The notes under the pieces were generated by a model. The model saw only the letters and a program-made list of their open reading frames with translations, did not search any database and was not told where the DNA came from. Below, one piece after another: positions 1 to 64,000 of a DNA stretch of 64,000 nucleotides. Every line of letters begins with the position of its first letter. The first letter of the stretch is position 1. The DNA comes from Nitrospirales bacterium (GTDB lineage: Bacteria; Nitrospirota; Nitrospiria; Nitrospirales; UBA8639). The stretch covers positions 1-64,000 of the forward strand of contig JAJDBM010000026.1 of NCBI GenBank assembly GCA_029261355.1, given 5' to 3'. Both the position numbers and the translations under genes were made by a program.

Positions 1-321
1 TAATTCCGATTCCCATAAGACGCCTAAAAAGCACCGATCTAAATGATTTAATGGGAAACGGGAATTTTCAGATCACTGATACTGAACAAATATATGCAGG
101 GGCATCTAGTTATTTTCTGGTAGCAAAGAAGATACACAAAACATAACAGGCGCATACAGTTGGCCGGCGGCGGTTGATGAGCGACCTCAGCCGCGGAGCA
201 CGTTAATGTCTGCTCTTGGCCGAATGTACTCGTAAACAGATTTGAAATTAACTCAAGAGTTTTGACGGTCGCAAAGCGATCCAAAGCGGACATTTTAGTG
301 TCGTCATCAATCGGACAGGCT
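1..321. other. Left edge, no convincing gene
   Basis: No gene is supported here. A minus-strand open frame (362 down to 48) overlaps the end of the dehalogenase gene, but it has no recognisable domain and no good ribosome binding site, so I treat it as chance. Confidence 0.5.
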
Positions 322-1212
322 TCACTCAGGAAGCCAATCTGAGATTGCCTCTCCAATCGCATGAGGGGAATCTTCTTGAATGAAGTGCGACCCCTTCACG
401 GTAACTTCCTTGAGATTGGGCCACGTGCGGACAATGTCGCGTGCATAACCTACCAAAAATGCACCAGGCTCTGCGTTGATAAACAACTTTGGGATATCCT
501 TTGATTGCGAAAGGTAGTCCGCATAACGTCCAACGAGTACCACGGTGTCTACAGGTTTACCAGCAATCGGCAATTGACGTGGACCAGCCAACGTAGGCCT
601 CCGATCTTCGCCCGTCTTCAAAAATGGTCTACGGTATTCAGCATGTTCCTCTTTGGTTAAGGGGCGCAAAATTGCACTGGGCAATAAAGTCTCAATAAAA
701 AAGTTCTCTTCTAGGGCCATTTCCTCACCCTTTGGGGACCGCAACGCGCCGATTGGTCCATGCAGTTCTTTCGGGAAATCGTCCCACGTTGGGAACGGTG
801 TCACAATTGCCTCCATAAACGCGATGGCTTTCACGGCGTTGCGGTGTTGGTTCGCCCAATTGAATCCCACGCCCGAACCCCAGTCATGCAGCACAAGCGT
901 GACATTGTTGGTGACACCGAGCTCTTTTAGCAACGCAAAGGTGTACTTGCTGTTTTCCGCGAGGGAGTAGCTGCCATCTTTGGTATTGTCCAGCTTGTCG
1001 GAATCACCCATGCCGATCATATCGACAGCGATGAGACGGCCCCGCCCTTCCAGATGTGGCATCACATTCCGCCAGAGATAGGTTGATGTTGGGTTGCCAT
1101 GTAAAAACACGATTGGATTACCGGTTCCAGATTCGATATAGGCAATCTGCTTCCCGAGAATGGTTTTAAACTTTTTTTGGTACCGCGTTTTATCGGTGTC
1201 ATTCGTCATCAT
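322..1212 (-). CDS. dhaA: Haloalkane dehalogenase (alpha/beta hydrolase)
   Basis: This 296-residue protein hydrolyses the carbon-halogen bond of haloalkanes to give alcohol and halide, probably in the cytoplasm because no signal peptide is visible. The family motifs are all present: HGNPTS near residue 39 (N40, halide contact), nucleophile and halide tryptophan in HDWGS (D110, W111), acid E134 in FMEAI, and base H276 in SHFIQEDSP. This is the LinB/DhaA arrangement (HLD-II type). The start ATG has AAGGAG about nine bases upstream. A divergent MarR regulator with a palindrome next to it suggests induction by a small organic ligand. Related enzymes also act on brominated or chlorinated alkanes and alkenes; the true substrate cannot be read from sequence. 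Confidence 0.92.
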   Translation of the reverse strand: MMTNDTDKTRYQKKFKTILGKQIAYIESGTGNPIVFLHGNPTSTYLWRNVMPHLEGRGRLIAVDMIGMGDSDKLDNTKDGSYSLAENSKYTFALLKELGVTNNVTLVLHDWGSGVGFNWANQHRNAVKAIAFMEAIVTPFPTWDDFPKELHGPIGALRSPKGEEMALEENFFIETLLPSAILRPLTKEEHAEYRRPFLKTGEDRRPTLAGPRQLPIAGKPVDTVVLVGRYADYLSQSKDIPKLFINAEPGAFLVGYARDIVRTWPNLKEVTVKGSHFIQEDSPHAIGEAISDWLPE

Positions 1213-1275
1213 CGAACTTTACTCCTTGTTTTTCTGTAGTGGTTCACTCTTAGCAGCATAAATAGATCTAGCGTG

Positions 1276-1341
1276 TCAAAAGAGCACGCTAATCATCATC
1301 ACACTCAATAACACCAAGTTTTGATAGTTCATCTTGCTCAC
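1276..1341 (-). CDS. Possible 21-residue hydrophobic peptide upstream of dhaA
   Basis: A GTG-started frame of 21 codons (or ATG at 1332, 18 codons) is preceded by GGAG seven bases upstream. It encodes a mostly hydrophobic peptide that could span a membrane once. It lies on the dehalogenase strand, 63 bases before that gene, so it would share the transcript. It could be a small membrane protein, a leader peptide or chance. No homology is claimed. Confidence 0.3.
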   Translation of the reverse strand: MSKMNYQNLVLLSVMMISVLF

Positions 1342-1418
1342 GGGCTTTCTCCTTTCGATGGAATTTATATGATTAAGTCACATAATGATTAGATTCGTTA
1401 CAATTGTCTATAGTTTTT

Positions 1419-1433
1419 TATGATTCAATCATA
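1419..1433. promoter_or_regulatory. Perfect palindrome, likely MarR operator
   Basis: TATGATTCAATCATA is a perfect 15-base palindrome with a one-base centre, ending 12 bases before the marR start at 1446. Related half-sites (ATGATTA, TAATGATT) recur at about 1368-1391 on the dehalogenase side. MarR proteins usually bind AT-rich palindromes of this size in the divergent promoter region and repress both genes. Confidence 0.55.
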
Positions 1434-1445
1434 TATTCTCTATCT

Positions 1446-1982
1446 ATGAGTTCTGACACCTACCTCTCCAACCTCTTAGGGGCATTTGCAACCACCATTA
1501 CTTCTAGTCTTGAGCGAGAGGTCTCTGAACTTGGCGGTCGTAGCATCAAGGCCGAATCTGCTTTGGTGACCATCCGCAATCATCCGAATGACAGCATTGA
1601 TGTCCTCAGCCGTATACTCAGCCTGACCCATTCCGGTGCGGTGAGACTCCTGAATGCACTGGAAATGGACAAACTTGTAGAAAGGCATCCAAGTGGTGAG
1701 GATAGGCGGTCCGTTGTCATTCGGTTGACGGCCAAGGGACGAAAGCGTGCGGATAAAGTGTTAGAGGCTCGGGCGCGGGTGACGAATGGGGCCCTTCAAT
1801 CGCTCACCGCTACACAGCGGGAGGAACTCGCGCCAATTTTAGCAAGTGCGATTCAATCGTTAACCGAGGGGAAAGACGAGGCGCGGCGTATCTGCCGACT
1901 TTGTGATGAGCGAGTGTGTCGACCACAGGGTTGTCCTGTTGAAGTCGCAGCAGGAATAAAGGAGGCAGAATCTAGCGCCTAG
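1446..1982 (+). CDS. MarR-family regulator with C-terminal cysteine cluster
   Basis: This is a winged-helix repressor of 178 residues. The central part has the MarR pattern: a helix-turn-helix with LSLTHSGAVRLLNALE, then the wing HPSGEDRRSVVIRLTAKGR. After the dimerisation helices the C-terminus carries four closely spaced cysteines (CRLCDERVC then CPV), which could bind metal or sense redox state. I choose the ATG at 1446; an in-frame TTG at 1404 would run through the palindromic operator. It is divergent from the dehalogenase gene and probably represses it and itself. A hairpin without a T-run lies at the stop codon (1980-2002). Confidence 0.85.
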   Translation: MSSDTYLSNLLGAFATTITSSLEREVSELGGRSIKAESALVTIRNHPNDSIDVLSRILSLTHSGAVRLLNALEMDKLVERHPSGEDRRSVVIRLTAKGRKRADKVLEARARVTNGALQSLTATQREELAPILASAIQSLTEGKDEARRICRLCDERVCRPQGCPVEVAAGIKEAESSA

Positions 1983-2123
1983 CGGTTTTCGAATGACCGC
2001 TACTAGCTGACTGCAGACCTGTCCGTTGCCAACTAATAGCTGACATGGTTCTTCTAAAATATCACCGCTCAATTTCTTCTGTAAGGGAAAAGACTATTTC
2101 TGTTCTCGAGAAATTGTTTTTCA

Positions 2124-2492
2124 TTATGCCACGCAAAATCCTGGAACCGCCATCTTCTCGAAGAGATGAGGTGAGGCTACCGTACTCGGCGGGTAGTCCG
2201 TAAATTTCGCTTGAAATTCTGGATTATGAAATGCTCGCTTGAAATCTTCCACTGATTCCCACACGGCATAATTAAGAAATACACTGCTTCCTCCAATCGC
2301 TCTGTAAAGTTGTGTGGAAATATAACCGGGTTGTTTCTTCATGATTGCGGCATCGGCTGCCCATGCCCGAAGAAGTTGATCTGTCTCTTCTGGTTTGACC
2401 GTGAACTTGTTTATGAGAACAACCGGTCCGACATTCTGTTCCATCTGCTCGAATACAGTGACCGTCTTATCCATTTCTTCAAAATTCAGCAT
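2124..2492 (-). CDS. Antibiotic biosynthesis monooxygenase (ABM) domain protein
   Basis: This 122-residue protein has a single ABM/dimeric alpha-beta barrel domain. The fold signature is visible as VVLINKFTVKPEE, then PGYISTQLYRA, NYAVWESVEDFKRAF and a C-terminal strand ending at a valine-proline-glycine turn. Such proteins are cofactor-free mono-oxygenases or small-molecule binding proteins acting on quinols or aromatics. AAAGGAG precedes the ATG. It is the last gene of a minus-strand set behind a membrane protein and a broken MarR gene, so it was probably under MarR control. Confidence 0.8.
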   Translation of the reverse strand: MLNFEEMDKTVTVFEQMEQNVGPVVLINKFTVKPEETDQLLRAWAADAAIMKKQPGYISTQLYRAIGGSSVFLNYAVWESVEDFKRAFHNPEFQAKFTDYPPSTVASPHLFEKMAVPGFCVA

Positions 2493-2573
2493 ACTGGTAC
2501 TCTCCTTTTAGTAGTTAATAATAAGTATCAATGTACCTTTGTGTTCTTCTTGTTCCTTTTAAATGAATAGGGG

Positions 2574-3023
2574 CTAGGGTATGCGACCTGTTGCTCGGAG
2601 ACCGTCACGCATGTTGAGCCCCATCAAAGTCAGATTGATGGCACCCGCAACAATCTCGATCATTTGCACGGCATAGAAAGAGAATCCAAATAATCCTTGT
2701 GAGGCCAGAGAGTTCAAGTAGAAGGCTGCGGGAACGAGAATCAATAGCCCGTTAGGACCAATGATCATCATACGCTGTTTTTTGGCTAGAAGAAGTGGAT
2801 CGCGTCCTTTTCCCATTAGCCGGAATCCGCTTCCACCGATCGCTGCCATCGCAGGGACAAGGATAACCATCCCCCACAGGATGTTTTGCTTCACGGCCGC
2901 TATCATTTCGTAAGTACCAAAGAGTTCTGCCCATGCTGTTGAGGTCCAAAACGTTAAAATGAGGACAAAGCCAATGACCCCTGCAATAGCGTGAGCCCGT
3001 CGGATGATCAGATATGACTTCAC
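2574..3023 (-). CDS. Four-helix inner-membrane protein, unknown function
   Basis: This is a 149-residue protein with about four transmembrane segments (near residues 13-32, 46-64, 84-104 and 114-136). It starts at GTG 3023, four bases after the stop of the MarR relic, with AAAGGAAGG inside the end of that gene, so the two were translationally linked. I do not recognise a named family. Pairs of a MarR gene and a small membrane protein are common, and here the regulator half is broken. Confidence 0.6.
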   Translation of the reverse strand: MKSYLIIRRAHAIAGVIGFVLILTFWTSTAWAELFGTYEMIAAVKQNILWGMVILVPAMAAIGGSGFRLMGKGRDPLLLAKKQRMMIIGPNGLLILVPAAFYLNSLASQGLFGFSFYAVQMIEIVAGAINLTLMGLNMRDGLRATGRIP

Positions 3024-3026
3024 AGC

Positions 3027-3536
3027 TTACCTTCCTTTCGATCGTTTACTGAATTCTCGCACCACGACGACAGCTTCCTTCACATCACGTTCACGCATCC
3101 CCGACGACACGTGATTGGCCCATTTCACCTGTATATGCTTGACCTTCTTCAATGTGGCCTGTTCGCGCTCGGTGAGCTGCGCGATTTTGGCTCTTTTATG
3201 ATGTGGTTTTTCGAAAAATTGTGCGTTCCCCTCTGCATCAAGGATATTGACGAGTCTTTGAACACTAAGTCGCTGTAACCCCATGTTACGGGCGATTTGA
3301 GTCACGGTGAGCGGGATTTACGTGAGGTCAATACCTCCCTCTACTTGCCACCCCGCACTCGTCTGGTTCAGGTGATGGACGCGACGATCCTCCGCGCGGA
3401 GGATCGTCCCATTCAGCTTGAACGTTTCAAGGAGAAGATCAGTAAATGCCTCCCCAGTCGTAGTGTGAGTTTGTGTGTGGTGGTTTTTTGCTTTTAGTCC
3501 TAACGACAGTAGGCTGTCATAGTTGGCAGTGTACTG
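3027..3536 (-). pseudogene. MarR-family regulator broken by an in-frame TAA
   Basis: The 92-codon 3' part (GTG 3305 to 3027) has the MarR helix-turn-helix and wing: VTQIARNMGLQRLSVQR, then FFEKPHHKRAKIAQLT. Reading the same frame further upstream gives the missing N-terminal half, with GEAFTDLLLETFKLNG and the family signature TSAGWQV (usually TSARWQV). A TAA at 3318-3320 separates the two halves. Frame and spacing are otherwise intact, so this is a recent nonsense mutation. Homology begins near 3470; no good start codon is visible. Restart at GTG 3305 is possible but has no Shine-Dalgarno sequence and would give a protein lacking half its dimer interface. Confidence 0.8.
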
Positions 3537-3707
3537 TCAATATAAGCAAGGGCGTTTTCATATTATGATCTATAGAAGTTATTCGGGGCGAAGGTATTAT
3601 ATGTGGTATTTTATTAAATCAGATCACGGCTTTTGCCCGAATGAAGACATGTCGTGGTCGACTTCCAAGCGACCGTTTCAAAGAAGTCAAATAGGAAAGA
3701 ATTAGGA

Positions 3708-4487
3708 GTGACGACTCTTGTAGTTGGAGCTAGCGGAGCAACCGGACGCCTACTCGTAGAGCAATTGCTCGAACGGGGACAGTACGTAAAGATAATTGTT
3801 CGATCAACGGCAAATCTTCCCGTTATCGTTATGAGTCACGATAACTTGTCTGTAATTGATGCAAGCCTTCTAGATCTGAGCGATAATGAGATGGCTCAAC
3901 ATGTCAGTGGATGTGTTGCTTTAGTCTCGTGTCTTGGTCATCGCCTGAGTGTTAAGGGAATATTCGGGTCTCCACGCCTGCTTGTGGTCGATGCCACTCG
4001 ACGACTGTGCAATGCCGTCAAGGCAAACAAACCAAAAGAGCTAGTTAAGTTCGTGCTGATGAACACAGCTGGAAATAGCAACCGCGATCTCAACGAACAT
4101 ATATCGTTTGCTCAGAGGGTTGTCATCGGTCTTTTTCGTTTACTGCTACCTCCACACGTGGACAACCAAAATGCAGCGGATTACCAGCGCACCCAGATTG
4201 GGCAAAACGATGAGTCAATCGAATGGACTGTCGTACGTCCGGACAATTTAATCAACGAAACCGAAACAACTGAATTTGCGGTGCATCCTTCGCCAATTAG
4301 AAGTGCCATATTCGATGCGGGCGTGACCAGTCGAATTAATGTAGGGTGCTTTATGGCTGATCTGATCAGTGATGATACCACATGGAACGAGTGGAAGGGC
4401 AAAATGCCGGTGATCTATAACAAAAAAACTAGAAACAGTATTCGCAGAAAGCAGGTAGAGTTCTCCTTTTTGACGAGTTCGACTTAA
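3708..4487 (+). CDS. NAD(P)-binding NmrA/atypical SDR family protein
   Basis: This is a Rossmann-fold protein of 259 residues with the glycine motif VVGASGATGRLL at the N-terminus and the family segments VVRPDNL and LMNTAG further on. There is no Tyr-X3-Lys catalytic pair at the usual place, which fits the atypical SDRs (NmrA or YwnB-like) that bind NAD(P) as reductases or redox-sensing regulators. I choose GTG 3708 (AGGAAAGA upstream) over ATG 3654, which adds 18 residues before the first strand. It is the only apparently intact gene in a decaying stretch. Confidence 0.75.
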   Translation: MTTLVVGASGATGRLLVEQLLERGQYVKIIVRSTANLPVIVMSHDNLSVIDASLLDLSDNEMAQHVSGCVALVSCLGHRLSVKGIFGSPRLLVVDATRRLCNAVKANKPKELVKFVLMNTAGNSNRDLNEHISFAQRVVIGLFRLLLPPHVDNQNAADYQRTQIGQNDESIEWTVVRPDNLINETETTEFAVHPSPIRSAIFDAGVTSRINVGCFMADLISDDTTWNEWKGKMPVIYNKKTRNSIRRKQVEFSFLTSST

Positions 4488-4539
4488 AGCGAACATTTAG
4501 TTCTCTAAGATAACTTTGCGAACTGAGAATTGAGGTAAG

Positions 4540-5270
4540 GTGGGTGATGGACTCCCCCTCACAAAGCTCACTGTAGTTTCTGATGGCTTCTGGACCGGGC
4601 TGTATAGCGTCTCATTCTCCAACATCGTGAACATCTCGATGATACCGGACGCCCAAGCCCCGTGTGACGCGTTGGACTATCTCAATCCTGTGCTCAAAGG
4701 CAAAATCATTCTGACGAATCTTCATGATGACGATGCAGTGCTCTACCAGTTCTGGCATCTGCAGCAGAGGTATGGCTGGGAATACCTCGAAAAGCTCGTG
4801 GCCAATGATCCGCTTTGGATTCGCGGAACTGGGATGCCGTATGTGGCCGTCGATAGCAGGTGGTATCCTGTCTCGTTCACGACCTCGTGGGTGTTCGTAT
4901 CCTATGAGGATAATGATACTCGGTTTCTGTTGCCCAAGAATGATTTATTTCTAACCTGGACTCAATCTGCCGCGATTCCTAAAGGTGCAATGCATACAAC
5001 GGCCGCCAAACTCTATTTGAGGTTTGTCCTCTCCAAATAATTTGAATCGGGTTGGTATCAGTGGCCTGTTCGGACTGATGTCTCAACCCCCGGAGGATAC
5101 CAAACGGTTCACCATCATAACTCCAGTCCTGTCGACTTCCATAACTTCATGCGCGATCGCGCGAAAGTAGAATAATTCAAAATGCAGATTGAGGAACTGA
5201 TTGGTCCAGTGACGGGAATCTCCCCAATGGTGATGGATTACACCCAAAAGCCGTAGAGGCCCAGAAATAG
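4540..5270 (+). pseudogene. ABC transporter solute-binding protein remnant
   Basis: The frame from 4540 encodes a C-terminal lobe of an extracellular solute-binding protein (QFWHLQQRYGWEYLEKL, then WVFVSYEDND). The same frame continues past TAA at 5038-5040 with GWYQWPVRTDVSTPGGY and FMRDRAKVE, then past TAA at 5173-5175 with LIGPVTGISP. After a further frameshift near 5225 it ends as HPKAVEAQK at 5268-5270. The N-terminal lobe and signal peptide are absent. I see two nonsense mutations, one frameshift and a 5' truncation, so this is a dead gene. Family assignment at the level of an iron- or polyamine-like binding protein is from pattern only. Confidence 0.75.
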
Positions 5271-5279
5271 GAGACTGGG

Positions 5280-5886
5280 ATGAATTTTTTTTGTGGTGCC
5301 AGTGGTTTAGTGGGTAGTGCCATCGAGCAAGTGTGTTCGCCAAAATATGACATTGTACGTGCGGGGAGGAAAAGGGAGGTGGAGGTCGATGATACGGGCA
5401 TTAAATCTGTCATTGCGATGTTTGAGCAGGTTGGGAAATTCGATGCCCTCGTGGTTGTCGTTGGTAATGACAGCCACGTTCAAGCCCTATAATAACTTGA
5501 CTGATGAAGATTATCTGTATGGCTTCCAACGAAAGTTTATGGCTCACATAAACTTGGTGCGAATTGGGACGCTGTATGCTAATGATATCGGTTCCTTTAC
5601 CTTATCCAGTGGCTATCTCAGTGACTATCCGTACACGACCAGTGCGGCCACGGGTCCCCAGAATGCCGCCGTCGATTCGTTTGTACGGATGGTGAGGCCC
5701 ATGTTGTCAAGGGAAATTCATCTTAACGTGGTCAGTGCGGCTCCAGTGGTCTTACCTGAAGATGTTAGGCCTGGCGTAGTCACAGCCAGCCAGACCACAA
5801 CTGGGTACATCACTAGTATTGAAGGAAAGATGAATGGTGAGGTAATACGCGTGTGGGGTGGCCGTGAATATGAGCCGCGCGGTTAA
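5280..5886 (+). pseudogene. Short-chain dehydrogenase broken by a frameshift
   Basis: The first frame (5280-5492) encodes the Rossmann start with GASGLVGSAIE and DALVVVVGN. The protein then continues in the next frame with FKPYNNLTDEDYLYGFQRKFM, SFTLSSGYLSDYP and NAAVDSFVR, and ends at 5886. The shift lies near 5463-5475 (one extra base, or two lost). A run of eight T at 5284-5291 right after the start may hide a second indel. Joined, the two frames give a small SDR of the usual length of about 200 residues. It directly follows the dead solute-binding gene. Confidence 0.8.
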
Positions 5887-5967
5887 TAGTAAAATGCTCT
5901 TGTGTCCGCTCCTGGTCGATCGTAGACCGTCAAGCCAATAAATGCAGGGTTTTCTTGATTGCTCCGT

Positions 5968-6405
5968 TTAGTTACTCGAATCCGCTTGCCAGAAACGTTG
6001 CATTTGTAGGTACATAAATGATGCTGTCCAGGTAATGAGCAGCAGTCCTGTTAGGGCTTCCATGCCCGTGAGGAAACGAATTGGCCCTTTAGGAATGAGA
6101 TCTCCAAAACCGAGTGTGGTGTAGGTGACAAACGAGTAGTATCCACAGTCTCCCAGAGTTGGTTGAGAGACCAACCCTTCGAACCAGCCATATTCTTTGA
6201 ATCCGGTCAAGGAATAGTATCCAAGTCCGAATACCCAGACTTCGATCACATGAGCGATTAATGCGCCCAGTATACAGAGCATCAAATTTACGCGAAAACG
6301 GTGGCGTGGCGATACCATAAAGTCTGACAGCCGAAGCAAGGCTTCGAAATGAATCAAGACGGCTAAACAAACGAGGAATAATGTAACGAAGAGAGTCATG
6401 ATCAT
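5968..6405 (-). CDS. Two-TM potassium channel family protein
   Basis: This 145-residue membrane protein has the ion-channel pore pattern TYTTLGFGDL near residue 93, matching the potassium selectivity filter TxGFG/TxGYG. There is a hydrophobic N-terminal helix, a second helix near residue 45, and the inner helix after the filter (FLTGMEALTGLLLITWT). No cytoplasmic regulatory domain follows. Similar small ion channels move potassium or other monovalent cations passively. No strong ribosome binding site is visible, so the start is uncertain by two residues. It sits directly downstream of the hypE relic on the same strand. Confidence 0.85.
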   Translation of the reverse strand: MIMTLFVTLFLVCLAVLIHFEALLRLSDFMVSPRHRFRVNLMLCILGALIAHVIEVWVFGLGYYSLTGFKEYGWFEGLVSQPTLGDCGYYSFVTYTTLGFGDLIPKGPIRFLTGMEALTGLLLITWTASFMYLQMQRFWQADSSN

Positions 6406-6454
6406 AGGTTATTGTTCTGGGGTAATGAGGAATAGATAGATCGCCCCACAATCA

Positions 6455-7173
6455 TTAATTAATTCTTGGTAACTGTTCTCCAGAAAGAAGGTCGAGGATT
6501 TTCGATGTTCCGATTGGTGTTTGCCGGATCACGGGGTTCTCAGTTCGCGCTGACTGATGTCGTTGAACCTCATCTATATCCACCGCAGCATAAGACACAG
6601 AATGTTTTCGAAGAGCGGCCAAGGTACGATCGACTTCTTGAGCCGGGAGAAACAGACGTACCGTTCTTCATTGGCTACGTACAACGGATCTAATTCAAGA
6701 ATTTCACATGCACCACAGACGGAATCACTGATTGGTATTTTTGACTCTTCAATCGTTGCTTGAACTTTTGAGGTTAGGGCCAGTTCATTGAGAGCGCTGG
6801 CCAAGCCCCCGCGGGTCAGATTTCATAAACAGTGAATGGTCACCTCTGAGTTCAGTCAGTCAACAATGACCTCATGCAATGGAGTCGAGTCGCTTGAGAA
6901 CGATAAGCCTTCACGGACATTCATGGCCGCAATTCCATGTGACCCCAGGTCTTCGCTGATTATCACGTGGTCTCCTGGTTCAATACGAGGTGGTCCGATT
7001 TCGACTTTCCCTACGCCAAAGCCATAGAGCCTGTTGAATTGATCCGCTTTCAAATAAAACTGTTTCCGCACATCAGGGTCAGTGAGTTGAGGTCGAAAGC
7101 TGACGATATCGGAGGCCTCCTGTCTTTTTTCAACAATCGTAGCCGCGTGAATGAGATAGGGGTTAGAAGGCAT
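6455..7173 (-). pseudogene. Hydrogenase gamma-subunit fragment fused to hypE relic
   Basis: Codons 1-55 (7173-7009) match the start of the FAD/NAD(P)-binding gamma subunit of group 3b-type [NiFe] hydrogenase: NPY, ATIVEKRQE, QFNRLYGFGVG. Directly in frame the sequence becomes the middle of the maturation protein HypE: VEIGPPRIEPGDHVIIS, GIAAMNVREGL. It then passes two in-frame TGA codons (6856-6858 and 6823-6825) into LTRGGLASALNELALT and DPLYVANEE. A one-base loss in a T-run at 6650-6652 changes frame, after which EVDRTLAALRKHSVS and the HypE-type end KILDLLSGEQLPRI follow to TAA at 6455. So one deletion joined two distant genes of a hydrogenase locus, and later mutations broke the fusion. 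Assignments rest on motif recall, not a search. Confidence 0.8.
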
Positions 7174-7216
7174 ATGAATGATTCAATAAATCTAGATTTG
7201 TCGTTGACTAGCAAGC

Positions 7217-7879
7217 CTACTGACTTAACGTTCGCACATAGGAGAGAACCTCATGGATTTCTGAATCTGAAAGATTCCCTTTCCAGGAAGGCATGGCGGT
7301 TCCTGGACGACCGTGTCGAATAACTTTGAGTAACGCCCTGTCTGGTTTGTCTGCTGTGGCGGTAAGATCAGCTGCTGGAGGGATAAGGGATTGGCCAATC
7401 GGACCATCGCCTTTTCCTTCTGACCCATGGCAGTTGATACAATACGTCTTGTAGAGGACTTTCCCGTTTATTGGGTTTTCGTTGGGACGCGTGATTGGAG
7501 GCGTGTTGTTACGTCTCTTTTTCAATTGAGTCGTCGGTTGAATGGTATTCTGGTTGAAAAGGTAGTCCACTACTGTCGGAATGTGTTTGTCGGGAATGGG
7601 ACAACCAAATGCATGTTTCATCTTCTTCACAATTTCTTCCCATGTTGCACGTGAGTGTGGAGGTTGTATGTATACATATTCAGCTGAATGACAAATGAGG
7701 CAATAACTTGAGGCTATTTCACTCCCTGGTGCTGTTTGAAAGGTGAGAGGGGGGGAGGGAAGGATGATGGTCTCTGGAAATTCAGCCAATGCTCTTTCAA
7801 GGTTGAGAGGATGAAGGAGTGCAAGCAGAACTATCGCATAGACACGGAACGTTTTGATTCCTTGCGCTTGTCGTATCAT
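7217..7879 (-). CDS. sorB: Diheme c-type cytochrome, SorB-like plus cytochrome c domain
   Basis: This exported protein of 220 residues has a signal peptide (about residues 1-32) and two heme sites, CLICH at 60-64 and CINCH at 147-151. The first domain (SAEYVYIQPP, IVKKMKHAFGCPI) resembles SorB, the cytochrome subunit of sulfite:cytochrome c oxidoreductase. The second is a class I cytochrome c with axial M196 in GTAMPSW. It starts seven bases after the sorA stop, so the two are co-translated. It should accept electrons from the molybdenum subunit and pass them to other periplasmic cytochromes. The SorB/monoheme fusion is longer than classical SorB. Confidence 0.85.
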   Translation of the reverse strand: MIRQAQGIKTFRVYAIVLLALLHPLNLERALAEFPETIILPSPPLTFQTAPGSEIASSYCLICHSAEYVYIQPPHSRATWEEIVKKMKHAFGCPIPDKHIPTVVDYLFNQNTIQPTTQLKKRRNNTPPITRPNENPINGKVLYKTYCINCHGSEGKGDGPIGQSLIPPAADLTATADKPDRALLKVIRHGRPGTAMPSWKGNLSDSEIHEVLSYVRTLSQ

Positions 7880-7885
7880 TTCGTT

Positions 7886-9142
7886 CTACACAGCCTTTAC
7901 GGAGACCGTTTCAATCACATTTCTGAGATATCCGCTAGGATTCCACCGTGCGTTCCACCGTTGTGATTCGCCGATGCGATTAATCGCCAAACATTGAAGA
8001 TGATAGGTTGTTCCAGCAATTGGCGTAAATCGAGCTTCCCAGGGACGAAAGCTGAAATTGCCATAGTCTTCTCCCAAAGTGCTTTGTTGCCATTGCTTGC
8101 CGCCATTGATAGAAAATAGCACTTGATCAATGCCGTATCCCTGGTCAAACGCAATACCTTTCAGCGTCACTGGGTGCCCACTTTTTACCGTGGCATTGTC
8201 CTGAACATTGGTGATAAAGGAACGAACGGTCATTTTATTGATCGGCACCGTTGCGCGAAGCTTTTGCCCTGGTTCTATGCACCCACATGGATCAGCTGGA
8301 AGACGATAGGCCTGCTTCATCCAGAAATCTTGATCAATTGCATTCAGCACCTCAATATCGTTCAAGGCTTTAATCCAATAGGACGCGTACCAGCCTGGTA
8401 TGACTAAACGAAGTGGATAGCCATTCAAATAGGGGAGGGGTTCGCCATTCATGGCATACGCGACCATGACTTCTTGACGTAGCACCTCTTCTACGTTTAA
8501 TGATTTTCGAAAGTCTGGGGTGACGTCGGCCACAGCCTTATCAAGGCCATCAAATCGAACTTGAACGGCATCATCTTTGACTCCAGCTTTTTCCAGAAGA
8601 TCCTTCAAACGGACGCCCGTCCATTTGGCATTGCCCATGGCGCCGTGTCCCCATTGCCCACCTGGCACTCGTGGCTCAAAAAACCCTCGACTGTTTCCCC
8701 CGCATTGACAGACCGCAGCCATCTCAACTGGTTCAAAATCATTTTTTAGAGTATCAAGACTCAGTGTGAGTTTCGTCTTGACTTGGCCCCGAATCGTTAA
8801 TCGAAATTCATTGAGGTCAATGTGTGTGGGAATGTTGGCGAGATGCCAACGAACAAAAAAAGCGTCGTTCGGGGTGAAAATACTTTCATTGAAGACATGA
8901 AAGGGCGTTTCCAATTGAGGTGGTCTCGTCGTCATCACCATCAATGGGCGCTTTTGTGGAAAGGCGATGAGCGGACGTCGCCCGCGATCAAATGGTAATG
9001 TGATGGCTGACGGCGTCTCTGCACTTCCTATGCGGGTCCCGAATATAGCGCTTCCACCTAACATGATCCCGGCCTTGAGGAAGCCACGACGAGTCAGGGC
9101 GTTGCTGTCATTGACGTGATTCGGGATTTGTTTGTTTTCCAT
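7886..9142 (-). CDS. sorA: Sulfite:cytochrome c oxidoreductase, molybdopterin subunit
   Basis: This 418-residue periplasmic enzyme oxidises sulfite to sulfate. A Tat signal (TRRGFLKAG at 17-25) predicts export after molybdenum cofactor insertion. The sulfite-oxidase Moco domain follows, with the cysteine ligand in QCGGNSRGFF (C147), GVRLKDLL, YAMNGEPLPYLNGYPLRLVIPGWYA split over the substrate pocket, then a C-terminal Mo-co dimerisation domain with FSINGGKQW. The neighbours are SorB and further cytochromes, so electrons enter the c-type pool. Nitrate-reductase-like members of the same fold exist, but the SorB partner favours sulfite. Confidence 0.88.
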   Translation of the reverse strand: MENKQIPNHVNDSNALTRRGFLKAGIMLGGSAIFGTRIGSAETPSAITLPFDRGRRPLIAFPQKRPLMVMTTRPPQLETPFHVFNESIFTPNDAFFVRWHLANIPTHIDLNEFRLTIRGQVKTKLTLSLDTLKNDFEPVEMAAVCQCGGNSRGFFEPRVPGGQWGHGAMGNAKWTGVRLKDLLEKAGVKDDAVQVRFDGLDKAVADVTPDFRKSLNVEEVLRQEVMVAYAMNGEPLPYLNGYPLRLVIPGWYASYWIKALNDIEVLNAIDQDFWMKQAYRLPADPCGCIEPGQKLRATVPINKMTVRSFITNVQDNATVKSGHPVTLKGIAFDQGYGIDQVLFSINGGKQWQQSTLGEDYGNFSFRPWEARFTPIAGTTYHLQCLAINRIGESQRWNARWNPSGYLRNVIETVSVKAV

Positions 9143-9152
9143 ATACGTGGCT

Positions 9153-9620
9153 CTAGGTTCCTTGGAACGATCTTAAGTAGGTCACAAGCTTCCATGCTTC
9201 GTTATCGCTCACAAATTGGGGTAAAAACGAGGCCATGTCTGTTCCATGGCTCCCATGTTTAAGAATCCAAAAAATTTCCCCGTCGCTTCTGGCTGTTTGC
9301 CATGCTCCATCAGCAAAATTCGTGGGCATCGGGTGAGCCGACGTATCGTAATCTGGTCCCACAGGCAACCCTTGTCCATCACGCCCATGGCACGCCCAAC
9401 AAAAGGCACGACCTTCGTACAGTCGTCGTCCTTGATCCATAAATGTCTGAGTAATGGTAAATGGATTTTTGAGTGACTGCGCTTCTTCTAATTGTTCATG
9501 TGGAACACGGGACTGTAACTCTCCCGAATAGGCGTGCATTGCAAGCGGAAGGCTTACGAGAAGAGTGAGCATAGTCATGACCGATATGAGGCTGATGCAT
9601 CGTGACAGATAATTGGTCAT
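9153..9620 (-). CDS. Monoheme c-type cytochrome
   Basis: This 155-residue exported protein has an N-terminal signal segment (residues 10-30), one heme motif CWACH at 74-78 and the axial methionine region HGTDMASF (M129). The end AWKLVTYLRSF is the usual last helix of class I cytochromes. It ends 11 bases before sorA and likely belongs to the same transcript, as electron acceptor or shuttle for SorAB. Its C-terminal half resembles the last domain of the upstream tetraheme protein and the lipoprotein at 18289. Confidence 0.85.
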   Translation of the reverse strand: MTNYLSRCISLISVMTMLTLLVSLPLAMHAYSGELQSRVPHEQLEEAQSLKNPFTITQTFMDQGRRLYEGRAFCWACHGRDGQGLPVGPDYDTSAHPMPTNFADGAWQTARSDGEIFWILKHGSHGTDMASFLPQFVSDNEAWKLVTYLRSFQGT

Positions 9621-9675
9621 GGAAATACCCTTTCTTTCATGGTTCGGGCTGTGTTGAACCGTGACCGTTCACGCA

Positions 9676-11106
9676 TTATTTGACTAACGTTCGAATATAG
9701 TGAATGAGTTGCCAAATTTGATTATCGGACATCCCAGAGAATGCCATCATGCCAGTTCCCGGAGAGCCCTTCTTGATGATCCAGAACATCTGTCCATCTG
9801 AAATGTCTTGCATCGTCTCGCCACAAGTGAAGTTACGCGGGTGTGGATTCAACGCGCCACCCATCGGACCATGGCCATCACCTTTTTCGCCATGGCATTG
9901 CTTGCAGGCTAAAGGCATGGCCGTTTCGTGAAAGAGTGTTTTTCCAGCCTTGATATGCTCCTGTGACGCCTCCAACGGGTTGGTCATCTTTCTAAATGTG
10001 CCAGGAGCACGTTTTGTGTTTCGCGGTTGTGGGCAGACACCTGAGGCCTTTGAGCCTCCAGTTGTTGCAACTTGTGGTCCGCCTTTAAATGTGGTCTTTA
10101 AATAAGCAATGACATCGGCTACACCTTGGTTCCCACCAATCGTTAGCCCCCAATATGGCATCAACGAAGATTTTCCAACGCCTTTCCCGCCATAATAGAT
10201 CACATTGTAAAGATAATCGAGAGGAATCTTCTCAAAGGGAATATTGGCATGAACGGCCGGTTTGGGTACTAATCCTGAAGCTGCTGGCCCATCGCCTTTC
10301 CCATCGGCCCCGTGACATTGCGCACAATATTCTTGATAAATTTTTGCGCCATTTTTCCTGTTCGGATTATTGAACTCTGTACTCTTCCAGGGTTCGTAAT
10401 AAGGGAAATCCTCAATGCCGCGGGTTGCAATGAATCCTGTGACATAACGAAGGCCGAGTTCACTGACATCGCCCACAAATTCCCCACTGTGTGGCACAAA
10501 ATCTGGTGGACTCGAGTTAAATCGATGGATCCAGTTGGCTTTGAGCCTTTTTCCAGAATCAAAGAATGTTGTACTTTGAGGGCCTCCGATCTTTTTCCCA
10601 TCTACTATGATTTGATGACAGCCAATGCAGGAATGTTGTGTAAAGATCTCTTCCCCTAACTTGGCTTCCTGTATGCTGAATGTGGACATATCGATCGCAT
10701 TGCTTTTCACACGAGAATCTTGCAGGTGGCTCTCGAAGTAATCTGCGATGGCTTCAGCCTCTTTCTGAGTCACGGCAGTATGTTTCTCTGGTGTTTGGGA
10801 ACGATCCCATCGATAGCTTTTCGCATAGAGCATCGGAATCTTTCCCGTGAGCCAGTCCATGAGCCATGGTCGCTGGAATTTACTCCCTCCCCACATAAGA
10901 TCTGGGGCCTTCAAGTTAAATCGACTTTCACCCTCACCTGTAAATTTGTGGCATGTCGAGCACAGATTGTTAACGAGTGTCTCACCGTCATATTTACTGT
11001 CTGCCCAACTAAGGCTCGGGCAATATAAAAGCACAACGATAATAAGGACCATTCTTGAAGTATTCCAAGCACGATGGGGTGTCATTTGATTTCCTGTGTT
11101 CAGCAT
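9676..11106 (-). CDS. Periplasmic tetraheme c-type cytochrome
   Basis: This 476-residue exported protein has four heme motifs in order: CSTCH, CIGCH, CAQCH and CKQCH. The first half (PDLMWGGSKFQRPWLMDWL and the second heme) is homologous to the diheme protein at 11815. The third and fourth are class I cytochrome domains with likely methionine ligands (SSLMPYWG, GTGMMAF). I choose ATG 11106 because AGGAGGG precedes it and a signal peptide follows; ATG 11202 in the same frame lacks both. It is the first gene of the cytochrome/SorAB set and has a sigma54-type promoter upstream. It probably wires SorAB to a terminal oxidase or another acceptor. Confidence 0.83.
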   Translation of the reverse strand: MLNTGNQMTPHRAWNTSRMVLIIVVLLYCPSLSWADSKYDGETLVNNLCSTCHKFTGEGESRFNLKAPDLMWGGSKFQRPWLMDWLTGKIPMLYAKSYRWDRSQTPEKHTAVTQKEAEAIADYFESHLQDSRVKSNAIDMSTFSIQEAKLGEEIFTQHSCIGCHQIIVDGKKIGGPQSTTFFDSGKRLKANWIHRFNSSPPDFVPHSGEFVGDVSELGLRYVTGFIATRGIEDFPYYEPWKSTEFNNPNRKNGAKIYQEYCAQCHGADGKGDGPAASGLVPKPAVHANIPFEKIPLDYLYNVIYYGGKGVGKSSLMPYWGLTIGGNQGVADVIAYLKTTFKGGPQVATTGGSKASGVCPQPRNTKRAPGTFRKMTNPLEASQEHIKAGKTLFHETAMPLACKQCHGEKGDGHGPMGGALNPHPRNFTCGETMQDISDGQMFWIIKKGSPGTGMMAFSGMSDNQIWQLIHYIRTLVK

Positions 11107-11246
11107 TAAACCCTCCTTAGCAGGACTATTTTTAGTAACCATCATAATCGTGGGATCAAACGTGTGGCATTCTTCTACATCTTCCGAAAAAAAATGACCC
11201 ATTTGTACTCAATAATTAGGATTCCTTCGGGTTCAATAGAGTATTG

Positions 11247-11262
11247 AGCAAATTTAGCGCCA
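11247..11262 (-). promoter_or_regulatory. Sigma54-type promoter for tetraheme/SorAB genes
   Basis: On the minus strand the sequence is TGGCGCTAAATTTGCT, with GG and GC at the exact -24/-12 spacing of the sigma54 consensus (TGGCAC, five bases, TTGC). Two consensus bases differ. It would start transcription near 11236, giving a 5' leader of about 130 bases to ATG 11106. Confidence 0.55.
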
Positions 11263-11367
11263 GAATTTGAGGTAAGTCACGTAGAAGAAAATGCACATAT
11301 TCACAGGGTATTTATTGGAGACGCGAAAGATGCTTGGATTGGAACAATATATATAAAGTTGTTCGCG

Positions 11368-11755
11368 TTAAGGCTTAACGAAACTTGTAACTTCACATGG
11401 AGTTGTGACTTTCTTCTTTTCTGGAGATAGGGGATAGCTCAATATTCCCCCAGTGAGCTTGTAGACTGTTTCAAAGCCGTATTGCAGTAGAATGCGTGCG
11501 TTAAGATACCTGATGGCCAACCTACACCTTGATCCGAAAGCATTTCCAAAAACTTTCAGGGGTTTGCAGTAACAAATCGTCACGATCCGTTATGGTTTCA
11601 CCTACATAGTAGGGCAACCCGCAATTGGCACAAGAGACAAACGAACCACGCTCAAACATGACAATCTCTGCCGCTTCATTTGTGCGGCGTGCTTTGGCTG
11701 CTGCGCTGGTGCCACCGGCCACATCGTCAATGATGACTATCTTCATACATTTCAT
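11368..11755 (-). pseudogene. CoA-disulfide reductase/rhodanese gene with internal deletion
   Basis: The 5' part encodes the start of an FAD-dependent pyridine nucleotide-disulfide oxidoreductase of the CoA-disulfide reductase type: VAGGTSAAAKARR, then SCANCGLPYYVGETI with the redox cysteine. Near 11540, after LLLQTPESF, the reading shifts to another frame that encodes the end of a C-terminal rhodanese domain (CRLAIRY, RILLQYGFETVYKLTGG). Several hundred codons between them are gone. The gene lies on the same strand between the two cytochrome groups and was probably part of the ancestral locus. No function can remain. Confidence 0.72.
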
Positions 11756-11814
11756 CCTTCGGTAAAGGGGGGGGCATCATTGAGACGTCGCGACTGCTCA
11801 TGAATCTATTGCGT

Positions 11815-12540
11815 TTACTGAAAGGTCATCATGTAACTGGTGATGGCATAAATGTTTTCTTTTAGTAACAGAGGTTTAGGGATATAGGCGCCACTATCTG
11901 GAACGAAATCATTCGGATTCAGGTTGAATCGATACACCCAATCAGCTTGGAGTCGTGTTCCCATCTTGAGAAGAGACGTGCTGGACTTACTACCCGTATA
12001 TCCACGACGATTTTTGGCTGGGGTCCAATGGCAGTTTGAACAGGCATGTTCCCGATACAATTGTGCCCCCTTTTTGAGTTGTTCCAACGTTCCGGGTTTC
12101 ATTATTCCTTCTTGAACCCGTTCGTCTTTTAATGTAGCTAAGTAATGAGTCACTGCTTTGGCTTCATGAGCGGGTAGCGTCTGGTGGCTTTTTTTCCGCT
12201 TAGGATTATAATCATATCCCAGTGGATACAATCGCTGTGTGGGGTTTTGCAACCAGGCCTCAAGCCATGCAGGTTGATATTTATTCCCTGCCCAGATCAG
12301 GTCTGGTGCCTGTTTCGTTCGGCGCGGCATGGGAGGTCCTTCAATGCGATGGCATTGGGTACAGACCGTCTTGACGGTATGCGCTCCAGGACGACTCGTG
12401 TTCACGACCTCTCCGGAATTGGCCGCGTCGAGTCCTAATGTGAGGAGGCTTCCTATCACAAGAATTGTAAAAATTTTCGAATATTTCGTTAAATGTATTT
12501 TGGTCATTTTCGTAGAGACTGTATTGGTGATGTTGATCAT
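11815..12540 (-). CDS. Periplasmic diheme c-type cytochrome
   Basis: This 241-residue exported protein has a signal peptide after a short positively charged N-terminus and two heme motifs, CTQCH and CSNCH. It shares the blocks PDLIWAGNKYQPAWLEAWL and NPNDFVPDSGAY with the first half of the tetraheme cytochrome at 9676, so one arose from the other by duplication. Its ATG overlaps the stop of the upstream gene (ATGA at 12537-12540), showing translational coupling with the secreted protein. The partner is unknown. Confidence 0.85.
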   Translation of the reverse strand: MINITNTVSTKMTKIHLTKYSKIFTILVIGSLLTLGLDAANSGEVVNTSRPGAHTVKTVCTQCHRIEGPPMPRRTKQAPDLIWAGNKYQPAWLEAWLQNPTQRLYPLGYDYNPKRKKSHQTLPAHEAKAVTHYLATLKDERVQEGIMKPGTLEQLKKGAQLYREHACSNCHWTPAKNRRGYTGSKSSTSLLKMGTRLQADWVYRFNLNPNDFVPDSGAYIPKPLLLKENIYAITSYMMTFQ

Positions 12541-13322
12541 GATTTGTGTATTTCAAAATGCACAAGGATTGTTTCACCATCTGATACGGTAATCGTCTTC
12601 TCCACTTGTCCCGCGACCGAGTGCCAGGCTAAGAGCGTATGTTCCCCAGATGGCACATTCACAATTTCGAATTCGCCCTTCTCATTTACGGGGTTAAAGT
12701 TCGGACTCTGAACCGGTAGCAATGTGCTCTGCATCGATTCATGTTGATCAAAGGTCAAACGCACGGTCGATCCTCGCTTTTTTATTTTAACCTTAATCGG
12801 CTTGTTGAGTTCCGACCCCTTAGTGGGAAGCCCGATGCCAAACATGACCAAGGATCTGGGCGTCAACACTTCATATGCTCGAACTGTATGAAGTACCCCT
12901 GATTGAGACTTTGGATCATCTGGATCGGCGACGTGATTGACGAATTGAATCATTTTTCTATTCACAACAATCCCCGTGTATGGGGAAAAGTCACACAATG
13001 TAATATCAACATGTGTTTGAGAGAAGGGCTCTCTCCAGGCCTCCTCTTGGATATCACGAATAGCGACAATGGCGTCTTGCAACGCTCCTCCTTGGCCCAC
13101 AGTCATCAGGTTAAATATGCGGCGTCTTCCCCCATCAGTGGTTAACGGATGTTTAGCGAAAAACTGGGCATTAGGAAAAGACTGGAAGACAAACTTTTTC
13201 GGAGTTTGAATTTCACCTATATACCGTACCGTTCCTTTGATCGTTCCTTCAGTCACTCCCGTAGTTGGAAAGATGATAAAAGAAAGTACGAGTGCGCATA
13301 TTGCGGAAATAATGGGTTTCAT
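12537..13322 (-). CDS. Secreted protein with carboxypeptidase-regulatory-like domain
   Basis: This 261-residue protein has a signal peptide (about 1-24) and two beta-sandwich-like regions. The first starts TIKGTVRYIGEI. The last 60 residues (GEFEIVNVPSGEHTLLAWH, then a terminal strand) look like the carboxypeptidase regulatory-like fold seen in cell-surface and copper-type proteins. A central cysteine and histidines are present but no clear type-1 copper site. Coupled by ATGA overlap to a diheme cytochrome, it may be a scaffold or docking protein of that cytochrome. The specific role is not recognised. Confidence 0.6.
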   Translation of the reverse strand: MKPIISAICALVLSFIIFPTTGVTEGTIKGTVRYIGEIQTPKKFVFQSFPNAQFFAKHPLTTDGGRRRIFNLMTVGQGGALQDAIVAIRDIQEEAWREPFSQTHVDITLCDFSPYTGIVVNRKMIQFVNHVADPDDPKSQSGVLHTVRAYEVLTPRSLVMFGIGLPTKGSELNKPIKVKIKKRGSTVRLTFDQHESMQSTLLPVQSPNFNPVNEKGEFEIVNVPSGEHTLLAWHSVAGQVEKTITVSDGETILVHFEIHKS

Positions 13323-13371
13323 TTTGATCCCTCTTCATACTTCTCAAATCACATTTAGATATCGAGCATCC

Positions 13372-14925
13372 TTAGGGATCGTGTTGCCCTGGTCTATTCA
13401 GGGGAAGTGAAATATTGAAGGACGTTCCCACGCCTACTTCGCTTTCAACCCGGATACTGCCCTGATGCACGTCAAGCACATCTTTTACAATCTTTGTGCC
13501 TAATCCGGTACCTCCAGCTTTCGTACTGATGGCATTGGTGGTGAATAACCGTTCTCGTACCTCTGGAGGCATTCCCTTTCCAGTATCCGTCACGACCAAC
13601 TCGAGCATCTGGAGTTCGGTGTTCGTACGCCCAGAAATTGTAATCGACCCGCCATGAGGCACTTCAGGGATCGCATTACTCACGAGGTTATATAAGGCCG
13701 TAAATACACGTTTTTCATCCGCCTGAATAAGGGGAAGTGTATCCAAATCCTTTCTATAAAAGGCTACTCCTTTCTCTTTGGCCAAAACATGGAGAGATTT
13801 CACAACACCTTCGACAATTTTTGAGATCTGACAGGAAACAAAATAGGGCTTGCTGGTGACCCCTTTGACGGCATCAGCAATTTCTCTCACCTGACCGTGA
13901 ATACGTCGAGCGTTGTGTTCAATCATTTGTGTTAACTCTGTACAGGTCGCTTCGCTTTTGCGTGCTACTTCAGAATCGGCTTGGGCTAGTAATGGAAATA
14001 TGTCTTTCAATTCATCGTCCAAGAGACTTGTTCCTGTGAGTACCGGCATCAGCATATTCTTTATGTCATGCCCGACATTGCCCAACACTCTGGTGACTTC
14101 CGCCATTTTGGCCGCTTCCAATAATTCTGCCGCCAGTCTTTTTCTCTCTGAAATATCTTGGAATGTGACAACTGCCCCGATCAAGTGTCCTTGGGCATTT
14201 CTCATTGGCGTGCTGCAATATTGCGCAGAAAAACTTGATCCATCTTTTCGCCAAAACAGCTCATCCTCTCCGACATGTACCAATCCATCTTTGTACGCTC
14301 CGTATATCGGACATTCTTCCTGTGGAAAGGGCGTGCCATTGTCCTTGGTGTGATGCCACAAGGTGTGGCTCGGTTGTCCCAGCAGCTCATGAATCTCATA
14401 GTTCAACATCTTTGCCGCGGCCGGATTGACAAATGTATGACAACCTTCGAGATCTAACCCAAAAATCCCCTCACCAGCAGATTGAAGCACGTACTCATTT
14501 TGACGGCGGAGGTCGGAAATCGTTTCCTCAGCTTCACGGCGAGCGGAGATATCACGAAATGTAACGACGGCTCCCATTAGCCTTTCGTCGTCATCGAAGA
14601 TTGGGGTACTGGTGTATTCGGTGGGAAAGGACGTGCCATCTTTCCGCCAGAATACCTCGTCATCGCCATGATGAATGCGCCCATCTTTGTAGGCGCCATA
14701 AATGGGACATTCTTCTGGTGAATAGTGTTCTCCATTATGTTTTGTGTGATGCCAGAGAGGGTGACTAGGCAGACCCAGTAGCTCCTTGAGCTCAAACCCT
14801 AACATTCGAGCCGCTGCAGGATTCACAAAGGTATGCCGTCCTTCGAGATCTAGGCCAAAAATTCCTTCCCCTGCAGCATTCAAAATTAATTCGTTACTCA
14901 GCTCTTGAGTGTTCAGTACCGTCAT
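13372..14925 (-). CDS. PAS-PAS sensor histidine kinase
   Basis: This is a 517-residue kinase with no clear transmembrane segment, hence cytoplasmic. Two PAS domains (about residues 14-125 and 140-255) are strikingly alike: both have AGEGIFGLDLEG, HTFVNPAAA, CPIYGAYKDG and FWRKDG. They are followed by a phosphoacceptor helix (VGHDIKNMLMPVL) and a HATPase domain with an N-box and the glycine block GTGLGTKIVKDVL. GGGGAGGAG precedes the start. The upstream receiver protein is its likely partner, and the cytochrome genes follow directly, so it may sense redox or respiratory state. The PAS repeat is an internal duplication. Confidence 0.85.
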   Translation of the reverse strand: MTVLNTQELSNELILNAAGEGIFGLDLEGRHTFVNPAAARMLGFELKELLGLPSHPLWHHTKHNGEHYSPEECPIYGAYKDGRIHHGDDEVFWRKDGTSFPTEYTSTPIFDDDERLMGAVVTFRDISARREAEETISDLRRQNEYVLQSAGEGIFGLDLEGCHTFVNPAAAKMLNYEIHELLGQPSHTLWHHTKDNGTPFPQEECPIYGAYKDGLVHVGEDELFWRKDGSSFSAQYCSTPMRNAQGHLIGAVVTFQDISERKRLAAELLEAAKMAEVTRVLGNVGHDIKNMLMPVLTGTSLLDDELKDIFPLLAQADSEVARKSEATCTELTQMIEHNARRIHGQVREIADAVKGVTSKPYFVSCQISKIVEGVVKSLHVLAKEKGVAFYRKDLDTLPLIQADEKRVFTALYNLVSNAIPEVPHGGSITISGRTNTELQMLELVVTDTGKGMPPEVRERLFTTNAISTKAGGTGLGTKIVKDVLDVHQGSIRVESEVGVGTSFNISLPLNRPGQHDP

Positions 14926-15023
14926 GACTCCTCCCCATTATCCTCATCTCTGTTCTCCATGTCGTTGAAGCTGTTCATTCTCGAACCCATCGTGCAGGCT
15001 CTTGATAGAGACTGTTTTCTCGG

Positions 15024-15063
15024 AGGTCCCTCGCTCAACGGCATCAGGATCAGCGAGGGACCT
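15024..15063. terminator. Strong intercistronic hairpin
   Basis: AGGTCCCTCGCT and AGCGAGGGACCT form a perfect 12-bp stem with a 16-base loop, just after the response regulator stop. No T-run follows on the minus strand, so it may be an attenuator or an RNA-stability element setting the regulator:kinase ratio rather than a full terminator. Confidence 0.5.
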
Positions 15064-15069
15064 ACTCTC

Positions 15070-15465
15070 TTAATTTGTAAATGAGCCCAGTTCACGTTGA
15101 CTCATGGCCTTTTCCACTGCTGCCACCAACTTTTCTCTGTCGACTGGTTTGGTCAAATAGTCGACAAGCCCATGCTTCATCAATTCTGTGGCATTTTCCA
15201 GATTGGGATATCCCGTCATCACAATCAGTGGTACACGAGGCCATTGGGATTGAAAAAATTGAATCGCTTCTAACCCATTGACCTTGGGCATGTTAATATC
15301 TGTTACGATGGCATCAAGCATCAGCGGATTATCCCCTTCCTTAATCTGTTGAATCGCTTGCTCTCCATCTTCTGCTTCAATCACGTGATACCCTGCCTTT
15401 TCCAAACTCATTCTTGCGACCTTTCGCACATCCGCTTCGTCATCGACTACCATGACTCGTCCCAT
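15070..15465 (-). CDS. Single-domain response regulator (CheY-like)
   Basis: This 131-residue receiver domain has no output domain. The acidic pair is in MVVDDEADVRK, the phosphorylated aspartate in DAIVTDINMP, the conserved threonine in VIVMTGYP and the lysine in YLTKPVD. It precedes the PAS-PAS kinase gene by 144 bases and is probably phosphorylated by it. Output would be protein contact. A very good sigma54-type promoter lies 64 bases upstream. Confidence 0.9.
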   Translation of the reverse strand: MGRVMVVDDEADVRKVARMSLEKAGYHVIEAEDGEQAIQQIKEGDNPLMLDAIVTDINMPKVNGLEAIQFFQSQWPRVPLIVMTGYPNLENATELMKHGLVDYLTKPVDREKLVAAVEKAMSQRELGSFTN

Positions 15466-15528
15466 AATGTACCCTCCTTCTTACGTGAATGTTGACGGTT
15501 TAATTTTCTGCAATCAAATAAGTGGTTG

Positions 15529-15544
15529 AGCAATGACTGTGCCA
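15529..15544 (-). promoter_or_regulatory. Sigma54-type promoter for the receiver/kinase genes
   Basis: On the minus strand TGGCACAGTCATTGCT matches the -24/-12 consensus at all positions but one (A for G at the seventh base). The distance from the -12 GC to the ATG at 15465 is about 65 bases, the same as at hsp20 and the USP gene at 21922. Confidence 0.7.
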
Positions 15545-16032
15545 AAGCAGATACATGGCTTTTTCCTATTGATTGCAATAATGACAATGATTGTGATGAA
15601 GGAGGAGAGGATATCCAAAGAAATTGTTAACGAATAATGTAAAGGCTTAACAAAATTAGTTAACCAGTTAACATGAAAACGAAAGACTTGTGGGATCCTC
15701 ATCTGGGAGGAGCGGGAATGTTTGTACTCACGATTGTCCCTTTTCTCTACGCCAGCGTCACACCGACATTCCCGAATTTGCTACAGCTAATTTTCCAATT
15801 CGCTAATATTTTCACACAAGAAATTCCATTACTCCTATCTCTTGGAAGTAGGGACGGTCTGAGCCAAGCAACGCGTTTGTCTTTCAGTGGTCCCTGAGCC
15901 ATGCGCTCTTTCTTCATTGTGACAAGAACGTAATATTTCCTCAAAAATTCTTTCTTCAGTGTTCCGAGTAACTATGTATTTTTTTGAATGATTGGAATTT
16001 CTAGATGACAACTCATCGTCTGTTACTCAAAG
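15545..16032. other. Intergenic stretch, no supported gene
   Basis: Short open frames exist on both strands (for example 15673-15897 plus) but none has a recognisable domain. TTAAC repeats (GTTAACGAATAATG, GTTAACCAGTTAACATG) near 15627-15673 could be protein-binding sites. The hydrogenase relic begins at the right end. Confidence 0.4.
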
Positions 16033-16836
16033 CTAGCAATGAACATGGCCCTCATAGAGGACCTCAGGAAGGCGGGTGGAGTCAATTGTTCGAGTTTGAC
16101 TGGACGCACAGGCATCGATGCAGTCGTTGTCCTGTTTGAGTCGAGAATCGGATACTGACGAAAGGGATAGCTTATGGAGAATCTCTTCAACCGCTTAACT
16201 TCCAGCCTCCAGAAGAAAGTCTGAATCATCTTCAGTCAGCACCAAATCAAAGTCTGACTTGACCTTTGGCCCTGTCTCCATTGACGTACATAAACATGTT
16301 TCTAGCGCATGCGTACAATTGATGGCGATGAGAAAAAGAGATTCTCCTCTTGCCTGATAATACGGATCAGCGAATTGATCATGAAGGAAAATACGATCCT
16401 GTATTTTCAACGCTGCAAGATCACAAGTTCGGACGCCGAGCAAGGCCGTTGTGCGATGCTGTGGGAGGACTGGTTTGGGAGAAAACCCTTTCTCTCGTAC
16501 GTTCATTCGTGATTAATGTATCCCCAGACGTAAACGTTTCTCGTTTGATGGATTCGGGTCCATGCACGACGTCAAAAACCCGCGAGGTGTGTTTCTGTTC
16601 AAGGCGATAGTGTACTGGTTGCTGGTCATCGTGCCAGCCAATGGGTCGATCGTCTACCGTGGAAATGTCATCCCAAGTCATCGCGCCAGCTCTCTTTGTT
16701 TGTGGTTATCACGAGCAAATGGTGTTTGAGTCGAGTAAGAAGGGCCGTCAGTCCTGGATCGACAGTCGTGTGCTGAAGGGATGTCAGCGTTGTAGAGTTC
16801 ATGATGTCTTTTGGCCTGGCTTAAGTTGGTACGTTT
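16033..16836 (-). pseudogene. Hydrogenase/sulfhydrogenase beta-subunit (4Fe-4S) relic
   Basis: Reading the minus strand from about 16836, fragments of a group 3b-type hydrogenase beta subunit appear in order. One frame has YDD-like MTWDDIS, PIGWHDDQQ, HYRLEQ and VHGPESIKRETF. After a shift near 16500 come PVLPQHRTTALLGVRTCDLAAL, NCTHALETCLCTSMETGP with its cysteines, and FDLVLTE. After TAA at 16195-16197 the same frame gives RTIDSTRLPEVLYEG and a TAG at 16033. The C-terminal ferredoxin part, which should carry the remaining iron-sulfur clusters, is missing. It is on the same strand and 5' of the gamma/hypE relic, as in intact hydrogenase operons. Confidence 0.78.
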
Positions 16837-16838
16837 AG

Positions 16839-17795
16839 TCAGTTCTCGTATGAAGTTTCTTCAAAGTCATGTTTTAATTTTTGGCTTTTTACCGTTAGGA
16901 CTGGAATTGGAGATTGCCGAAGTACGGCTGCTGCAACATTTCCCATGACCAAACGTCGTAACCCTTGCCGTCCATGTGTTCCCATGACAATCAGGTTAAC
17001 TCCTGACTCGACAGCTGTCGCCATAATTGCCTCTGAAATTGGTTTGCTCTTGAGCAAATAATTGGTGGTGAGTCCTTGTTTGGTGAGCGCGTCTGTGAGG
17101 GCAGCCAGCCGTGCTTTCACGTCCTCTCGGTGCTGACGGTCTTCTGCTGGATAACTTAAGCTGAAGTCTAAGCTATAGGACAAGGGCTCGATGACATGGA
17201 GTAAGGTGATGGCGATATTAGAGGACTTTTCGAGATTCGTGACATATTCATAGGCATCAAGGGAACAATCGGAGAAGTCAATGGGAAGGAGGATATGATG
17301 AGGAGCTGTGGGACGGGTCCTGACTGTCAATTCGTCAGTGGAGGTTGTTTTCTTAGCTTCCAACGCGCGAATACTGAGGACCGGGCATGGAGCTTTGCAA
17401 ATGACGCGCTCGGCCACACTTCCCATCATCACATGGTCAATCCCCGACCATCCATGAGTTCCCGTGATCACGAGGTCGGCCCGCGATGTTTTCGAAAATA
17501 TAGCAATTTCACGGTCAGGGAACCCCTCTAGCAAGTGAGTGTGAACAGTCGAAAGCGTCTCTTTTGCTTTGTTCGCCAACTCCTCTAACAAGACCTTGGC
17601 CTGTTCCTGCTGTTCCTTGATGTAAATATTGGCCATAGCAGAATCGGGATCGACCTCATGAATCATCCCTCTCACGTGAATGATATCTAACGTGGCCTCC
17701 CATGTGTGTGCCCATAGTAGACTTGTCTGAAATGCAGGCATGGAGGATTGGGAAAAGTCCGTCGCGAAGACAATGTGATTAATCATGTGTTTCAT
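16839..17795 (-). CDS. Tandem universal stress protein (two UspA domains)
   Basis: This 318-residue cytoplasmic protein has two Usp domains. Each ends with the ATP-binding G-2X-G-9X-G pattern: GTHGWSGIDHVMMGSVAERV near residue 116 and GTHGRQGLRRLVMGNVAAAV near residue 278. The start is MKHMINHIVFATDFS, where either methionine could serve. It follows the cupredoxin gene by 45 bases, so it probably belongs to an hsp20-cytochrome-cupredoxin-USP transcript that once continued into the hydrogenase beta subunit. Confidence 0.9.
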   Translation of the reverse strand: MKHMINHIVFATDFSQSSMPAFQTSLLWAHTWEATLDIIHVRGMIHEVDPDSAMANIYIKEQQEQAKVLLEELANKAKETLSTVHTHLLEGFPDREIAIFSKTSRADLVITGTHGWSGIDHVMMGSVAERVICKAPCPVLSIRALEAKKTTSTDELTVRTRPTAPHHILLPIDFSDCSLDAYEYVTNLEKSSNIAITLLHVIEPLSYSLDFSLSYPAEDRQHREDVKARLAALTDALTKQGLTTNYLLKSKPISEAIMATAVESGVNLIVMGTHGRQGLRRLVMGNVAAAVLRQSPIPVLTVKSQKLKHDFEETSYEN

Positions 17796-17840
17796 CCACA
17801 GATTTTTTCTACACCTTCATGATGAATGTTGGGTTGTCTC

Positions 17841-18269
17841 TCAGACTGCTCCCGCACTCATTAAAAGGATTTCACCCTTCATATCTGGATGAATAGAGCA
17901 TTGAAATTGATATTGTCCTGGTTGGCGAATCACGAAACGAAAGGTGACTTCGTGTTCCGGCTCAAGAAAGGCGCCACCCACGTCATTACCATAACTCGTG
18001 ACACCTTGACTCTCCACTTGGGTGAGCGTTTTACTGAAAATAGAAGAACCGAAATCATGACGGACTTTGTCCTCATTGACAATGTGAATGACCGTTTGGG
18101 CATTGAGTTGAAGGGGCATTTGAGTTGATCGAAACTCAAAGTCTTTTATCCGTACATCCACATACTGTTCTGGCTGGGCATTGACTTGAGCAAACAAGCC
18201 GATAGCCAAGCACATGACGAGCATACTGCCGAGAATTACCTTTTGTCTTATCCTATACCATCGAATCAT
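17841..18269 (-). CDS. Secreted cupredoxin (type-1 copper protein)
   Basis: This 142-residue exported protein has a signal peptide to about residue 31. The cupredoxin fold ends with the copper loop QFQCSIHPDM, giving Cys, His and Met, and an upstream His is present in VRHDFGSS. Cupredoxins carry single electrons or stabilise copper centres in the periplasm. It lies between a cytochrome c lipoprotein and a USP gene, with AAGGAG before its ATG. It could shuttle electrons with the neighbouring cytochrome. A nitrosocyanin- or CopC-type role cannot be ruled out. Confidence 0.82.
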   Translation of the reverse strand: MIRWYRIRQKVILGSMLVMCLAIGLFAQVNAQPEQYVDVRIKDFEFRSTQMPLQLNAQTVIHIVNEDKVRHDFGSSIFSKTLTQVESQGVTSYGNDVGGAFLEPEHEVTFRFVIRQPGQYQFQCSIHPDMKGEILLMSAGAV

Positions 18270-18288
18270 AGTGCTCTCCTTGTTTATC

Positions 18289-18792
18289 TTAATACGCTCC
18301 CTGCAAGGGATTGATCAATTCCGGCTGAGGCGTGGGGGTTATGTGATCTGATGGATATGATCTGCTTGGAAACGTTTCCGTATAACGAAGAATCTTCCAA
18401 ATCTCTTGATCCGTCAACAGACTTTGAAATTCCAGCATGCCCGTACCTGGACTTCCGTTTTTGACTATCCAAAAGAGCTCGCCTTCTTTGCGCTTGGTCC
18501 AAAAATGATGATTTTTAAAATTGCGTGGGAGCATGTGGAAATTCTTTGCCGCAGTTCCTTTGCCGTCTCCATAGAGACCATGGCAGCGTGCACATATACC
18601 CTTTCCCTCATAGAGAGTCTTTCCATCAGCGATGACTGTATACGTTCGGGGTAGGGGATTCGCTATGGATCGAATGTCTTCGAGTTGCCCCATTGGTACT
18701 TTGGGATGTATGAAAGATGGAGTAGATGAGCAGCTAACCAAGGAAACCCATAGAAGGGTGATTGAACTAAAAAGAATATATGTATGCTTCAT
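18289..18792 (-). CDS. Monoheme cytochrome c lipoprotein
   Basis: This 167-residue protein has a lipobox (WVSLVSC, lipidated Cys about residue 21), so it is membrane-anchored. A single CARCH heme motif and the axial methionine in SPGTGMLEF mark a class I cytochrome. The region around the methionine (ELFWIVKNGSPGTGM, then DQEIWKILRY) is close to the last domain of the tetraheme protein at 9676 and to the cytochrome at 9153. It ends 19 bases before the cupredoxin gene, so the two likely act together in periplasmic electron transfer. Confidence 0.87.
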   Translation of the reverse strand: MKHTYILFSSITLLWVSLVSCSSTPSFIHPKVPMGQLEDIRSIANPLPRTYTVIADGKTLYEGKGICARCHGLYGDGKGTAAKNFHMLPRNFKNHHFWTKRKEGELFWIVKNGSPGTGMLEFQSLLTDQEIWKILRYTETFPSRSYPSDHITPTPQPELINPLQGAY

Positions 18793-18881
18793 GATATCTG
18801 TCCTCTATTGGTCAGAGAAGAGAGTCTGTAGGCTTCCCCATGATCACGTGGTAACCTCCTGACTCACTGTTTTTGTGGGTA

Positions 18882-19337
18882 TTACCCGATTTTTACGTCA
18901 ATGCTTTTGGGTTTGGCTTTTTCCGTCTTGGGCAGATGGACCTGGAGAATGCCGTCACGAAATTCTGCAGAGACGTGTTCTGCATCAGCATCTTCTGGAA
19001 CCGTAAAGATTCGCGCAAAACTCCCATAAGCACGTTCGACGCGATGAATTGTTTTCTTTTGTTCTTCATTTTCATACTTGCGCTCGCCCGTGATGCTGAG
19101 TACATCGTTTTGCACAGACACTTTCACTTCATCTTTCTTGACCTCAGGAAGCTCTGCTTTTATAAGATATTCCTTCTCGTCTTCCGATATATCGACCAGT
19201 GGCGCCCATTGTGCCACTCGCATAGCTTCCTGGCCACCTTCACTTTTCTTTACAGGAGCTCTGCCAAACAACGTGGATAGGCGGTTTTGTAATTCGTCTA
19301 GTTCATGCAATGGTTCCCGGCGAGTCAATGTGCTCAT
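18882..19337 (-). CDS. Hsp20/alpha-crystallin small heat-shock protein
   Basis: This 151-residue cytoplasmic holdase binds unfolding proteins without ATP. The alpha-crystallin domain covers about residues 46-140: WAPLVDISEDEKEYLIKAELP at its start (split here from its continuation), then VLSITGERKYE, YGSFARIFTVPEDAD and FRDGILQVHLPK. The C-terminal extension is short. AAGGAGGG precedes the start and a sigma54-type promoter lies about 68 bases upstream. It appears to lead a transcript with the cytochrome, cupredoxin and USP genes. Confidence 0.93.
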   Translation of the reverse strand: MSTLTRREPLHELDELQNRLSTLFGRAPVKKSEGGQEAMRVAQWAPLVDISEDEKEYLIKAELPEVKKDEVKVSVQNDVLSITGERKYENEEQKKTIHRVERAYGSFARIFTVPEDADAEHVSAEFRDGILQVHLPKTEKAKPKSIDVKIG

Positions 19338-19403
19338 GGCACCCTCCTTGTTGGTAAGTGACCATTCCTAATGTTTGTTATCGTTTCCTTTGAACCATGA
19401 TAG

Positions 19404-19419
19404 AGCAAGGGATATGCCA
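19404..19419 (-). promoter_or_regulatory. Sigma54-type promoter for hsp20
   Basis: On the minus strand TGGCATATCCCTTGCT keeps the invariant GG and GC at -24/-12 spacing, with mismatches only outside the core. The -12 element lies about 68 bases before the hsp20 ATG. Confidence 0.6.
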
Positions 19420-19609
19420 TCATGATGAGTCATGGTTTGCATCCTAGATTCCTTTAAAAATATGGATATTTGCTTGTTCGTATTTTTAGATCGGATGTGG
19501 TGTGGATAGGTGCCCCACTATAGATCTTGTTTGATGTTGCAGAAGACTACAAATGAGATGAGAAGGACTAAGAGAAAAAATGAGAAGTTGAGTCGTTATT
19601 AAATTGAGT

Positions 19610-21007
19610 TTAAATTCGATGAGTTGAGCCAAGCTCTGGAACCGTAACGTCGATCGTGGGATGTTCGTCGCGCAGTGCTGCGGCTAATGAAAAAGATTGA
19701 CGTTCTTCGCCATGTACGACAAAGATCTGACTAGGAAGCGGATCTATCGCACGCACGTAGTCTAATAAATCGTTTCGATCAGCATGGGCTGAGAGTCCAT
19801 TAAATCGAACAATCTTTGCTCGTCGAGAAATCGGGCGTCCAAAGATGGGGACCGTCTCCCATTCTTCAATCAATTTTCTTCCTAGGGTATGCTCAGCTTG
19901 AAATCCCACGAGGGCGATGATATTCCGTTCATCTTGAACGGCATGCTTCAGGTGGTGTAAGACTCGTCCTCCCTCACACATTCCTGACGCTGAGATAATG
20001 ACACATGGCCCCGGCATGTTATTGAGTGCTTGGCTTTCTTGGACAGAGGATACGTAACGAATGTACTTGGCTGCGAACGGATCAGCTTGATCCGTAAAGG
20101 TCTTGTAGGTTTTCTGATCAAAACATTCAGGATGACGTCGGAAAATGTCTGTCGCTTTCGAGGCCAAGGGTGAGTCGATGAAAATGGGTAATGGATCAAT
20201 TTCATGGGATTGAACTAACTCTTTGATATGCATGACAAGTTCTTGGGTTCGGCCTATCGCAAAGGCTGGCACAATAATTTTACTTTGATGTTGTTGTGCA
20301 TGAGCGACGAGCTCTCGTGCTTTTTGTTTCATCACGTCGTTACCTTCTTCGTGAATACGATCCCCATAGGTCGATTCAAGAATGAGCACGTCGCAAGTCG
20401 GTGGAGGTTCCGGATCTCTGAGAATTGGCATATTCGTTCGCCCAAGATCCCCCGAAAACAGAACTGAAACGGAGTGGCCATGGTGCGTATGTTTCAGCCA
20501 AATAGATGATGATCCGAGAATGTGTCCAGCATCATAAAATTCAGCTTTTATCCGAGGAGAGATTCGAATAGTCTTCCCATAGCGAACTGTGGAGAACCGT
20601 TGAATAATGGATCGCACATCTTTGGTGTCGTAATAAGGCGACAACCGTCGATTACCTCGACGGTTTTCCTTTTTATTTATGTATGTCGAATCATTCTTTT
20701 GTATCCTCGCGGAGTCCTGAAGCATGAGGCTTGTCAGGTCAGCTGTGGCACTTGTCATGTACACTGGTCCCTTGAATTTTTCTTTCGCGAGTATGGGTAA
20801 TGCCCCAGAATGATCGATATGGGCATGAGAAAGCAGGACGGCATTGACCCGTTGCACATCAAATCCTAATCGACGGTTGAGGTGATCCGATTGCTGACGG
20901 CGTCCTTGAAACATTCCACAATCCAGAAGGATTTGAGTGGACCCGGCCTCAATAAGATGACGGCTACCTGTTACAGATCGAGCGGCACCATAGAATGAAA
21001 TTTTCAT
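19610..21007 (-). CDS. Metallo-beta-lactamase/beta-CASP RNA-processing enzyme
   Basis: This 465-residue cytoplasmic metal-dependent nuclease family member carries the metal motif SHAHIDHSG near residue 61, further ligands in FYDAGHILGSSS and FSGDLGR, the beta-CASP domain with PAFAIGRTQELV, and the last histidine motif GLSAHADR near residue 413. Close relatives are RNA exonucleases or CPSF73-like enzymes, often found next to stress genes. It follows a tandem USP gene by 30 bases and should share its sigma54-type promoter. The RNA target is unknown. Confidence 0.9.
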   Translation of the reverse strand: MKISFYGAARSVTGSRHLIEAGSTQILLDCGMFQGRRQQSDHLNRRLGFDVQRVNAVLLSHAHIDHSGALPILAKEKFKGPVYMTSATADLTSLMLQDSARIQKNDSTYINKKENRRGNRRLSPYYDTKDVRSIIQRFSTVRYGKTIRISPRIKAEFYDAGHILGSSSIWLKHTHHGHSVSVLFSGDLGRTNMPILRDPEPPPTCDVLILESTYGDRIHEEGNDVMKQKARELVAHAQQHQSKIIVPAFAIGRTQELVMHIKELVQSHEIDPLPIFIDSPLASKATDIFRRHPECFDQKTYKTFTDQADPFAAKYIRYVSSVQESQALNNMPGPCVIISASGMCEGGRVLHHLKHAVQDERNIIALVGFQAEHTLGRKLIEEWETVPIFGRPISRRAKIVRFNGLSAHADRNDLLDYVRAIDPLPSQIFVVHGEERQSFSLAAALRDEHPTIDVTVPELGSTHRI

Positions 21008-21037
21008 AATGATGGAATTGTCGTTGAATGTTGCTAT

Positions 21038-21922
21038 TCACTTTGGAGCATATTGTATCTCACGGATTATCAAAACTGGACAAGTCGCTTCATGCAGCAC
21101 CGAATGTGATACGCTTCCTAGTAGAAAGCGTGAAAGGCCTCGTCGCCCATGAGAGCCCATCATTATGATATCAGCCTGGTTCGCGCGTTGCTGTTCAATA
21201 ATTGCATACGACGGATCTCCTAACCCAACATAGCTGGTGGCAGGATACCCTATAGTTCCAACTTTCTTGGCAAGAGCATCAAGCTCATCCTGTGCATAGG
21301 CAAGAGCATGTTCTTCCAGTACATTGCTTTGTTCCAACGTAATAGGCCATGGGGTTTGAGGTTGTGGCCAGACTTTCATTAATTGTATTTCGACTGACTC
21401 ACGAAAAGGATGCGTCGCTAGAAATTGAAGTGCTAGTTGTGCATCTTCTTCTCCTTCAAGAGGCAAGAGAATTCTCTGCAATAAAGGCAAAGAACCTTTC
21501 ATGATGAAGGTTGAACACGGCGCCTGGAGTACGGTTCGATGAGACACACTCCCTAACATCAGTTCCTTCATTCGTCCTATCCCTCGTGCGCCTAACATGA
21601 TCATATCGGGTTGAGCCGACTGAGCGGTTTCGAGAATCACCTCAGCCGGAGATCCTATTTGATGAACTTGTTGCGCTGGACCAAAATCTTTAGGCAACTC
21701 TTGAGCCATCTTGGAAAGTAATGCATTGCCTTCTTGACGTAATTTCTTTTCAATTTCATCACGCACTTGGTCCCGAACGGCTGATTTAATCATGGGGTGA
21801 TCTAATTCAGTTAGCGTTAAAGCATGGACGAGAGTGAGTTCCTCTGGTGGCTTGAAATGTGCAAGAGCCTCAATTGCACGCATTGATTGAGTTGAGCCAT
21901 CTATCGCCACAAGCATTTTCAT
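21038..21922 (-). CDS. Tandem universal stress protein
   Basis: This is a 294-residue cytoplasmic protein with two Usp domains. The ATP-binding loops are GARGIGRMKELMLGSVSHR in the first half and GSHGRRGLSRFLLGSVSHS in the second. It is most like the protein at 33116, with which it shares an N-terminal region rich in acidic residues and a GPAQQV-type linker. It is the first gene of a two-gene transcript with the beta-CASP enzyme and has a sigma54-type promoter about 63 bases upstream. Confidence 0.92.
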   Translation of the reverse strand: MKMLVAIDGSTQSMRAIEALAHFKPPEELTLVHALTLTELDHPMIKSAVRDQVRDEIEKKLRQEGNALLSKMAQELPKDFGPAQQVHQIGSPAEVILETAQSAQPDMIMLGARGIGRMKELMLGSVSHRTVLQAPCSTFIMKGSLPLLQRILLPLEGEEDAQLALQFLATHPFRESVEIQLMKVWPQPQTPWPITLEQSNVLEEHALAYAQDELDALAKKVGTIGYPATSYVGLGDPSYAIIEQQRANQADIIMMGSHGRRGLSRFLLGSVSHSVLHEATCPVLIIREIQYAPK

Positions 21923-21983
21923 CTTATGATTCCTTTTTCTGTGATGTACTTAAATGATGACAACGACGCATGCCATTTATACC

Positions 21984-21999
21984 AGCAAGAGCAGTGCCA
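21984..21999 (-). promoter_or_regulatory. Sigma54-type promoter for USP/beta-CASP genes
   Basis: On the minus strand TGGCACTGCTCTTGCT matches the consensus at all but one fixed position. The distance to the ATG at 21922 is about 63 bases. Confidence 0.7.
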
Positions 22000-22308
22000 G
22001 CAGATAGTTCAGGGACAGCCGAGGAGTATGGAAAGTGAGTACGCTCGTTAAAGGCAGTCTGAGTCACTGAATGCTAATGGGAGTAAATGACGACGATCTT
22101 TTTGAATCTCTTCCATCGTCCTAGATTATTTGTTCACTCAAAGTTGACAGCTTGGGTGAAGTACTTTGTCCTAATTTGCTACAGTAGGTGCAACATGTAG
22201 TGGTTATATTCGCCCCAAGAGAACAGAGAGTTTGGGGTTATGATTGAGAAATATCTACTGTGATTGAGTGGTGTGGCAGTGTCTTTTTATTCTTAACCTA
22301 GGTGGTAT
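22000..22308. other. Divergent intergenic region before the NtrC gene
   Basis: No gene is seen. It should carry the promoter of the plus-strand ntrC-type gene and the upstream activator sites of the minus-strand sigma54-type promoter. I could not identify a clear palindrome. Confidence 0.4.
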
Positions 22309-23676
22309 ATGAATCAAAATGAACAGTCGATTCTTATTGTTGATGACGATCCGGATATGCGGGACCTCATTCAGGATATTTTGACCGATCAATCCTATCA
22401 TGTTGAAACCGCGCAAGAGGGGCACGAGGCGTTGCAGAAACTTGAAAATGGATCATTTACTATCGTCCTGACTGACCTTCGGATGAAGGGGATGGATGGT
22501 TTGGAGCTTCTGCAACATGTCACGAAAAAACATCATGAATGTAATTTAATCATGATGACGGCGTTTGGAACCGTTGAAACAGCTGTGGAAGCTATGAGAC
22601 AGGGGGCCTTCGATTATCTGACCAAACCCATTAAAACCGAGGAGCTGTTGGTCACGGTAGATAAGGCTATGCGCGAAGCTCTTTTGCGTCGTGAAGTGGT
22701 ATCTCTTCGCAAACATGTTCATCGTGAATTTTCGTTTGATCAAATTCTGGGGAAAAGTAAACCCATGCGAGAAGTATTTGATCTCATTCGTCGAGTGGCT
22801 GATTCACAGACCAATATCTTGATCACTGGTGAGAGTGGAACTGGAAAGGAGCTCGTGGCTAAGGCACTTCATTTTAATAGTCAGCGAAAGTCTGAGCCTT
22901 TTGTACCTGTCAATTGTGCTGCAATTCCTGAGCATCTTCTGGAGAGTGAGTTGTTTGGTCATGTGAAAGGGGCGTTCACTGATGCGAAAGTCGATAAGCG
23001 TGGATTGTTTGAGGAAGCGCAGGGCGGCACCTTGTTTCTTGATGAGATAAGTGAAATGCCAATGATGCTTCAGGCTAAATTGTTGAGAGCAGTCCAGGAG
23101 CGAGAAATTCGACGAGTGGGTGCCACTCGCTCAAGTCCCATCAGCGTGCGCATCATTGCCGCAACCAATGTGAAGCTTGCAGAGGAAGTCAAAGAAAAGA
23201 GGTTTCGTGAAGATCTCTACTATCGACTCAATGTGATTGAAATTCGTTTGCCGCCACTTCGTGATCGTAAAGAGGATATTCCTTTGCTCGTTCAAGGGTT
23301 GCTTGAGAAGAGTATCGCGGCACAACAGAAGAACATCCATCAAATCGTTGAAACAGCGCTTGCACGCCTCTTGGATTATCAATGGCCGGGGAATGTTCGA
23401 GAACTCGAGAATGTGATAGAGCGAGCTGCGACACTTTGTCAAGCTGACAAAATCATATTAGACGATTTACCTCCAGTCATTCGTGACGTACAAGGGGAAG
23501 GTCAAATGGTTGAGGATGCTGTTGATCGAATGCTACCGTTAGAAGAATTAGAGCAAGCCTACATACGACGCATTCTTGAGAAAATGGGTGGAAATAAATA
23601 TCAAGCTGCTCAAACCCTTGGAATTGATCGAAAAACCCTCTATCGGAAATTGGGTGAGATGGAAGGGAAAGGATAA
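22309..23676 (+). CDS. NtrC-family sigma54 response regulator
   Basis: This 455-residue activator has three domains. The receiver (1-120) has LIVDDDPDMRD, the phosphorylated Asp in VLTDLRM and a Lys in YLTKPIK. The AAA+ domain (about 145-380) has Walker A GESGTGKELVAKAL and Walker B TLFLDEI. The C-terminal Fis-type helix-turn-helix is GGNKYQAAQTLGIDRKTLYRKL. The sigma54-contact loop reads GAFTDA rather than GAFTGA, a natural variant. It is followed 37 bases later by its likely kinase. It is a good candidate activator for the sigma54-type promoters of this region. Confidence 0.93.
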   Translation: MNQNEQSILIVDDDPDMRDLIQDILTDQSYHVETAQEGHEALQKLENGSFTIVLTDLRMKGMDGLELLQHVTKKHHECNLIMMTAFGTVETAVEAMRQGAFDYLTKPIKTEELLVTVDKAMREALLRREVVSLRKHVHREFSFDQILGKSKPMREVFDLIRRVADSQTNILITGESGTGKELVAKALHFNSQRKSEPFVPVNCAAIPEHLLESELFGHVKGAFTDAKVDKRGLFEEAQGGTLFLDEISEMPMMLQAKLLRAVQEREIRRVGATRSSPISVRIIAATNVKLAEEVKEKRFREDLYYRLNVIEIRLPPLRDRKEDIPLLVQGLLEKSIAAQQKNIHQIVETALARLLDYQWPGNVRELENVIERAATLCQADKIILDDLPPVIRDVQGEGQMVEDAVDRMLPLEELEQAYIRRILEKMGGNKYQAAQTLGIDRKTLYRKLGEMEGKG

Positions 23677-23713
23677 GCCGGCATTCCACAACCTAATTTC
23701 GAAAACGGTACCT

Positions 23714-25666
23714 ATGGATTCAGACCCGATCAACACACAACTCAATACTGAACTTGAGACTCTTAGATCTGAAGTCGCAGGCCTTCGAGCCGTCCAACAT
23801 ATACATAGACATACCGAGCAAGGTCTGCAAGATATCGAGCTTCAGTTGGCGGGGGTGATCCATTCTGCGATGGATGCCATCATTACGGTTGATGAAATGC
23901 AACATATCGTCATCTTTAATGCAGCCGCAGAAACTATGTTTGGTTGTTCGGCTCATGAGGTCCTTGGTACGTCGATTGATCGTTTTCTACCTTCACGATA
24001 TCGCAAAAACCATTATCAGCATATTGAGCAGTTCGGCCATGCCAAAGTTACGAACCGCCGTATGGGGGCGTTGGGTGCTATATCGGGGGTCCGATCTAAC
24101 GGTGAAGAATTTCCAATTGAAGCGTCAATTTCTCATGTTGAGATATCCGGGCGTAAACTCTTTACGGTGATTCTTCGGGATATTACGGAGCGAATACAGG
24201 CGGAAGAACACATTGCTCAATTAGGGAGTTTACTGGAGGAATCCTTAAATGAAATCTTCTTGTTCAATGTTGAGACATTACAATTTGTACAGGTGAATCG
24301 TGGGGCTCGGGACAATCTTGGATATTCGATGGACGAACTACGAGTGATGACGCCTACTTCCCTAAATCCTGAGTTTACTGAGATGTCGTTTAGAAAACTC
24401 ATTCAACCTTTGAGAACGGGCCTCTCCGCTAAAATTGATTTTCGTACTACTCACCGACGAAAAAATGGCACCTGTTATCCCATTGAAGTACATATCCAAC
24501 TCGTGACTCATAATGCTACGCAAGTGTTTTTGGCCATCATTCTTGATCTCAGCGAACGAGTCGAGGCTGAAACGGCCTTGCAAGAAACACAACGAACCCT
24601 GATGACATTGATGGGAAATCTCCCTGGAATGGTTTACCGGTGTAAGAGCGATCCTGATTGGACCATGGAGTTTATGAGTTCTGGATGCTCTGAGCTTACG
24701 GGATATGTGCCTGAAGATTTTCTCCAAAATCAAAATGTGTCCTACGGTCAGGATGTCATTGTCCCTGAAGATCGGGAACGAATAGAAAAGGAAGTTCATG
24801 TAGCAAACGGGGAACGTCGATTGTTTCAATTAACGTATCGCATTAGAACTTCTGATGGGACAACCAAGTGGGTATGGGAGCAGGGTCGGGGGGTCTTTTT
24901 TAATGATGGAACCCTGTGTGCGTTGGAAGGATATATCTTTGATGTCACCCAAGAAAAAGTTCTGGAAGATCGACTGCGAAAAACTGAACGGTTGGCTGAG
25001 TTAGGTACATTGGCCTCAGGTATGGCCCATGAAATCGGCACACCCATGAACGTCATCTTGGGACGTGCAGAACTTTTGATGCGAAAAACATTAGATGAAA
25101 CGACGAAAAAAGGGCTGGGGACGATCGTGACACAAGTTGAGCGTATCACAAAAATTATGAATCAATTACTGAGTTTCGCGAGGAAGCGACCGATTGAACG
25201 TCATCCCATAGACCTTGCCTCAATTATTACGACAACGATTGACATGGTGCAAGAACGATTGGCAAGTCATCACATACAGGTTGAAACGGATATGGCTTTT
25301 GACCAACCACAGGTCTTTGCTGATCACGATCAGATCAGTCAGGTTCTTCTGAACCTCGTCATCAATGCATGCCATGCCATGCCCGATGGCGGTATTCTTC
25401 GAATTAAACTTCAGCATAGCACCAATCAACTTCATCTCACTATTTCAGATTCAGGATGTGGAATTTTGGCAGAAGATCTTTCCAGGCTTTTTGATCCATT
25501 TTTTACAACCAAACCCGTTGGCGAGGGCACGGGGTTAGGCCTCACCGTCGTACATGGGATCATTCAAGAGCATGATGGAGTGATTCATGTAGAAAGTGAA
25601 CGAGGGAAAGGGACGTCCTTTCATATTGACTTACCTATTCATCAATTAGGATTTCCTGATGTGTGA
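23714..25666 (+). CDS. PAS-containing sensor histidine kinase (NtrB-like)
   Basis: This 650-residue kinase has no obvious membrane segment. An N-terminal coiled coil is followed by three PAS domains (about 45-170, 180-300 and 310-430; the last has the WVWEQGRGVF and DVTQEK segment of PAC motifs). A phosphoacceptor helix GMAHEIGTPMNVILGRAEL and a HATPase domain with NLVINACHAMPDGG and GTGLGLTVVHGI complete it. I choose ATG 23714 because upstream codons overlap the NtrC coding end in another frame. It most likely phosphorylates the NtrC protein just upstream. Confidence 0.9.
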   Translation: MDSDPINTQLNTELETLRSEVAGLRAVQHIHRHTEQGLQDIELQLAGVIHSAMDAIITVDEMQHIVIFNAAAETMFGCSAHEVLGTSIDRFLPSRYRKNHYQHIEQFGHAKVTNRRMGALGAISGVRSNGEEFPIEASISHVEISGRKLFTVILRDITERIQAEEHIAQLGSLLEESLNEIFLFNVETLQFVQVNRGARDNLGYSMDELRVMTPTSLNPEFTEMSFRKLIQPLRTGLSAKIDFRTTHRRKNGTCYPIEVHIQLVTHNATQVFLAIILDLSERVEAETALQETQRTLMTLMGNLPGMVYRCKSDPDWTMEFMSSGCSELTGYVPEDFLQNQNVSYGQDVIVPEDRERIEKEVHVANGERRLFQLTYRIRTSDGTTKWVWEQGRGVFFNDGTLCALEGYIFDVTQEKVLEDRLRKTERLAELGTLASGMAHEIGTPMNVILGRAELLMRKTLDETTKKGLGTIVTQVERITKIMNQLLSFARKRPIERHPIDLASIITTTIDMVQERLASHHIQVETDMAFDQPQVFADHDQISQVLLNLVINACHAMPDGGILRIKLQHSTNQLHLTISDSGCGILAEDLSRLFDPFFTTKPVGEGTGLGLTVVHGIIQEHDGVIHVESERGKGTSFHIDLPIHQLGFPDV

Positions 25667-25776
25667 AGTTTTTACAGCCGTTTCTCATATTCCTGTCCCT
25701 GCCAATACGCGCAGAATGTAGTTGGAGTCTCATGTGAGATAGTAATAACAGATGACGAGTAAAGATCCTTTTCTTG

Positions 25777-26661
25777 CTAGGTATGTCCTTCGGGTTCGAT
25801 ATGCACGACGACATCTTCCACATTGGGGAAATTGTTCTTAATCGCTCCTTCCACATCATGCGCTACTTGATGGGCTGATTGAATGGAAAGATGTGATTGG
25901 ACATGAATCGAAAGATCGACAAACACATGACTAGACACGCCTCGTGTTCGGATGGCATGACAATTGAGTATTCCAGGAATACCTAGCACTACAGAATAAA
26001 TTGCATCCGGGTCTAGGCGAACGGTGTCGACAAGGGTATGAGTTACGTCCTTGAACACCTTGATAGCCGTCCATGCAATAATGAAAGCCACAAAGATGGT
26101 GACGAGTGGATCAAAAATTGGATATCCGAATTGAATGGCAAACAAACTGATGAGAACGGAGAAGGAGGTTAAGACATCACTTGCGGTATGATACGAATCC
26201 GCGATCAATATGTGACTATTTAAGTCCTTTCCCTTTTTTTGTTCCCATCTTGTTACTCCCAGATTGACGACCATCGTTGTGCCCATTACTGCAAAACTCA
26301 GCTCAGTGACTTGAGGTGAGTGACCGTGTTTCAGGGCAGACATGCTGTTCCATAGCAAGTACAGGCATGTGCCAATCAACATGCATCCAATTCCAGCGGC
26401 CGCAAGGACTTCAAACTTTTTATGTCCATAGGGATGATCTTCGTCCGGTGGTTTATAGGCTAACGATAAACCTGCCAGTCCTATCACATTTGATACCCCA
26501 TCGAATAAGGAATGAAATCCATCACCTTGCATTCCTAAAGATGCGGTCAGCCATCCATAGCTCAGTTTTGAGACCGCGATGAGGAGGTTAAGGGTCAGTA
26601 CGACCCACAAGACATATTGTGTTTCTTGAAGTTGGGTTCCCTGTGAACGTGACGTCGTCAT
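25777..26661 (-). CDS. Cation diffusion facilitator (CDF) transporter
   Basis: This 294-residue inner-membrane exporter of divalent metals (zinc, iron, cobalt or manganese by proton antiport) has about six transmembrane helices and a cytoplasmic C-terminal domain. The metal-site pairs are visible as GDGFHSLFD in helix 2 and ADSYHTASD in helix 5. The C-terminal part has VFVDLSIHV and a terminal histidine in VVVHIEPEG. It starts 25 bases after the antiporter stop, so the two are co-transcribed. The metal cannot be fixed from sequence. Confidence 0.9.
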   Translation of the reverse strand: MTTSRSQGTQLQETQYVLWVVLTLNLLIAVSKLSYGWLTASLGMQGDGFHSLFDGVSNVIGLAGLSLAYKPPDEDHPYGHKKFEVLAAAGIGCMLIGTCLYLLWNSMSALKHGHSPQVTELSFAVMGTTMVVNLGVTRWEQKKGKDLNSHILIADSYHTASDVLTSFSVLISLFAIQFGYPIFDPLVTIFVAFIIAWTAIKVFKDVTHTLVDTVRLDPDAIYSVVLGIPGILNCHAIRTRGVSSHVFVDLSIHVQSHLSIQSAHQVAHDVEGAIKNNFPNVEDVVVHIEPEGHT

Positions 26662-26685
26662 ATGTTCGCGAAAGAAGACTCGTCG

Positions 26686-27918
26686 TCATTCGGGTGGAGA
26701 TTCTGGAAGCACTTTTCGCATGGTGACGAGTGTCAATAGAGTGGTAATCACAACCATGAGGACTAACGCCGAAAACAGGTTTGCAACAAGGAGGTTTTCA
26801 TGATTTCCATTCGCGAATAGTCCTGCCTCATAGGCAATGCTTAGGACGACTAGCTCGACTGCTCCCCGACTACTCATGCCGACCCCGACTGCCAAGGCTT
26901 CCCGACGATTGAGTCCGAGCCAGTAAGCAGGCAGCCCCGAGCCTATTAATTTTCCGAAAAACGCGAGACTAATGAGAAGTAAAATAAACAGTGGAATCTG
27001 AGTGACGGCCTCGAATGCCACATTGAGGCCTATCCAAATAAAAAACATGGGTCCCAGAACTCCTTGTGTAATCCCTGTCGTAATTAATTTCATTTCCTCA
27101 TAGGCCTCCTGTCCAACCCTGCTGGGTTCAAAGTAGAGTCCAGCCATAAATGCTCCAAGAATCCAATGGAGCTCCAGAGCTTCCGCGAGAAGACCATAGG
27201 CTAAGGCTACAGCCATCAACGCACTGAACTCTACGGCAGCAAGTTGCAACGCCTTCAGGCTCTTCCTGACCTTTGGGTACACATGAATACCAAGACTTAT
27301 GGTAATGCCGAAGAAGAGGAGGACTTTGCTAAGAAGAAGAGCAAAAGCCATTGGGTCAGGGATATGCCCGGTCTGAATCATTGAGCTCAAAATGGCTAGC
27401 AAGAATAACCCAATGATATCGTCAATTATGGCTGCCCCAACGATCGTTTGTCCTATTCTTGAATGGAGAAGTCTAAATTCAGTCAAAACCTTAATGGTCG
27501 CTGGGATCGAGGTGATAGACATGGTGATGCCAATTAAAAAAGCCTGAATGGATCTCACATCGGATTCAGGAAGAAACAGCCATCCTACAGTAAACCCTGC
27601 TACCAACGGTGCCAGCGCACCACCTAGTGCCACAATAATGGCACTACCAGAATTTTGTTGAAGTTCTTCGAGTTTCGATTCAATACCTGCGAGTAGAACA
27701 AGAAAAAAAATACCGAGCTGAGCAAATTCTTCGAGGGTCTTACTCGTCGTCAACTGAGTAAAAACAGGAATAGCCGGTCCCCAAAGAGCCGCGGCCGCCG
27801 CTAACAGAATGCCAGCACTCAATTCACCCACTGCAGACGGTTGCCCAATGCGCTCTGCAGTCTCACCAAAGACTCGGGCGAGTAAAATCAGAATGAGAAG
27901 TTCAATTAGAACATTCAA
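26686..27918 (-). CDS. CPA2-type sodium/proton antiporter (KefB-like)
   Basis: This 410-residue membrane protein has about 11-12 helices of the Na_H_Exchanger family, including the VVGAAIIDDIIGLF core helix with two acidic residues needed for ion exchange. No C-terminal TrkA/RCK domain is present, unlike full KefB/KefC. It would exchange sodium or potassium for protons and support pH or ion balance. A sigma54-type promoter lies about 105 bases upstream, and the CDF gene follows. Confidence 0.88.
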   Translation of the reverse strand: MNVLIELLILILLARVFGETAERIGQPSAVGELSAGILLAAAAALWGPAIPVFTQLTTSKTLEEFAQLGIFFLVLLAGIESKLEELQQNSGSAIIVALGGALAPLVAGFTVGWLFLPESDVRSIQAFLIGITMSITSIPATIKVLTEFRLLHSRIGQTIVGAAIIDDIIGLFLLAILSSMIQTGHIPDPMAFALLLSKVLLFFGITISLGIHVYPKVRKSLKALQLAAVEFSALMAVALAYGLLAEALELHWILGAFMAGLYFEPSRVGQEAYEEMKLITTGITQGVLGPMFFIWIGLNVAFEAVTQIPLFILLLISLAFFGKLIGSGLPAYWLGLNRREALAVGVGMSSRGAVELVVLSIAYEAGLFANGNHENLLVANLFSALVLMVVITTLLTLVTMRKVLPESPPE

Positions 27919-28021
27919 AGGAACGCCTTTCCTCTAATTGAGAGAAAAAGAAGCACAAAAAATAAGTGGAGTGAGTGAATCCTTCCTTGAATTCATCAGG
28001 AGTGCGCGTCAATTAATGTTC

Positions 28022-28037
28022 AGCAAGCGCAATGCCA
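28022..28037 (-). promoter_or_regulatory. Sigma54-type promoter for antiporter/CDF genes
   Basis: On the minus strand TGGCATTGCGCTTGCT has the invariant GG and GC at correct spacing with two non-core mismatches. The -12 element is about 105 bases from the antiporter ATG. Confidence 0.6.
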
Positions 28038-28191
28038 TAGAGCGTGACTTATAAGTACCCTTTATCAGGGAGAGCCAGAGAAAACCGTGGCAAAAGTCTA
28101 CATTGTTGAAGGAATGTTTTGTCCCAAATAGGGTCATGAAGACCTTATGAAGCAGAGTGAGTTGATTGAATTGTAAGCAATAGAGGGAACG

Positions 28192-28272
28192 ATGAAAATC
28201 AGATACCTGGTCCTTTTATTGCTTATTCTTGAAACGAAACTCATGACGTGTAGAAAGAATTTTTTGAGTTAG
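28192..28272 (+). CDS. Possible 26-residue hydrophobic leader or small lipoprotein
   Basis: ATG 28192 with AGAGGGA just upstream opens 26 codons. The product starts with a basic-hydrophobic segment (MKIRYLVLLLLILE) and a later cysteine, like a very short lipoprotein or a leader peptide for the macro-domain gene 100 bases downstream. Within it, TGGTCCTTTTATTGCT (28208-28223, plus strand) keeps GG/GC at sigma54 spacing and may instead be a weak promoter. The two readings compete. Confidence 0.25.
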   Translation: MKIRYLVLLLLILETKLMTCRKNFLS

Positions 28273-28371
28273 AAATTTTTTTTCAAGTAAGTCGGCAGAG
28301 TGAATCAGTATTGCTCTCAATTTATTCGTACCCTTTATGTGCCCAACGAGAATCTTCAAAAGGAGCATCAC

Positions 28372-28860
28372 ATGATTGTTGAAGTTGAAGGTGACATTCT
28401 ATTATCCGACACAGAATGCATTGCACATGGCGTAGCTCCCGGTGATCACTTTTCACAAGGATTGGCGCTCAGTTTACGAGAAGCATGGCCATCGATGGTG
28501 AAAGATTTTCGTCATTTCTGCCAAACGACTCATCCAAAACCTGGAGAACTGGTGATGTGGGGAGGAGCTGGGGGTAAACGTCTTATCCATTTACTTACCC
28601 AAGAAGCATCATCCGTTCAAGGAGGACGACCTGGTCGTGCGACAACTGTATACGTGAATCATGCATTGCGCGAATTGAGATTATTTATCGAGAAAGAAGG
28701 TGTAAAGAACCTTGCGTTGCCGAGATTAGCAACTGGCGTTGGTGGGTTGAGCTGGGAAGAGGTCAGACCATTAATTATACAACATCTTGGTGAGTTACGT
28801 ATTCCAATTAATGTTTATGTCGTATTTCATAAAGGTGTGAAGGCGAAGGAGACAGCATGA
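28372..28860 (+). CDS. Macro-domain protein (ADP-ribose binding or hydrolysing)
   Basis: This 162-residue protein consists of one macro domain: VEVEGDILLSDTECIAHGVAPGDHFSQG at its start (acidic and glycine-rich ADP-ribose pocket), and LPRLATGVGGLSWEEV near the end, matching the LPxIGtGxxGxxW loop. AAGGAG precedes ATG 28372, which I prefer over an upstream in-frame ATG at 28300. Such domains remove or bind ADP-ribose on proteins or nucleic acids. No DarT-type toxin gene is adjacent. Its stop overlaps the next USP start (ATGA), so the two are coupled. Confidence 0.85.
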   Translation: MIVEVEGDILLSDTECIAHGVAPGDHFSQGLALSLREAWPSMVKDFRHFCQTTHPKPGELVMWGGAGGKRLIHLLTQEASSVQGGRPGRATTVYVNHALRELRLFIEKEGVKNLALPRLATGVGGLSWEEVRPLIIQHLGELRIPINVYVVFHKGVKAKETA

Positions 28861-29771
28861 AAGTGTTATGTGCGGTCGACGGATCAGAATTTTCACAATT
28901 GGCGGTTGAATCTTTGGGGACATTGTTTCAGCAATCTCTAAGGGAGATCATTCTTCTTCATGTGGTTGATGATGTACAATTACGGCAGGGTATGAAGAAA
29001 GAAGGTTTAAGTCAGGCAAAGATCAAGAAAGTGATTACAGCGATGAATCACGCCGGCAAACAGCTACTGAAACAGGCTGAAGGTCATGCCACGCTTGCGA
29101 TCAGGCAGGCACAGTCAAAGCCCTTTGTGAAGATTCGGACAGTATTGACGCATGGTCACGTCATCAATGTGGTGACGAAACAAGCTGAAAAAAGAAAAGT
29201 CGACTTGATTGTCATGGGATCACGCGGACTCAGTAATAGCAGCGGCTATCTGATGGGAAGTGTCTCGAAGAAAGTCTTGACGCATGCGCCCTGTGCAGTG
29301 TTGACGGTTAAAGAGCCGATTCCTGCGAAGCCCAAAGTTCTCTTAGCCATTGATGGATCCAATGCCTCGAAGCGTGCAGCCAGCACGTTCCAGTCGTGGA
29401 TTTTTCCAGAGACGATCTCCCTACACCTTCTCTCGGTTGTTCCACAGTTTCTCACGGACATTGCTCAAAATGTACTTTCTAAGACACACGTAAAAAGTCT
29501 GATGAAGCCGTTTCAACTACGGGCGAAGGAAGTTACAGCGGAACATCGAGAGTTTTTTCTTAAGGAAGGCTACAATGTGACATCAGAGGTTAAAGAAGGG
29601 GATCCTCGTAAGATTATTCTCGATCAGCTTGAACGTAACAAATCTGATCTTGCTGTTTTAGGTTCAAAAGGTTTGACAGGTCCCGAACGATTTCAAATGG
29701 GCAGCGTGTCTGAATGGGTAGCAGGATATACCGGATGTTCAGTATTGGTAGTACGACCACCAATGAGCTGA
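28857..29771 (+). CDS. Tandem universal stress protein
   Basis: This 304-residue cytoplasmic protein has two Usp domains. The nucleotide loops are GSRGLSNSSGYLMGSVSKK and GSKGLTGPERFQMGSVSEW. The start overlaps the macro-domain gene by four bases, so production of the two is linked. A role in an ADP-ribose-related stress response is inference from this coupling. Confidence 0.92.
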   Translation: MKVLCAVDGSEFSQLAVESLGTLFQQSLREIILLHVVDDVQLRQGMKKEGLSQAKIKKVITAMNHAGKQLLKQAEGHATLAIRQAQSKPFVKIRTVLTHGHVINVVTKQAEKRKVDLIVMGSRGLSNSSGYLMGSVSKKVLTHAPCAVLTVKEPIPAKPKVLLAIDGSNASKRAASTFQSWIFPETISLHLLSVVPQFLTDIAQNVLSKTHVKSLMKPFQLRAKEVTAEHREFFLKEGYNVTSEVKEGDPRKIILDQLERNKSDLAVLGSKGLTGPERFQMGSVSEWVAGYTGCSVLVVRPPMS

Positions 29772-30065
29772 CCAGGAATCGACTGTTACTTTGCCGTGTC
29801 AAAGAAACTTGTCTGCGTGCTTGCATCAGATAATTAACTACCGCTGACCTTATGTGCACTGATGGTTACTTGCCTGTAATCTACCGTTCAATAATTATCC
29901 CCTATGCTTTCAGACATAGTTTCAGTCATATGTTCTCTTCTTGAGAATGCAACACAATATGACTATATGTTGATTGTCTCTTCTTTGACTTAATGAGAAT
30001 AATCTTCTAATAAAAGAGAGGGAGGCGAATGCGACTATCCATTTTATTTGAAGGAGGTGCGAGGA

Positions 30066-31349
30066 GTGGTATCTTTCGATAAAAGAACCGACGGATTGAG
30101 AATTGGGTTATCATGTATTATTGGATGCATGTTAATAACGTCTGGGATAAGTGTTGTTCAGGCTGAAGGTGTGTCTACTCAGATAGAGATGTGTTCTGGT
30201 GATTTTCAGAATATGAGTCTGAGTCCTCAAATGCTTTCTCTGGTTCTGGTGGCGCATAAAAGATGGTTACTTGATTCAAATGACCCAGAAGGCGAAAAAG
30301 CAAATTTGTGTAAAGCTGATTTGGCTGGGGCAGATATGCGGGACGTCGATATGAGTGGAGTGAACTTACGTGGAGCCAATCTAGAGGACGCTAATTTCAA
30401 TGGTGCACTTTTAATCAAAGCAGACTTGCAGGATGCTAATGGGCAAGATGCTTCATTTTATGCGGTGAATTTTCAAGGAGCGAATCTTCATCATGGGATG
30501 TTTCAAGGCGCGGACTTTCGAAAAGCCAATCTTTATCATGCCAACCTTGGTGGAACAGATTTACGTTTGGCGAATATGGCAGAGACGAACTTGCGAATGG
30601 CGAATCTTCAGGATGCCGAAATGGAAGATTCGCATCTTGTCGGGGCGGATCTTCGGGAGGCCGATTTGACACGAGCAAAGTTGCTTCGCGCTGATCTCCA
30701 CGGTGCGCGGCTAGAAAATTCTTTGTTAAGGCAGGCTGAGCTTCGAGAGGCAGATCTCTATCAAGTCCACCTCATGGATGCTGATTTACGAAATGCAGAT
30801 CTAAGAGGAGCAGAATTAAGTATGGCGAACCTGAGCGAAGCAAACCTCAAGCATGCAAAACTCCGGGGTGCGATACTTGAACGAGCAACACTCTATAAGA
30901 CAAATCTGCAGATGGCTGATTGTACAGAGGCCAGTTTTCAAGTAGCGGATTTATTGCAGGCTGATTTATCATATGCAGATCTGAGGGGAACGTCTTTTGA
31001 TGAAGCATATATGGGTAAAGCCATATTGCGTGGTGTTAATCTTGAAGGCGCTGACTTGGCCTGGGTCAACTTAGTTGATGCCGATTTGAGAGAAGCCAAT
31101 CTCGAACAGACGACTCTTTATAAAGCCAAACTACAAGAGGCTAGACTTGATTACGCTCAGTTTTATGGAGCTGACCTTCGTCTAACAGATTTTGATGGTG
31201 CTTCCTTGCAAGATGCTGATTTTCGAGGAGTCGACTTGAAATTTGTGTTAGGGGTGATTCAAAATCAAATTAATAAGGCCTGTCTTGATGGACGAACGGA
31301 TCTTCCTATGGAACTCAAGAGACCTTCCCCATGCATAAAGAGTGAATAG
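30066..31349 (+). CDS. Exported pentapeptide-repeat protein
   Basis: This 427-residue protein has a signal peptide (RIGLSCIIGCMLITSGISVVQA). From about residue 85 to 410 it is almost entirely pentapeptide repeats (A[DN]Lxx), which fold into a right-handed square beta helix. GTG 30066 is chosen because AAGGAGG lies eight bases before it. The export signal differs from cytoplasmic gyrase-protecting repeat proteins, so a periplasmic or surface scaffold role is more likely. Function is unknown. Confidence 0.85.
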   Translation: MVSFDKRTDGLRIGLSCIIGCMLITSGISVVQAEGVSTQIEMCSGDFQNMSLSPQMLSLVLVAHKRWLLDSNDPEGEKANLCKADLAGADMRDVDMSGVNLRGANLEDANFNGALLIKADLQDANGQDASFYAVNFQGANLHHGMFQGADFRKANLYHANLGGTDLRLANMAETNLRMANLQDAEMEDSHLVGADLREADLTRAKLLRADLHGARLENSLLRQAELREADLYQVHLMDADLRNADLRGAELSMANLSEANLKHAKLRGAILERATLYKTNLQMADCTEASFQVADLLQADLSYADLRGTSFDEAYMGKAILRGVNLEGADLAWVNLVDADLREANLEQTTLYKAKLQEARLDYAQFYGADLRLTDFDGASLQDADFRGVDLKFVLGVIQNQINKACLDGRTDLPMELKRPSPCIKSE

Positions 31350-31409
31350 TCAGTATTGTCTAGAGGAAGTATATTTTGAGAAAATTAAATCGACAAAAGG
31401 TGCTGGGAT

Positions 31410-32051
31410 ATGTTTAACGTCTGGGGAGATGGAGGAATTAGGAATCCTTATGTTCCTGGGACCATTCGTGGAAGACGAGTAGAAAAAATATCTCATACAT
31501 TTGCTATTGGAAAGACGACACCCCATACAAAAAGTTCAGATTTTCAGAGTTTAAATTCAGACCAAAGGCGATTGCGTACAGAGATCTATCAAGCCTCTGA
31601 TTCTCAAAGAACGGTTCGAACCCCAGCCATTCTCGCTAAGCAAATCATGAGCTCGCCTGTTGTCACACTCTCTCCAACTGCAGAATTACCTGAAGCCTGG
31701 AACATTATTCAGCAGCGCCGCTTTCGTCATATCCCGGTTTTATCGTCTCAAGGGTATCTCGTAGGAATTCTTTCAGATCGTGATGTATCTTATGCAACAA
31801 TTGAAGTCCTGACATCCCCGGATCAATCTAAAGGTAATGCCACTCGAAAGCCCATTCAGCAGATCATGGTGACAAATGTGCTATCGGCCTCTCCCGAAAC
31901 CGAAATTCGAACGATTGCTCGCATTCTCTTTGAAGAGCGAATCGGGGCCATGCCTATTGTAGGAGAGCAAGGGGAGTTGATCGGAATGCTCACCAGAAGT
32001 GACATTTTGCGAACGGTTGTGAATAAAGCGCCACTAGAGCTATGGATTTAA
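31410..32051 (+). CDS. CBS-domain pair protein
   Basis: This 213-residue cytoplasmic protein has an uncharacterised N-terminal region of 75 residues, then two CBS domains forming one Bateman module: ILAKQIMSSPVVTLSP with GYLVGILSDRDV, and IQQIMVTNVLSASP with GELIGMLTRSDIL. Such modules bind adenine nucleotides and sense energy charge. The gene stands alone on the plus strand between the pentapeptide protein and the USP group. Confidence 0.88.
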   Translation: MFNVWGDGGIRNPYVPGTIRGRRVEKISHTFAIGKTTPHTKSSDFQSLNSDQRRLRTEIYQASDSQRTVRTPAILAKQIMSSPVVTLSPTAELPEAWNIIQQRRFRHIPVLSSQGYLVGILSDRDVSYATIEVLTSPDQSKGNATRKPIQQIMVTNVLSASPETEIRTIARILFEERIGAMPIVGEQGELIGMLTRSDILRTVVNKAPLELWI

Positions 32052-32130
32052 GGAATAGCTCTCGTGTTTAGCCAAGAAGTATGAGCATATTTTGCAACGA
32101 ACCATCACGGAAAAACCTGAAGAATGATTA

Positions 32131-33096
32131 TTATGGTCGTGTAGATCGTTCGGATTTTGAAGGTTTCCGAACGACTAGCACCGAACAGGGTGCATGTCGA
32201 ACCACTTTATTTGAGACACTGCCCATCAAGAGCTTCCTCATGCTGGTCATCCCGCGCGATCCAAGAACAACAAGATCGGCTCGTATTCGTTTGGCACATT
32301 TGAGGATTTCATCGGCAGCAGACCCAAATGCTAAATGTTCGTTTATTTTCCATTCTTTGTCCGCAAACTTTGCCTCGATATCGTGCAGCAGTTGTGTGCC
32401 TTTGAGTCCACGTTCCTTTAAAAGGGCTTTTGCGATGATGTCCATGTTAGTTGGGGAATGTCTGATGGTCGTGACGAGTTGTGGCGTCTGGTAAAAATGT
32501 TTTTTAACGACGTGGAGGATTGTGAGTTGTGATGATTGAGGGAAATCAATGAGATGCAAAAGACTTATCGCCGCTTTGGCATCTGGAGATCCATCAGAGG
32601 CAAAGAGAATCCGTAGACCTTTCGCCTTCGATTTTACGGAATGAGTCGTTGGGCGAACGATCAATGTTGAACATGGGGCCTCTGACAACACCCATTCACT
32701 TACACTTCCTAGAAGAAAACGTTGAAGTCCTTTTCGGCCATGCGTACCGAGGACAACCAGGTCGATATCATGTTTATCGATGGTCGACAGTATGACTCCG
32801 CCTGGAATTCCTTTTGAGACAAGGGGAGTGACTGGTAGAGTTGGAGTTTCCAAGCTTTGGCTTTGTTGGTTTATGAGTTCCCGGGCATTATTCATTTCTT
32901 GTGATTGAAATGATTTGATTGAACGCCCTGTAGTACCTGAGCTTTGTGTGTCAGGACCATCGATGACTTTGAGCAGATAGAGTGATGTGCTGGGAGGGAA
33001 TGTCAGATTCTGAGTAAATTGAGAAGCCATCCGACTATGTGGAGATCCATCGTTTGTTAGTAACACCTTCATTGCTTTGTTCTTTTTGGGGGGCAT
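32131..33096 (-). CDS. Tandem universal stress protein
   Basis: This 321-residue protein has two Usp domains with nucleotide loops GTHGRKGLQRFLLGSVSEW and GSRGMTSMRKLLMGSVSNK. I choose ATG 33096 (AAAGGAAA upstream), since it follows the neighbouring USP stop by 20 bases, over an upstream ATG at 33171 that overlaps that gene. It is most like the USP at 48503, which shares the SPDAKAAISLLHL-type second-domain start. It is the last gene of the CstB/USP transcript. Confidence 0.9.
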   Translation of the reverse strand: MPPKKNKAMKVLLTNDGSPHSRMASQFTQNLTFPPSTSLYLLKVIDGPDTQSSGTTGRSIKSFQSQEMNNARELINQQSQSLETPTLPVTPLVSKGIPGGVILSTIDKHDIDLVVLGTHGRKGLQRFLLGSVSEWVLSEAPCSTLIVRPTTHSVKSKAKGLRILFASDGSPDAKAAISLLHLIDFPQSSQLTILHVVKKHFYQTPQLVTTIRHSPTNMDIIAKALLKERGLKGTQLLHDIEAKFADKEWKINEHLAFGSAADEILKCAKRIRADLVVLGSRGMTSMRKLLMGSVSNKVVRHAPCSVLVVRKPSKSERSTRP

Positions 33097-33115
33097 AGAG
33101 ATTTCCTTTTGTGCG

Positions 33116-33979
33116 TTAGGGGACGAGTAATATCGAGCAGGTTGTATGATGAACGATTGCATGAGAAACACTTCCCAAGAAAAATCGACTGATTCTTGTA
33201 CGTTGTTGCCGACCCATCAGTATGAGATTGACGTCTAGACGTTGAGCTTCTTCATGGATGACAATTGATGGAGTTCCCGTTTTCACGATAGTTGATGTTG
33301 AGTAGCCATGAAGAGCGAGTTGTTCTGCGATGGCATTTGTGAATTGTTCGGCACCTGCGAGTAAGTCTTTCTTGTAGGATTCTGGGATGAGCGCACCGAC
33401 TGGAATAACCGGTTGAGCAAACGGGATGACATGAAGTAGAGTCAGTTTGACCCTTCCTCGAAATGGGTGTCTGCTAAGAAACGACAGGATTTGTTCGGCA
33501 TCTTTCGTCTGTTCGAGTGGGATAAGAATATGCTGAAAAGCATCACATCTATTTTTGGCCACGAGAGTAGCGCAAGATGCATGGGTTACCACACGATGCG
33601 AGACACTCCCTAATGCATGTTCTTGAATGATCCCAAGACCACGAGATCCCATGATGATGAGGTCTGCGTTTTCTTGCTTGGCGGCTGAAAGAATGACTTC
33701 TGCTGTAGGTCCTTGTTCAAGTTGTCGACGGATTGGCCCAACATTCCTTGGAAGTTGCGTAGTCACATTTTCTAGGATCTTGTTTCCCTCCTTACGCAAG
33801 GCCTTTTCTGCTTTTACCGAAAAATCATGACCGACTCCCATACCTGTTCCTGGATAGGCCAATTGCGGCACATCATAAGCGTGGAGCAGCTCAATATCGT
33901 CTAATGGCGACAATGCTTTTAGATTCTGAATGATTATCTGGCTTTGCTCAGATCCATCAAGTGCAACAATGGCTTTCAT
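33116..33979 (-). CDS. Tandem universal stress protein
   Basis: This 287-residue protein has two Usp domains with loops GSRGLGIIQEHALGSVSHR and GRQQRTRISRFFLGSVSHA. The second loop lacks the usual first glycine pair (GRQQR instead of GSHGR), so ATP binding there may be weakened. It is closest in layout to the USP at 21038 and appears to be its paralogue. It lies between the CstB-like gene (29 bases) and another USP gene. Confidence 0.9.
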   Translation of the reverse strand: MKAIVALDGSEQSQIIIQNLKALSPLDDIELLHAYDVPQLAYPGTGMGVGHDFSVKAEKALRKEGNKILENVTTQLPRNVGPIRRQLEQGPTAEVILSAAKQENADLIIMGSRGLGIIQEHALGSVSHRVVTHASCATLVAKNRCDAFQHILIPLEQTKDAEQILSFLSRHPFRGRVKLTLLHVIPFAQPVIPVGALIPESYKKDLLAGAEQFTNAIAEQLALHGYSTSTIVKTGTPSIVIHEEAQRLDVNLILMGRQQRTRISRFFLGSVSHAIVHHTTCSILLVP

Positions 33980-34007
33980 TCTTTCATCCTTTCATCTTCT
34001 CCCTCAC

Positions 34008-35438
34008 CTAACGCCCACCTGCTTGCTGTAGAGATTTAGCCGATTGCAACGATGGATTGACCACTTGTACTTCCCACGCCTCAAAGCCTCCCACGAGGTC
34101 TTGAATATTCTGAAAGCCATGGTGTTCTAATAAACTGGCGGCAATCGATGATCGATACCCACTCGCACAGTGAACCACGACTGGATGGTCCTTGGGAATT
34201 TCCTGTAGATGCTGTTCAAGATTTGGCAGAGGAATATTGCGACTATCATCGATGTGTCGTTGTTGCCATTCTTGTTTCGATCGGACATCTAATATATGAG
34301 GCCGATTCGACGTCATGATGAGTTCACTAAGGTGGGTTGCTGAGATCCGACGTGTGAGGAGTGTCAATTCAGGAGCAGCAGCCAGGGCATGTATGCCTCG
34401 ATGAAGAAATCCAGCCACGTGGTCATATCCAACTCGAGCCAGTCGAATGATTGCTTCTCTCTCTTGCTCAGTTTCTGAGATTAACACGATGGGATGTTCG
34501 CGGTTGAGTATCGTGGCCGACCACGTTTCAAAATTTCCGTCGAGAGAAATGTTTAAACTTCCACAGAGATGCCCCATGGCAAACTCTTTCGGTGTTCGGA
34601 CATCAACAATTTGAGCACGATCACTTTTGAGATGAAGGACTTGAACGAGGTCTAGGGGTTTGAGGGAGTTGGCCATCTTTTCACGGAGAGTTTCATGTTT
34701 TCGTCGATTTAGAAACGCGTTATACTTAAAATATTCTGGAGCGTCGGGCTGATTGGTTGTCACGAGTTCTATAAATGCCTTCTTGGACATTGGCTGTAGC
34801 GCATAATTGTGTTGGCGTTGTGTCCCAATGGTTGAATAGGGGTCGGCTCCCAGTTTTTTCCCACAAAGCGAACCGGCTCCGTGAGCAGGGTACAGGAGCG
34901 TTTTGTTAGGGAGTGAGAGTAGTTTTTGATGCAGTGAGTCGTACAGATCTCCCGCCATGACAGTGGCTGTATTGTCGATCGAGGCCATCAGGTCAGGGCG
35001 CCCCACATCATCGACAAATAGCGTGTCACCACTGAGAATTCCATAGGGTTCCGTGAGCGACTTGCTTTGATCATAGACAAGTATGGAAATACTTTCTGGC
35101 GTATGCCCAGGTGTTTCTAGAATTTTTAGACGAACAGCCCCAAGTTCAAGTTCGTATCCATTGTGCATGGGATGAAAGGCATAGTTCGCACGTGCCTGAG
35201 CGCCCAAACAAATTTCAGCATCTGTTTCTTTCTGCAGTTCGAGGTGCCCCGCCACAAAGTCTGCATGGAAGTGAGTAAGAAACACATAACGCAATATGAG
35301 TCCGTGGGTGGTCAGATCCTTCAGGTATTGTTCTATGTCCCGCTGAGGGTCGACGATTGCGGCGAGATGTGTGCCTTTGTCCCCAATAAGATACGAGGCG
35401 TGGGAAAGACTCTTGAGGTAATATTGTTTGAATAGCAT
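34008..35438 (-). CDS. Persulfide dioxygenase-like protein with two rhodanese domains (CstB-like)
   Basis: This 476-residue protein has an N-terminal metallo-beta-lactamase fold of the ETHE1 type with iron ligands in LTHFHADFVAGH and SGDTLFVDDVGRPDL, then two rhodanese domains. The first, near residues 270-360, lacks the catalytic cysteine; the second has it in VVHCASGYRSS. This is the CstB architecture, in which low-molecular-weight persulfides are oxidised and sulfane sulfur is transferred, giving sulfite or thiosulfate. The start at 35438 is supported by AAGGAG. With SorAB in the same window it suggests a sulfide/persulfide-to-sulfate path. Confidence 0.88.
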   Translation of the reverse strand: MLFKQYYLKSLSHASYLIGDKGTHLAAIVDPQRDIEQYLKDLTTHGLILRYVFLTHFHADFVAGHLELQKETDAEICLGAQARANYAFHPMHNGYELELGAVRLKILETPGHTPESISILVYDQSKSLTEPYGILSGDTLFVDDVGRPDLMASIDNTATVMAGDLYDSLHQKLLSLPNKTLLYPAHGAGSLCGKKLGADPYSTIGTQRQHNYALQPMSKKAFIELVTTNQPDAPEYFKYNAFLNRRKHETLREKMANSLKPLDLVQVLHLKSDRAQIVDVRTPKEFAMGHLCGSLNISLDGNFETWSATILNREHPIVLISETEQEREAIIRLARVGYDHVAGFLHRGIHALAAAPELTLLTRRISATHLSELIMTSNRPHILDVRSKQEWQQRHIDDSRNIPLPNLEQHLQEIPKDHPVVVHCASGYRSSIAASLLEHHGFQNIQDLVGGFEAWEVQVVNPSLQSAKSLQQAGGR

Positions 35439-35502
35439 GTCTGCTCCTTCCATGATTCTCAAAGAACACAATAAAAGAGTAGGAATGGTATTCTGAAAAG
35501 AA

Positions 35503-35589
35503 TTATTTTTTTCTTGTCTTCAATAGGATTACGATCCCGATGATTCCTACGATGAGGGCAAGAATTCCGAAAAATGACAAATTATTCAT
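35503..35589 (-). CDS. 28-residue single-helix membrane peptide
   Basis: ATG 35589 to TAA 35503 encodes 28 residues: a polar start, an uninterrupted hydrophobic helix (FGILALIVGIIGIVILL) and a basic tail (KTRKK), the typical layout of a small inner-membrane protein with the tail in the cytoplasm. It lies between the secreted protein at 35670 and the CstB-like gene on the same strand. A weak GAGAAAAG is upstream. Its composition is far from random for such a short frame. Confidence 0.5.
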   Translation of the reverse strand: MNNLSFFGILALIVGIIGIVILLKTRKK

Positions 35590-35669
35590 GTCAGTGCTTT
35601 TCTCTCATTTGATACTGATGGTCAGTCGGTTCTTGATAGTTGTATCTTGTCCAGTTTTTAATTTTTCAC

Positions 35670-36194
35670 TCAACTTCCTTCATTTTCGCTGGACTCTTGA
35701 GGCCATCGGAAATAGACGATGGACGACTTTTTTTCATGGATTGTTACTCGCCTTTTTAGTTGGTAATGCTCCTGATCTGTTGCCGTGACGGTATATGTTC
35801 CTGGTGGAGCCTTCACGAAAACCCAAGGTCCTAACACATGCCTCTCTGGTATAGAGACGATGACTCTTCCTTTGGTGTTCGTTATTGAGAGAGCAACTCC
35901 GGTTGTATATGCTCGCTTGCCTTTGACTAATATGAGCTTAAGTGGAAATGCCGGATAGCGAACTTGTCGTTGTTCTATTCCTACACCGGTGCTGAAGTAT
36001 TGAACGTTTCCTATTTCATACAAGGGAATGTGCCAGGTACTGCCCCTGTCAACATTCGGTATGCTGAAGTCCAACCTTACCTCTACCCCTTCGGTAGAAG
36101 AGGCTGACGGGGCGGTGACTCCAATATCACTACCGCTGGCCACATTCGCTAGCATAAGACTTCCGATCAAAAGCACACTCCAGACACTTCTCAC
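35670..36194 (-). CDS. Secreted protein of unknown function
   Basis: This 174-residue exported protein has a signal peptide cut near residue 22. The mature part is beta-rich with APPGTYTVTATDQE near the end, recalling the carboxypeptidase regulatory-like fold of the protein at 12537. No catalytic motif is seen. It is in a minus-strand run with the DUF2892 protein, the 28-residue peptide and the CstB-like gene. Confidence 0.65.
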   Translation of the reverse strand: MRSVWSVLLIGSLMLANVASGSDIGVTAPSASSTEGVEVRLDFSIPNVDRGSTWHIPLYEIGNVQYFSTGVGIEQRQVRYPAFPLKLILVKGKRAYTTGVALSITNTKGRVIVSIPERHVLGPWVFVKAPPGTYTVTATDQEHYQLKRRVTIHEKKSSIVYFRWPQESSENEGS

Positions 36195-36265
36195 ACGTCC
36201 CTCCTCTTGAAATATTACGTGTTTTGATTCCTCTGCAGGCTTCGTGGACGTTCCTAATTTTCAAA

Positions 36266-36496
36266 TTAAGCGTCTTTGGCATGATTGTGATCGCATGTAT
36301 TAATCCCCAATACTCGCCATGCTGGACAAAAACCCATCATTCCTGACACGAGCGCGACAAGGCCAATCACAAGGGTCACGACTGTTTCCCACACTGGGAG
36401 CGCTGTGAGTCCACCGAATGCGAGAAGTGTGATTCCCAATGTAATACGGATGACTCTTTCTCCATGTCCTACGTTATGTCCTATTTTACATTCCAT
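36266..36496 (-). CDS. DUF2892 (YgaP-type) small membrane protein
   Basis: This 76-residue protein has the DUF2892 pattern: MECKIGHNVGHGERVIRI, then two hydrophobic helices, with GFCPAWRVLGINTC at the end. AAGGAGGT precedes ATG 36496. The same domain is fused to rhodanese in YgaP and is common next to rhodanese and sulfur-transfer genes, fitting the CstB-like gene downstream. Confidence 0.85.
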   Translation of the reverse strand: MECKIGHNVGHGERVIRITLGITLLAFGGLTALPVWETVVTLVIGLVALVSGMMGFCPAWRVLGINTCDHNHAKDA

Positions 36497-36540
36497 AAGA
36501 CACCTCCTTACCAGAATGATCACTATACAATTGATAAAAC

Positions 36541-36556
36541 ATCAAGAGTCATGCCA
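36541..36556 (-). promoter_or_regulatory. Weak sigma54-like promoter before the DUF2892 gene
   Basis: On the minus strand TGGCATGACTCTTGAT fits the -24 half well and has TTGA instead of TTGC at -12. It lies about 46 bases before ATG 36496, the same spacing as at cbpA. The changed -12 base makes activity doubtful. Confidence 0.35.
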
Positions 36557-36854
36557 TGTTTGTAAGTCAATGAGTTTATTGAGGAAGTAGGGGGAGATCT
36601 CTTGCTGGAGATTGAAGATTGTCCCATTTTTCCACACGACTAAGATTCTGGAAGTCCCGGAATGGTCCCAGTACAGAATAGGGCAATGTGCCATTTATTT
36701 GATGAGTCATTGATCCATATGGTTATGAGAAAGTCTTGCATGTTTTTTCAGCAATACTGTGTCCGAATGATTGTGAAGGAGAGAGGGTTGGAGCAGGAGC
36801 AAAAACCCCCTCGCAGTCGTGGTGGTGTCAGAACATTTCCATTCCGTTTCCATA

Positions 36855-37274
36855 TTATGTTCCGTACACATTGAGCAAATTTGGTTCGATCATGTGATTG
36901 AGAATGTCTGAGCGTGCGAGGACTCCAAGCAATTTGCCATTATGAACGACTGGCAATCTTACGACTTGCTGGTCAAGCATAGTATTCATAGCAAATTCGG
37001 CCGTGGTTGACTCTTCGACTGTCACGGGGTTAGTCGTCATAATATCTTCTGCTGTAATACCTGATAGATCTTTTTGATTAAGCAATGCGGTCATCAAGTC
37101 AAACTCTGAGACGACGCCCACCAGTTTGCCCCCCGGTTCAATGACAGGGACCCCACTAAAGTTTCCCGATTGCAACAATACCGCGAGATCACGGGCACGA
37201 TAGCTTCGTGTCACGGCCACCACTCGAGTGGTCATCATATCTCTTACTTTTTTGCGAAGATTCGGTTCTGGCAT
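36855..37274 (-). CDS. CBS-domain pair protein
   Basis: This 139-residue protein consists of one Bateman module: VRDMMTTRVVAVTRS with KLVGVVSEFDL, and AEDIMTTNPVTVEES with GKLLGVLARSDIL. Such stand-alone modules bind AMP, ATP or related ligands and act as energy sensors. It follows cbpM by 62 bases, probably in the same transcript as the chaperone genes. Confidence 0.9.
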   Translation of the reverse strand: MPEPNLRKKVRDMMTTRVVAVTRSYRARDLAVLLQSGNFSGVPVIEPGGKLVGVVSEFDLMTALLNQKDLSGITAEDIMTTNPVTVEESTTAEFAMNTMLDQQVVRLPVVHNGKLLGVLARSDILNHMIEPNLLNVYGT

Positions 37275-37336
37275 GCGTCTAATCTCCTTGATGAGTTTTA
37301 AGTCGGTTGTGTGTATTTACGCTGGTCCTAGTTTTA

Positions 37337-37699
37337 TTACTGAAGTCTGTCGTGTGAAAAACAATCTGTCTGTTTGTATTCACACGCGTGACGCAGGGTA
37401 TGTTCGAGTTCTGTAATTCGATCAAGCAAGTCAAGGGCAATCGCGACGCCGGCCCAATTGATGCCGAGGTCTCGATGAAGGCGAAGTCCACGGCACAGTC
37501 TGTCTAAGGCTTCGGTGGTAAACAAATTTTCACCTTCTTGGCTCTGGTGAGATGGCTGAATGATTTCCCATCGTACACAAACGGTCAAGATATCAGGCCC
37601 AATGCCAAGTTGGGAGCAGAGTTCTTCTTGTCGGTACCATTCTTGTTGAAACAGTTCGGCAATGACTTCATCGATATTGGCCTGGGTTTCATTAGGCAT
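37337..37699 (-). CDS. cbpM: Chaperone modulator CbpM
   Basis: This 120-residue protein of the CbpM/MerR-like helix family (WYRQEELCSQLGIGPDI, LFTTEALDRLCRGLRLHRDLGINWAGVAI split here) binds the J-domain of CbpA and modulates its activity. The reading frame overlaps the end of cbpA by eight bases, the usual coupled arrangement. The C-terminus has an additional cysteine-containing tail (ACEYKQTDC). Confidence 0.85.
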   Translation of the reverse strand: MPNETQANIDEVIAELFQQEWYRQEELCSQLGIGPDILTVCVRWEIIQPSHQSQEGENLFTTEALDRLCRGLRLHRDLGINWAGVAIALDLLDRITELEHTLRHACEYKQTDCFSHDRLQ

Positions 37700-38657
37700 G
37701 TGTGGCCTCCTGGATGAGACGAGTACGAGGATTCGGGTGGTCGATAGCCTTTAATTGTGTGTAGAGTTCTTGTTCCTCTTGAGTCAGGTCAGGTGGAAGG
37801 GAAATTTCAAGAATGACAAACAGATCACCATGCGTTCCTTTTTGTGCCGGGAGTCCTTTGCCTTGTAACCGCAACTTTTGTCTGGTCTGACTTTTCGGAG
37901 GGATTTTTAGATTCACCAAGCCCGTGAGCGTAGGTACCTCGACTTCTGTCCCAAGAGCGGCTTCCCATGGCCAGAGGGGAAGGGTAACAAAGAGATTAGA
38001 ACCTTGTTGCTGATAGACCGGATGCGGGAGGGCATGGATGTGGAGATATAGATTTCCCGAAGGGGCTCCCCCTCGACCCGGTGCACCCTTTCCTTTCACC
38101 CGTAGTCGCTGCCCTTCCCTGAGACCCTTGGGAATGCGGATGTCAATGATATGAGATTTTCCGGTGGCATCAGCCAGCTCTAATCGTCGTGTTGTCCCAG
38201 AAAGAAATTCTTGCAATGGGAGCTGGACTGATGCTTCGAGGTCTGCTCCAGGCATGGCAAAACCACGAAACGAGGTACCCTCTTTTTGAGCCTGTTGGCG
38301 AAAGAGATTCTCAAACATCTCGCTGAAGTCTGCTCCTTTTCCTTGAGTCTGATACGTGCCCGATTCGTCAGGGTTACCTTGAGCACCAGCTTCGCCTTGA
38401 GCGCGTTGATAGGCTTCAGCATCCTTCCATTGAAAGCCGTATTGATCGTACTTTTTTCGCTTCGCTTCATCGCTGATGACTTCATAGGCTTCATTGAGTT
38501 CTTTAAAGTTTTTCTCCATTTCAGATTTTTTGTTACCAGGATGAAGATCGGGATGATATTTTCTGGCGCGCCGCCGATACGCCTTTTTGATTTCATCAGG
38601 CGTTGCGATTTTTGTTACACCGAGAATGTCGTAGTAATCACGTGGAGTCGTAGTCAT
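37692..38657 (-). CDS. cbpA: Curved DNA-binding protein A, DnaJ-type co-chaperone
   Basis: This 321-residue protein has the J-domain at the N-terminus with the HPD motif in KYHPDLHPGN, a Gly-poor acidic linker, and the two DnaJ C-terminal substrate-binding domains (IRIPKGLREGQRLRVKGKG; LKIPPKSQTRQKLRLQGKGLP). The zinc-finger domain of true DnaJ is absent, which defines CbpA. It works with DnaK and is held in check by CbpM, encoded next. A sigma54-type promoter sits about 47 bases upstream. Confidence 0.93.
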   Translation of the reverse strand: MTTTPRDYYDILGVTKIATPDEIKKAYRRRARKYHPDLHPGNKKSEMEKNFKELNEAYEVISDEAKRKKYDQYGFQWKDAEAYQRAQGEAGAQGNPDESGTYQTQGKGADFSEMFENLFRQQAQKEGTSFRGFAMPGADLEASVQLPLQEFLSGTTRRLELADATGKSHIIDIRIPKGLREGQRLRVKGKGAPGRGGAPSGNLYLHIHALPHPVYQQQGSNLFVTLPLWPWEAALGTEVEVPTLTGLVNLKIPPKSQTRQKLRLQGKGLPAQKGTHGDLFVILEISLPPDLTQEEQELYTQLKAIDHPNPRTRLIQEATHA

Positions 38658-38702
38658 AGGTGTTAAAGACTGTTTAAATCGTTGATGGTAATTTTAGGAA
38701 AT

Positions 38703-38718
38703 GGCAAGTCTGATGCCA
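38703..38718 (-). promoter_or_regulatory. Sigma54-type promoter for cbpA-cbpM
   Basis: On the minus strand TGGCATCAGACTTGCC keeps GG and GC at -24/-12 spacing and the TTGC block. The -12 element is about 47 bases from the cbpA ATG. Confidence 0.6.
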
Positions 38719-38929
38719 GACGGTATAATGACCGAAATGCTCACAAAATCAGAAAATTGGGTTAGTACTGTCAAACGTTGCTAGAGAAACTGTAGATTTT
38801 TAGAACTCTCACATTCGAGAGGAGTGTGGCAAAAAATCCCTTTTCTTTTTTTCGAGACTACTTGTAGGATCCCTGTGAGTTGACGGCTAGCATCTATGTC
38901 CTTGTCTATAACGGAGTAAGTCATTAAAG

Positions 38930-39091
38930 ATGACGAAAATTCTGCTGCAGACCAGAATGGTTGTTACCGTGTATGTGTCGTGTTTAAGTTGCTCTACTCG
39001 AGCGTCTAGTTCGCCTTTGAGCGAATGTCGCAGGTACTGGGAAGAGGAATGCGTTGGTCAATACATGTCACGAGACCTGACCTGGCAATGA
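38930..39091 (+). CDS. Possible small lipoprotein
   Basis: ATG 38930 to TGA 39089-39091 encodes 53 residues. A basic start (MTKILLQTR) and a hydrophobic stretch lead to a lipobox-like VSCLSC, followed by a polar, cysteine-containing mature part. GGAG lies 14 bases upstream, a little far. It converges on the MtfA-like gene. Could be a genuine small lipoprotein or chance. Confidence 0.35.
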   Translation: MTKILLQTRMVVTVYVSCLSCSTRASSSPLSECRRYWEEECVGQYMSRDLTWQ

Positions 39092-39111
39092 CCTTTAGTG
39101 TGTAATTAGGT

Positions 39112-40128
39112 TTAGTCCAAACAACAGTGCTTATATTTTTTCCCACTACCACAGGGACAGGGGACATTGCGACCCAGTCCATGATGTTTGGGGCCTAGCA
39201 TACTCGTTACGGCGTTTCTGATACGTGCTTGTGAATTCTGACGAAAGATACGTTCCAACATTGTATGCAGTGCTGGATGTTTCTTTTTCATTTTTTGAGG
39301 ATTTTCAAAGAAGTATTCAGACGTAACGGCAAAGAATTCAGCTTCACTCGTTAGGGCATAAGGGTTGATATCCGAATGGCGGTTGGCGATTTTTGTCATC
39401 TCTTTATGGACTAATTGTAACCATGGCTTCACGGCGTTTATGGGAAGTGTCGCATTCGGTATTCCATCTACGGTGCCGTCGGACTTGTCCATCAAGTGAA
39501 CAAACTCGTGAATCCCGACATTTTTTTGATCTTGAGTTGATTGGAACCCGTGGATTAGATCTGGTTTTGATAAAATCATCATTCGGTTCATCGCGCCTGA
39601 TCCTATCATGCCTAATACGTCATGATTGCCTTTTTGTCCTATCTTATAGTGCTCATCGAAGTTGGTTGGATAGATGAGGATTTCTTGAATTTGATCCCAC
39701 TCCCATTCTGGGAACCCAAATGTAGGAATAATGGCACTGGCTGCCACGAGGATTCGAACGGTATCATCCACCGATGTCTTGATACCGGTTATCTGCTTTT
39801 CATTCAGAAAAATTTTAATCTCTTCGCGAAATCGCCCTTTCTCAGATTCATCAAGAGCTCGAAAGAACGCTACGTCGCGATTCAATATTCCTTCCCAAAT
39901 TTTTGGGAACGCTTTATTCCGCAATGCTGCACGGGTGCGTCCTTGACGAGTTAAAAACAGGTAAAGCGCTATCATTGCCACAAAATTTCCTGCTAATAGA
40001 ATTGAGATCTCAGCTGTGGAGCCATGGCGAGGCCATGAGAGAATCAGAAGGAGGAGATATACGAGGACTACCAGGCTGAGTGCAAGGGTTCGAGTGAATC
40101 GTTCTTGGCGAGCACGTGTATCATTCAT
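39112..40128 (-). CDS. MtfA-type zinc-dependent peptidase with membrane anchor and SEC-C motif
   Basis: This 338-residue protein has two N-terminal membrane helices (about 15-30 and 40-60), then an MtfA/peptidase M90 domain with zinc motif GIHEFVHLMD and a downstream glutamate region SEAEFFAVTSEYFFE. It ends with a SEC-C zinc finger (CPCGSGKKYKHCC). MtfA in E. coli binds the Mlc repressor and is a peptidase. The membrane anchor and SEC-C tail are additions. It may act in protein quality control near the chaperone genes. Confidence 0.88.
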   Translation of the reverse strand: MNDTRARQERFTRTLALSLVVLVYLLLLILSWPRHGSTAEISILLAGNFVAMIALYLFLTRQGRTRAALRNKAFPKIWEGILNRDVAFFRALDESEKGRFREEIKIFLNEKQITGIKTSVDDTVRILVAASAIIPTFGFPEWEWDQIQEILIYPTNFDEHYKIGQKGNHDVLGMIGSGAMNRMMILSKPDLIHGFQSTQDQKNVGIHEFVHLMDKSDGTVDGIPNATLPINAVKPWLQLVHKEMTKIANRHSDINPYALTSEAEFFAVTSEYFFENPQKMKKKHPALHTMLERIFRQNSQARIRNAVTSMLGPKHHGLGRNVPCPCGSGKKYKHCCLD

Positions 40129-40406
40129 GAGATATTCGAATATATTCAGAGAGGAGAAATCTCTGTGGATTACGGTCGTTGATAAGGGAAATTGAGTGAG
40201 ATGGTTTGACTAGAAGTCCACAGGATATTGGATTCTTGTCTGTTGTCGCCTGCTTGAAGAATACTGTCTGCCTTCATGATTGCGAGAGTGGCATTCCGTG
40301 ATTGTCGTTTCATTCCTGGAGAGGCTATTTGCGTTGAGCGGTGGATGGGGTAGATTCAGTATTCGCGGTATACATTCGAAATCTTGTTTGATGATCGATC
40401 CTTTGT

Positions 40407-40802
40407 TTAATCAGGGACTAGATGAAATGGAGGGACAAGAATTCTGAGGAAATTGATAACATTCGAGATTTCCTGATCCGTTAGTACATCTTCCCAGCTT
40501 GGCATTTCAATGTGAATCCCGTATCGAATAATTTTAAACAAATCTTGATCCGATCGTACCCTTGTTTTCTCATCAAGCAAATTTGTTGGTCGTTGCCCTT
40601 CAAGGTATGGCCCGACCGAACCTTGTCCATCTCCCTTGTCTCCATGACATTCAGCGCAATGTTCAATGAACGTAATTTCCCCTTTTATTGCAGTTTTCTG
40701 ATCCGCGGATGCGAGCATTGCGAAGACTGTGATCGCAAGGAAAATCATTGGGAATGTAAGTTTCCACTTATAGGTGTTTTTAAATATACCATCTATGCTC
40801 AT
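40407..40802 (-). CDS. Small monoheme c-type cytochrome
   Basis: This 131-residue exported protein has a signal segment at about 13-33, heme motif CAECH and axial methionine in HIEMPSWED (class I). It ends in NVINFLRIL. It follows another small cytochrome by 28 bases, so the two are co-expressed. Electron carrier of unknown partner. Confidence 0.88.
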   Translation of the reverse strand: MSIDGIFKNTYKWKLTFPMIFLAITVFAMLASADQKTAIKGEITFIEHCAECHGDKGDGQGSVGPYLEGQRPTNLLDEKTRVRSDQDLFKIIRYGIHIEMPSWEDVLTDQEISNVINFLRILVPPFHLVPD

Positions 40803-40830
40803 CGAGAAAATCGTCTGATGTTTGAGAAAT

Positions 40831-41199
40831 TTAATTTAATCTTGTCTGAAATGGAGCAATATGACGAATGTATTGGATGACGGCTCTCATTTCCTGAGGC
40901 GTTAGTTTGTCAAACCATTTATGCATGGGACTAAACGCCAATCCCCACACGACTGCGGAATGCAAGTCATGTTCAGATTTCATTTTCGATTCCGCTGATT
41001 GAAAATTAGCTGGAGGTACAGTGAGGGTTTTAGCGTCTGGCCCATTCCCTTCACCGTTGATTCCATGGCAACGGATGCAATTATTTTTATAGATGGCTTG
41101 ACCATCAGTGAAATATTTTGAGTAATCCTGTCCGACTCCAGCCATTCCGAGCAATAGTGGTGCAAGTGACCCTACGAATAAATACACGATGATTCTCAT
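40831..41199 (-). CDS. Small monoheme c-type cytochrome
   Basis: This 122-residue exported protein has an N-terminal signal peptide (about 1-22), heme motif CIRCH and candidate methionine ligand in SPMHKWFD, with the C-terminal helix MRAVIQYIRHI. It is the first of a pair of small cytochromes on the minus strand. Confidence 0.88.
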   Translation of the reverse strand: MRIIVYLFVGSLAPLLLGMAGVGQDYSKYFTDGQAIYKNNCIRCHGINGEGNGPDAKTLTVPPANFQSAESKMKSEHDLHSAVVWGLAFSPMHKWFDKLTPQEMRAVIQYIRHIAPFQTRLN

Positions 41200-41651
41200 A
41201 TTGTACCTCTTCTTGTTTTTATTGAATTATTGTGAAAAGACCGTACATTTTTTTTCAGAACCCAGGGGGATAGATGATTCTCATGAATGCCAAAGTTAAT
41301 CAAGATGCATGCCAGGAGAAGAAGTGAACAGATCAATGACTAAATTGAGTGGAGTAGGAAGTCATAGAGTGAGAAATGCATACAATTTTCTTCACGCCTG
41401 ATGATATGGGGACATGAAGTATTGAGTAAACATAAATGAGAAGTGGTCCTTTTTGCGCCAATCATTCTCCCTGAAAATGTTGCAGAATTCACCACCTACT
41501 CAAAAGAGATGGCGGCGGGTATGTTTTCACTGGGTACTTCGTATGCACAATTCTCCCTTTATGGTAAGCGAAACCTATGGCCCTACAATTGCACAAATAA
41601 TGGTTGCTCTAATGTATATTTTAAAATATTGGTGAGTCACGAGGATTTAAA
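41200..41651. other. Intergenic, weak sigma54-like site only
   Basis: On the minus strand 41299-41314 reads TGGCATGCATCTTGAT, with TTGA instead of TTGC, about 100 bases before the cytochrome ATG at 41199; activity is doubtful. Short open frames at 41443-41655 lack any domain. Otherwise nothing is seen. Confidence 0.35.
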
Positions 41652-42053
41652 TTGAAAGATCTAGAAATTATTTTACTGGTAATCCACGAAACAAAAGTTC
41701 GAGAAAGTATTTCTCGGGGGTTACAAATGCGAGGCTATTCGGTTGCGAGTACACAGGATGGAGAAGAAGCACTCACGCATGTTTCTCAAATTTCTCCCTC
41801 CGTTATTCTTATTGATCTTTACCTTAAAAATCCGAGTGGCTTAGAGCTCTTAAGAAGGCTTCGTTTGCAGGGGTATCGGGGAAAAGTGATTCTTCTCTCG
41901 GGCATGTCGTTGAGGACTGAGATGTCAGAAGCGTATTCTTGGGGTGTTGATCATGTCCTGTGTCGGCCACTGAATTTAGATGAATTGAATTGTGCAATCT
42001 GCTCTGTTCTAGGATCTGCTACAAGTACCGAGATCCATTTACCAATTTCCTAA
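41652..42053 (+). CDS. Degenerate single-domain receiver protein
   Basis: This 133-residue receiver-fold protein has the phosphorylation-site aspartate position (ILIDLYL), but the N-terminal acidic pair is replaced (LLVIHETK instead of VDDE) and the C-terminal lysine is replaced by arginine (LCRPLNL). Standard phosphotransfer chemistry is therefore unlikely, as in pseudo-receivers. It starts at TTG 41652 with GAGGA upstream. No kinase is adjacent. Confidence 0.75.
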   Translation: MKDLEIILLVIHETKVRESISRGLQMRGYSVASTQDGEEALTHVSQISPSVILIDLYLKNPSGLELLRRLRLQGYRGKVILLSGMSLRTEMSEAYSWGVDHVLCRPLNLDELNCAICSVLGSATSTEIHLPIS

Positions 42054-42302
42054 TCAATCTGCAGAATTGTGAGAATTGCTTCAATTGGGATTAGTCTGGA
42101 TTAATCATTCAGGACGTTCTTCTCTTTATATAGTCTTTGGTTTGTTCGAGTGAGTACACACCGATTGCCAAACCATAAATATTGAACCCCTAGGCGTACC
42201 AGCTTTGTTCAGCAATAAAGGTGAGCTATTACCCAAACCTGACTTACACCGATTACGACGGAAGAAGCCATTCGATGGCGACTGGAAATGGGAGTTAGAA
42301 TT

Positions 42303-42668
42303 ATGTATCGCATTCTCGATGACAGTTGTGACCATGTTGTGGGAATTTTCGTTGATGGCAAACTAACAAAGGAAGATTACGATGTCTTGATTCCATTTTT
42401 GGAGAATCGTATTACTGAAATGGGGCGAATAAGTCTATTGTGCGACATGACTCAGTTCACCAGCATCGAAGTGGCAGTGTTCTGGGAAGAGTTTAAATGT
42501 CGTATCCAATATTTACGTGATTTTAAACGAATCGCGATCATCGGGGATCAGCGGTGGTTGAATTGGTATGCCACAAATATGAAGCCTTTGCTGAACACAG
42601 AGTTACGTTACTCTCCACTTGCGCAGTGTAATGATGCCTGGGAGTGGTTGAAGAGTGAGTCGGTATGA
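42303..42668 (+). CDS. SpoIIAA-like (STAS) protein
   Basis: This 121-residue protein of the SpoIIAA-like family has VVGIFVDGKLTKEDYDVLIPFLE at its start (strand and helix of the STAS fold, split in the pattern) and RIAIIGDQRWLNW and AWEWLK near the end. The serine phosphorylated in true anti-anti-sigma factors is not at the usual place. ATG 42303 is preferred over 42288. These proteins often occur singly and bind lipid or membranes; function here is unknown. Confidence 0.7.
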   Translation: MYRILDDSCDHVVGIFVDGKLTKEDYDVLIPFLENRITEMGRISLLCDMTQFTSIEVAVFWEEFKCRIQYLRDFKRIAIIGDQRWLNWYATNMKPLLNTELRYSPLAQCNDAWEWLKSESV

Positions 42669-42800
42669 GTCGGTAAACATAAAATATTGTGCGCGTTCAA
42701 ATTTTCTGCAAACCCTTTCACGAGATCCCAATAGCTATATATCTTCCAATCATGCCGAGTCCCAACCAGAGTAAATCATTTGACAAGGTTCCCCTTCATG

Positions 42801-43215
42801 GGGCCACTTTAGTTGGCTTTATTTCTTTGCATTTTTAACGAAAATTCGGGGATTCTTCTTCTTTCGCTTTGGACTGCCTGGATGGCAAATATGAATCCTC
42901 GGTGCCTGTCTATTACTTCTAGTCGTCGCTCTTATCCGTCGTTGGGAACACTATATTGTGAGGCCGACATGCGTGATCATGAAGAATGGGTATAGTCAAC
43001 ATGAAATTGCCTTTCTCAAGCTTGAGAAGATTAAAGATATCAACCTAGTGCAGTGACCAATTATCAGATTTTGGGAAATCGGAACCCTGGTTATCTTGTT
43101 ATCAAAAGAAGGGCGAGAGTTACGAATTCTCGGGGTAAAAGAGCCAGATGTTGTGGAAGCGAAAATCTTGGCGTTATTGCCAGGGCCACTCGTAGATCAT
43201 TCGCTTTCGTCATGA
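42801..43215 (+). pseudogene. PH-domain membrane protein (YdbS/YdbT-like) remnant
   Basis: Two frames encode pieces of one protein. The first has two hydrophobic helices (GILLLSLWTAWMANMNP). After a shift near 42899 the next frame gives ACLLLLVVALIRRWEHYIV and a bacterial PH domain: SQHEIAFLKLEKIKDINLVQ, then TGA at 43054-43056, then FWEIGTLVIL and GVKEPDVVEAKILAL to the stop at 43215. A TAG also interrupts the first few codons. The order transmembrane pair plus bPH2 domain fits YdbS-like proteins. Dead gene. Confidence 0.72.
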
Positions 43216-43270
43216 TGATGAATAACTCTTTACCCAATAATTTCAGTCTTGAAAAAATGGCATTATTAGG

Positions 43271-43855
43271 ATGACGATTATTTCTCACCGCATACATCTT
43301 ATTGTCTGGCTACTGGTTGTGGCGGTTGCGGCAGCCTTGTCGATAGAACTCATGTTGAGCGAAAACCCCGGACGCCTATTTGGTCATACGCAGATGGCAC
43401 ATATTGTTGGCTGGCTGGGACTTCTCATGATCACACTGACCTTAGTGTATCCTATCAAACGCCGTTTGCATCCCAATGATGTCTGGCCGAAGCAATGGTT
43501 TAAAGTTCATCAGATTTTTGGAATTCTTGGCCCATTGCTTATCTTGGTTCATTCAGGAACGCACTTTCACGCCGCAGTTCCAGTACTGGCACTTATTGCG
43601 ATGCTCCTCGTGGTGTTTAGCGGAATTACAGGGCAAGCCTTACATTATTTTGCGTTTCGGACCATGCATGAACAGCGTCATAAGCTTGCGGAGCAAGGAC
43701 TAACTCAGGAGGCTGTTGAATCACGTCTCCGGGCACTCGCTCAACAAGCGGAAACGCTCCGATCGTGGCGGTGCGTCCACGGTCCTTTCACATGGACGTT
43801 TATCCTACTCACGCTTATTCATGTTGGTGGGGCACTCTACTTTGGAGGTTTATAG
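43271..43855 (+). CDS. Multi-pass membrane protein, cytochrome b-like, partner of the pentaheme gene
   Basis: This 194-residue protein has about four to five transmembrane helices with well-placed histidines (HTQMAH, VHQIFG, LVHSGTHFHAAV, HGPFTWTFILLTLIHVGG), the pattern of ferric-reductase or cytochrome b-type membrane subunits. Between helices lies a charged segment (MHEQRHKLAEQGLTQEAVE). It ends four bases before the pentaheme cytochrome gene, implying a membrane complex that moves electrons between the quinone pool and the periplasmic hemes. Confidence 0.72.
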   Translation: MTIISHRIHLIVWLLVVAVAAALSIELMLSENPGRLFGHTQMAHIVGWLGLLMITLTLVYPIKRRLHPNDVWPKQWFKVHQIFGILGPLLILVHSGTHFHAAVPVLALIAMLLVVFSGITGQALHYFAFRTMHEQRHKLAEQGLTQEAVESRLRALAQQAETLRSWRCVHGPFTWTFILLTLIHVGGALYFGGL

Positions 43856-43858
43856 CTG

Positions 43859-44440
43859 ATGTGGTGTCTACAGTCATGGGTAAAGCCCGTCGTTCTTATT
43901 GCAACGGCTTTGCTTATCGTATACATAGCCTGGGGCTCGCTTCACAACCCCGAAGCCCTATGGGCTCCCGGTCATCTCAGTCGTTTTCATGCTGATATTT
44001 CTACTTGTGAACGCTGTCATGAAGCGTTTGTGGGTGCATCAAATGGCAAGTGTCTTGCCTGTCATACATTACTAGAGTTTCAATTGAAGTCATCTGCAGA
44101 CATTCATCATCTTCATCGATCGGCGATAGATCAACAACGTTCTTGTATGGATTGTCATACCGAGCATCGTGGCGTGTTAGCGAGGATTACTCTTGGAACA
44201 TTGCATAATCCACATGGTGAATTTGTGTATAGAGCCACGGGCACCTCGTCTTGCTCAGACTGTCATGTTATGAGTTCAGGAATGATAGACACGAACCCGG
44301 TTCTTTTGAATAACTCTAGAGTTCGTCATCTTATTGAAGAAGGGGAAGGAGCTCATCGACCAGGACATTTTGCTCAATGTTTAAAGTGTCATCGAGGAGA
44401 GCCGTTAGATAGGGCGAAAGAGAAAAGGGAGGACGATTAA
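43859..44440 (+). CDS. Membrane-anchored pentaheme c-type cytochrome
   Basis: This 193-residue protein has an N-terminal anchor (VVLIATALLIVYIAW) and five heme motifs: CERCH, CLACH, CMDCH, CSDCH and CLKCH. Histidine-rich spacers (ADIHHLHR) supply likely axial ligands. The layout is like cytochromes of the c7/NapC-type or doubled CxxCH fold group rather than class I. It probably forms a complex with the preceding membrane protein. Substrate unknown. Confidence 0.85.
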   Translation: MWCLQSWVKPVVLIATALLIVYIAWGSLHNPEALWAPGHLSRFHADISTCERCHEAFVGASNGKCLACHTLLEFQLKSSADIHHLHRSAIDQQRSCMDCHTEHRGVLARITLGTLHNPHGEFVYRATGTSSCSDCHVMSSGMIDTNPVLLNNSRVRHLIEEGEGAHRPGHFAQCLKCHRGEPLDRAKEKREDD

Positions 44441-44699
44441 GTTGTATGCCACACTTCGTGTTCAGGGATATAACTCCAGATTATGAATCAATATTTTTAG
44501 ACTGCCTTTCTGGCAAGTATTCTTTCAGCCTTTGTCCCGACGATTAGGATAATTGTCATCCGTCATTTTGAGGTCTGAGGTCGGAAGAATATCGCCTACG
44601 TTTCCTGTTTTCTTGCTGGCATGCTGACCCCAGTTTCATTTCTTCACGCCCCCAAATAATTTGACATGAATGAGTGAGCGCTTTTCTATCTGCTTACTA

Positions 44700-44745
<46 letters not shown>

Positions 44746-45216
44746 CTTACCATTTTTTATTCAGTTCATCACAGCATCTGTGTGTGATGAGAATCCTGAA
44801 CTGACGATTGGTCTTATCCCAAAGTTTTGGATAGGGTTCATTCCTTTATCGATGGGGTGGTCTCATTAATGAGACGTTACTCGGAGCGTTACTATCTGTT
44901 TTGGCCGGAGCGTGGGTCTATACTGATGTCACTCAACAGCAATCGCACGCGGAATGTGAACTACGGAAATGCAGGGTGTTTGCGCTACTGGGCAGAATTC
45001 TGGTCGCTCTGAGCGTTACTCTCAGTAAGAGTATCTTGAATCTTTCAATCGTAAGCATATATTTAATGTACTCAACTTAAATTGTAGCTTTTTGCACCAT
45101 CATAGAAAAGTGGCTCTGTAGAAAAAATCCCCTTCACTTTGGGCACGACTCTTAGATTCGTAAGCAGACTTTTTAGTTTTTTATATAATCTTGTTTTTTT
45201 TGAGTATCATATGAAA

Positions 45217-45232
45217 CGGCAAGACACTTGCT
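45217..45232 (+). promoter_or_regulatory. Sigma54-type promoter for the Sll1863-like gene
   Basis: On the plus strand CGGCAAGACACTTGCT matches the -24/-12 consensus at all but two positions, with GG/GC and TTGC intact. The downstream ATG at 45327 is about 97 bases away. Confidence 0.6.
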
Positions 45233-45326
45233 GTTCATTGATTGCCAGTCGTATGCGGTTTAGTGTTTGCGCAGGATCTGGCGAAACCTTCAGAGATGCT
45301 CGCAAGTAAGGGAAGGAGAAGTCATT

Positions 45327-45641
45327 ATGAAAGTATAGCAGACCTATCAAGAGAAAATTGAGATTCAACTGAAGGAGTTGAGTGCTAGTTTAGATGAGTG
45401 TAATGACAAGGTGAGGCAGTTTAAGGATCGTGCTGTGGAGCTTGAAGGGGAGACAAAATTTACATGTGACGAATCCATCAAGACAGCTGAGGGGGAAATG
45501 GAAAAACTTCAAGCCAAATTAGAAGTAGGACGGGCTGAGTACGAACAACTGAAAGAATCGAGTGATGAAGCATGGGGGACTTTGAAGCCTGGCGTGAGTC
45601 TATCATGGGAAGATCATCGGGAATGCGTGGAAACGGCATGA
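45327..45641 (+). pseudogene. Sll1863-type coiled-coil stress protein with amber codon 4
   Basis: After GGAAGGAGAA the ATG at 45327 opens MKV, then TAG at 45336-45338, then an uninterrupted coiled-coil frame (QTYQEKIEIQLKELSASL, GEMEKLQAKLEVGRAEY, SSDEAWGTLKPGV) of about 100 codons. This matches the small coiled-coil stress-response proteins of the Sll1863 family. CAG to TAG is one base. No later start has a proper ribosome binding site, so expression is likely lost unless the stop is read through. Confidence 0.65.
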
Positions 45642-45707
45642 GGGGACATGAAGTTGACGATGAATGAAATGTCCTCAAAGTTTAAATATGCAGGAGAGTA
45701 TTTTCTA

Positions 45708-46376
45708 ATGCAACAGATGTTCGTCAAGTTACTTTTGATTTTATTGTTTACTGGTATCCATGCTCCATTACCTTTACGTGGCATGGACTTACCAGAAGGT
45801 GTTCGCCCGCTCATCATCACGCAGGATAACTCTTTGGCGTCTCATGTTTCGAGTGGTGTGTTGTTTCTCAATGAACCTTCAATTTTAGAAGAATTTTTTG
45901 AACAACTAGAAGGGGCATCTCCAAATTGGAAATACCTCTACGGATCGAATGTGGATGAACGCTATGACCGGTTATTTGAAGAAATGGAAAAACGGAATGA
46001 GGCACGGATTGGTCACGTCTTATTGAATCAACCTATTGCATTTGTGTGGTACGGAAATCTAACGAGCTATCGCCCAGAGCATAAAGGCTTTGGTGTAGCC
46101 ATTGGACCAATGAAAATACAAACGAATTGGGGGATTATCAGATTTAAAATCGCCAATGCGCCATTTGAAATGGTTGCAGTACCTTCGGCTTACCACCTAA
46201 AAGCTTTCCAAGATAAGAGAGCGAAAGGAGAAGAGATCGATATTCAAATTATTTATTCAGGCAGCCTGATGGAAGCTGAATCTGTGTTGTTTGATTTCTC
46301 CACTGAGAAAGAAGGGGAGGGGATGATTTTGCCGATTGTCATGCTCGATCAAGTGGATTTCATGTTGATTGAGTGA
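45708..46376 (+). CDS. Exported protein of unknown function
   Basis: This 222-residue protein has a signal peptide (KLLLILLFTGIHAPLPLRG). AGGAG lies about 11 bases before ATG 45708, which I prefer over 45648. The mature protein is acidic and soluble with no motif I recognise. It directly follows the broken coiled-coil gene. Confidence 0.65.
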   Translation: MQQMFVKLLLILLFTGIHAPLPLRGMDLPEGVRPLIITQDNSLASHVSSGVLFLNEPSILEEFFEQLEGASPNWKYLYGSNVDERYDRLFEEMEKRNEARIGHVLLNQPIAFVWYGNLTSYRPEHKGFGVAIGPMKIQTNWGIIRFKIANAPFEMVAVPSAYHLKAFQDKRAKGEEIDIQIIYSGSLMEAESVLFDFSTEKEGEGMILPIVMLDQVDFMLIE

Positions 46377-46476
46377 CTAGGTCTGTCAACCTTTGCGTAG
46401 AGGGAATCCTGTATTTCTTTATGGTTATGTAATGTACTGTGATATTTAATTCAACAGTCAGTTTCGGGGTTATCAA

Positions 46477-46817
46477 ATGGAACCTTGGATTGTGGTGCTC
46501 ATTGGAGTCGTCCTTGTCATATTGGTTTTTTCATCAAGTGGATTCTCCCAAAAAGAAGACTTTCCCAAAGGCAAAATCCTTTATCTTCAATATTGTGAAA
46601 CCTGTCATGGGCAAGAAGGCAAGGGTGCTGGGTATACCTTCTTTCAGCTGTCGATTGCAGATTTAACTTTCCCAGCAATTCAATGAAATCTGATAAAACT
46701 CTATGGAAAAGCATTTATATGGGGAAGTCAAATACCGTGATGGGAATGTGGAGATTTGTTCTGACCAATGAGGAGATCGATCGCGTCCTTGAATATGTAC
46801 GTTCTCTGATTCCATGA
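46477..46817 (+). pseudogene. Monoheme cytochrome c split by a frameshift
   Basis: The first frame (46477-46686) encodes a hydrophobic N-terminus, KGKILYLQYCETCHGQEGKG with one heme motif, and stops at TGA 46684-46686. The following frame, opening at ATG 46683 by ATGA overlap, encodes the missing C-terminal half of a class I cytochrome c: NTVMGMWRFVLTNEEIDRVL split at its end by YVRSLIP. One base was gained or lost near 46680. Coupled translation of two halves is formally possible because of the ATGA, but the methionine ligand would then be on a separate peptide without a signal sequence. Confidence 0.75.
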
Positions 46818-46901
46818 CCAGAATTGTGATGAAAATAGGCTTAAGAGAACATGTGTGGTGAATCTTTGAAATTGAGGAAGTCTAGGACATATAGGGGGCG
46901 A

Positions 46902-47867
46902 ATGCAGATGCTCGGCGCGAGATGTGTCTTTGTTCTCTTTGTCATTCTCATTCTCACTCCTCGAGTCGGGTGGTCTGAAGGAGGGGAATGGCTTTCATCG
47001 CTCTCAGCACAACATGGTGATTGTCGTTATGCCGAAACTATTGATGACTCGAGTACAGCAAATAATGATGGAATTCATAAGGTGGGATTTCCTGATGATG
47101 ATGTTTTTCGTCCCTTACTAGCGGCCTCCAAGGAACCGAGGTTTTTCGGGAGTTATCAGCATGTGCGTTTCAGGGATGTTGGTGAGTCTTTAAATGTCGG
47201 CCTGATTACGGCTGGTGGGACATTTGGACTGTGGGGGTTGCGACATGAAACCAATTGTGACGGGCTGCAGTTTAGCCTTTTCGGTGCCATTTTTTCTCAG
47301 TTTAATTTAGATGCGGATTCTACTGATCTTATCAATTCAGACTTCCAGGTTGGATTTCCTTTTACATGGCGTCGTGGTTCAGTTTCTACGCGTGTACGTG
47401 TATACCATCAGAGTAGTCATGTCGGAGATGAGTTTTTATTGAGAAATCCTGAATTTGATCGAGTAAACCTTGGATTTGAAGCACTGGATGCCTTAGCCTC
47501 GTTCGAGTTTCATTCCTGGAGAATTTATGGAGGGGGAAGCTATCTCATTCGTCGGAATCCTGCGTTAGATCGAGGTGTCGTTCAATGGGGGATAGAATAC
47601 CGGTCAGATTCCTATCTTTCTCCAGTTTTGGGCAAGCTGATGAAAGGTATTTATTATACGCCTGTATTGGGAGCTGATTTTCAGTCAATTGAACAGTTCG
47701 GGTGGAATGTGAACTCGAGTGTCATGGGTGGTCTTGAATGGTCTCGTATAGGAAGTACTCGCCGGTTTCGACTACTTCTCAGCTACTATCGTGGACATAA
47801 CCCTTTTGGACAATTTTTTGATCAGAAAATAGAAACTTTTGGAATCGGTTTTTACATTGAGATTTGA
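46902..47867 (+). CDS. DUF1207 outer-membrane protein
   Basis: This 321-residue protein has a signal peptide (VFVLFVILILTPRVGWS). The DUF1207 signature FRPLLAASKEPRFFGSYQH follows, then alternating aromatic beta strands ending in a terminal phenylalanine-like strand (GIGFYIEI), consistent with a 12- to 14-strand outer-membrane barrel. ATG 46902 is chosen after GGGGGCGA. Function of the family is not known to me. Confidence 0.8.
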   Translation: MQMLGARCVFVLFVILILTPRVGWSEGGEWLSSLSAQHGDCRYAETIDDSSTANNDGIHKVGFPDDDVFRPLLAASKEPRFFGSYQHVRFRDVGESLNVGLITAGGTFGLWGLRHETNCDGLQFSLFGAIFSQFNLDADSTDLINSDFQVGFPFTWRRGSVSTRVRVYHQSSHVGDEFLLRNPEFDRVNLGFEALDALASFEFHSWRIYGGGSYLIRRNPALDRGVVQWGIEYRSDSYLSPVLGKLMKGIYYTPVLGADFQSIEQFGWNVNSSVMGGLEWSRIGSTRRFRLLLSYYRGHNPFGQFFDQKIETFGIGFYIEI

Positions 47868-48106
47868 CTAATTCATGATACCGAGGCCTTAAATGATTAG
47901 AGCGTAAAAACTATTTCATGATCCAGTGAGTTGCATGTAGAGGGCCATCAGATTATGTCTCCGTATCTTCCTTCTACTTTGTTTCCCATTTTTAACGGTG
48001 ATCGTTGTAAGGGGGGTCTCGAGAAAAGAAGAGCGATCTATCCCAAGCCTTGTCCGATCTGTCATGGTTTATCAGACCAGGAAGGCGGCGTGATGTATTT
48101 TCATTC

Positions 48107-48142
48107 TCATCGGGCTCATCGGGCTCATCGGGCTCATCGGGT
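48107..48142. repeat. Four copies of a nine-base repeat
   Basis: TCATCGGGC is repeated four times head to tail, the last with one changed base. It is in frame for a PDE-type repeat on the minus strand but in no supported gene. The whole gap 47868-48502 has no intact gene. Confidence 0.8.
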
Positions 48143-48357
48143 GGAATTGATGCCTTCAGCCACTCAATAGAAATCAAATTTAAGCTCTGGGAAAGCGTCC
48201 ATGAAGGAGGACGACCTTTCGGCGAGAATAAGTTCGAAATCAACCATATCTGAGCTGGAAGTTGTCATGGACCATACGTATAAGCACTTCTTAAGTTGGT
48301 AAAGACTTTTTAGAGAGGCAAACAGGGGAGAGAGTCATCCCCATGCTGATGACAAGA

Positions 48358-48414
48358 CATTTGGGATGCGTTCCACGACGCGTGGCCTACCATGCATGCT
48401 GTTCTATGTCCGAG
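48358..48414 (+). pseudogene. Tail of a universal stress protein gene (relic)
   Basis: The plus-strand translation HLGCVPRRVAYHACCSM matches the C-terminal USP block (LGSVSTRVAYHAPCSVLVVR in pattern) of the intact USP gene just downstream at 48503. Upstream coding sequence is not recognisable. It looks like a leftover of a tandem USP duplication. Confidence 0.5.
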
Positions 48415-48502
48415 GTTCGTCCACGGATGAATCATTTTTGAAAAGATATATTTGGACTTTTCGTAGACCAAGAGAAGAGTTTCATGAAAGGAAAGCGATG
48501 CT

Positions 48503-49456
48503 ATGAAGGTTTTGCTCGGCGTTGATTTCTCATCTGACTCGAAAGCTGCTATTCGTCTTTTGTCAAGTATCGGCTTTCCTCCTAGCTCTGATTTATCTCT
48601 CATCCATGTGATCAGTGGCTATGATGCATTGCGTGTCAGCCATTCTTATGAATTAGAAGAAAATCTAAGAGCTCTACAGGAAGAGGCACGTGACCGTGCT
48701 TATAAGAATCTCAATAGACTTGCCGTTAAGTTTATCGATCCTTGTTTAACGTTTCATAGCGAGATCAAAGACGGGAATGTTGGCAAGGCGATTCTTTCAT
48801 TCTTAGAACAGAAACGTATCGACCTTGCCGTCTTAGGGACTCGAGGGATGTCGGGGTTACAGCGGTTTCTCTTAGGAAGTGTGAGTGAATGGATTCTTCA
48901 GGAGGCTCCATGCTCAGTTCTTATCGTTCGTGGTGCCAGGCGATTGACGAACCGTGGAATTCGAGTGTTATTAACGACGGATGGTTCTCTTGATGCACAA
49001 CGTGCTTTAGAGTTTCTAAATAGGCTTCGCTTGCCAGCCCAGTCTGAAGTCACTGTCTTTCATGCAGTGGAAGGTTCTGACTATCGAGTCGTTCAAGATG
49101 ATTTTCGAAGTTTGATTGTCGATTCTTCTGGTCATGCCGATTTGGTGAAGCTCTCTCAAGATATTCAAACCCGAAGAGAAGTAGCGGGTCGAGCTCTCGT
49201 AAAGGACGTCAAGAGGGGTCTTGCTAACAGATATAGCAAAGGAGAGCATCTTTCGACTGGTCATGCTGCGGAAGAAATCCTTCATGCTGCACGTCGGTTC
49301 AGAGCCGATCTTATCGTCATGGGATCCCGTGGGCTTACCGGCATCAAACGACAATTTCTCGGCAGTGTTTCTACCCGGGTGGCTTATCATGCGCCTTGTT
49401 CGGTTCTTGTGGTGAGAGAACTATCGAAAAAAAAGGTCGTACGGTTACAACAATAG
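48503..49456 (+). CDS. Tandem universal stress protein
   Basis: This 317-residue cytoplasmic protein has two Usp domains with nucleotide loops GTRGMSGLQRFLLGSVSEW and GSRGLTGIKRQFLGSVSTR. Both match the full ATP-binding pattern. It is nearest in organisation to the protein at 32131. It is a single gene, about 26 kb from hsp20 and the rest of the USP set, and is preceded by a relic of another USP tail. Confidence 0.92.
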   Translation: MKVLLGVDFSSDSKAAIRLLSSIGFPPSSDLSLIHVISGYDALRVSHSYELEENLRALQEEARDRAYKNLNRLAVKFIDPCLTFHSEIKDGNVGKAILSFLEQKRIDLAVLGTRGMSGLQRFLLGSVSEWILQEAPCSVLIVRGARRLTNRGIRVLLTTDGSLDAQRALEFLNRLRLPAQSEVTVFHAVEGSDYRVVQDDFRSLIVDSSGHADLVKLSQDIQTRREVAGRALVKDVKRGLANRYSKGEHLSTGHAAEEILHAARRFRADLIVMGSRGLTGIKRQFLGSVSTRVAYHAPCSVLVVRELSKKKVVRLQQ

Positions 49457-49593
49457 TCCATCCAGCGAATTCATTCACCATTGTCATATTGTGAAGCTAA
49501 TCGAGCAGATGACTTTGAGAGGAATCCTTTCTTTATTTCTCTATCCCTCGCATGAATAATTGGGCGATTCGTCTCATTTAGTTTGTCTGTGAT

Positions 49594-49613
49594 AAGGCGA
49601 CTGTCGCCTTTTT
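49594..49613 (+). terminator. Rho-independent terminator
   Basis: AAGGCGAC and GTCGCCTT flank a single base and are followed by TTT, giving a GC-rich hairpin (real loop about five bases) with a T-run. It lies 140 bases after the USP stop, the only plus-strand gene upstream. The rest of 49457-49777 holds no supported gene. Confidence 0.5.
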
Positions 49614-49777
49614 CCGCTATAGCCGATTGAATGCTGTTGCCTTTTTCCCCAATGCCTCGATTGAATTCCTTTAAATACAAGTATTTTCGATCGAGAAAAC
49701 TGGTATCGACTTTGCTTTTATGAAATTATACTTGATGGAAAATATGGGAATATATTATTTTCGATAAATTTGTCCTA

Positions 49778-49800
49778 TTGACAAATCTAAGATTTGTCAA
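49778..49800. promoter_or_regulatory. 23-base perfect inverted repeat before the sigma54 activator
   Basis: TTGACAAATC, three bases, GATTTGTCAA form a perfect 10-bp inverted repeat ending 48 bases before the start of the sigma54-activator gene. Its left arm contains TTGACA, a -35-like hexamer. It is likely an operator, perhaps for autoregulation or for an unlinked repressor. Confidence 0.6.
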
Positions 49801-49848
49801 AATGCTGTGACAGGAAACAAACTATGATTATGAAAGGAAAGGGAAACG

Positions 49849-51261
49849 ATGGCCGGATCGTTTGTATCAATACCGCCTGAGGATTTCGTTCTTGCCGCAC
49901 GGGTAGAGGGATTAACACTTCTCGCGAATCAACTGAGTGAACCAGTCGTCATCTTTGATCCAAGTTTGAGGCTTGTTTATGCGAATACTCATGCAGACTC
50001 GTTGGTTTCATCATGTCCACTCTTGAACGACTCTTCATCTATCGATCTCGATGCTTCATCGAGATCTCAGGAATCATGTACGGTTTGTCCTGCCAAGGAC
50101 CTACTGACAGGTATGGAAACTCAGAACTCAAGTAACCCAGAACCTTCAATCATCAACATGGGTAATCCTTCTTGTCCATTTCCAACCTCTTTTACTGTTC
50201 CTGGTGCTAGGGATAATCTAGCTTGTGTTGTGTTGATGGGACGCTCTCCTGAGGGAAATCAGGTGTTGAAAACGTCGTTGGAGAATATTACTTCAACTCA
50301 GGATATCCCAATTTCTCAAGAGAATCAGTTTGTTCATCCGTTGATTGGGCAGAGTGCTTCCATGCAACAACTTCTGGATATGATTGGGTTGGTGGCACAA
50401 TCTGAGTCGACTGTCATGATAGAGGGGGAAAGTGGAACAGGTAAGGAATTGGTAGCCAAAACCATTCATCAAATGAGCTCTCGTCGTGACCACCCCTTTG
50501 TCGTTGTTGAATGTAGTTCATTGCCAGAAACATTGTTAGAAAGTGAATTATTTGGTCACGTTCGAGGAGCCTTTACCGGGGCAGTAGCTGATCGAAAAGG
50601 ACTGTTTGAGGAAGCTGAGGGGGGCACGATTTTTTTAGATGAAATCGCCGACACCTCTCCAACGTTTCAAGCGAAACTTCTTCGTGTTTTACAAGAAGGA
50701 GAAATTAAACCGGTTGGGAGTAACCGTAATATTACCGTAGATGTGCGAGTCATTTCCGCAAGTAATAAGCCTCTCGCTTCTCTTGTCCAAGAACGGGCTT
50801 TTCGCACAGATCTCTACTACCGATTGGCAGTTCTTCCTTTAGCGATTCCCGCTCTGAGGGATAGAAGTGGAGATATTCCGCTTCTTGTCAAGTATTTCCT
50901 GGAGAAATCCTGTATGCAGAATAGTAAGGTTGGGCGCTTAATTCCACCTGAGACGATGCATGCTTTGGTCGCTCATGATTGGCCTGGTAATGTGAGAGAA
51001 TTAGAGAATGTCATTGAACGAGCTGTCGTGGTAGGCCAGCATTCGACACTCAAGATTCAGGATTTTTTTGGTGCAAGGCCGGATGTGTCTGAAGTACGAG
51101 ACTTCTCTTCACTTAGCAAAGCGGCTCGACAAGCAGTAGAAAAAAAAGAAATTCTCAAGGCCTTGCAAGAGACTCGAGGAGATAAAAGCCGTGCCGCTCG
51201 AAAACTGAAAATTAGTCGAGCAAATCTCTACAATAAACTCAAGGAATTTCAGATTCAGTAA
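49849..51261 (+). CDS. Orphan sigma54-dependent activator with PAS-like sensor
   Basis: This 470-residue activator has no receiver. An N-terminal PAS-like region (PVVIFDPSLRLVYANTHAD) has a cysteine segment CTVCPAKDLL, which could bind metal, heme or a redox ligand. Next come the AAA+ domain with GESGTGKELVAKTIH and the sigma54 loop GAFTGA, Walker B TIFLDEIAD, and a Fis-type helix-turn-helix (TRGDKSRAARKLKISRANLY). No kinase is adjacent, so it is probably controlled directly by a small ligand. It is a second candidate activator for the sigma54-type promoters. Confidence 0.92.
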   Translation: MAGSFVSIPPEDFVLAARVEGLTLLANQLSEPVVIFDPSLRLVYANTHADSLVSSCPLLNDSSSIDLDASSRSQESCTVCPAKDLLTGMETQNSSNPEPSIINMGNPSCPFPTSFTVPGARDNLACVVLMGRSPEGNQVLKTSLENITSTQDIPISQENQFVHPLIGQSASMQQLLDMIGLVAQSESTVMIEGESGTGKELVAKTIHQMSSRRDHPFVVVECSSLPETLLESELFGHVRGAFTGAVADRKGLFEEAEGGTIFLDEIADTSPTFQAKLLRVLQEGEIKPVGSNRNITVDVRVISASNKPLASLVQERAFRTDLYYRLAVLPLAIPALRDRSGDIPLLVKYFLEKSCMQNSKVGRLIPPETMHALVAHDWPGNVRELENVIERAVVVGQHSTLKIQDFFGARPDVSEVRDFSSLSKAARQAVEKKEILKALQETRGDKSRAARKLKISRANLYNKLKEFQIQ

Positions 51262-51726
51262 GCCATTCTCCTTTCAGATTTTTCTGACAATATATTCCTA
51301 AATTTCCATTGATTCAATGGTGCTTGTTGAGACGTTCATCCTCCCGCATTTGTTTTCTTGATAGAGGCATCCAACAGTAATTCTGAAACCCTCCGCCTCG
51401 TCTCTTCACCTACCTATTCTCTAAGGGCACGCCTAATAATCGTCTTTTCCACGATTCTCAATTTTCTGAGGCGTTGTATTCCTGTCGAGCCGGAGTATGA
51501 CGATTTAAAAATGAAGTACTCCATTGATTGCCGAAAAATCAATACGCACATTGTTCATCTATGAATCAGCTATGCTTTTTGATGACCTAACAATCTCTGT
51601 GCATTATGATGGAGAGTATTACGGTAAATAGCAGAATAGGAATTTTGTCGAATCATTATTTGCTTTCAGTCTTCGTGTGGATTGAAATCTCTCTCAACAA
51701 TACGAATGATCATATTGGAGGAAAGA
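51262..51726. other. Intergenic, no supported gene
   Basis: No domain, hairpin or repeat of note was found. Downstream of the activator stop there is no strong terminator visible. The promoter of the protease gene must lie within the last 100 bases (GGAGGAAAGA before ATG 51727 is its ribosome binding site). Confidence 0.4.
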
Positions 51727-53256
51727 ATGAAAGTTAACGACAATCACCATATGCGGGCACATACATGTGGCAGATTACGGTTTCTCTCTTTTCTCATGGT
51801 ACATCTTTCTCTCCTTCTGTTGTGTATGTCCGTAGAATCGTTCATTCCCTCAAGTGATAACCTATTGGCAGCTGAGTCTTTTCCAGCTACCCAGGAAAAT
51901 GATGTGCGCATACCTGTCAGACCAGCGTCAGTTCTTTCTCGTGAGTTAGTTCAAGTTGCGCAACAGGCACGTGTGTCGGTGGTCAATATTACGATCAAAA
52001 CCAAGAGTAACAATGAGTCTGGTCAATTTGAACTCTTTCCGTTCTTGGATAATCCGTTTCCTCGTCGACTGTACGAGAACCCCACCGAGTCTCAAGAAGA
52101 GATACCGCTTCTGGACAGTCCAGAGATTCGAACGGCATCTGGAGTTATTATACGTTCCGATGGCTATATTATAACTAATAACCATGTGGTGGATCAGGCG
52201 TATGACATTCGTATCCAGCTTGCTGATCAACGCATCATGCCAGCTCAAATTATAGGACAGGACCCTCAAACTGATTTAGCGGTTCTCAAGATCGAGGCTG
52301 AAAATCTTCCCGTTGTTCATTGGGGCGATTCCGGACATCTACAAGTTGGAGAGATTGTTGTGGCAGTGGGTAATCCAGTTGGACTCAATCAAATCGTGAC
52401 GATGGGGATTGTCAGTGCAGTCGGACAAGGGAATTTTGATCATGTCGATATGGAAAGTTTCATACAGACAGATGCGACCGTCATTCCAGGGAATTCTGGA
52501 GGGGCATTACTGAACCTTCAGGGTGAACTCATAGGTATCAATACAGCCCTTTTACGAGACAACCGTAGCGAAATGGGAATTGGTTTTGCCATTCCCAGCC
52601 AAATGGCTAAGACTGTTTCGACAATGCTCATTCAAAAGGGAACAGTCACTCGTGGATGGATAGGGGTCGCGACACAAAAATTGACCCCAGAGTTAGAGAT
52701 TCATTTAAAAAATTCCGGATCCCACGGGGTACTGGTTACAGAATTTGATAAAAACGGACCTGCAGGTCGAGCGCAATTTCAACAAAGGGATATTATTCTG
52801 AGTTATCGGGGAACTCCCATTGACGAACCACGACAACTTCAATCCCTGGTTGCAGAGACCAAACCAGGAACATCGGTCATGATCACACGAATTCACGATG
52901 GCCAGGAACAAACTGTGGCTGTAACGATAGAAGAATTTCCTTTTTTGACGATCTCTACCCCTTCCTCGATACCTATCAAGGTGTCTGAAATTCTGGCGGG
53001 AGTGACTGTGGAACCTATACCGAAAGATTTTGCCAGAGGGAAAGATGGTTTGTTAGTCAGTGCTATCGTTCCGGGAAGTCTTTCAGATACTCGTGGACTT
53101 GAGGAAGGGGATGTGATTCTCGAAATCAACCAGATTATCATGCATTCAGTCAAGGACTTTAAGCAGGTACAAGCTACACTTGGGCTCAAGGATCGTGCTC
53201 TTCTCTTTATTCGTCGTGAACAGGTGGCGATGTTTTTGGCCATACATAAAGATTAG
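51727..53256 (+). CDS. degP: Periplasmic serine protease, DegP/HtrA type
   Basis: This 509-residue exported protease/chaperone has a signal peptide (FLSFLMVHLSLLLLCMS). The catalytic triad is in NNHVVDQAYD (His), TDLAVLKIEA (Asp) and PGNSGGALLN (Ser). Two PDZ domains follow (around VLVTEFDKNGPAGRA and LLVSAIVPGSLSD). ATG 51727 has GGAGGAAAGA and is better than ATG 51682. HtrA proteins degrade misfolded periplasmic and outer-membrane proteins, here likely during envelope stress. No RseA-type regulator is nearby. Confidence 0.93.
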   Translation: MKVNDNHHMRAHTCGRLRFLSFLMVHLSLLLLCMSVESFIPSSDNLLAAESFPATQENDVRIPVRPASVLSRELVQVAQQARVSVVNITIKTKSNNESGQFELFPFLDNPFPRRLYENPTESQEEIPLLDSPEIRTASGVIIRSDGYIITNNHVVDQAYDIRIQLADQRIMPAQIIGQDPQTDLAVLKIEAENLPVVHWGDSGHLQVGEIVVAVGNPVGLNQIVTMGIVSAVGQGNFDHVDMESFIQTDATVIPGNSGGALLNLQGELIGINTALLRDNRSEMGIGFAIPSQMAKTVSTMLIQKGTVTRGWIGVATQKLTPELEIHLKNSGSHGVLVTEFDKNGPAGRAQFQQRDIILSYRGTPIDEPRQLQSLVAETKPGTSVMITRIHDGQEQTVAVTIEEFPFLTISTPSSIPIKVSEILAGVTVEPIPKDFARGKDGLLVSAIVPGSLSDTRGLEEGDVILEINQIIMHSVKDFKQVQATLGLKDRALLFIRREQVAMFLAIHKD

Positions 53257-54088
53257 AAGAGTTGTTGATGTGGAAATCTTTTATCATCCATCTTAAAACA
53301 ATATTTAACTATCCCACTCTGGAAGAATGTTATAGAGTTGCAGCCCTTGATGTCTTTAATTAAGTTCAGCAATGAACGAGGGCTGTTATCTGTCTGGGTA
53401 CATGAATGAGGCCCTACGATATACTATCAGCCCGCTGTTTCACGGAATGGCGTGACGGTAAGGGAAACTTACCGAGAACGTAACGTATTCGAATAAACGT
53501 TCATGAGATCACAGCTCTCTGGAATCTTCCCTGATTCGCGTAAGTCAGTTTTCCCATCATCCTGCTTGTGTGTCCTGTATTAAACAGTTTTTGGTTAGAT
53601 TTATGAAACGCATAACGCTGTCATTCAGGTGTACAGAATTTATCCATGTTATTCATGGTGGTGAGGAATGAGACGTTCGTAACGATGCTTGAGGTCAAGT
53701 GCAGGCTCAACCGAAGTCTCTCTATTACGGTGGTAAATTTGTTTTCTAGATAAACCAGGAATTTTATTTGAATGAATAATGTTCAGTCAGGATGGAAATG
53801 CATCGAGAGCAGGAATCTATAATATGATGATTTCATTTCAATATTTACGTTACCTCGCATGTATGACAAGATGACAGAGGTTATAGGTCAAATTTACTTT
53901 CGGGATATGTTGTGGCGATACATTCAATTCCTGGCCATCGATGAGTGAGTTCATGAAGGTCTAAGTTGTATGGTCATCAATTTAAGGTCGTTTCTTTTAA
54001 TCAGAAATGCCGAATTTGTGGAGTGAATGGCGATGCTCTGGCAGGGATTGAATAGCACTGAAATGGTCGGTCGTAGGAAATTAACGAA
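53257..54088. other. Long gap without a recognisable gene
   Basis: About 830 bases contain no open frame with domain or signal features and no RNA that I recognise. A weak pair of inverted arms CAGCCCT/AGGGCTG lies near 53341-53390. It is unusually long for this compact window and may hold a structured RNA or a decayed gene. Confidence 0.4.
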
Positions 54089-56785
54089 ATGAAATCAAAG
54101 AAGAACAGCATCACTCCTGAAGAACGACGACTGTATGAATCCAAGAAGCATAAAAAGCATTGGAAGCGTTGGGGGCCGTATTTAAGTGAACGGCAATGGG
54201 GTACGGTTCGAGAGGATTACAGTGCTGATGGATCCGCCTGGGAGTCTTTTCCTCATGAACATGCGCGAATGCGATCCTACCGCTGGGGAGAAGATGGTAT
54301 TGGGGGAATCTGCGATCGACACCAATATCTCTGTTTTGCCCTAGCTCTTTGGAATGGACATGATTCTATTCTCAAAGAGCGTCTCTTTGGACTGACTAAC
54401 CGTGAAGGTAATCATGGAGAAGATGTCAAAGAGTATTACTATTATCTCGATTCAACACCAACCCATTCCTACATGAAGTTTCTGTATAAATATCCACAGC
54501 GTGCCTACCCCTATCGCCAACTTCTTGAAGAAAATCAAACACGTGATCGAGGGGCCAATGAATATGAATTAGTTGATACAGGAATTTTTCAGGAGAATAG
54601 ATATTTTGATGTATTTGTCGAATATGCCAAATCGAGTCCTGAAGATATTGGCATCAAAATCACGGCATATAACCGTGGACCGGATCTTTCTTTTTTAACA
54701 CTTTGTCCAACTTTGTGGTTTCGTAATACCTGGTCGTGGGGCTCTGTTATGGAAAAGCCGGCTCTCAATAAAGGAACATCTTTAATGGGTGCTGGTGTCA
54801 TTGAAGCCCAACATGCCTATTATGGACGACGTTGGCTTCTGTGTGACGGAGATCCCGAGCTGATATTTACTGAAAATGAGTCGAATCTCGAACAGATTTG
54901 GGACCGACCAAATCCAAGTCCATACGTCAAGGATGCGTTTCATCGATATCTCATTCAAAAGGAGTCATATGCCGTTAATCCTGAGTCCATAGGTACCAAA
55001 GCTGCGGCTTGTTATCAGCTTCAGATTCCACCTAATTCCCAGGTAACGATTAACCTTCGTTTGACGGATACGTTGCCAAAAGGGGCCGTATTTGACGAAA
55101 GGTTCTATTCGATTTTTGAAAAACGAAAAATGGAAGCTGATGAATTCTATCAGATGCGATCTCACGGTTTATCCGGCGATGAACAATGTATCCAACGACA
55201 AGCGTTTGCGGGGCTTCTCTGGTCAAAGCAGTTCTACGCCTATGATGTGCGGACCTGGAGCCAAGGAGATTTGATCGGACCACCACCACCTCCTGGTCGA
55301 GACGAAATTCGAAATGGAGGCTGGTCTCACCTGTATAACGCCGATGTTATTTCCATGCCAGATAAGTGGGAATATCCGTGGTATGCCACATGGGACTTGG
55401 CATTTCATTGTATCCCACTCGCACAGATTGACCCAGACTTTGCGAAGGAGCAGCTCCTGCTATTCCTGCGTGAATGGTATATGCATCCGAACGGTCAACT
55501 TCCGGCCTATGAATGGTCCTTTGATGATGTGAATCCTCCGGTGCATGCATGGGCAGCATGGCGAGTCTATAAAATAGAACGACGAATCAATGGGAAAGCG
55601 GATAGAAATTTTCTCGAACAGGTCTTTCACAAGCTGCTTTTGAACTTTACCTGGTGGGTCAATCGAAAAGATCTTGATGGGAAAAACCTTTTCCAGGGAG
55701 GATTTCTTGGCCTGGATAATATTGGGATATTTGATCGCTCGAAACAACTGCCGACGGGGGGGCATTTCGATCAGTCAGATGGAACAAGTTGGATGGCGAT
55801 GTATTGTCTGAATATGTTGGTAATTTCCTTAGAACTTGCCAAAACTAACCTAGCCTATGAGGGTGTCGCTAGTAAGTTTTTCGAACATTTCGTGTACATT
55901 ACCGATGCCATTAATGGGAAAGGGGACGATGGACTTGATATGTGGGATGAAGCCGATGGATTTTATTACGATGTCTTACATCTGCCAAACGGCGAGCACC
56001 AAAAAATGAAAATTCGTTCAATGGTTGGACTCATATCCCTCTTTGCTGTCGAGACCTTAGAGCCTGAGAGTCTAGACGCTTTACCTGGCTTTAAACGGCG
56101 TATGGATTGGTTTTTGGAAAATCGACCTGAATTTCAACGACATGTCGCAACATTGACTCGATCAGATGGAAAGATTCGCCGGATGTTGTCCGTCGTTGGT
56201 GAGGCTCGTCTCTCACGAGTACTTCATGTTTTACTCGATGAACAGGAATTTCTCTCTCCGTATGGAATTCGCTCCTTGTCCAAATATCATCAAGCTCAAC
56301 CTTTTGTGTTTCATGCCAATGATCACGAGTATCGTGTTGGTTATGAACCTGCCGAATCGATGGTGCCAGATTTTGGTGGTAACTCTAATTGGCGTGGTCC
56401 GATTTGGTTCCCTGTAAATTATTTATTAATTGAGTCTCTTCAAAAATATCATCATTTTTTTGGAGAGACTCATCGGATTGAATGTCCGTCAGGCTCAGGG
56501 CGTTTTATGTCGTTTTGGGATGTGGCAGGTGAATTATCTCATCGACTGATCAGCCTTTTCCGTCGGAATGGTGAGAAGCAAAGGCCGGTGAATGGAGGAA
56601 ACATGCAGGGGCAACATGATCCTTACTGGAATGAACTTATTCCATTTTATGAATATTTCCATGGTGATAACGGTGCAGGTCTTGGCGCGAGTCATCAAAC
56701 TGGGTGGACTGCTTTGGTAGCAAAGTTGATGGAGCAATATGCAAAGAAGGAAAATCCACCAGACAACAAAACTGATAAAGTATGA
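54089..56785 (+). CDS. Large GH63-type glycosidase
   Basis: This 898-residue protein has no signal peptide, so it acts in the cytoplasm. It has the (alpha/alpha)6-barrel of GH63/YgjK-like glucosidases with conserved aromatic-acidic blocks ([39 protein letters not shown]) and an N-terminal beta-rich domain (SWGSVMEKP). Such enzymes release glucose or mannose from oligosaccharides or glucosylglycerate-type solutes. It stands alone without other glycan genes; a role in compatible-solute or storage-sugar turnover is a guess. Confidence 0.82.
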
Positions 56786-56882
56786 GCATAACTCGTTCTT
56801 CTAAAGGATCAGTTTTCTAGTGATGCGGTAGCGAATCAACGGAGACGGTTGGCTTGCGCTCAATTTACGGTCATGAGAGTTC

Positions 56883-58145
56883 CTACTGCGATGCCTTGCC
56901 GGTTAATCGTTCCAGTTCCGTGAGTGCGATTGAGAGATCATATTTCGCACGTGCATACTCTAATTGAGTTTCCCTGAGAATTCGTTGGGTATCAAGGACA
57001 TCTAAGAGACTTGTTTCCCCAAATTTAAAACTAACTTGAGCAATTCGCAGTGCTTCTCTGGCTTGTTTGAGTAGACCATTCTCATATGTCGAAATTTGCG
57101 CTGCTGCTACCTTAGAGTTTTGGACATGATGTGCAATTCCTCGTTGGATTTGTGTTCGTGTTTCCCGTAGTCTAGCTTCTTCCTGTCTCATCCTTCCTTG
57201 AGCCTGAGCTATCTCTCCCTGACGTTGATCCCATAACGGAATGGGAACAGAAATCCCCCCAAGAAATGATTCTCGTCCGATATCCCTCTGATAACTACCA
57301 TTGATGGTGATGTTGGGGATTCGTGCGTGGCGTTCGCGCCGATGCTGCTCTCGGGCCTCTTCTAGGCGCTGTTGCCCTTTTAGTAGAGCTGGATGCGTTA
57401 GGAAGGCTTGGTTGGAAAGAGTGGTGCTATCAAGGTCGTCGAATGTTGTTTGGAATGTTCCTTGTATCGAAAACTCATTACTGAGTTCTCCTGCGGTCAA
57501 GCTATTGAGGGTCGCTTTGGCAGAACGAACAGTTCCTACAGTTCGTATTAATTCTTTTTGCACCTTTAACGCTTCGACTTCTATCTTCACCGCTTCAAAG
57601 GGCGGAGCCTCTCCGGCTTTGACTCGGGCTTTGATGGCTTGGGTTAATTGTTTGACCGTCTCGATATTTTCTCTGGCTAGTGATACTTCTTGTTTTCGTA
57701 GCAGCAAATTATAAAATCCGTTTTTAATTTGTGCAATCACATTCAGTTTGGTTTCAGCGAGTTCAGCCTCAGCACTCTTTACGCCTGCTTTAGTTGCTTG
57801 TTTCTGAGCATTGCGTGTGCCTGGCCACTCCAATGGCTGACTGAGCGTGATATATCGTTCCGTAATCGAAGTGCTCATCGATGGATCCCTGATAGAACCA
57901 CGACCACCTTGAAAACTAATCGTAGGATTCGGATAGGCTTTGGCCTGTAAGACTTTTCCTTCTTTTTGTTCGACAATACTCTGTCCTTCAGCAATGACTG
58001 GGTTTTGTCGTAATGCGATGGCGACAATGCCATCGAGGGTAAAGGTTGTCGTATTTTGAGGGGTTGAACCGACTGAATCGTCTGCGAGTGCATGGATGGC
58101 CCCACTCATCAGTAGTAGGTAGAAGAGAATTATCAGAATACGCAT
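56883..58145 (-). CDS. czcC: TolC-family outer-membrane efflux protein (CzcC-like)
   Basis: This 420-residue exported protein has a signal peptide (ILIILFYLLLMSGAIHALA) and two OEP helical-repeat regions (QNPVIAEGQSIVEQKE near 45; VSFKFGETSLLDVLDTQR near 380). It forms the outer-membrane channel of the tripartite pump and is the last gene of the czc operon, 33 bases after the RND pump. Confidence 0.9.
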   Translation of the reverse strand: MRILIILFYLLLMSGAIHALADDSVGSTPQNTTTFTLDGIVAIALRQNPVIAEGQSIVEQKEGKVLQAKAYPNPTISFQGGRGSIRDPSMSTSITERYITLSQPLEWPGTRNAQKQATKAGVKSAEAELAETKLNVIAQIKNGFYNLLLRKQEVSLARENIETVKQLTQAIKARVKAGEAPPFEAVKIEVEALKVQKELIRTVGTVRSAKATLNSLTAGELSNEFSIQGTFQTTFDDLDSTTLSNQAFLTHPALLKGQQRLEEAREQHRRERHARIPNITINGSYQRDIGRESFLGGISVPIPLWDQRQGEIAQAQGRMRQEEARLRETRTQIQRGIAHHVQNSKVAAAQISTYENGLLKQAREALRIAQVSFKFGETSLLDVLDTQRILRETQLEYARAKYDLSIALTELERLTGKASQ

Positions 58146-58178
58146 GGTGTGATTCTTTCTTTCAGGTCAGCCCTCAAA

Positions 58179-61100
58179 TTATTGTGTTGTCGTCGTAACT
58201 TCTATGTTCTTCGGAGAGTCAATCGACTGTGGCGGTCGGACGATCATCCCATATAAGGATGGTATGACTAATAAGGTCAATGCCGTGGAGGTCAACAGTC
58301 CTCCTATGACCACCGTGGCGAGTGGGCGCTGGACCTCAGCGCCCATGCTTGTTGCGATCGCCATCGGCAAAAATCCAAGGCTGGCGACCAATGCGGTCAT
58401 CAGCACTGGCCGAAGGCGATCCATCGATCCTTGAGTGACAGCCTCTTGAATGGAAAGTCCCTGAGTTTCTAATGCACGAATTCGACTGACGAGGACGACT
58501 CCGTTTAACACCGCGATTCCAAATAAGGCGATGCAGCCGATCATGGCAGAGATGCTCAGTGGAAGCCCACGCATCCAAAGTGCAAAGAGACCACCAGAGA
58601 AAGCTAACGGCACATTTAAAAAAATGAGTAAAGCCGGTCTTAGGGCGCCGAAAATGACTGATAAGATGGCAATGATCATGAGCAATGTGATGGGGATGAT
58701 TATCGCTAAGCGATTGGTGGCAGTGAGCAAATGTTCGAATTGACCACCCCATTCAATATAATAGCCGGTGGGGAGATTCACCGAGTTTTTAATCTGTTGT
58801 TGTGCTTCGGTGACAAATGACGCAAGGTCTCGTCCGCGAATATTGACTTCCACCATGAGTCGTCGTTGTATATTTTCCCTGCTAATTTGCGCGAGGCCTT
58901 CATCGACTTGAATGGTGGCCACTCGTGAGAGTGGTACAAGTTCTCCATGGGCAGTCGGGATGAGAATGTTTCCGAGTGCCGTGGGAGTGGCTGAGGCCTC
59001 ATCTGCAAGTCGAACAATGAGATCAAACCTGCGTTGTCCTTGAAAGACGGTCCCTACTGTTTGTCCGACTCTTGCTGCTTGGACGATGGTCAAGACATCC
59101 TTTGCATTCAGACCATATCGCCCAATTTGATCACGATCCACTATGACTCGAATTCTTGGAATCCCCGTGACTTGCTCGATTTGAATATCTTCAGCTCCAT
59201 CAATCTGTTCCAGTATGTGAGCCACTTGCTCACCATGAGTACGCAAGACATCCATATCCTCACCGAATATTTTAATTGCCAGATCCGAGCGTGACCCAGA
59301 AATGAGTTCGTTAAAGCGCATTTCTATCGGTTGTGTAAATCCTAATTTTACACTGGGAACTGCTTTGAGTATGGCAGCACTCATGATCTCAATGAGCCTA
59401 TCTTTCGTGGTTGCCGTGCTCCATTCATCGAAGGGCTTCAGCAGCACAAAGACATCAGATAATTCAATGCCCATGACATCGGTCGCGACTTCAGGACTTC
59501 CGGTACGTGTGACGACTTGTGTGACTTCAGGGAACTGTCGTACCGCACGTTCGACCGCCAGAGCGGTTTCGACTGATTCACTCATCGATATACTTGGGAG
59601 TCGCCAAACTTGAATGGCCATATCGCCTTCTTCTAATTGCGGCAAAAATTCAATGCCAAGTCGCCCTCCAATGAGAAGACTCACGATGAAGAGCATGATA
59701 GCTGGAATAACAACCAGGCTTGGCCGAGACAGGGAAAACTGTAAACATGGTCGATAGAGTCGACGGGCTTGACGTATGAGCCAAGTTTCCTTCTGATTGG
59801 TTTTTGCACGGCCAAACCAATATGCGAGAACTGGCACCCCGGCGATGGCAAAGAGTAATGAACCAACCAACGCTAAAATAACGGTAATGGCCATGGGGCG
59901 AAACATTTTCCCTTCGACACCAAGAAGAGTCAGAATGGGGATATACACTAAAATGATGATGCCGATTGCAAAGATGATTGGGCGTAACACTTCTTTTGCC
60001 GCCTTTTCGACCACCGCATGTTTTTCTTTTTTTGAAACATCACCAGCATCCCCGAGTCTTCGAAGAATGTTGTCAATCATGACCACAGATCCATCAACCA
60101 GAAGACCAAAGTCAATCGCACCTAAGCTCATGAGATTGCCAGACAATCCTGCTTGATACATGCCGGTAAAGGCCAGCAACATAGACATGGGAATGGCCAT
60201 GGCCACGATCAGGCCGGCGCGCAAATCACCAAGGAATAAGAATAAGATGGCAATGACTAAGAGGCCGCCTTCTAAGAGGTTATTTCTCACTGTTCGAATG
60301 ACCTTATCGACAAACAGCGTTCGGTCGTAATAGGGTTCAATCAAGACTCCAGGTGGAAGGGTCGATTGAATGTCAGCAACTCGTTGTTTTACGTTCGCTA
60401 CCACCTGATGTGCATTCGCACCGGCGAGCATTTGCACCATTCCAATCACCGTTTCACTTTCACCCATTCGTGAAGCCGATCCAATACGTAACGCTGCCCC
60501 TTCTTTCACTGTTCCGATATCTTTTACAAAAATTGGCACACCATGTGGTCCATGGTTGATCACAATCTTTTCTAAGTCTCCGATATTCTTGGCGAGCGCT
60601 TCCCCCTTGATGAGATAATGTTCGCGTTCATGTTCGATATAGCCACCACCAGCCAATGCATTATTCTGTTCAAGAGATTCAAAGACCTGCTTGAGTGAAA
60701 GCTTGAATGCCAAGAGTTTTCCCGGATCGACGACTACTTGAAATTGTTTCGTTTCGCCTCCCCAGATATTGACTTCAACAACACCAGACACCGTCTGAAG
60801 ACGAGGAGAAATATTCCACTCCAACAGCGTGCGTAACTCCATGGGACTGTACTCCTCACCACGGAGTGTAAATTGATACACTTCACCAAGCCCAGTTGTG
60901 AGAGGCCCCATCATCGGTCTGCCATATTCAACAGGAATTTGTTCAACCGCCAATGTCAGTCGCTCGTTGACGAGTTGGCGAACAAAGTACAGGTCCAGCT
61001 TTTCATTGAATATTGCCGTGACGGCAGACAGGCCATATCGTGATACTGATCGAACTTCTTGCAACCCAGGAAGTCCACTCAGCGATGTTTCAATCGGAAA

Positions 61101-61295
61101 CGTGACAAATTGTTCCACCTCAACGGGGCCTAATGCTGGAGAGCGGGTGAGTATTTGTACTTGGACAGGCGTGAGGTCTGGGACTGCGTCGATGCTGAGA
61201 TTATTCAAAGACCATATGCCACTCATTGTGACAAGTAGGAGTGCGATGAGAGTGAAAAATCGATATTGAAGAGAGAGAGTGAGTAATCGTTCCAT
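58179..61295 (-). CDS. czcA: RND heavy-metal efflux pump (CzcA-like)
   Basis: This 1038-residue inner-membrane proton antiporter has twelve helices and two large periplasmic loops. The heavy-metal RND signature AIDFGLLVDGSVVMIDN in helix 4 includes the acidic residues needed for transport of divalent metals (zinc, cobalt, cadmium) rather than drugs. Other family blocks are WNISPRLQTVSGV and PIEMRFNELISGSRSD. It is flanked by czcB and czcC on the same strand at 17 and 33 bases, so the operon is complete. Confidence 0.92.
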   Translation of the reverse strand: MERLLTLSLQYRFFTLIALLLVTMSGIWSLNNLSIDAVPDLTPVQVQILTRSPALGPVEVEQFVTFPIETSLSGLPGLQEVRSVSRYGLSAVTAIFNEKLDLYFVRQLVNERLTLAVEQIPVEYGRPMMGPLTTGLGEVYQFTLRGEEYSPMELRTLLEWNISPRLQTVSGVVEVNIWGGETKQFQVVVDPGKLLAFKLSLKQVFESLEQNNALAGGGYIEHEREHYLIKGEALAKNIGDLEKIVINHGPHGVPIFVKDIGTVKEGAALRIGSASRMGESETVIGMVQMLAGANAHQVVANVKQRVADIQSTLPPGVLIEPYYDRTLFVDKVIRTVRNNLLEGGLLVIAILFLFLGDLRAGLIVAMAIPMSMLLAFTGMYQAGLSGNLMSLGAIDFGLLVDGSVVMIDNILRRLGDAGDVSKKEKHAVVEKAAKEVLRPIIFAIGIIILVYIPILTLLGVEGKMFRPMAITVILALVGSLLFAIAGVPVLAYWFGRAKTNQKETWLIRQARRLYRPCLQFSLSRPSLVVIPAIMLFIVSLLIGGRLGIEFLPQLEEGDMAIQVWRLPSISMSESVETALAVERAVRQFPEVTQVVTRTGSPEVATDVMGIELSDVFVLLKPFDEWSTATTKDRLIEIMSAAILKAVPSVKLGFTQPIEMRFNELISGSRSDLAIKIFGEDMDVLRTHGEQVAHILEQIDGAEDIQIEQVTGIPRIRVIVDRDQIGRYGLNAKDVLTIVQAARVGQTVGTVFQGQRRFDLIVRLADEASATPTALGNILIPTAHGELVPLSRVATIQVDEGLAQISRENIQRRLMVEVNIRGRDLASFVTEAQQQIKNSVNLPTGYYIEWGGQFEHLLTATNRLAIIIPITLLMIIAILSVIFGALRPALLIFLNVPLAFSGGLFALWMRGLPLSISAMIGCIALFGIAVLNGVVLVSRIRALETQGLSIQEAVTQGSMDRLRPVLMTALVASLGFLPMAIATSMGAEVQRPLATVVIGGLLTSTALTLLVIPSLYGMIVRPPQSIDSPKNIEVTTTTQ

Positions 61296-61312
61296 ATGTC
61301 GTATCTCGAAAA

Positions 61313-62476
61313 TTAGTGTCCTTCAATGGATTCTTGGAGTAAGGCATTTTTTAAATCGAATACACCGGCTGTGACGATTGAGTCCCCCAATGTAATCCCA
61401 TTCTTTACTTCGACAAGACCACCCCCTTCTTGCCCAAAATCAATCGCAACAAAATGGTAGCCTGTTTCGCGTTCCACAAAAACACCACGCACGCCATCCA
61501 CCATCGTTACGGCTGAACTGGATATTGAGAGCATCGGGAGTTGTTCGTCGATGAGTCGAACATCGATATATTCGTTAGGCTTTAATTGGCCACCTGTGTT
61601 GTTGACATCAAATCGAAATCGAATCGTTCTTGTTGCTTCTTCTGCAACAGGAGAAATATATGAGAGTTTGGCTTGAATCGGAAGGCCTCCTCGTGGAACA
61701 ACTTCTCCTTGATCGCCTTCTTTAAAACGGCGAGCTTGTTCAATGGGGAGCTCAGCAAAGACCCACACTCGACTCGTATCGATAATTTCGAACAGGTTTT
61801 CTTCAGCTGCAACGCCTTGCCCCAATACCGCGTCCTGATGAACAATCGTGCCACTGAGTGGTGCTCGCAGAATGTATGTATGTCCTTCAAGGTGGCTTCC
61901 ATGTTCAAGGTCATTTAATTCTTCTGCTGTCAGTCCCATGTTCAGTAACTTTTCTCGAACATGTTGAAATACGGCCTGGGCTTCGATTGACTGTCCACGA
62001 TCTTCTAGGAACCGTCTCTGAGATACAATGTTCTCATCTAACAACTGTTGTGTCCGTTCAAAATTAGATTTGGCCACATCAGTTTTGGCTTTCCCAACTA
62101 AGTATTCCTGAATCAACTCATCCAACTTCAGACTTTCAATGGCTGCTAACGGCTGTCCTTTGGTGACACGATCCCCTAGTGTGCTCAAGAGCTTATCGAT
62201 TTGCCCTGGAATACGAGAAGAAACTTTGGCCACGAGAGCGAGATCGGGAGCCACATGACCTGGTGCTGAAATGACATGCGGGGTGAGTTGTTCGATGGCA
62301 TGTTCGGTACGAATCCGTTCACGTGATTTCTCGGGAACATGTGTCAGGGCTATAGCATTTGCAATTGAGTCGGTAGACGGTATTGCGGTTTCTGTCTCTG
62401 TTGCCGGCTGACTTGAATTTGGACTTTCGGTACAACTGGCTAAGAGCAATACTGTGAACAGTAATAAATGAATCAT
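61313..62476 (-). CDS. czcB: Membrane-fusion lipoprotein (CzcB-like)
   Basis: This 387-residue adaptor has a lipobox (LLLASC) and periplasmic hairpin. The barrel-sandwich halves flank a coiled coil: SRIPGQIDKLLSTLGDRVTKG and APLSGTIVHQDAVLGQGVAAEE in pattern, then a C-terminal beta region (VVRVER-like ETGYHFVAI). It links CzcA to CzcC. It is the first pump gene and lies 118 bases after the His-rich gene. Confidence 0.9.
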   Translation of the reverse strand: MIHLLLFTVLLLASCTESPNSSQPATETETAIPSTDSIANAIALTHVPEKSRERIRTEHAIEQLTPHVISAPGHVAPDLALVAKVSSRIPGQIDKLLSTLGDRVTKGQPLAAIESLKLDELIQEYLVGKAKTDVAKSNFERTQQLLDENIVSQRRFLEDRGQSIEAQAVFQHVREKLLNMGLTAEELNDLEHGSHLEGHTYILRAPLSGTIVHQDAVLGQGVAAEENLFEIIDTSRVWVFAELPIEQARRFKEGDQGEVVPRGGLPIQAKLSYISPVAEEATRTIRFRFDVNNTGGQLKPNEYIDVRLIDEQLPMLSISSSAVTMVDGVRGVFVERETGYHFVAIDFGQEGGGLVEVKNGITLGDSIVTAGVFDLKNALLQESIEGH

Positions 62477-62593
62477 GTGTCTATTCTCATTATGAACGCG
62501 AGACGCAAGAGATCTTCAAGCGGTCAAATAGTAAAAGTGATCTTTAGCCAGAAGGCTTCAAGTTCACGACGTTGAGGAGATTTAGGCACGAGC

Positions 62594-63070
62594 CTACATT
62601 AAAGAGATTGGGGGAGGACGGATAGGGGAAAGTGGAGCTGAACGTTGAAAAGGAGGTGACTGTTGGGATGAAGGAGGGAGAGCTGCAGAGGATAATTGAA
62701 GAGAAGACGAATGTGTATGTGGGATGAGAAACGTGAAAGGGGTCTGATTTATAGACGAATCATTTGGTGAACCGCCTAAAAGTGAAAATCCAATTTCATC
62801 ATGAGTGTGCAGATGTGCCTGAGTCTGATGACAATGGGTAGGTCCCTCTTTATCAATTTCAGGTGTGTGGGGGCGGTCGTCTATGTGATTGTGAAATTCA
62901 CATGCGAGATCTTGGGAGAACACAGAATGAAAGAGTCCACCATGTTGGTGTTCTTGTGCCCCATGTGCATGATCGGCTTCTGGATGAACATGGACTAATG
63001 GAATGGCTACTAGCCATAACATTAACCACACTCGTGATAATTGTGTGATTATTTTGGTGAGGTGCGGCAT
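62594..63070 (-). CDS. His-rich exported protein before the czc operon
   Basis: This 158-residue protein has a signal peptide (VWLMLWLVAIPLVHVHP) and a mature part with dense histidines (HVHPEADHAHGAQEHQHGG, CHQTQAHLHTHD), a pattern used for metal storage or delivery. The tail is rich in serine and proline. Proteins of this type are often the first gene of czc operons, acting as periplasmic metal sponges. It is the likely first cistron of the efflux operon. Confidence 0.75.
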   Translation of the reverse strand: MPHLTKIITQLSRVWLMLWLVAIPLVHVHPEADHAHGAQEHQHGGLFHSVFSQDLACEFHNHIDDRPHTPEIDKEGPTHCHQTQAHLHTHDEIGFSLLGGSPNDSSINQTPFTFLIPHTHSSSLQLSSAALPPSSQQSPPFQRSAPLSPIRPPPISLM

Positions 63071-63099
63071 AGAGTCTGCGTGTTAAGAATGCGTGAAGT

Positions 63100-63123
63100 G
63101 ACCTCACTATAATAACAGGTCAT
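63100..63123. promoter_or_regulatory. Inverted repeat over the promoter of the His-rich/czc genes
   Basis: TGACCT and AGGTCA, 12 bases apart, lie 30 bases upstream of the His-rich gene, with a TATTAT-like -10 element between them on the minus strand. It could be a site for a metal-responsive repressor or MerR-type regulator. No regulator gene is in the window. Confidence 0.4.
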
Positions 63124-63191
63124 AGGGGCTATTGCTATTGTTCCAATGACAGGGCAGGGGAAGTCGTAGGAAAAGATGAATGCCAAATCCC

Positions 63192-64000
63192 TCAGCGAGA
63201 TAATGCCATGACAGCGATATCTGCGTTGAGATTAGGATTATCCGTAATCTCAGTCCCAGTCTGTGAGTCAACGTAAATAGCCTGTTCGATGAAAATACCG
63301 CGCTGTTTGCAGAGTTCCTGAAAATCAAGAATAGACGGGAATCTGCGATTGGGCGTGTTGTGCCAATCGTACGCATAGAGCCCTTCTTCTTTTGGTAATC
63401 GCCCTTCCTTCATGAACATCTCCCGTAACGGGCGATGTGCAAAATTCGGGAAACTCACGATTCCCAGTCGAGCAATACGAACAATCTCGTTAAGTACATC
63501 GCTGACTCCTACGATTGATTGAAGGGTTTGTGAGAGCAGCGCAATCTCGAAGCTTTGATTCGGGAGGGCTGCGATTCCCTTGTTCAGGTCAGCATGGAGA
63601 ACCTCAATTCCTCGTGCCACGCATTTGGCGACTTCTGCTTGATCTCGCTCGATACCGAGTAGTGGTGTATGGCCGCGTTCTCGAAGAATCGATAATAATT
63701 CACCGTTTCCGCAGCCAAGGTCAACCACACTGGCTCTGCTTGGCATCAGTCTTAGGATCATGTCATAGTCGAGACGCTGTGTGTGGAAAATGCTCGTGGG
63801 TTCGTCAACTCGTGGTTCGTTGGCAATGCTGATGGTTCGGTTTTCGCCTCCTGCATTGGCTAGAAATGTGGCTATCATCTGGCCGCCTAACTGCATGTTG
63901 TCTTCAAGCAGAAACGAATCATGGCCAGCGTGACTTTCAATTTCGCAATAACTCACAGATTTTGATTGAGCCACGAGTGCATCAACGAGCCGACGAGAGG
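63192..64000 (-). CDS. metXW: MetX-MetW fusion, partial at window edge
   Basis: The last 50 codons at the right edge encode the C-terminus of homoserine O-acetyltransferase (SRRLVDAL, VSYCEIESHAGHDSFLLE with the catalytic His). The frame then passes through a 20-residue linker into the complete MetW domain: VVDLGCGNGELLSIL, LLSQTLQSI and YDWHNTPNRRF, ending at 63192. MetX makes O-acetylhomoserine, and MetW is a methyltransferase-fold partner required for its activity in some bacteria. A single-frame fusion is visible; the start lies outside the window. A GTG at 63974 could alternatively start a separate protein, but that begins inside the MetX domain. Confidence 0.85.
   Translation of the reverse strand, partial: SRRLVDALVAQSKSVSYCEIESHAGHDSFLLEDNMQLGGQMIATFLANAGGENRTISIANEPRVDEPTSIFHTQRLDYDMILRLMPSRASVVDLGCGNGELLSILRERGHTPLLGIERDQAEVAKCVARGIEVLHADLNKGIAALPNQSFEIALLSQTLQSIVGVSDVLNEIVRIARLGIVSFPNFAHRPLREMFMKEGRLPKEEGLYAYDWHNTPNRRFPSILDFQELCKQRGIFIEQAIYVDSQTGTEITDNPNLNADIAVMALSR

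Follow-up and report, generated by a model that had tools for sequence, protein, structure and literature searches.

Whether a small, histidine-rich membrane protein and the multiheme cytochrome c encoded directly behind it could form a route for electrons between the inner membrane and the periplasm, and to which known system such a route would belong, is the question raised by two genes of a Nitrospirales bacterium. They lie in a stretch of 64,000 nucleotides (here called the window), which is part of a 68.7-kb contig. The first gene (43271..43855, forward strand) is an open reading frame of 194 amino acids for a predicted diheme b-type membrane cytochrome. The second (43859..44440, forward strand) encodes a pentaheme c3/c7-type cytochrome of 193 amino acids. 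They are arranged head-to-tail with an intergenic gap of 3 nt; the spacing of four bases given in an earlier reading of this DNA, made from the letters alone (the sequence-only reading), corresponds to the difference of 4 between start and end coordinate. The two reading frames and the five c-heme motifs which that reading had described are present, with five CXXCH motifs in 43859-44440. A GGAGG-like site precedes the pentaheme gene, and a stop codon separates the two reading frames, so that the domains are unfused and the pair lacks the fusion used as a criterion for CbcL/MtoC/MtrH. About eleven CTGT repeats follow the pentaheme gene in a run at 44700-44745. In the host genome (4.6 Mb, 99 % complete) each gene of the pair has a single match, and the nearest named relatives are Nitrospirales MAGs with 69-70 % identity.

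Five transmembrane helices are predicted for the b subunit from the AF2 model (pLDDT 79) and the alignment; a simple hydropathy window by itself gives four. Nine histidines, at positions 39, 44, 80, 94, 98, 100, 125, 170 and 184, are invariant across 14 orthologs, which bears out the description of the membrane protein as histidine-rich. With distant relatives added, in an alignment of 63 relatives (39 near and 24 far), H80, H94, H170 and H184 are the only universal histidines (63/63 each), and five plasmid-borne relatives keep them as well. H80 (codon at 43508..43510) and H94 (43550..43552) are located on TM3, H170 (43778..43780) and H184 (43820..43822) on TM5, all four codons on the forward strand and with a spacing of 14 residues within each helix; TM1 is without a conserved histidine in the same alignment. 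Two transmembrane helices, each with two universal histidines at this spacing, predict two bis-His b hemes, and the b subunit probably binds both. Positively charged loops at residues 63-70 and 129-168 suggest that the N-terminus is probably cytoplasmic; with this placement, H80 and H170 on the cytoplasmic side would ligate the inner heme and H94 and H184 on the periplasmic side the outer one. No quinone-site motif was identified in the b subunit.

The family of the b subunit was sought by Pfam scores, profile-profile comparison and ligand positions. PF01292 gave 22.4 bits on the window protein against a cut-off of 30.1 and 30.6 bits, just over this cut-off, on the best of the 14 orthologs, and the profile-profile probability between the b family and the PF01292 set was 0.7-3.9 %. 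In members of that set from the same phylum, TM1 and TM2 each carry one ligand histidine and the last helix carries two (H15, H50, H168 and H182 in the reference). A HydC-like (PF01292) ligand layout was ruled out for the b subunit, TM1 being devoid of a conserved histidine. The PF00033 set from the same phylum carries H93/H107 and H194/H210, two histidines on each of two helices, and the predicted ligand layout of the b subunit is bc-like, not HydC-like. A bc1/b6f cytochrome b was nevertheless rejected by sequence, as there was no PF00033 match at E 10 and hhalign probabilities against 30 phylum members stayed below 1 % (0.3-0.8 %). The earlier claim of a protein distinct from bc-type systems thus holds by sequence, with the reservation that the ligand layout resembles theirs. 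Likewise rejected was a ferric reductase/NOX protein (PF01794), which gave no Pfam match and less than 1 % in hhalign with only four family members compared.

Taken over the PF01292, PF00033, PF01794 and DUF4405 sets, the last two of which are small (four sequences each), the probability for the b family was at most 8 %, and profile-profile comparison unites the family's own branches at 97-99.9 %. The structural neighbours of the model include superoxide oxidase CybB (Z 9.2), cytochrome b6 (Z 9.0), SpNOX (Z 8.2), cytochrome b561 (Z 8.0) and hydrogenase cytochrome b (Z 7.3). This likeness to many diheme b proteins at Z 7-9 is suggestive only, a Z of about 9 being common for helical bundles. Foldseek with the model returned no match at E <= 0.001, and PDB sequence searches with the b subunit came back empty. 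The protein is not clearly claimed by any of the families checked; judged from its sequence, it is best treated as a family apart, with a bc-like arrangement of its ligands, and a distant common origin is possible.

The partner is easier to place. It passes the Pfam cut-offs for cytochrome c7 and class III cytochrome c (PF14522, 28.6 bits with a cut-off of 24.8; PF02085, 24.5 bits with a cut-off of 22.9), and its motifs CERCH, CLACH, CMDCH, CSDCH and CLKCH follow each other at residues 50, 65, 96, 132 and 174. Besides the CXXCH histidines, those at 44, 86, 103, 119 and 166 are invariant, and since there are five of them, all five c hemes can be bis-His in the predicted ligation. An N-terminal hydrophobic anchor at residues about 8-29 forms a transmembrane helix in the model, which is otherwise poor (pLDDT 54) and too poor for a structure search; PDB sequence searches gave only weak matches to c3 and small tetraheme cytochromes. 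A NapC/NirT/NrfH identity was discarded, PF03264 giving 10.8 bits, under its cut-off of 24.1, and a separate b subunit being present. The distinction from NapC/NrfH drawn in the sequence-only reading therefore stands. A genuine PF03264 member is encoded elsewhere in the same genome.

In the reading we favour, and which we consider reasonably probable, the pair is a two-subunit inner-membrane complex that leads electrons from quinol over two b hemes and the pentaheme subunit to a soluble periplasmic acceptor. The b subunit would take electrons from reduced quinone at a putative quinol site, and these would run through or past the two b hemes, which would be stacked in the membrane with H80/H170 on the cytoplasmic and H94/H184 on the periplasmic side. 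From there they would pass to the pentaheme subunit, presumably anchored by its single helix and exposed to the periplasm, where five heme-loaded bis-His sites would serve as a short wire to the final acceptor. Quinol is the simplest donor because no dehydrogenase or reductase gene is consistently adjacent in the pentaheme subfamily.

The pairing itself is conserved. In 61 of the 64 distinct b-family members whose loci were fetched, a multiheme c gene lies directly downstream on the same strand, and the pairing is therefore not due to chance. Of 395 Nitrospirota genomes, 84 encode the b subunit according to an alignment-based search, which answers the earlier suggestion to look for the pair across genomes; within the order, 18 of 59 relatives matched for the pair, many genomes being without it, and distant relatives occur in Pseudomonadota and Bacteroidota. 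This distribution bears on the direction of electron flow. The complex could work in reverse: c cytochromes of the periplasm would donate to the pentaheme subunit, and the b subunit would reduce quinone, driven by the proton motive force, to supply reverse electron transport in a nitrifier-like lifestyle. A membrane-spanning pair of b hemes allows flow in either sense, the CbcL/MtoC/MtrH relatives have been proposed to work both ways (PMC6295460), and many members of the b family come from Nitrospirales genomes. The pair is, however, not an essential core step given the limited number of genomes matched in order and phylum, and the genome also carries two ordinary cytochrome b genes; we regard the reverse direction as an unlikely but live rival.

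In the tree the pentaheme subfamily forms one clade (support 99/99); some deep branches are long and not to be leaned on. Almost all partners in this close subfamily carry five hemes; one genome has 7, and a small number of shortened or shifted reading frames have 3 or 4. In the case with 7 (L037 8987-9739, genome G053), a pentaheme had become a heptaheme through a near-exact internal repeat of two heme motifs and their flanks. Partners of distant members have 7, 9, 12, 13, 21, 24 or 27 CXXCH, and the range across the b family is mostly 5 to 27 hemes. Related b proteins of about 300 amino acids are found with 21-27 heme c cytochromes at three loci (L075, L076 and L077), adjoining 18-24 heme and TPR proteins; these loci are possible long-range conduits.

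A distant branch forms a three-gene module of a FAD/NAD(P)/2Fe-2S protein, a cytochrome b and a heptaheme c, found in Nitrospirota and, plasmid-borne, in Pseudomonadota and Bacteroidota (Methylophaga, Glaciecola, Variovorax, Spirosoma, Methylocystis, Qipengyuania and Acetobacter), where the upstream gene was taken by its annotation as a 2Fe-2S or FAD/NAD(P) protein. The plasmid modules L083, L091-L095, L190 and L191 combine a 250-aa cytochrome b with a heptaheme c3-type cytochrome, some of them near metal-response, copper or hydrogenase genes. Because this relative branch adjoins a FAD/NAD(P)/2Fe-2S protein, quinol need not be the donor throughout the family. For the pair itself, a quinone-independent reductase resembling ferric reductase/NOX, with electrons running from a cytoplasmic NAD(P)H reductase over the b hemes to the multiheme c, would agree with the position of such a gene directly upstream in the heptaheme branch, in a Nitrospirota genome and similarly on plasmids. 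No such gene adjoins the pentaheme pairs, however, and the b proteins with pentaheme partners share less than 1 % profile probability with ferric-reductase proteins. An NAD(P)H-fed version seems improbable for the window pair, and it is a live rival mainly for the three-gene branch.

Upstream of the pair, the window holds a broken gene for a bacterial PH-domain membrane protein (42784..43212, forward strand), in which no start codon was found and TGA codons interrupt the frame at 42892 and 43054; within the same family, sister genomes have an intact PH-domain membrane protein ahead of the pair (PF03703 bPH_2, E 2.1e-11). Regulatory genes are also close by. A response regulator receiver protein (PF00072) is encoded at 41652..42053 and a sigma-54-type activator, assigned by reading its sequence, at 49849..51261, about 5 kb from the pair, both on the forward strand. 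The receiver-domain cluster recurs near the pair in 10 loci, and in several genomes of another genus within the family a homologue of the activator (cl6, 8 loci) follows the pair at a short distance, both as associations only. In one genus, genes for a receiver-domain protein, a sigma-54-type activator and a conserved, secreted multicopper-oxidase-like protein of 1627 amino acids (L029 12748-17631 and homologues) come after the pair. Elsewhere in the window, c-type cytochromes that each have between one and four CXXCH are clustered on the reverse strand (7217-12540), and inside this cluster is a look-alike of a molybdopterin (sulfite-oxidase-like) oxidoreductase (7886-9142). No Rieske, hydrogenase or molybdoenzyme gene adjoins the pair among the reading frames read, no defence-family match was obtained, and a promoter scan gave fewer promoter-like sites than in shuffles.

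In a family presumed to be Nitrospiraceae, the operon typically starts with cytochrome c' (PF01322), hemerythrin (PF01814) and a diheme c homologous to the C-terminal part of the pentaheme, the diheme c being followed by the cytochrome b and the pentaheme. Cytochrome c' and hemerythrin are absent next to the window pair. These two partners, together with the receiver-domain and sigma-54 activator genes near the pair in the window and in sister genomes, would fit a redox or gas sensor that signals NO, O2 or the redox state of the periplasm to the response regulator and the activator. Yet five c and two b hemes exceed the needs of a sensor, relatives swap to partners with 12-27 hemes, and the regulators were not seen beside the pair in Nitrospiraceae, all of which makes a sensor very improbable. 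For the quinol:periplasm complex, the Nitrospiraceae operon offers a hint of NO or O2 chemistry: since cytochrome c', hemerythrin and diheme c share the operon, an NO- or O2-binding periplasmic protein would be a plausible acceptor there.

Analogous systems that combine a b subunit with a multiheme c are regarded as quinol:cytochrome c oxidoreductases (PMC9129911, PMC6295460, PMC9012536, PMC2909971). With a different b subunit at its base, the pair is most likely an analogue of CbcL/MtoC/MtrH, CbcBA, ANME Mco and the SHP operon. The CbcL/MtoC/MtrH proteins join a membrane diheme b domain to a multiheme bis-His c domain with 3-23 CXXCH for transfer between quinol and periplasm (PMC9129911, PMC6295460), and the nine c hemes of Geobacter sulfurreducens CbcL were shown to be bis-His (PMC9129911). 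The pair resembles them in its five CXXCH and five invariant extra histidines, which predict bis-His ligation. CbcL, however, is one fused polypeptide with the c domain first, six transmembrane helices and a HydC/FdnI-like b domain, whereas the window pair has two genes with b first, five predicted helices, another b family and the two-helix ligand layout.

The SHP-DHC-CytB operon, encoded with regulators, leads electrons from quinol over CytB and a diheme c to a ligand-binding heme protein (PMC2909971). It resembles the Nitrospiraceae operon with cytochrome c' and diheme c, but has a formate-dehydrogenase-type CytB and a diheme c, whereas the window has a pentaheme c and no SHP was seen. In ANME-2 archaea, Mco consists of a cytochrome b gene followed by a gene for a 7-11 heme c and is proposed to act as methanophenazine:cytochrome c oxidoreductase (PMC9012536); the gene order is that of the window pair, but the system is archaeal and its b subunit is a VhtC homologue of hydrogenase type. 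NapC/NrfH share with the pair a membrane-anchored multiheme c that draws electrons from quinol, but differ in that the pair has a separate b subunit and no PF03264 match over cut-off. The b subunits of CbcL and SHP CytB are reportedly of HydC/FdnI type, and the predicted ligands of the window protein do not fit that type; its PF01292 score lies below the cut-off, with one ortholog just over it. CbcBA is encoded by two genes, for a b-type cytochrome and a heptaheme c. CbcB, likened here by description only, could be a relative of the b subunit and is the likeliest source of an existing name. CbcBA of Geobacter sulfurreducens resembles CbcL; it is a b- and c-type cytochrome of the inner membrane that is used near -0.2 V (PMC6148476, PMC12307469).

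The earlier proposal of an undescribed quinol:periplasm electron complex thus survives in part. The b subunit forms a separate family by sequence, and a description of the pair was not found in papers on multiheme cytochromes and cytochrome b of Nitrospira and Nitrospirota; the general kind of complex, on the other hand, is known, and the pair is not a one-off but belongs to a widespread, apparently unnamed family of b plus multiheme c pairs. Tentatively, and as a possibility we hold less firmly than the quinol:periplasm complex itself, this new diheme b family may be a general membrane socket for c3/c7-type cytochromes with 5-27 hemes. With its bc-like ligand layout and no detectable relation to known b families, it would, in Nitrospirota and in further phyla, connect the quinone pool or, in one branch, NAD(P)H with acceptors in the periplasm and perhaps outside the cell. 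Among nitrite oxidisers, Nitrospira and its relatives hold a major place, and the pair offers a small, testable unit that may connect the quinone pool with heme proteins of the periplasm. Through its partners of 5-27 hemes, the wider family would help to explain the passage of electrons into or out of the inner membrane where bacteria have none of the CbcL, ImcH or CymA types.
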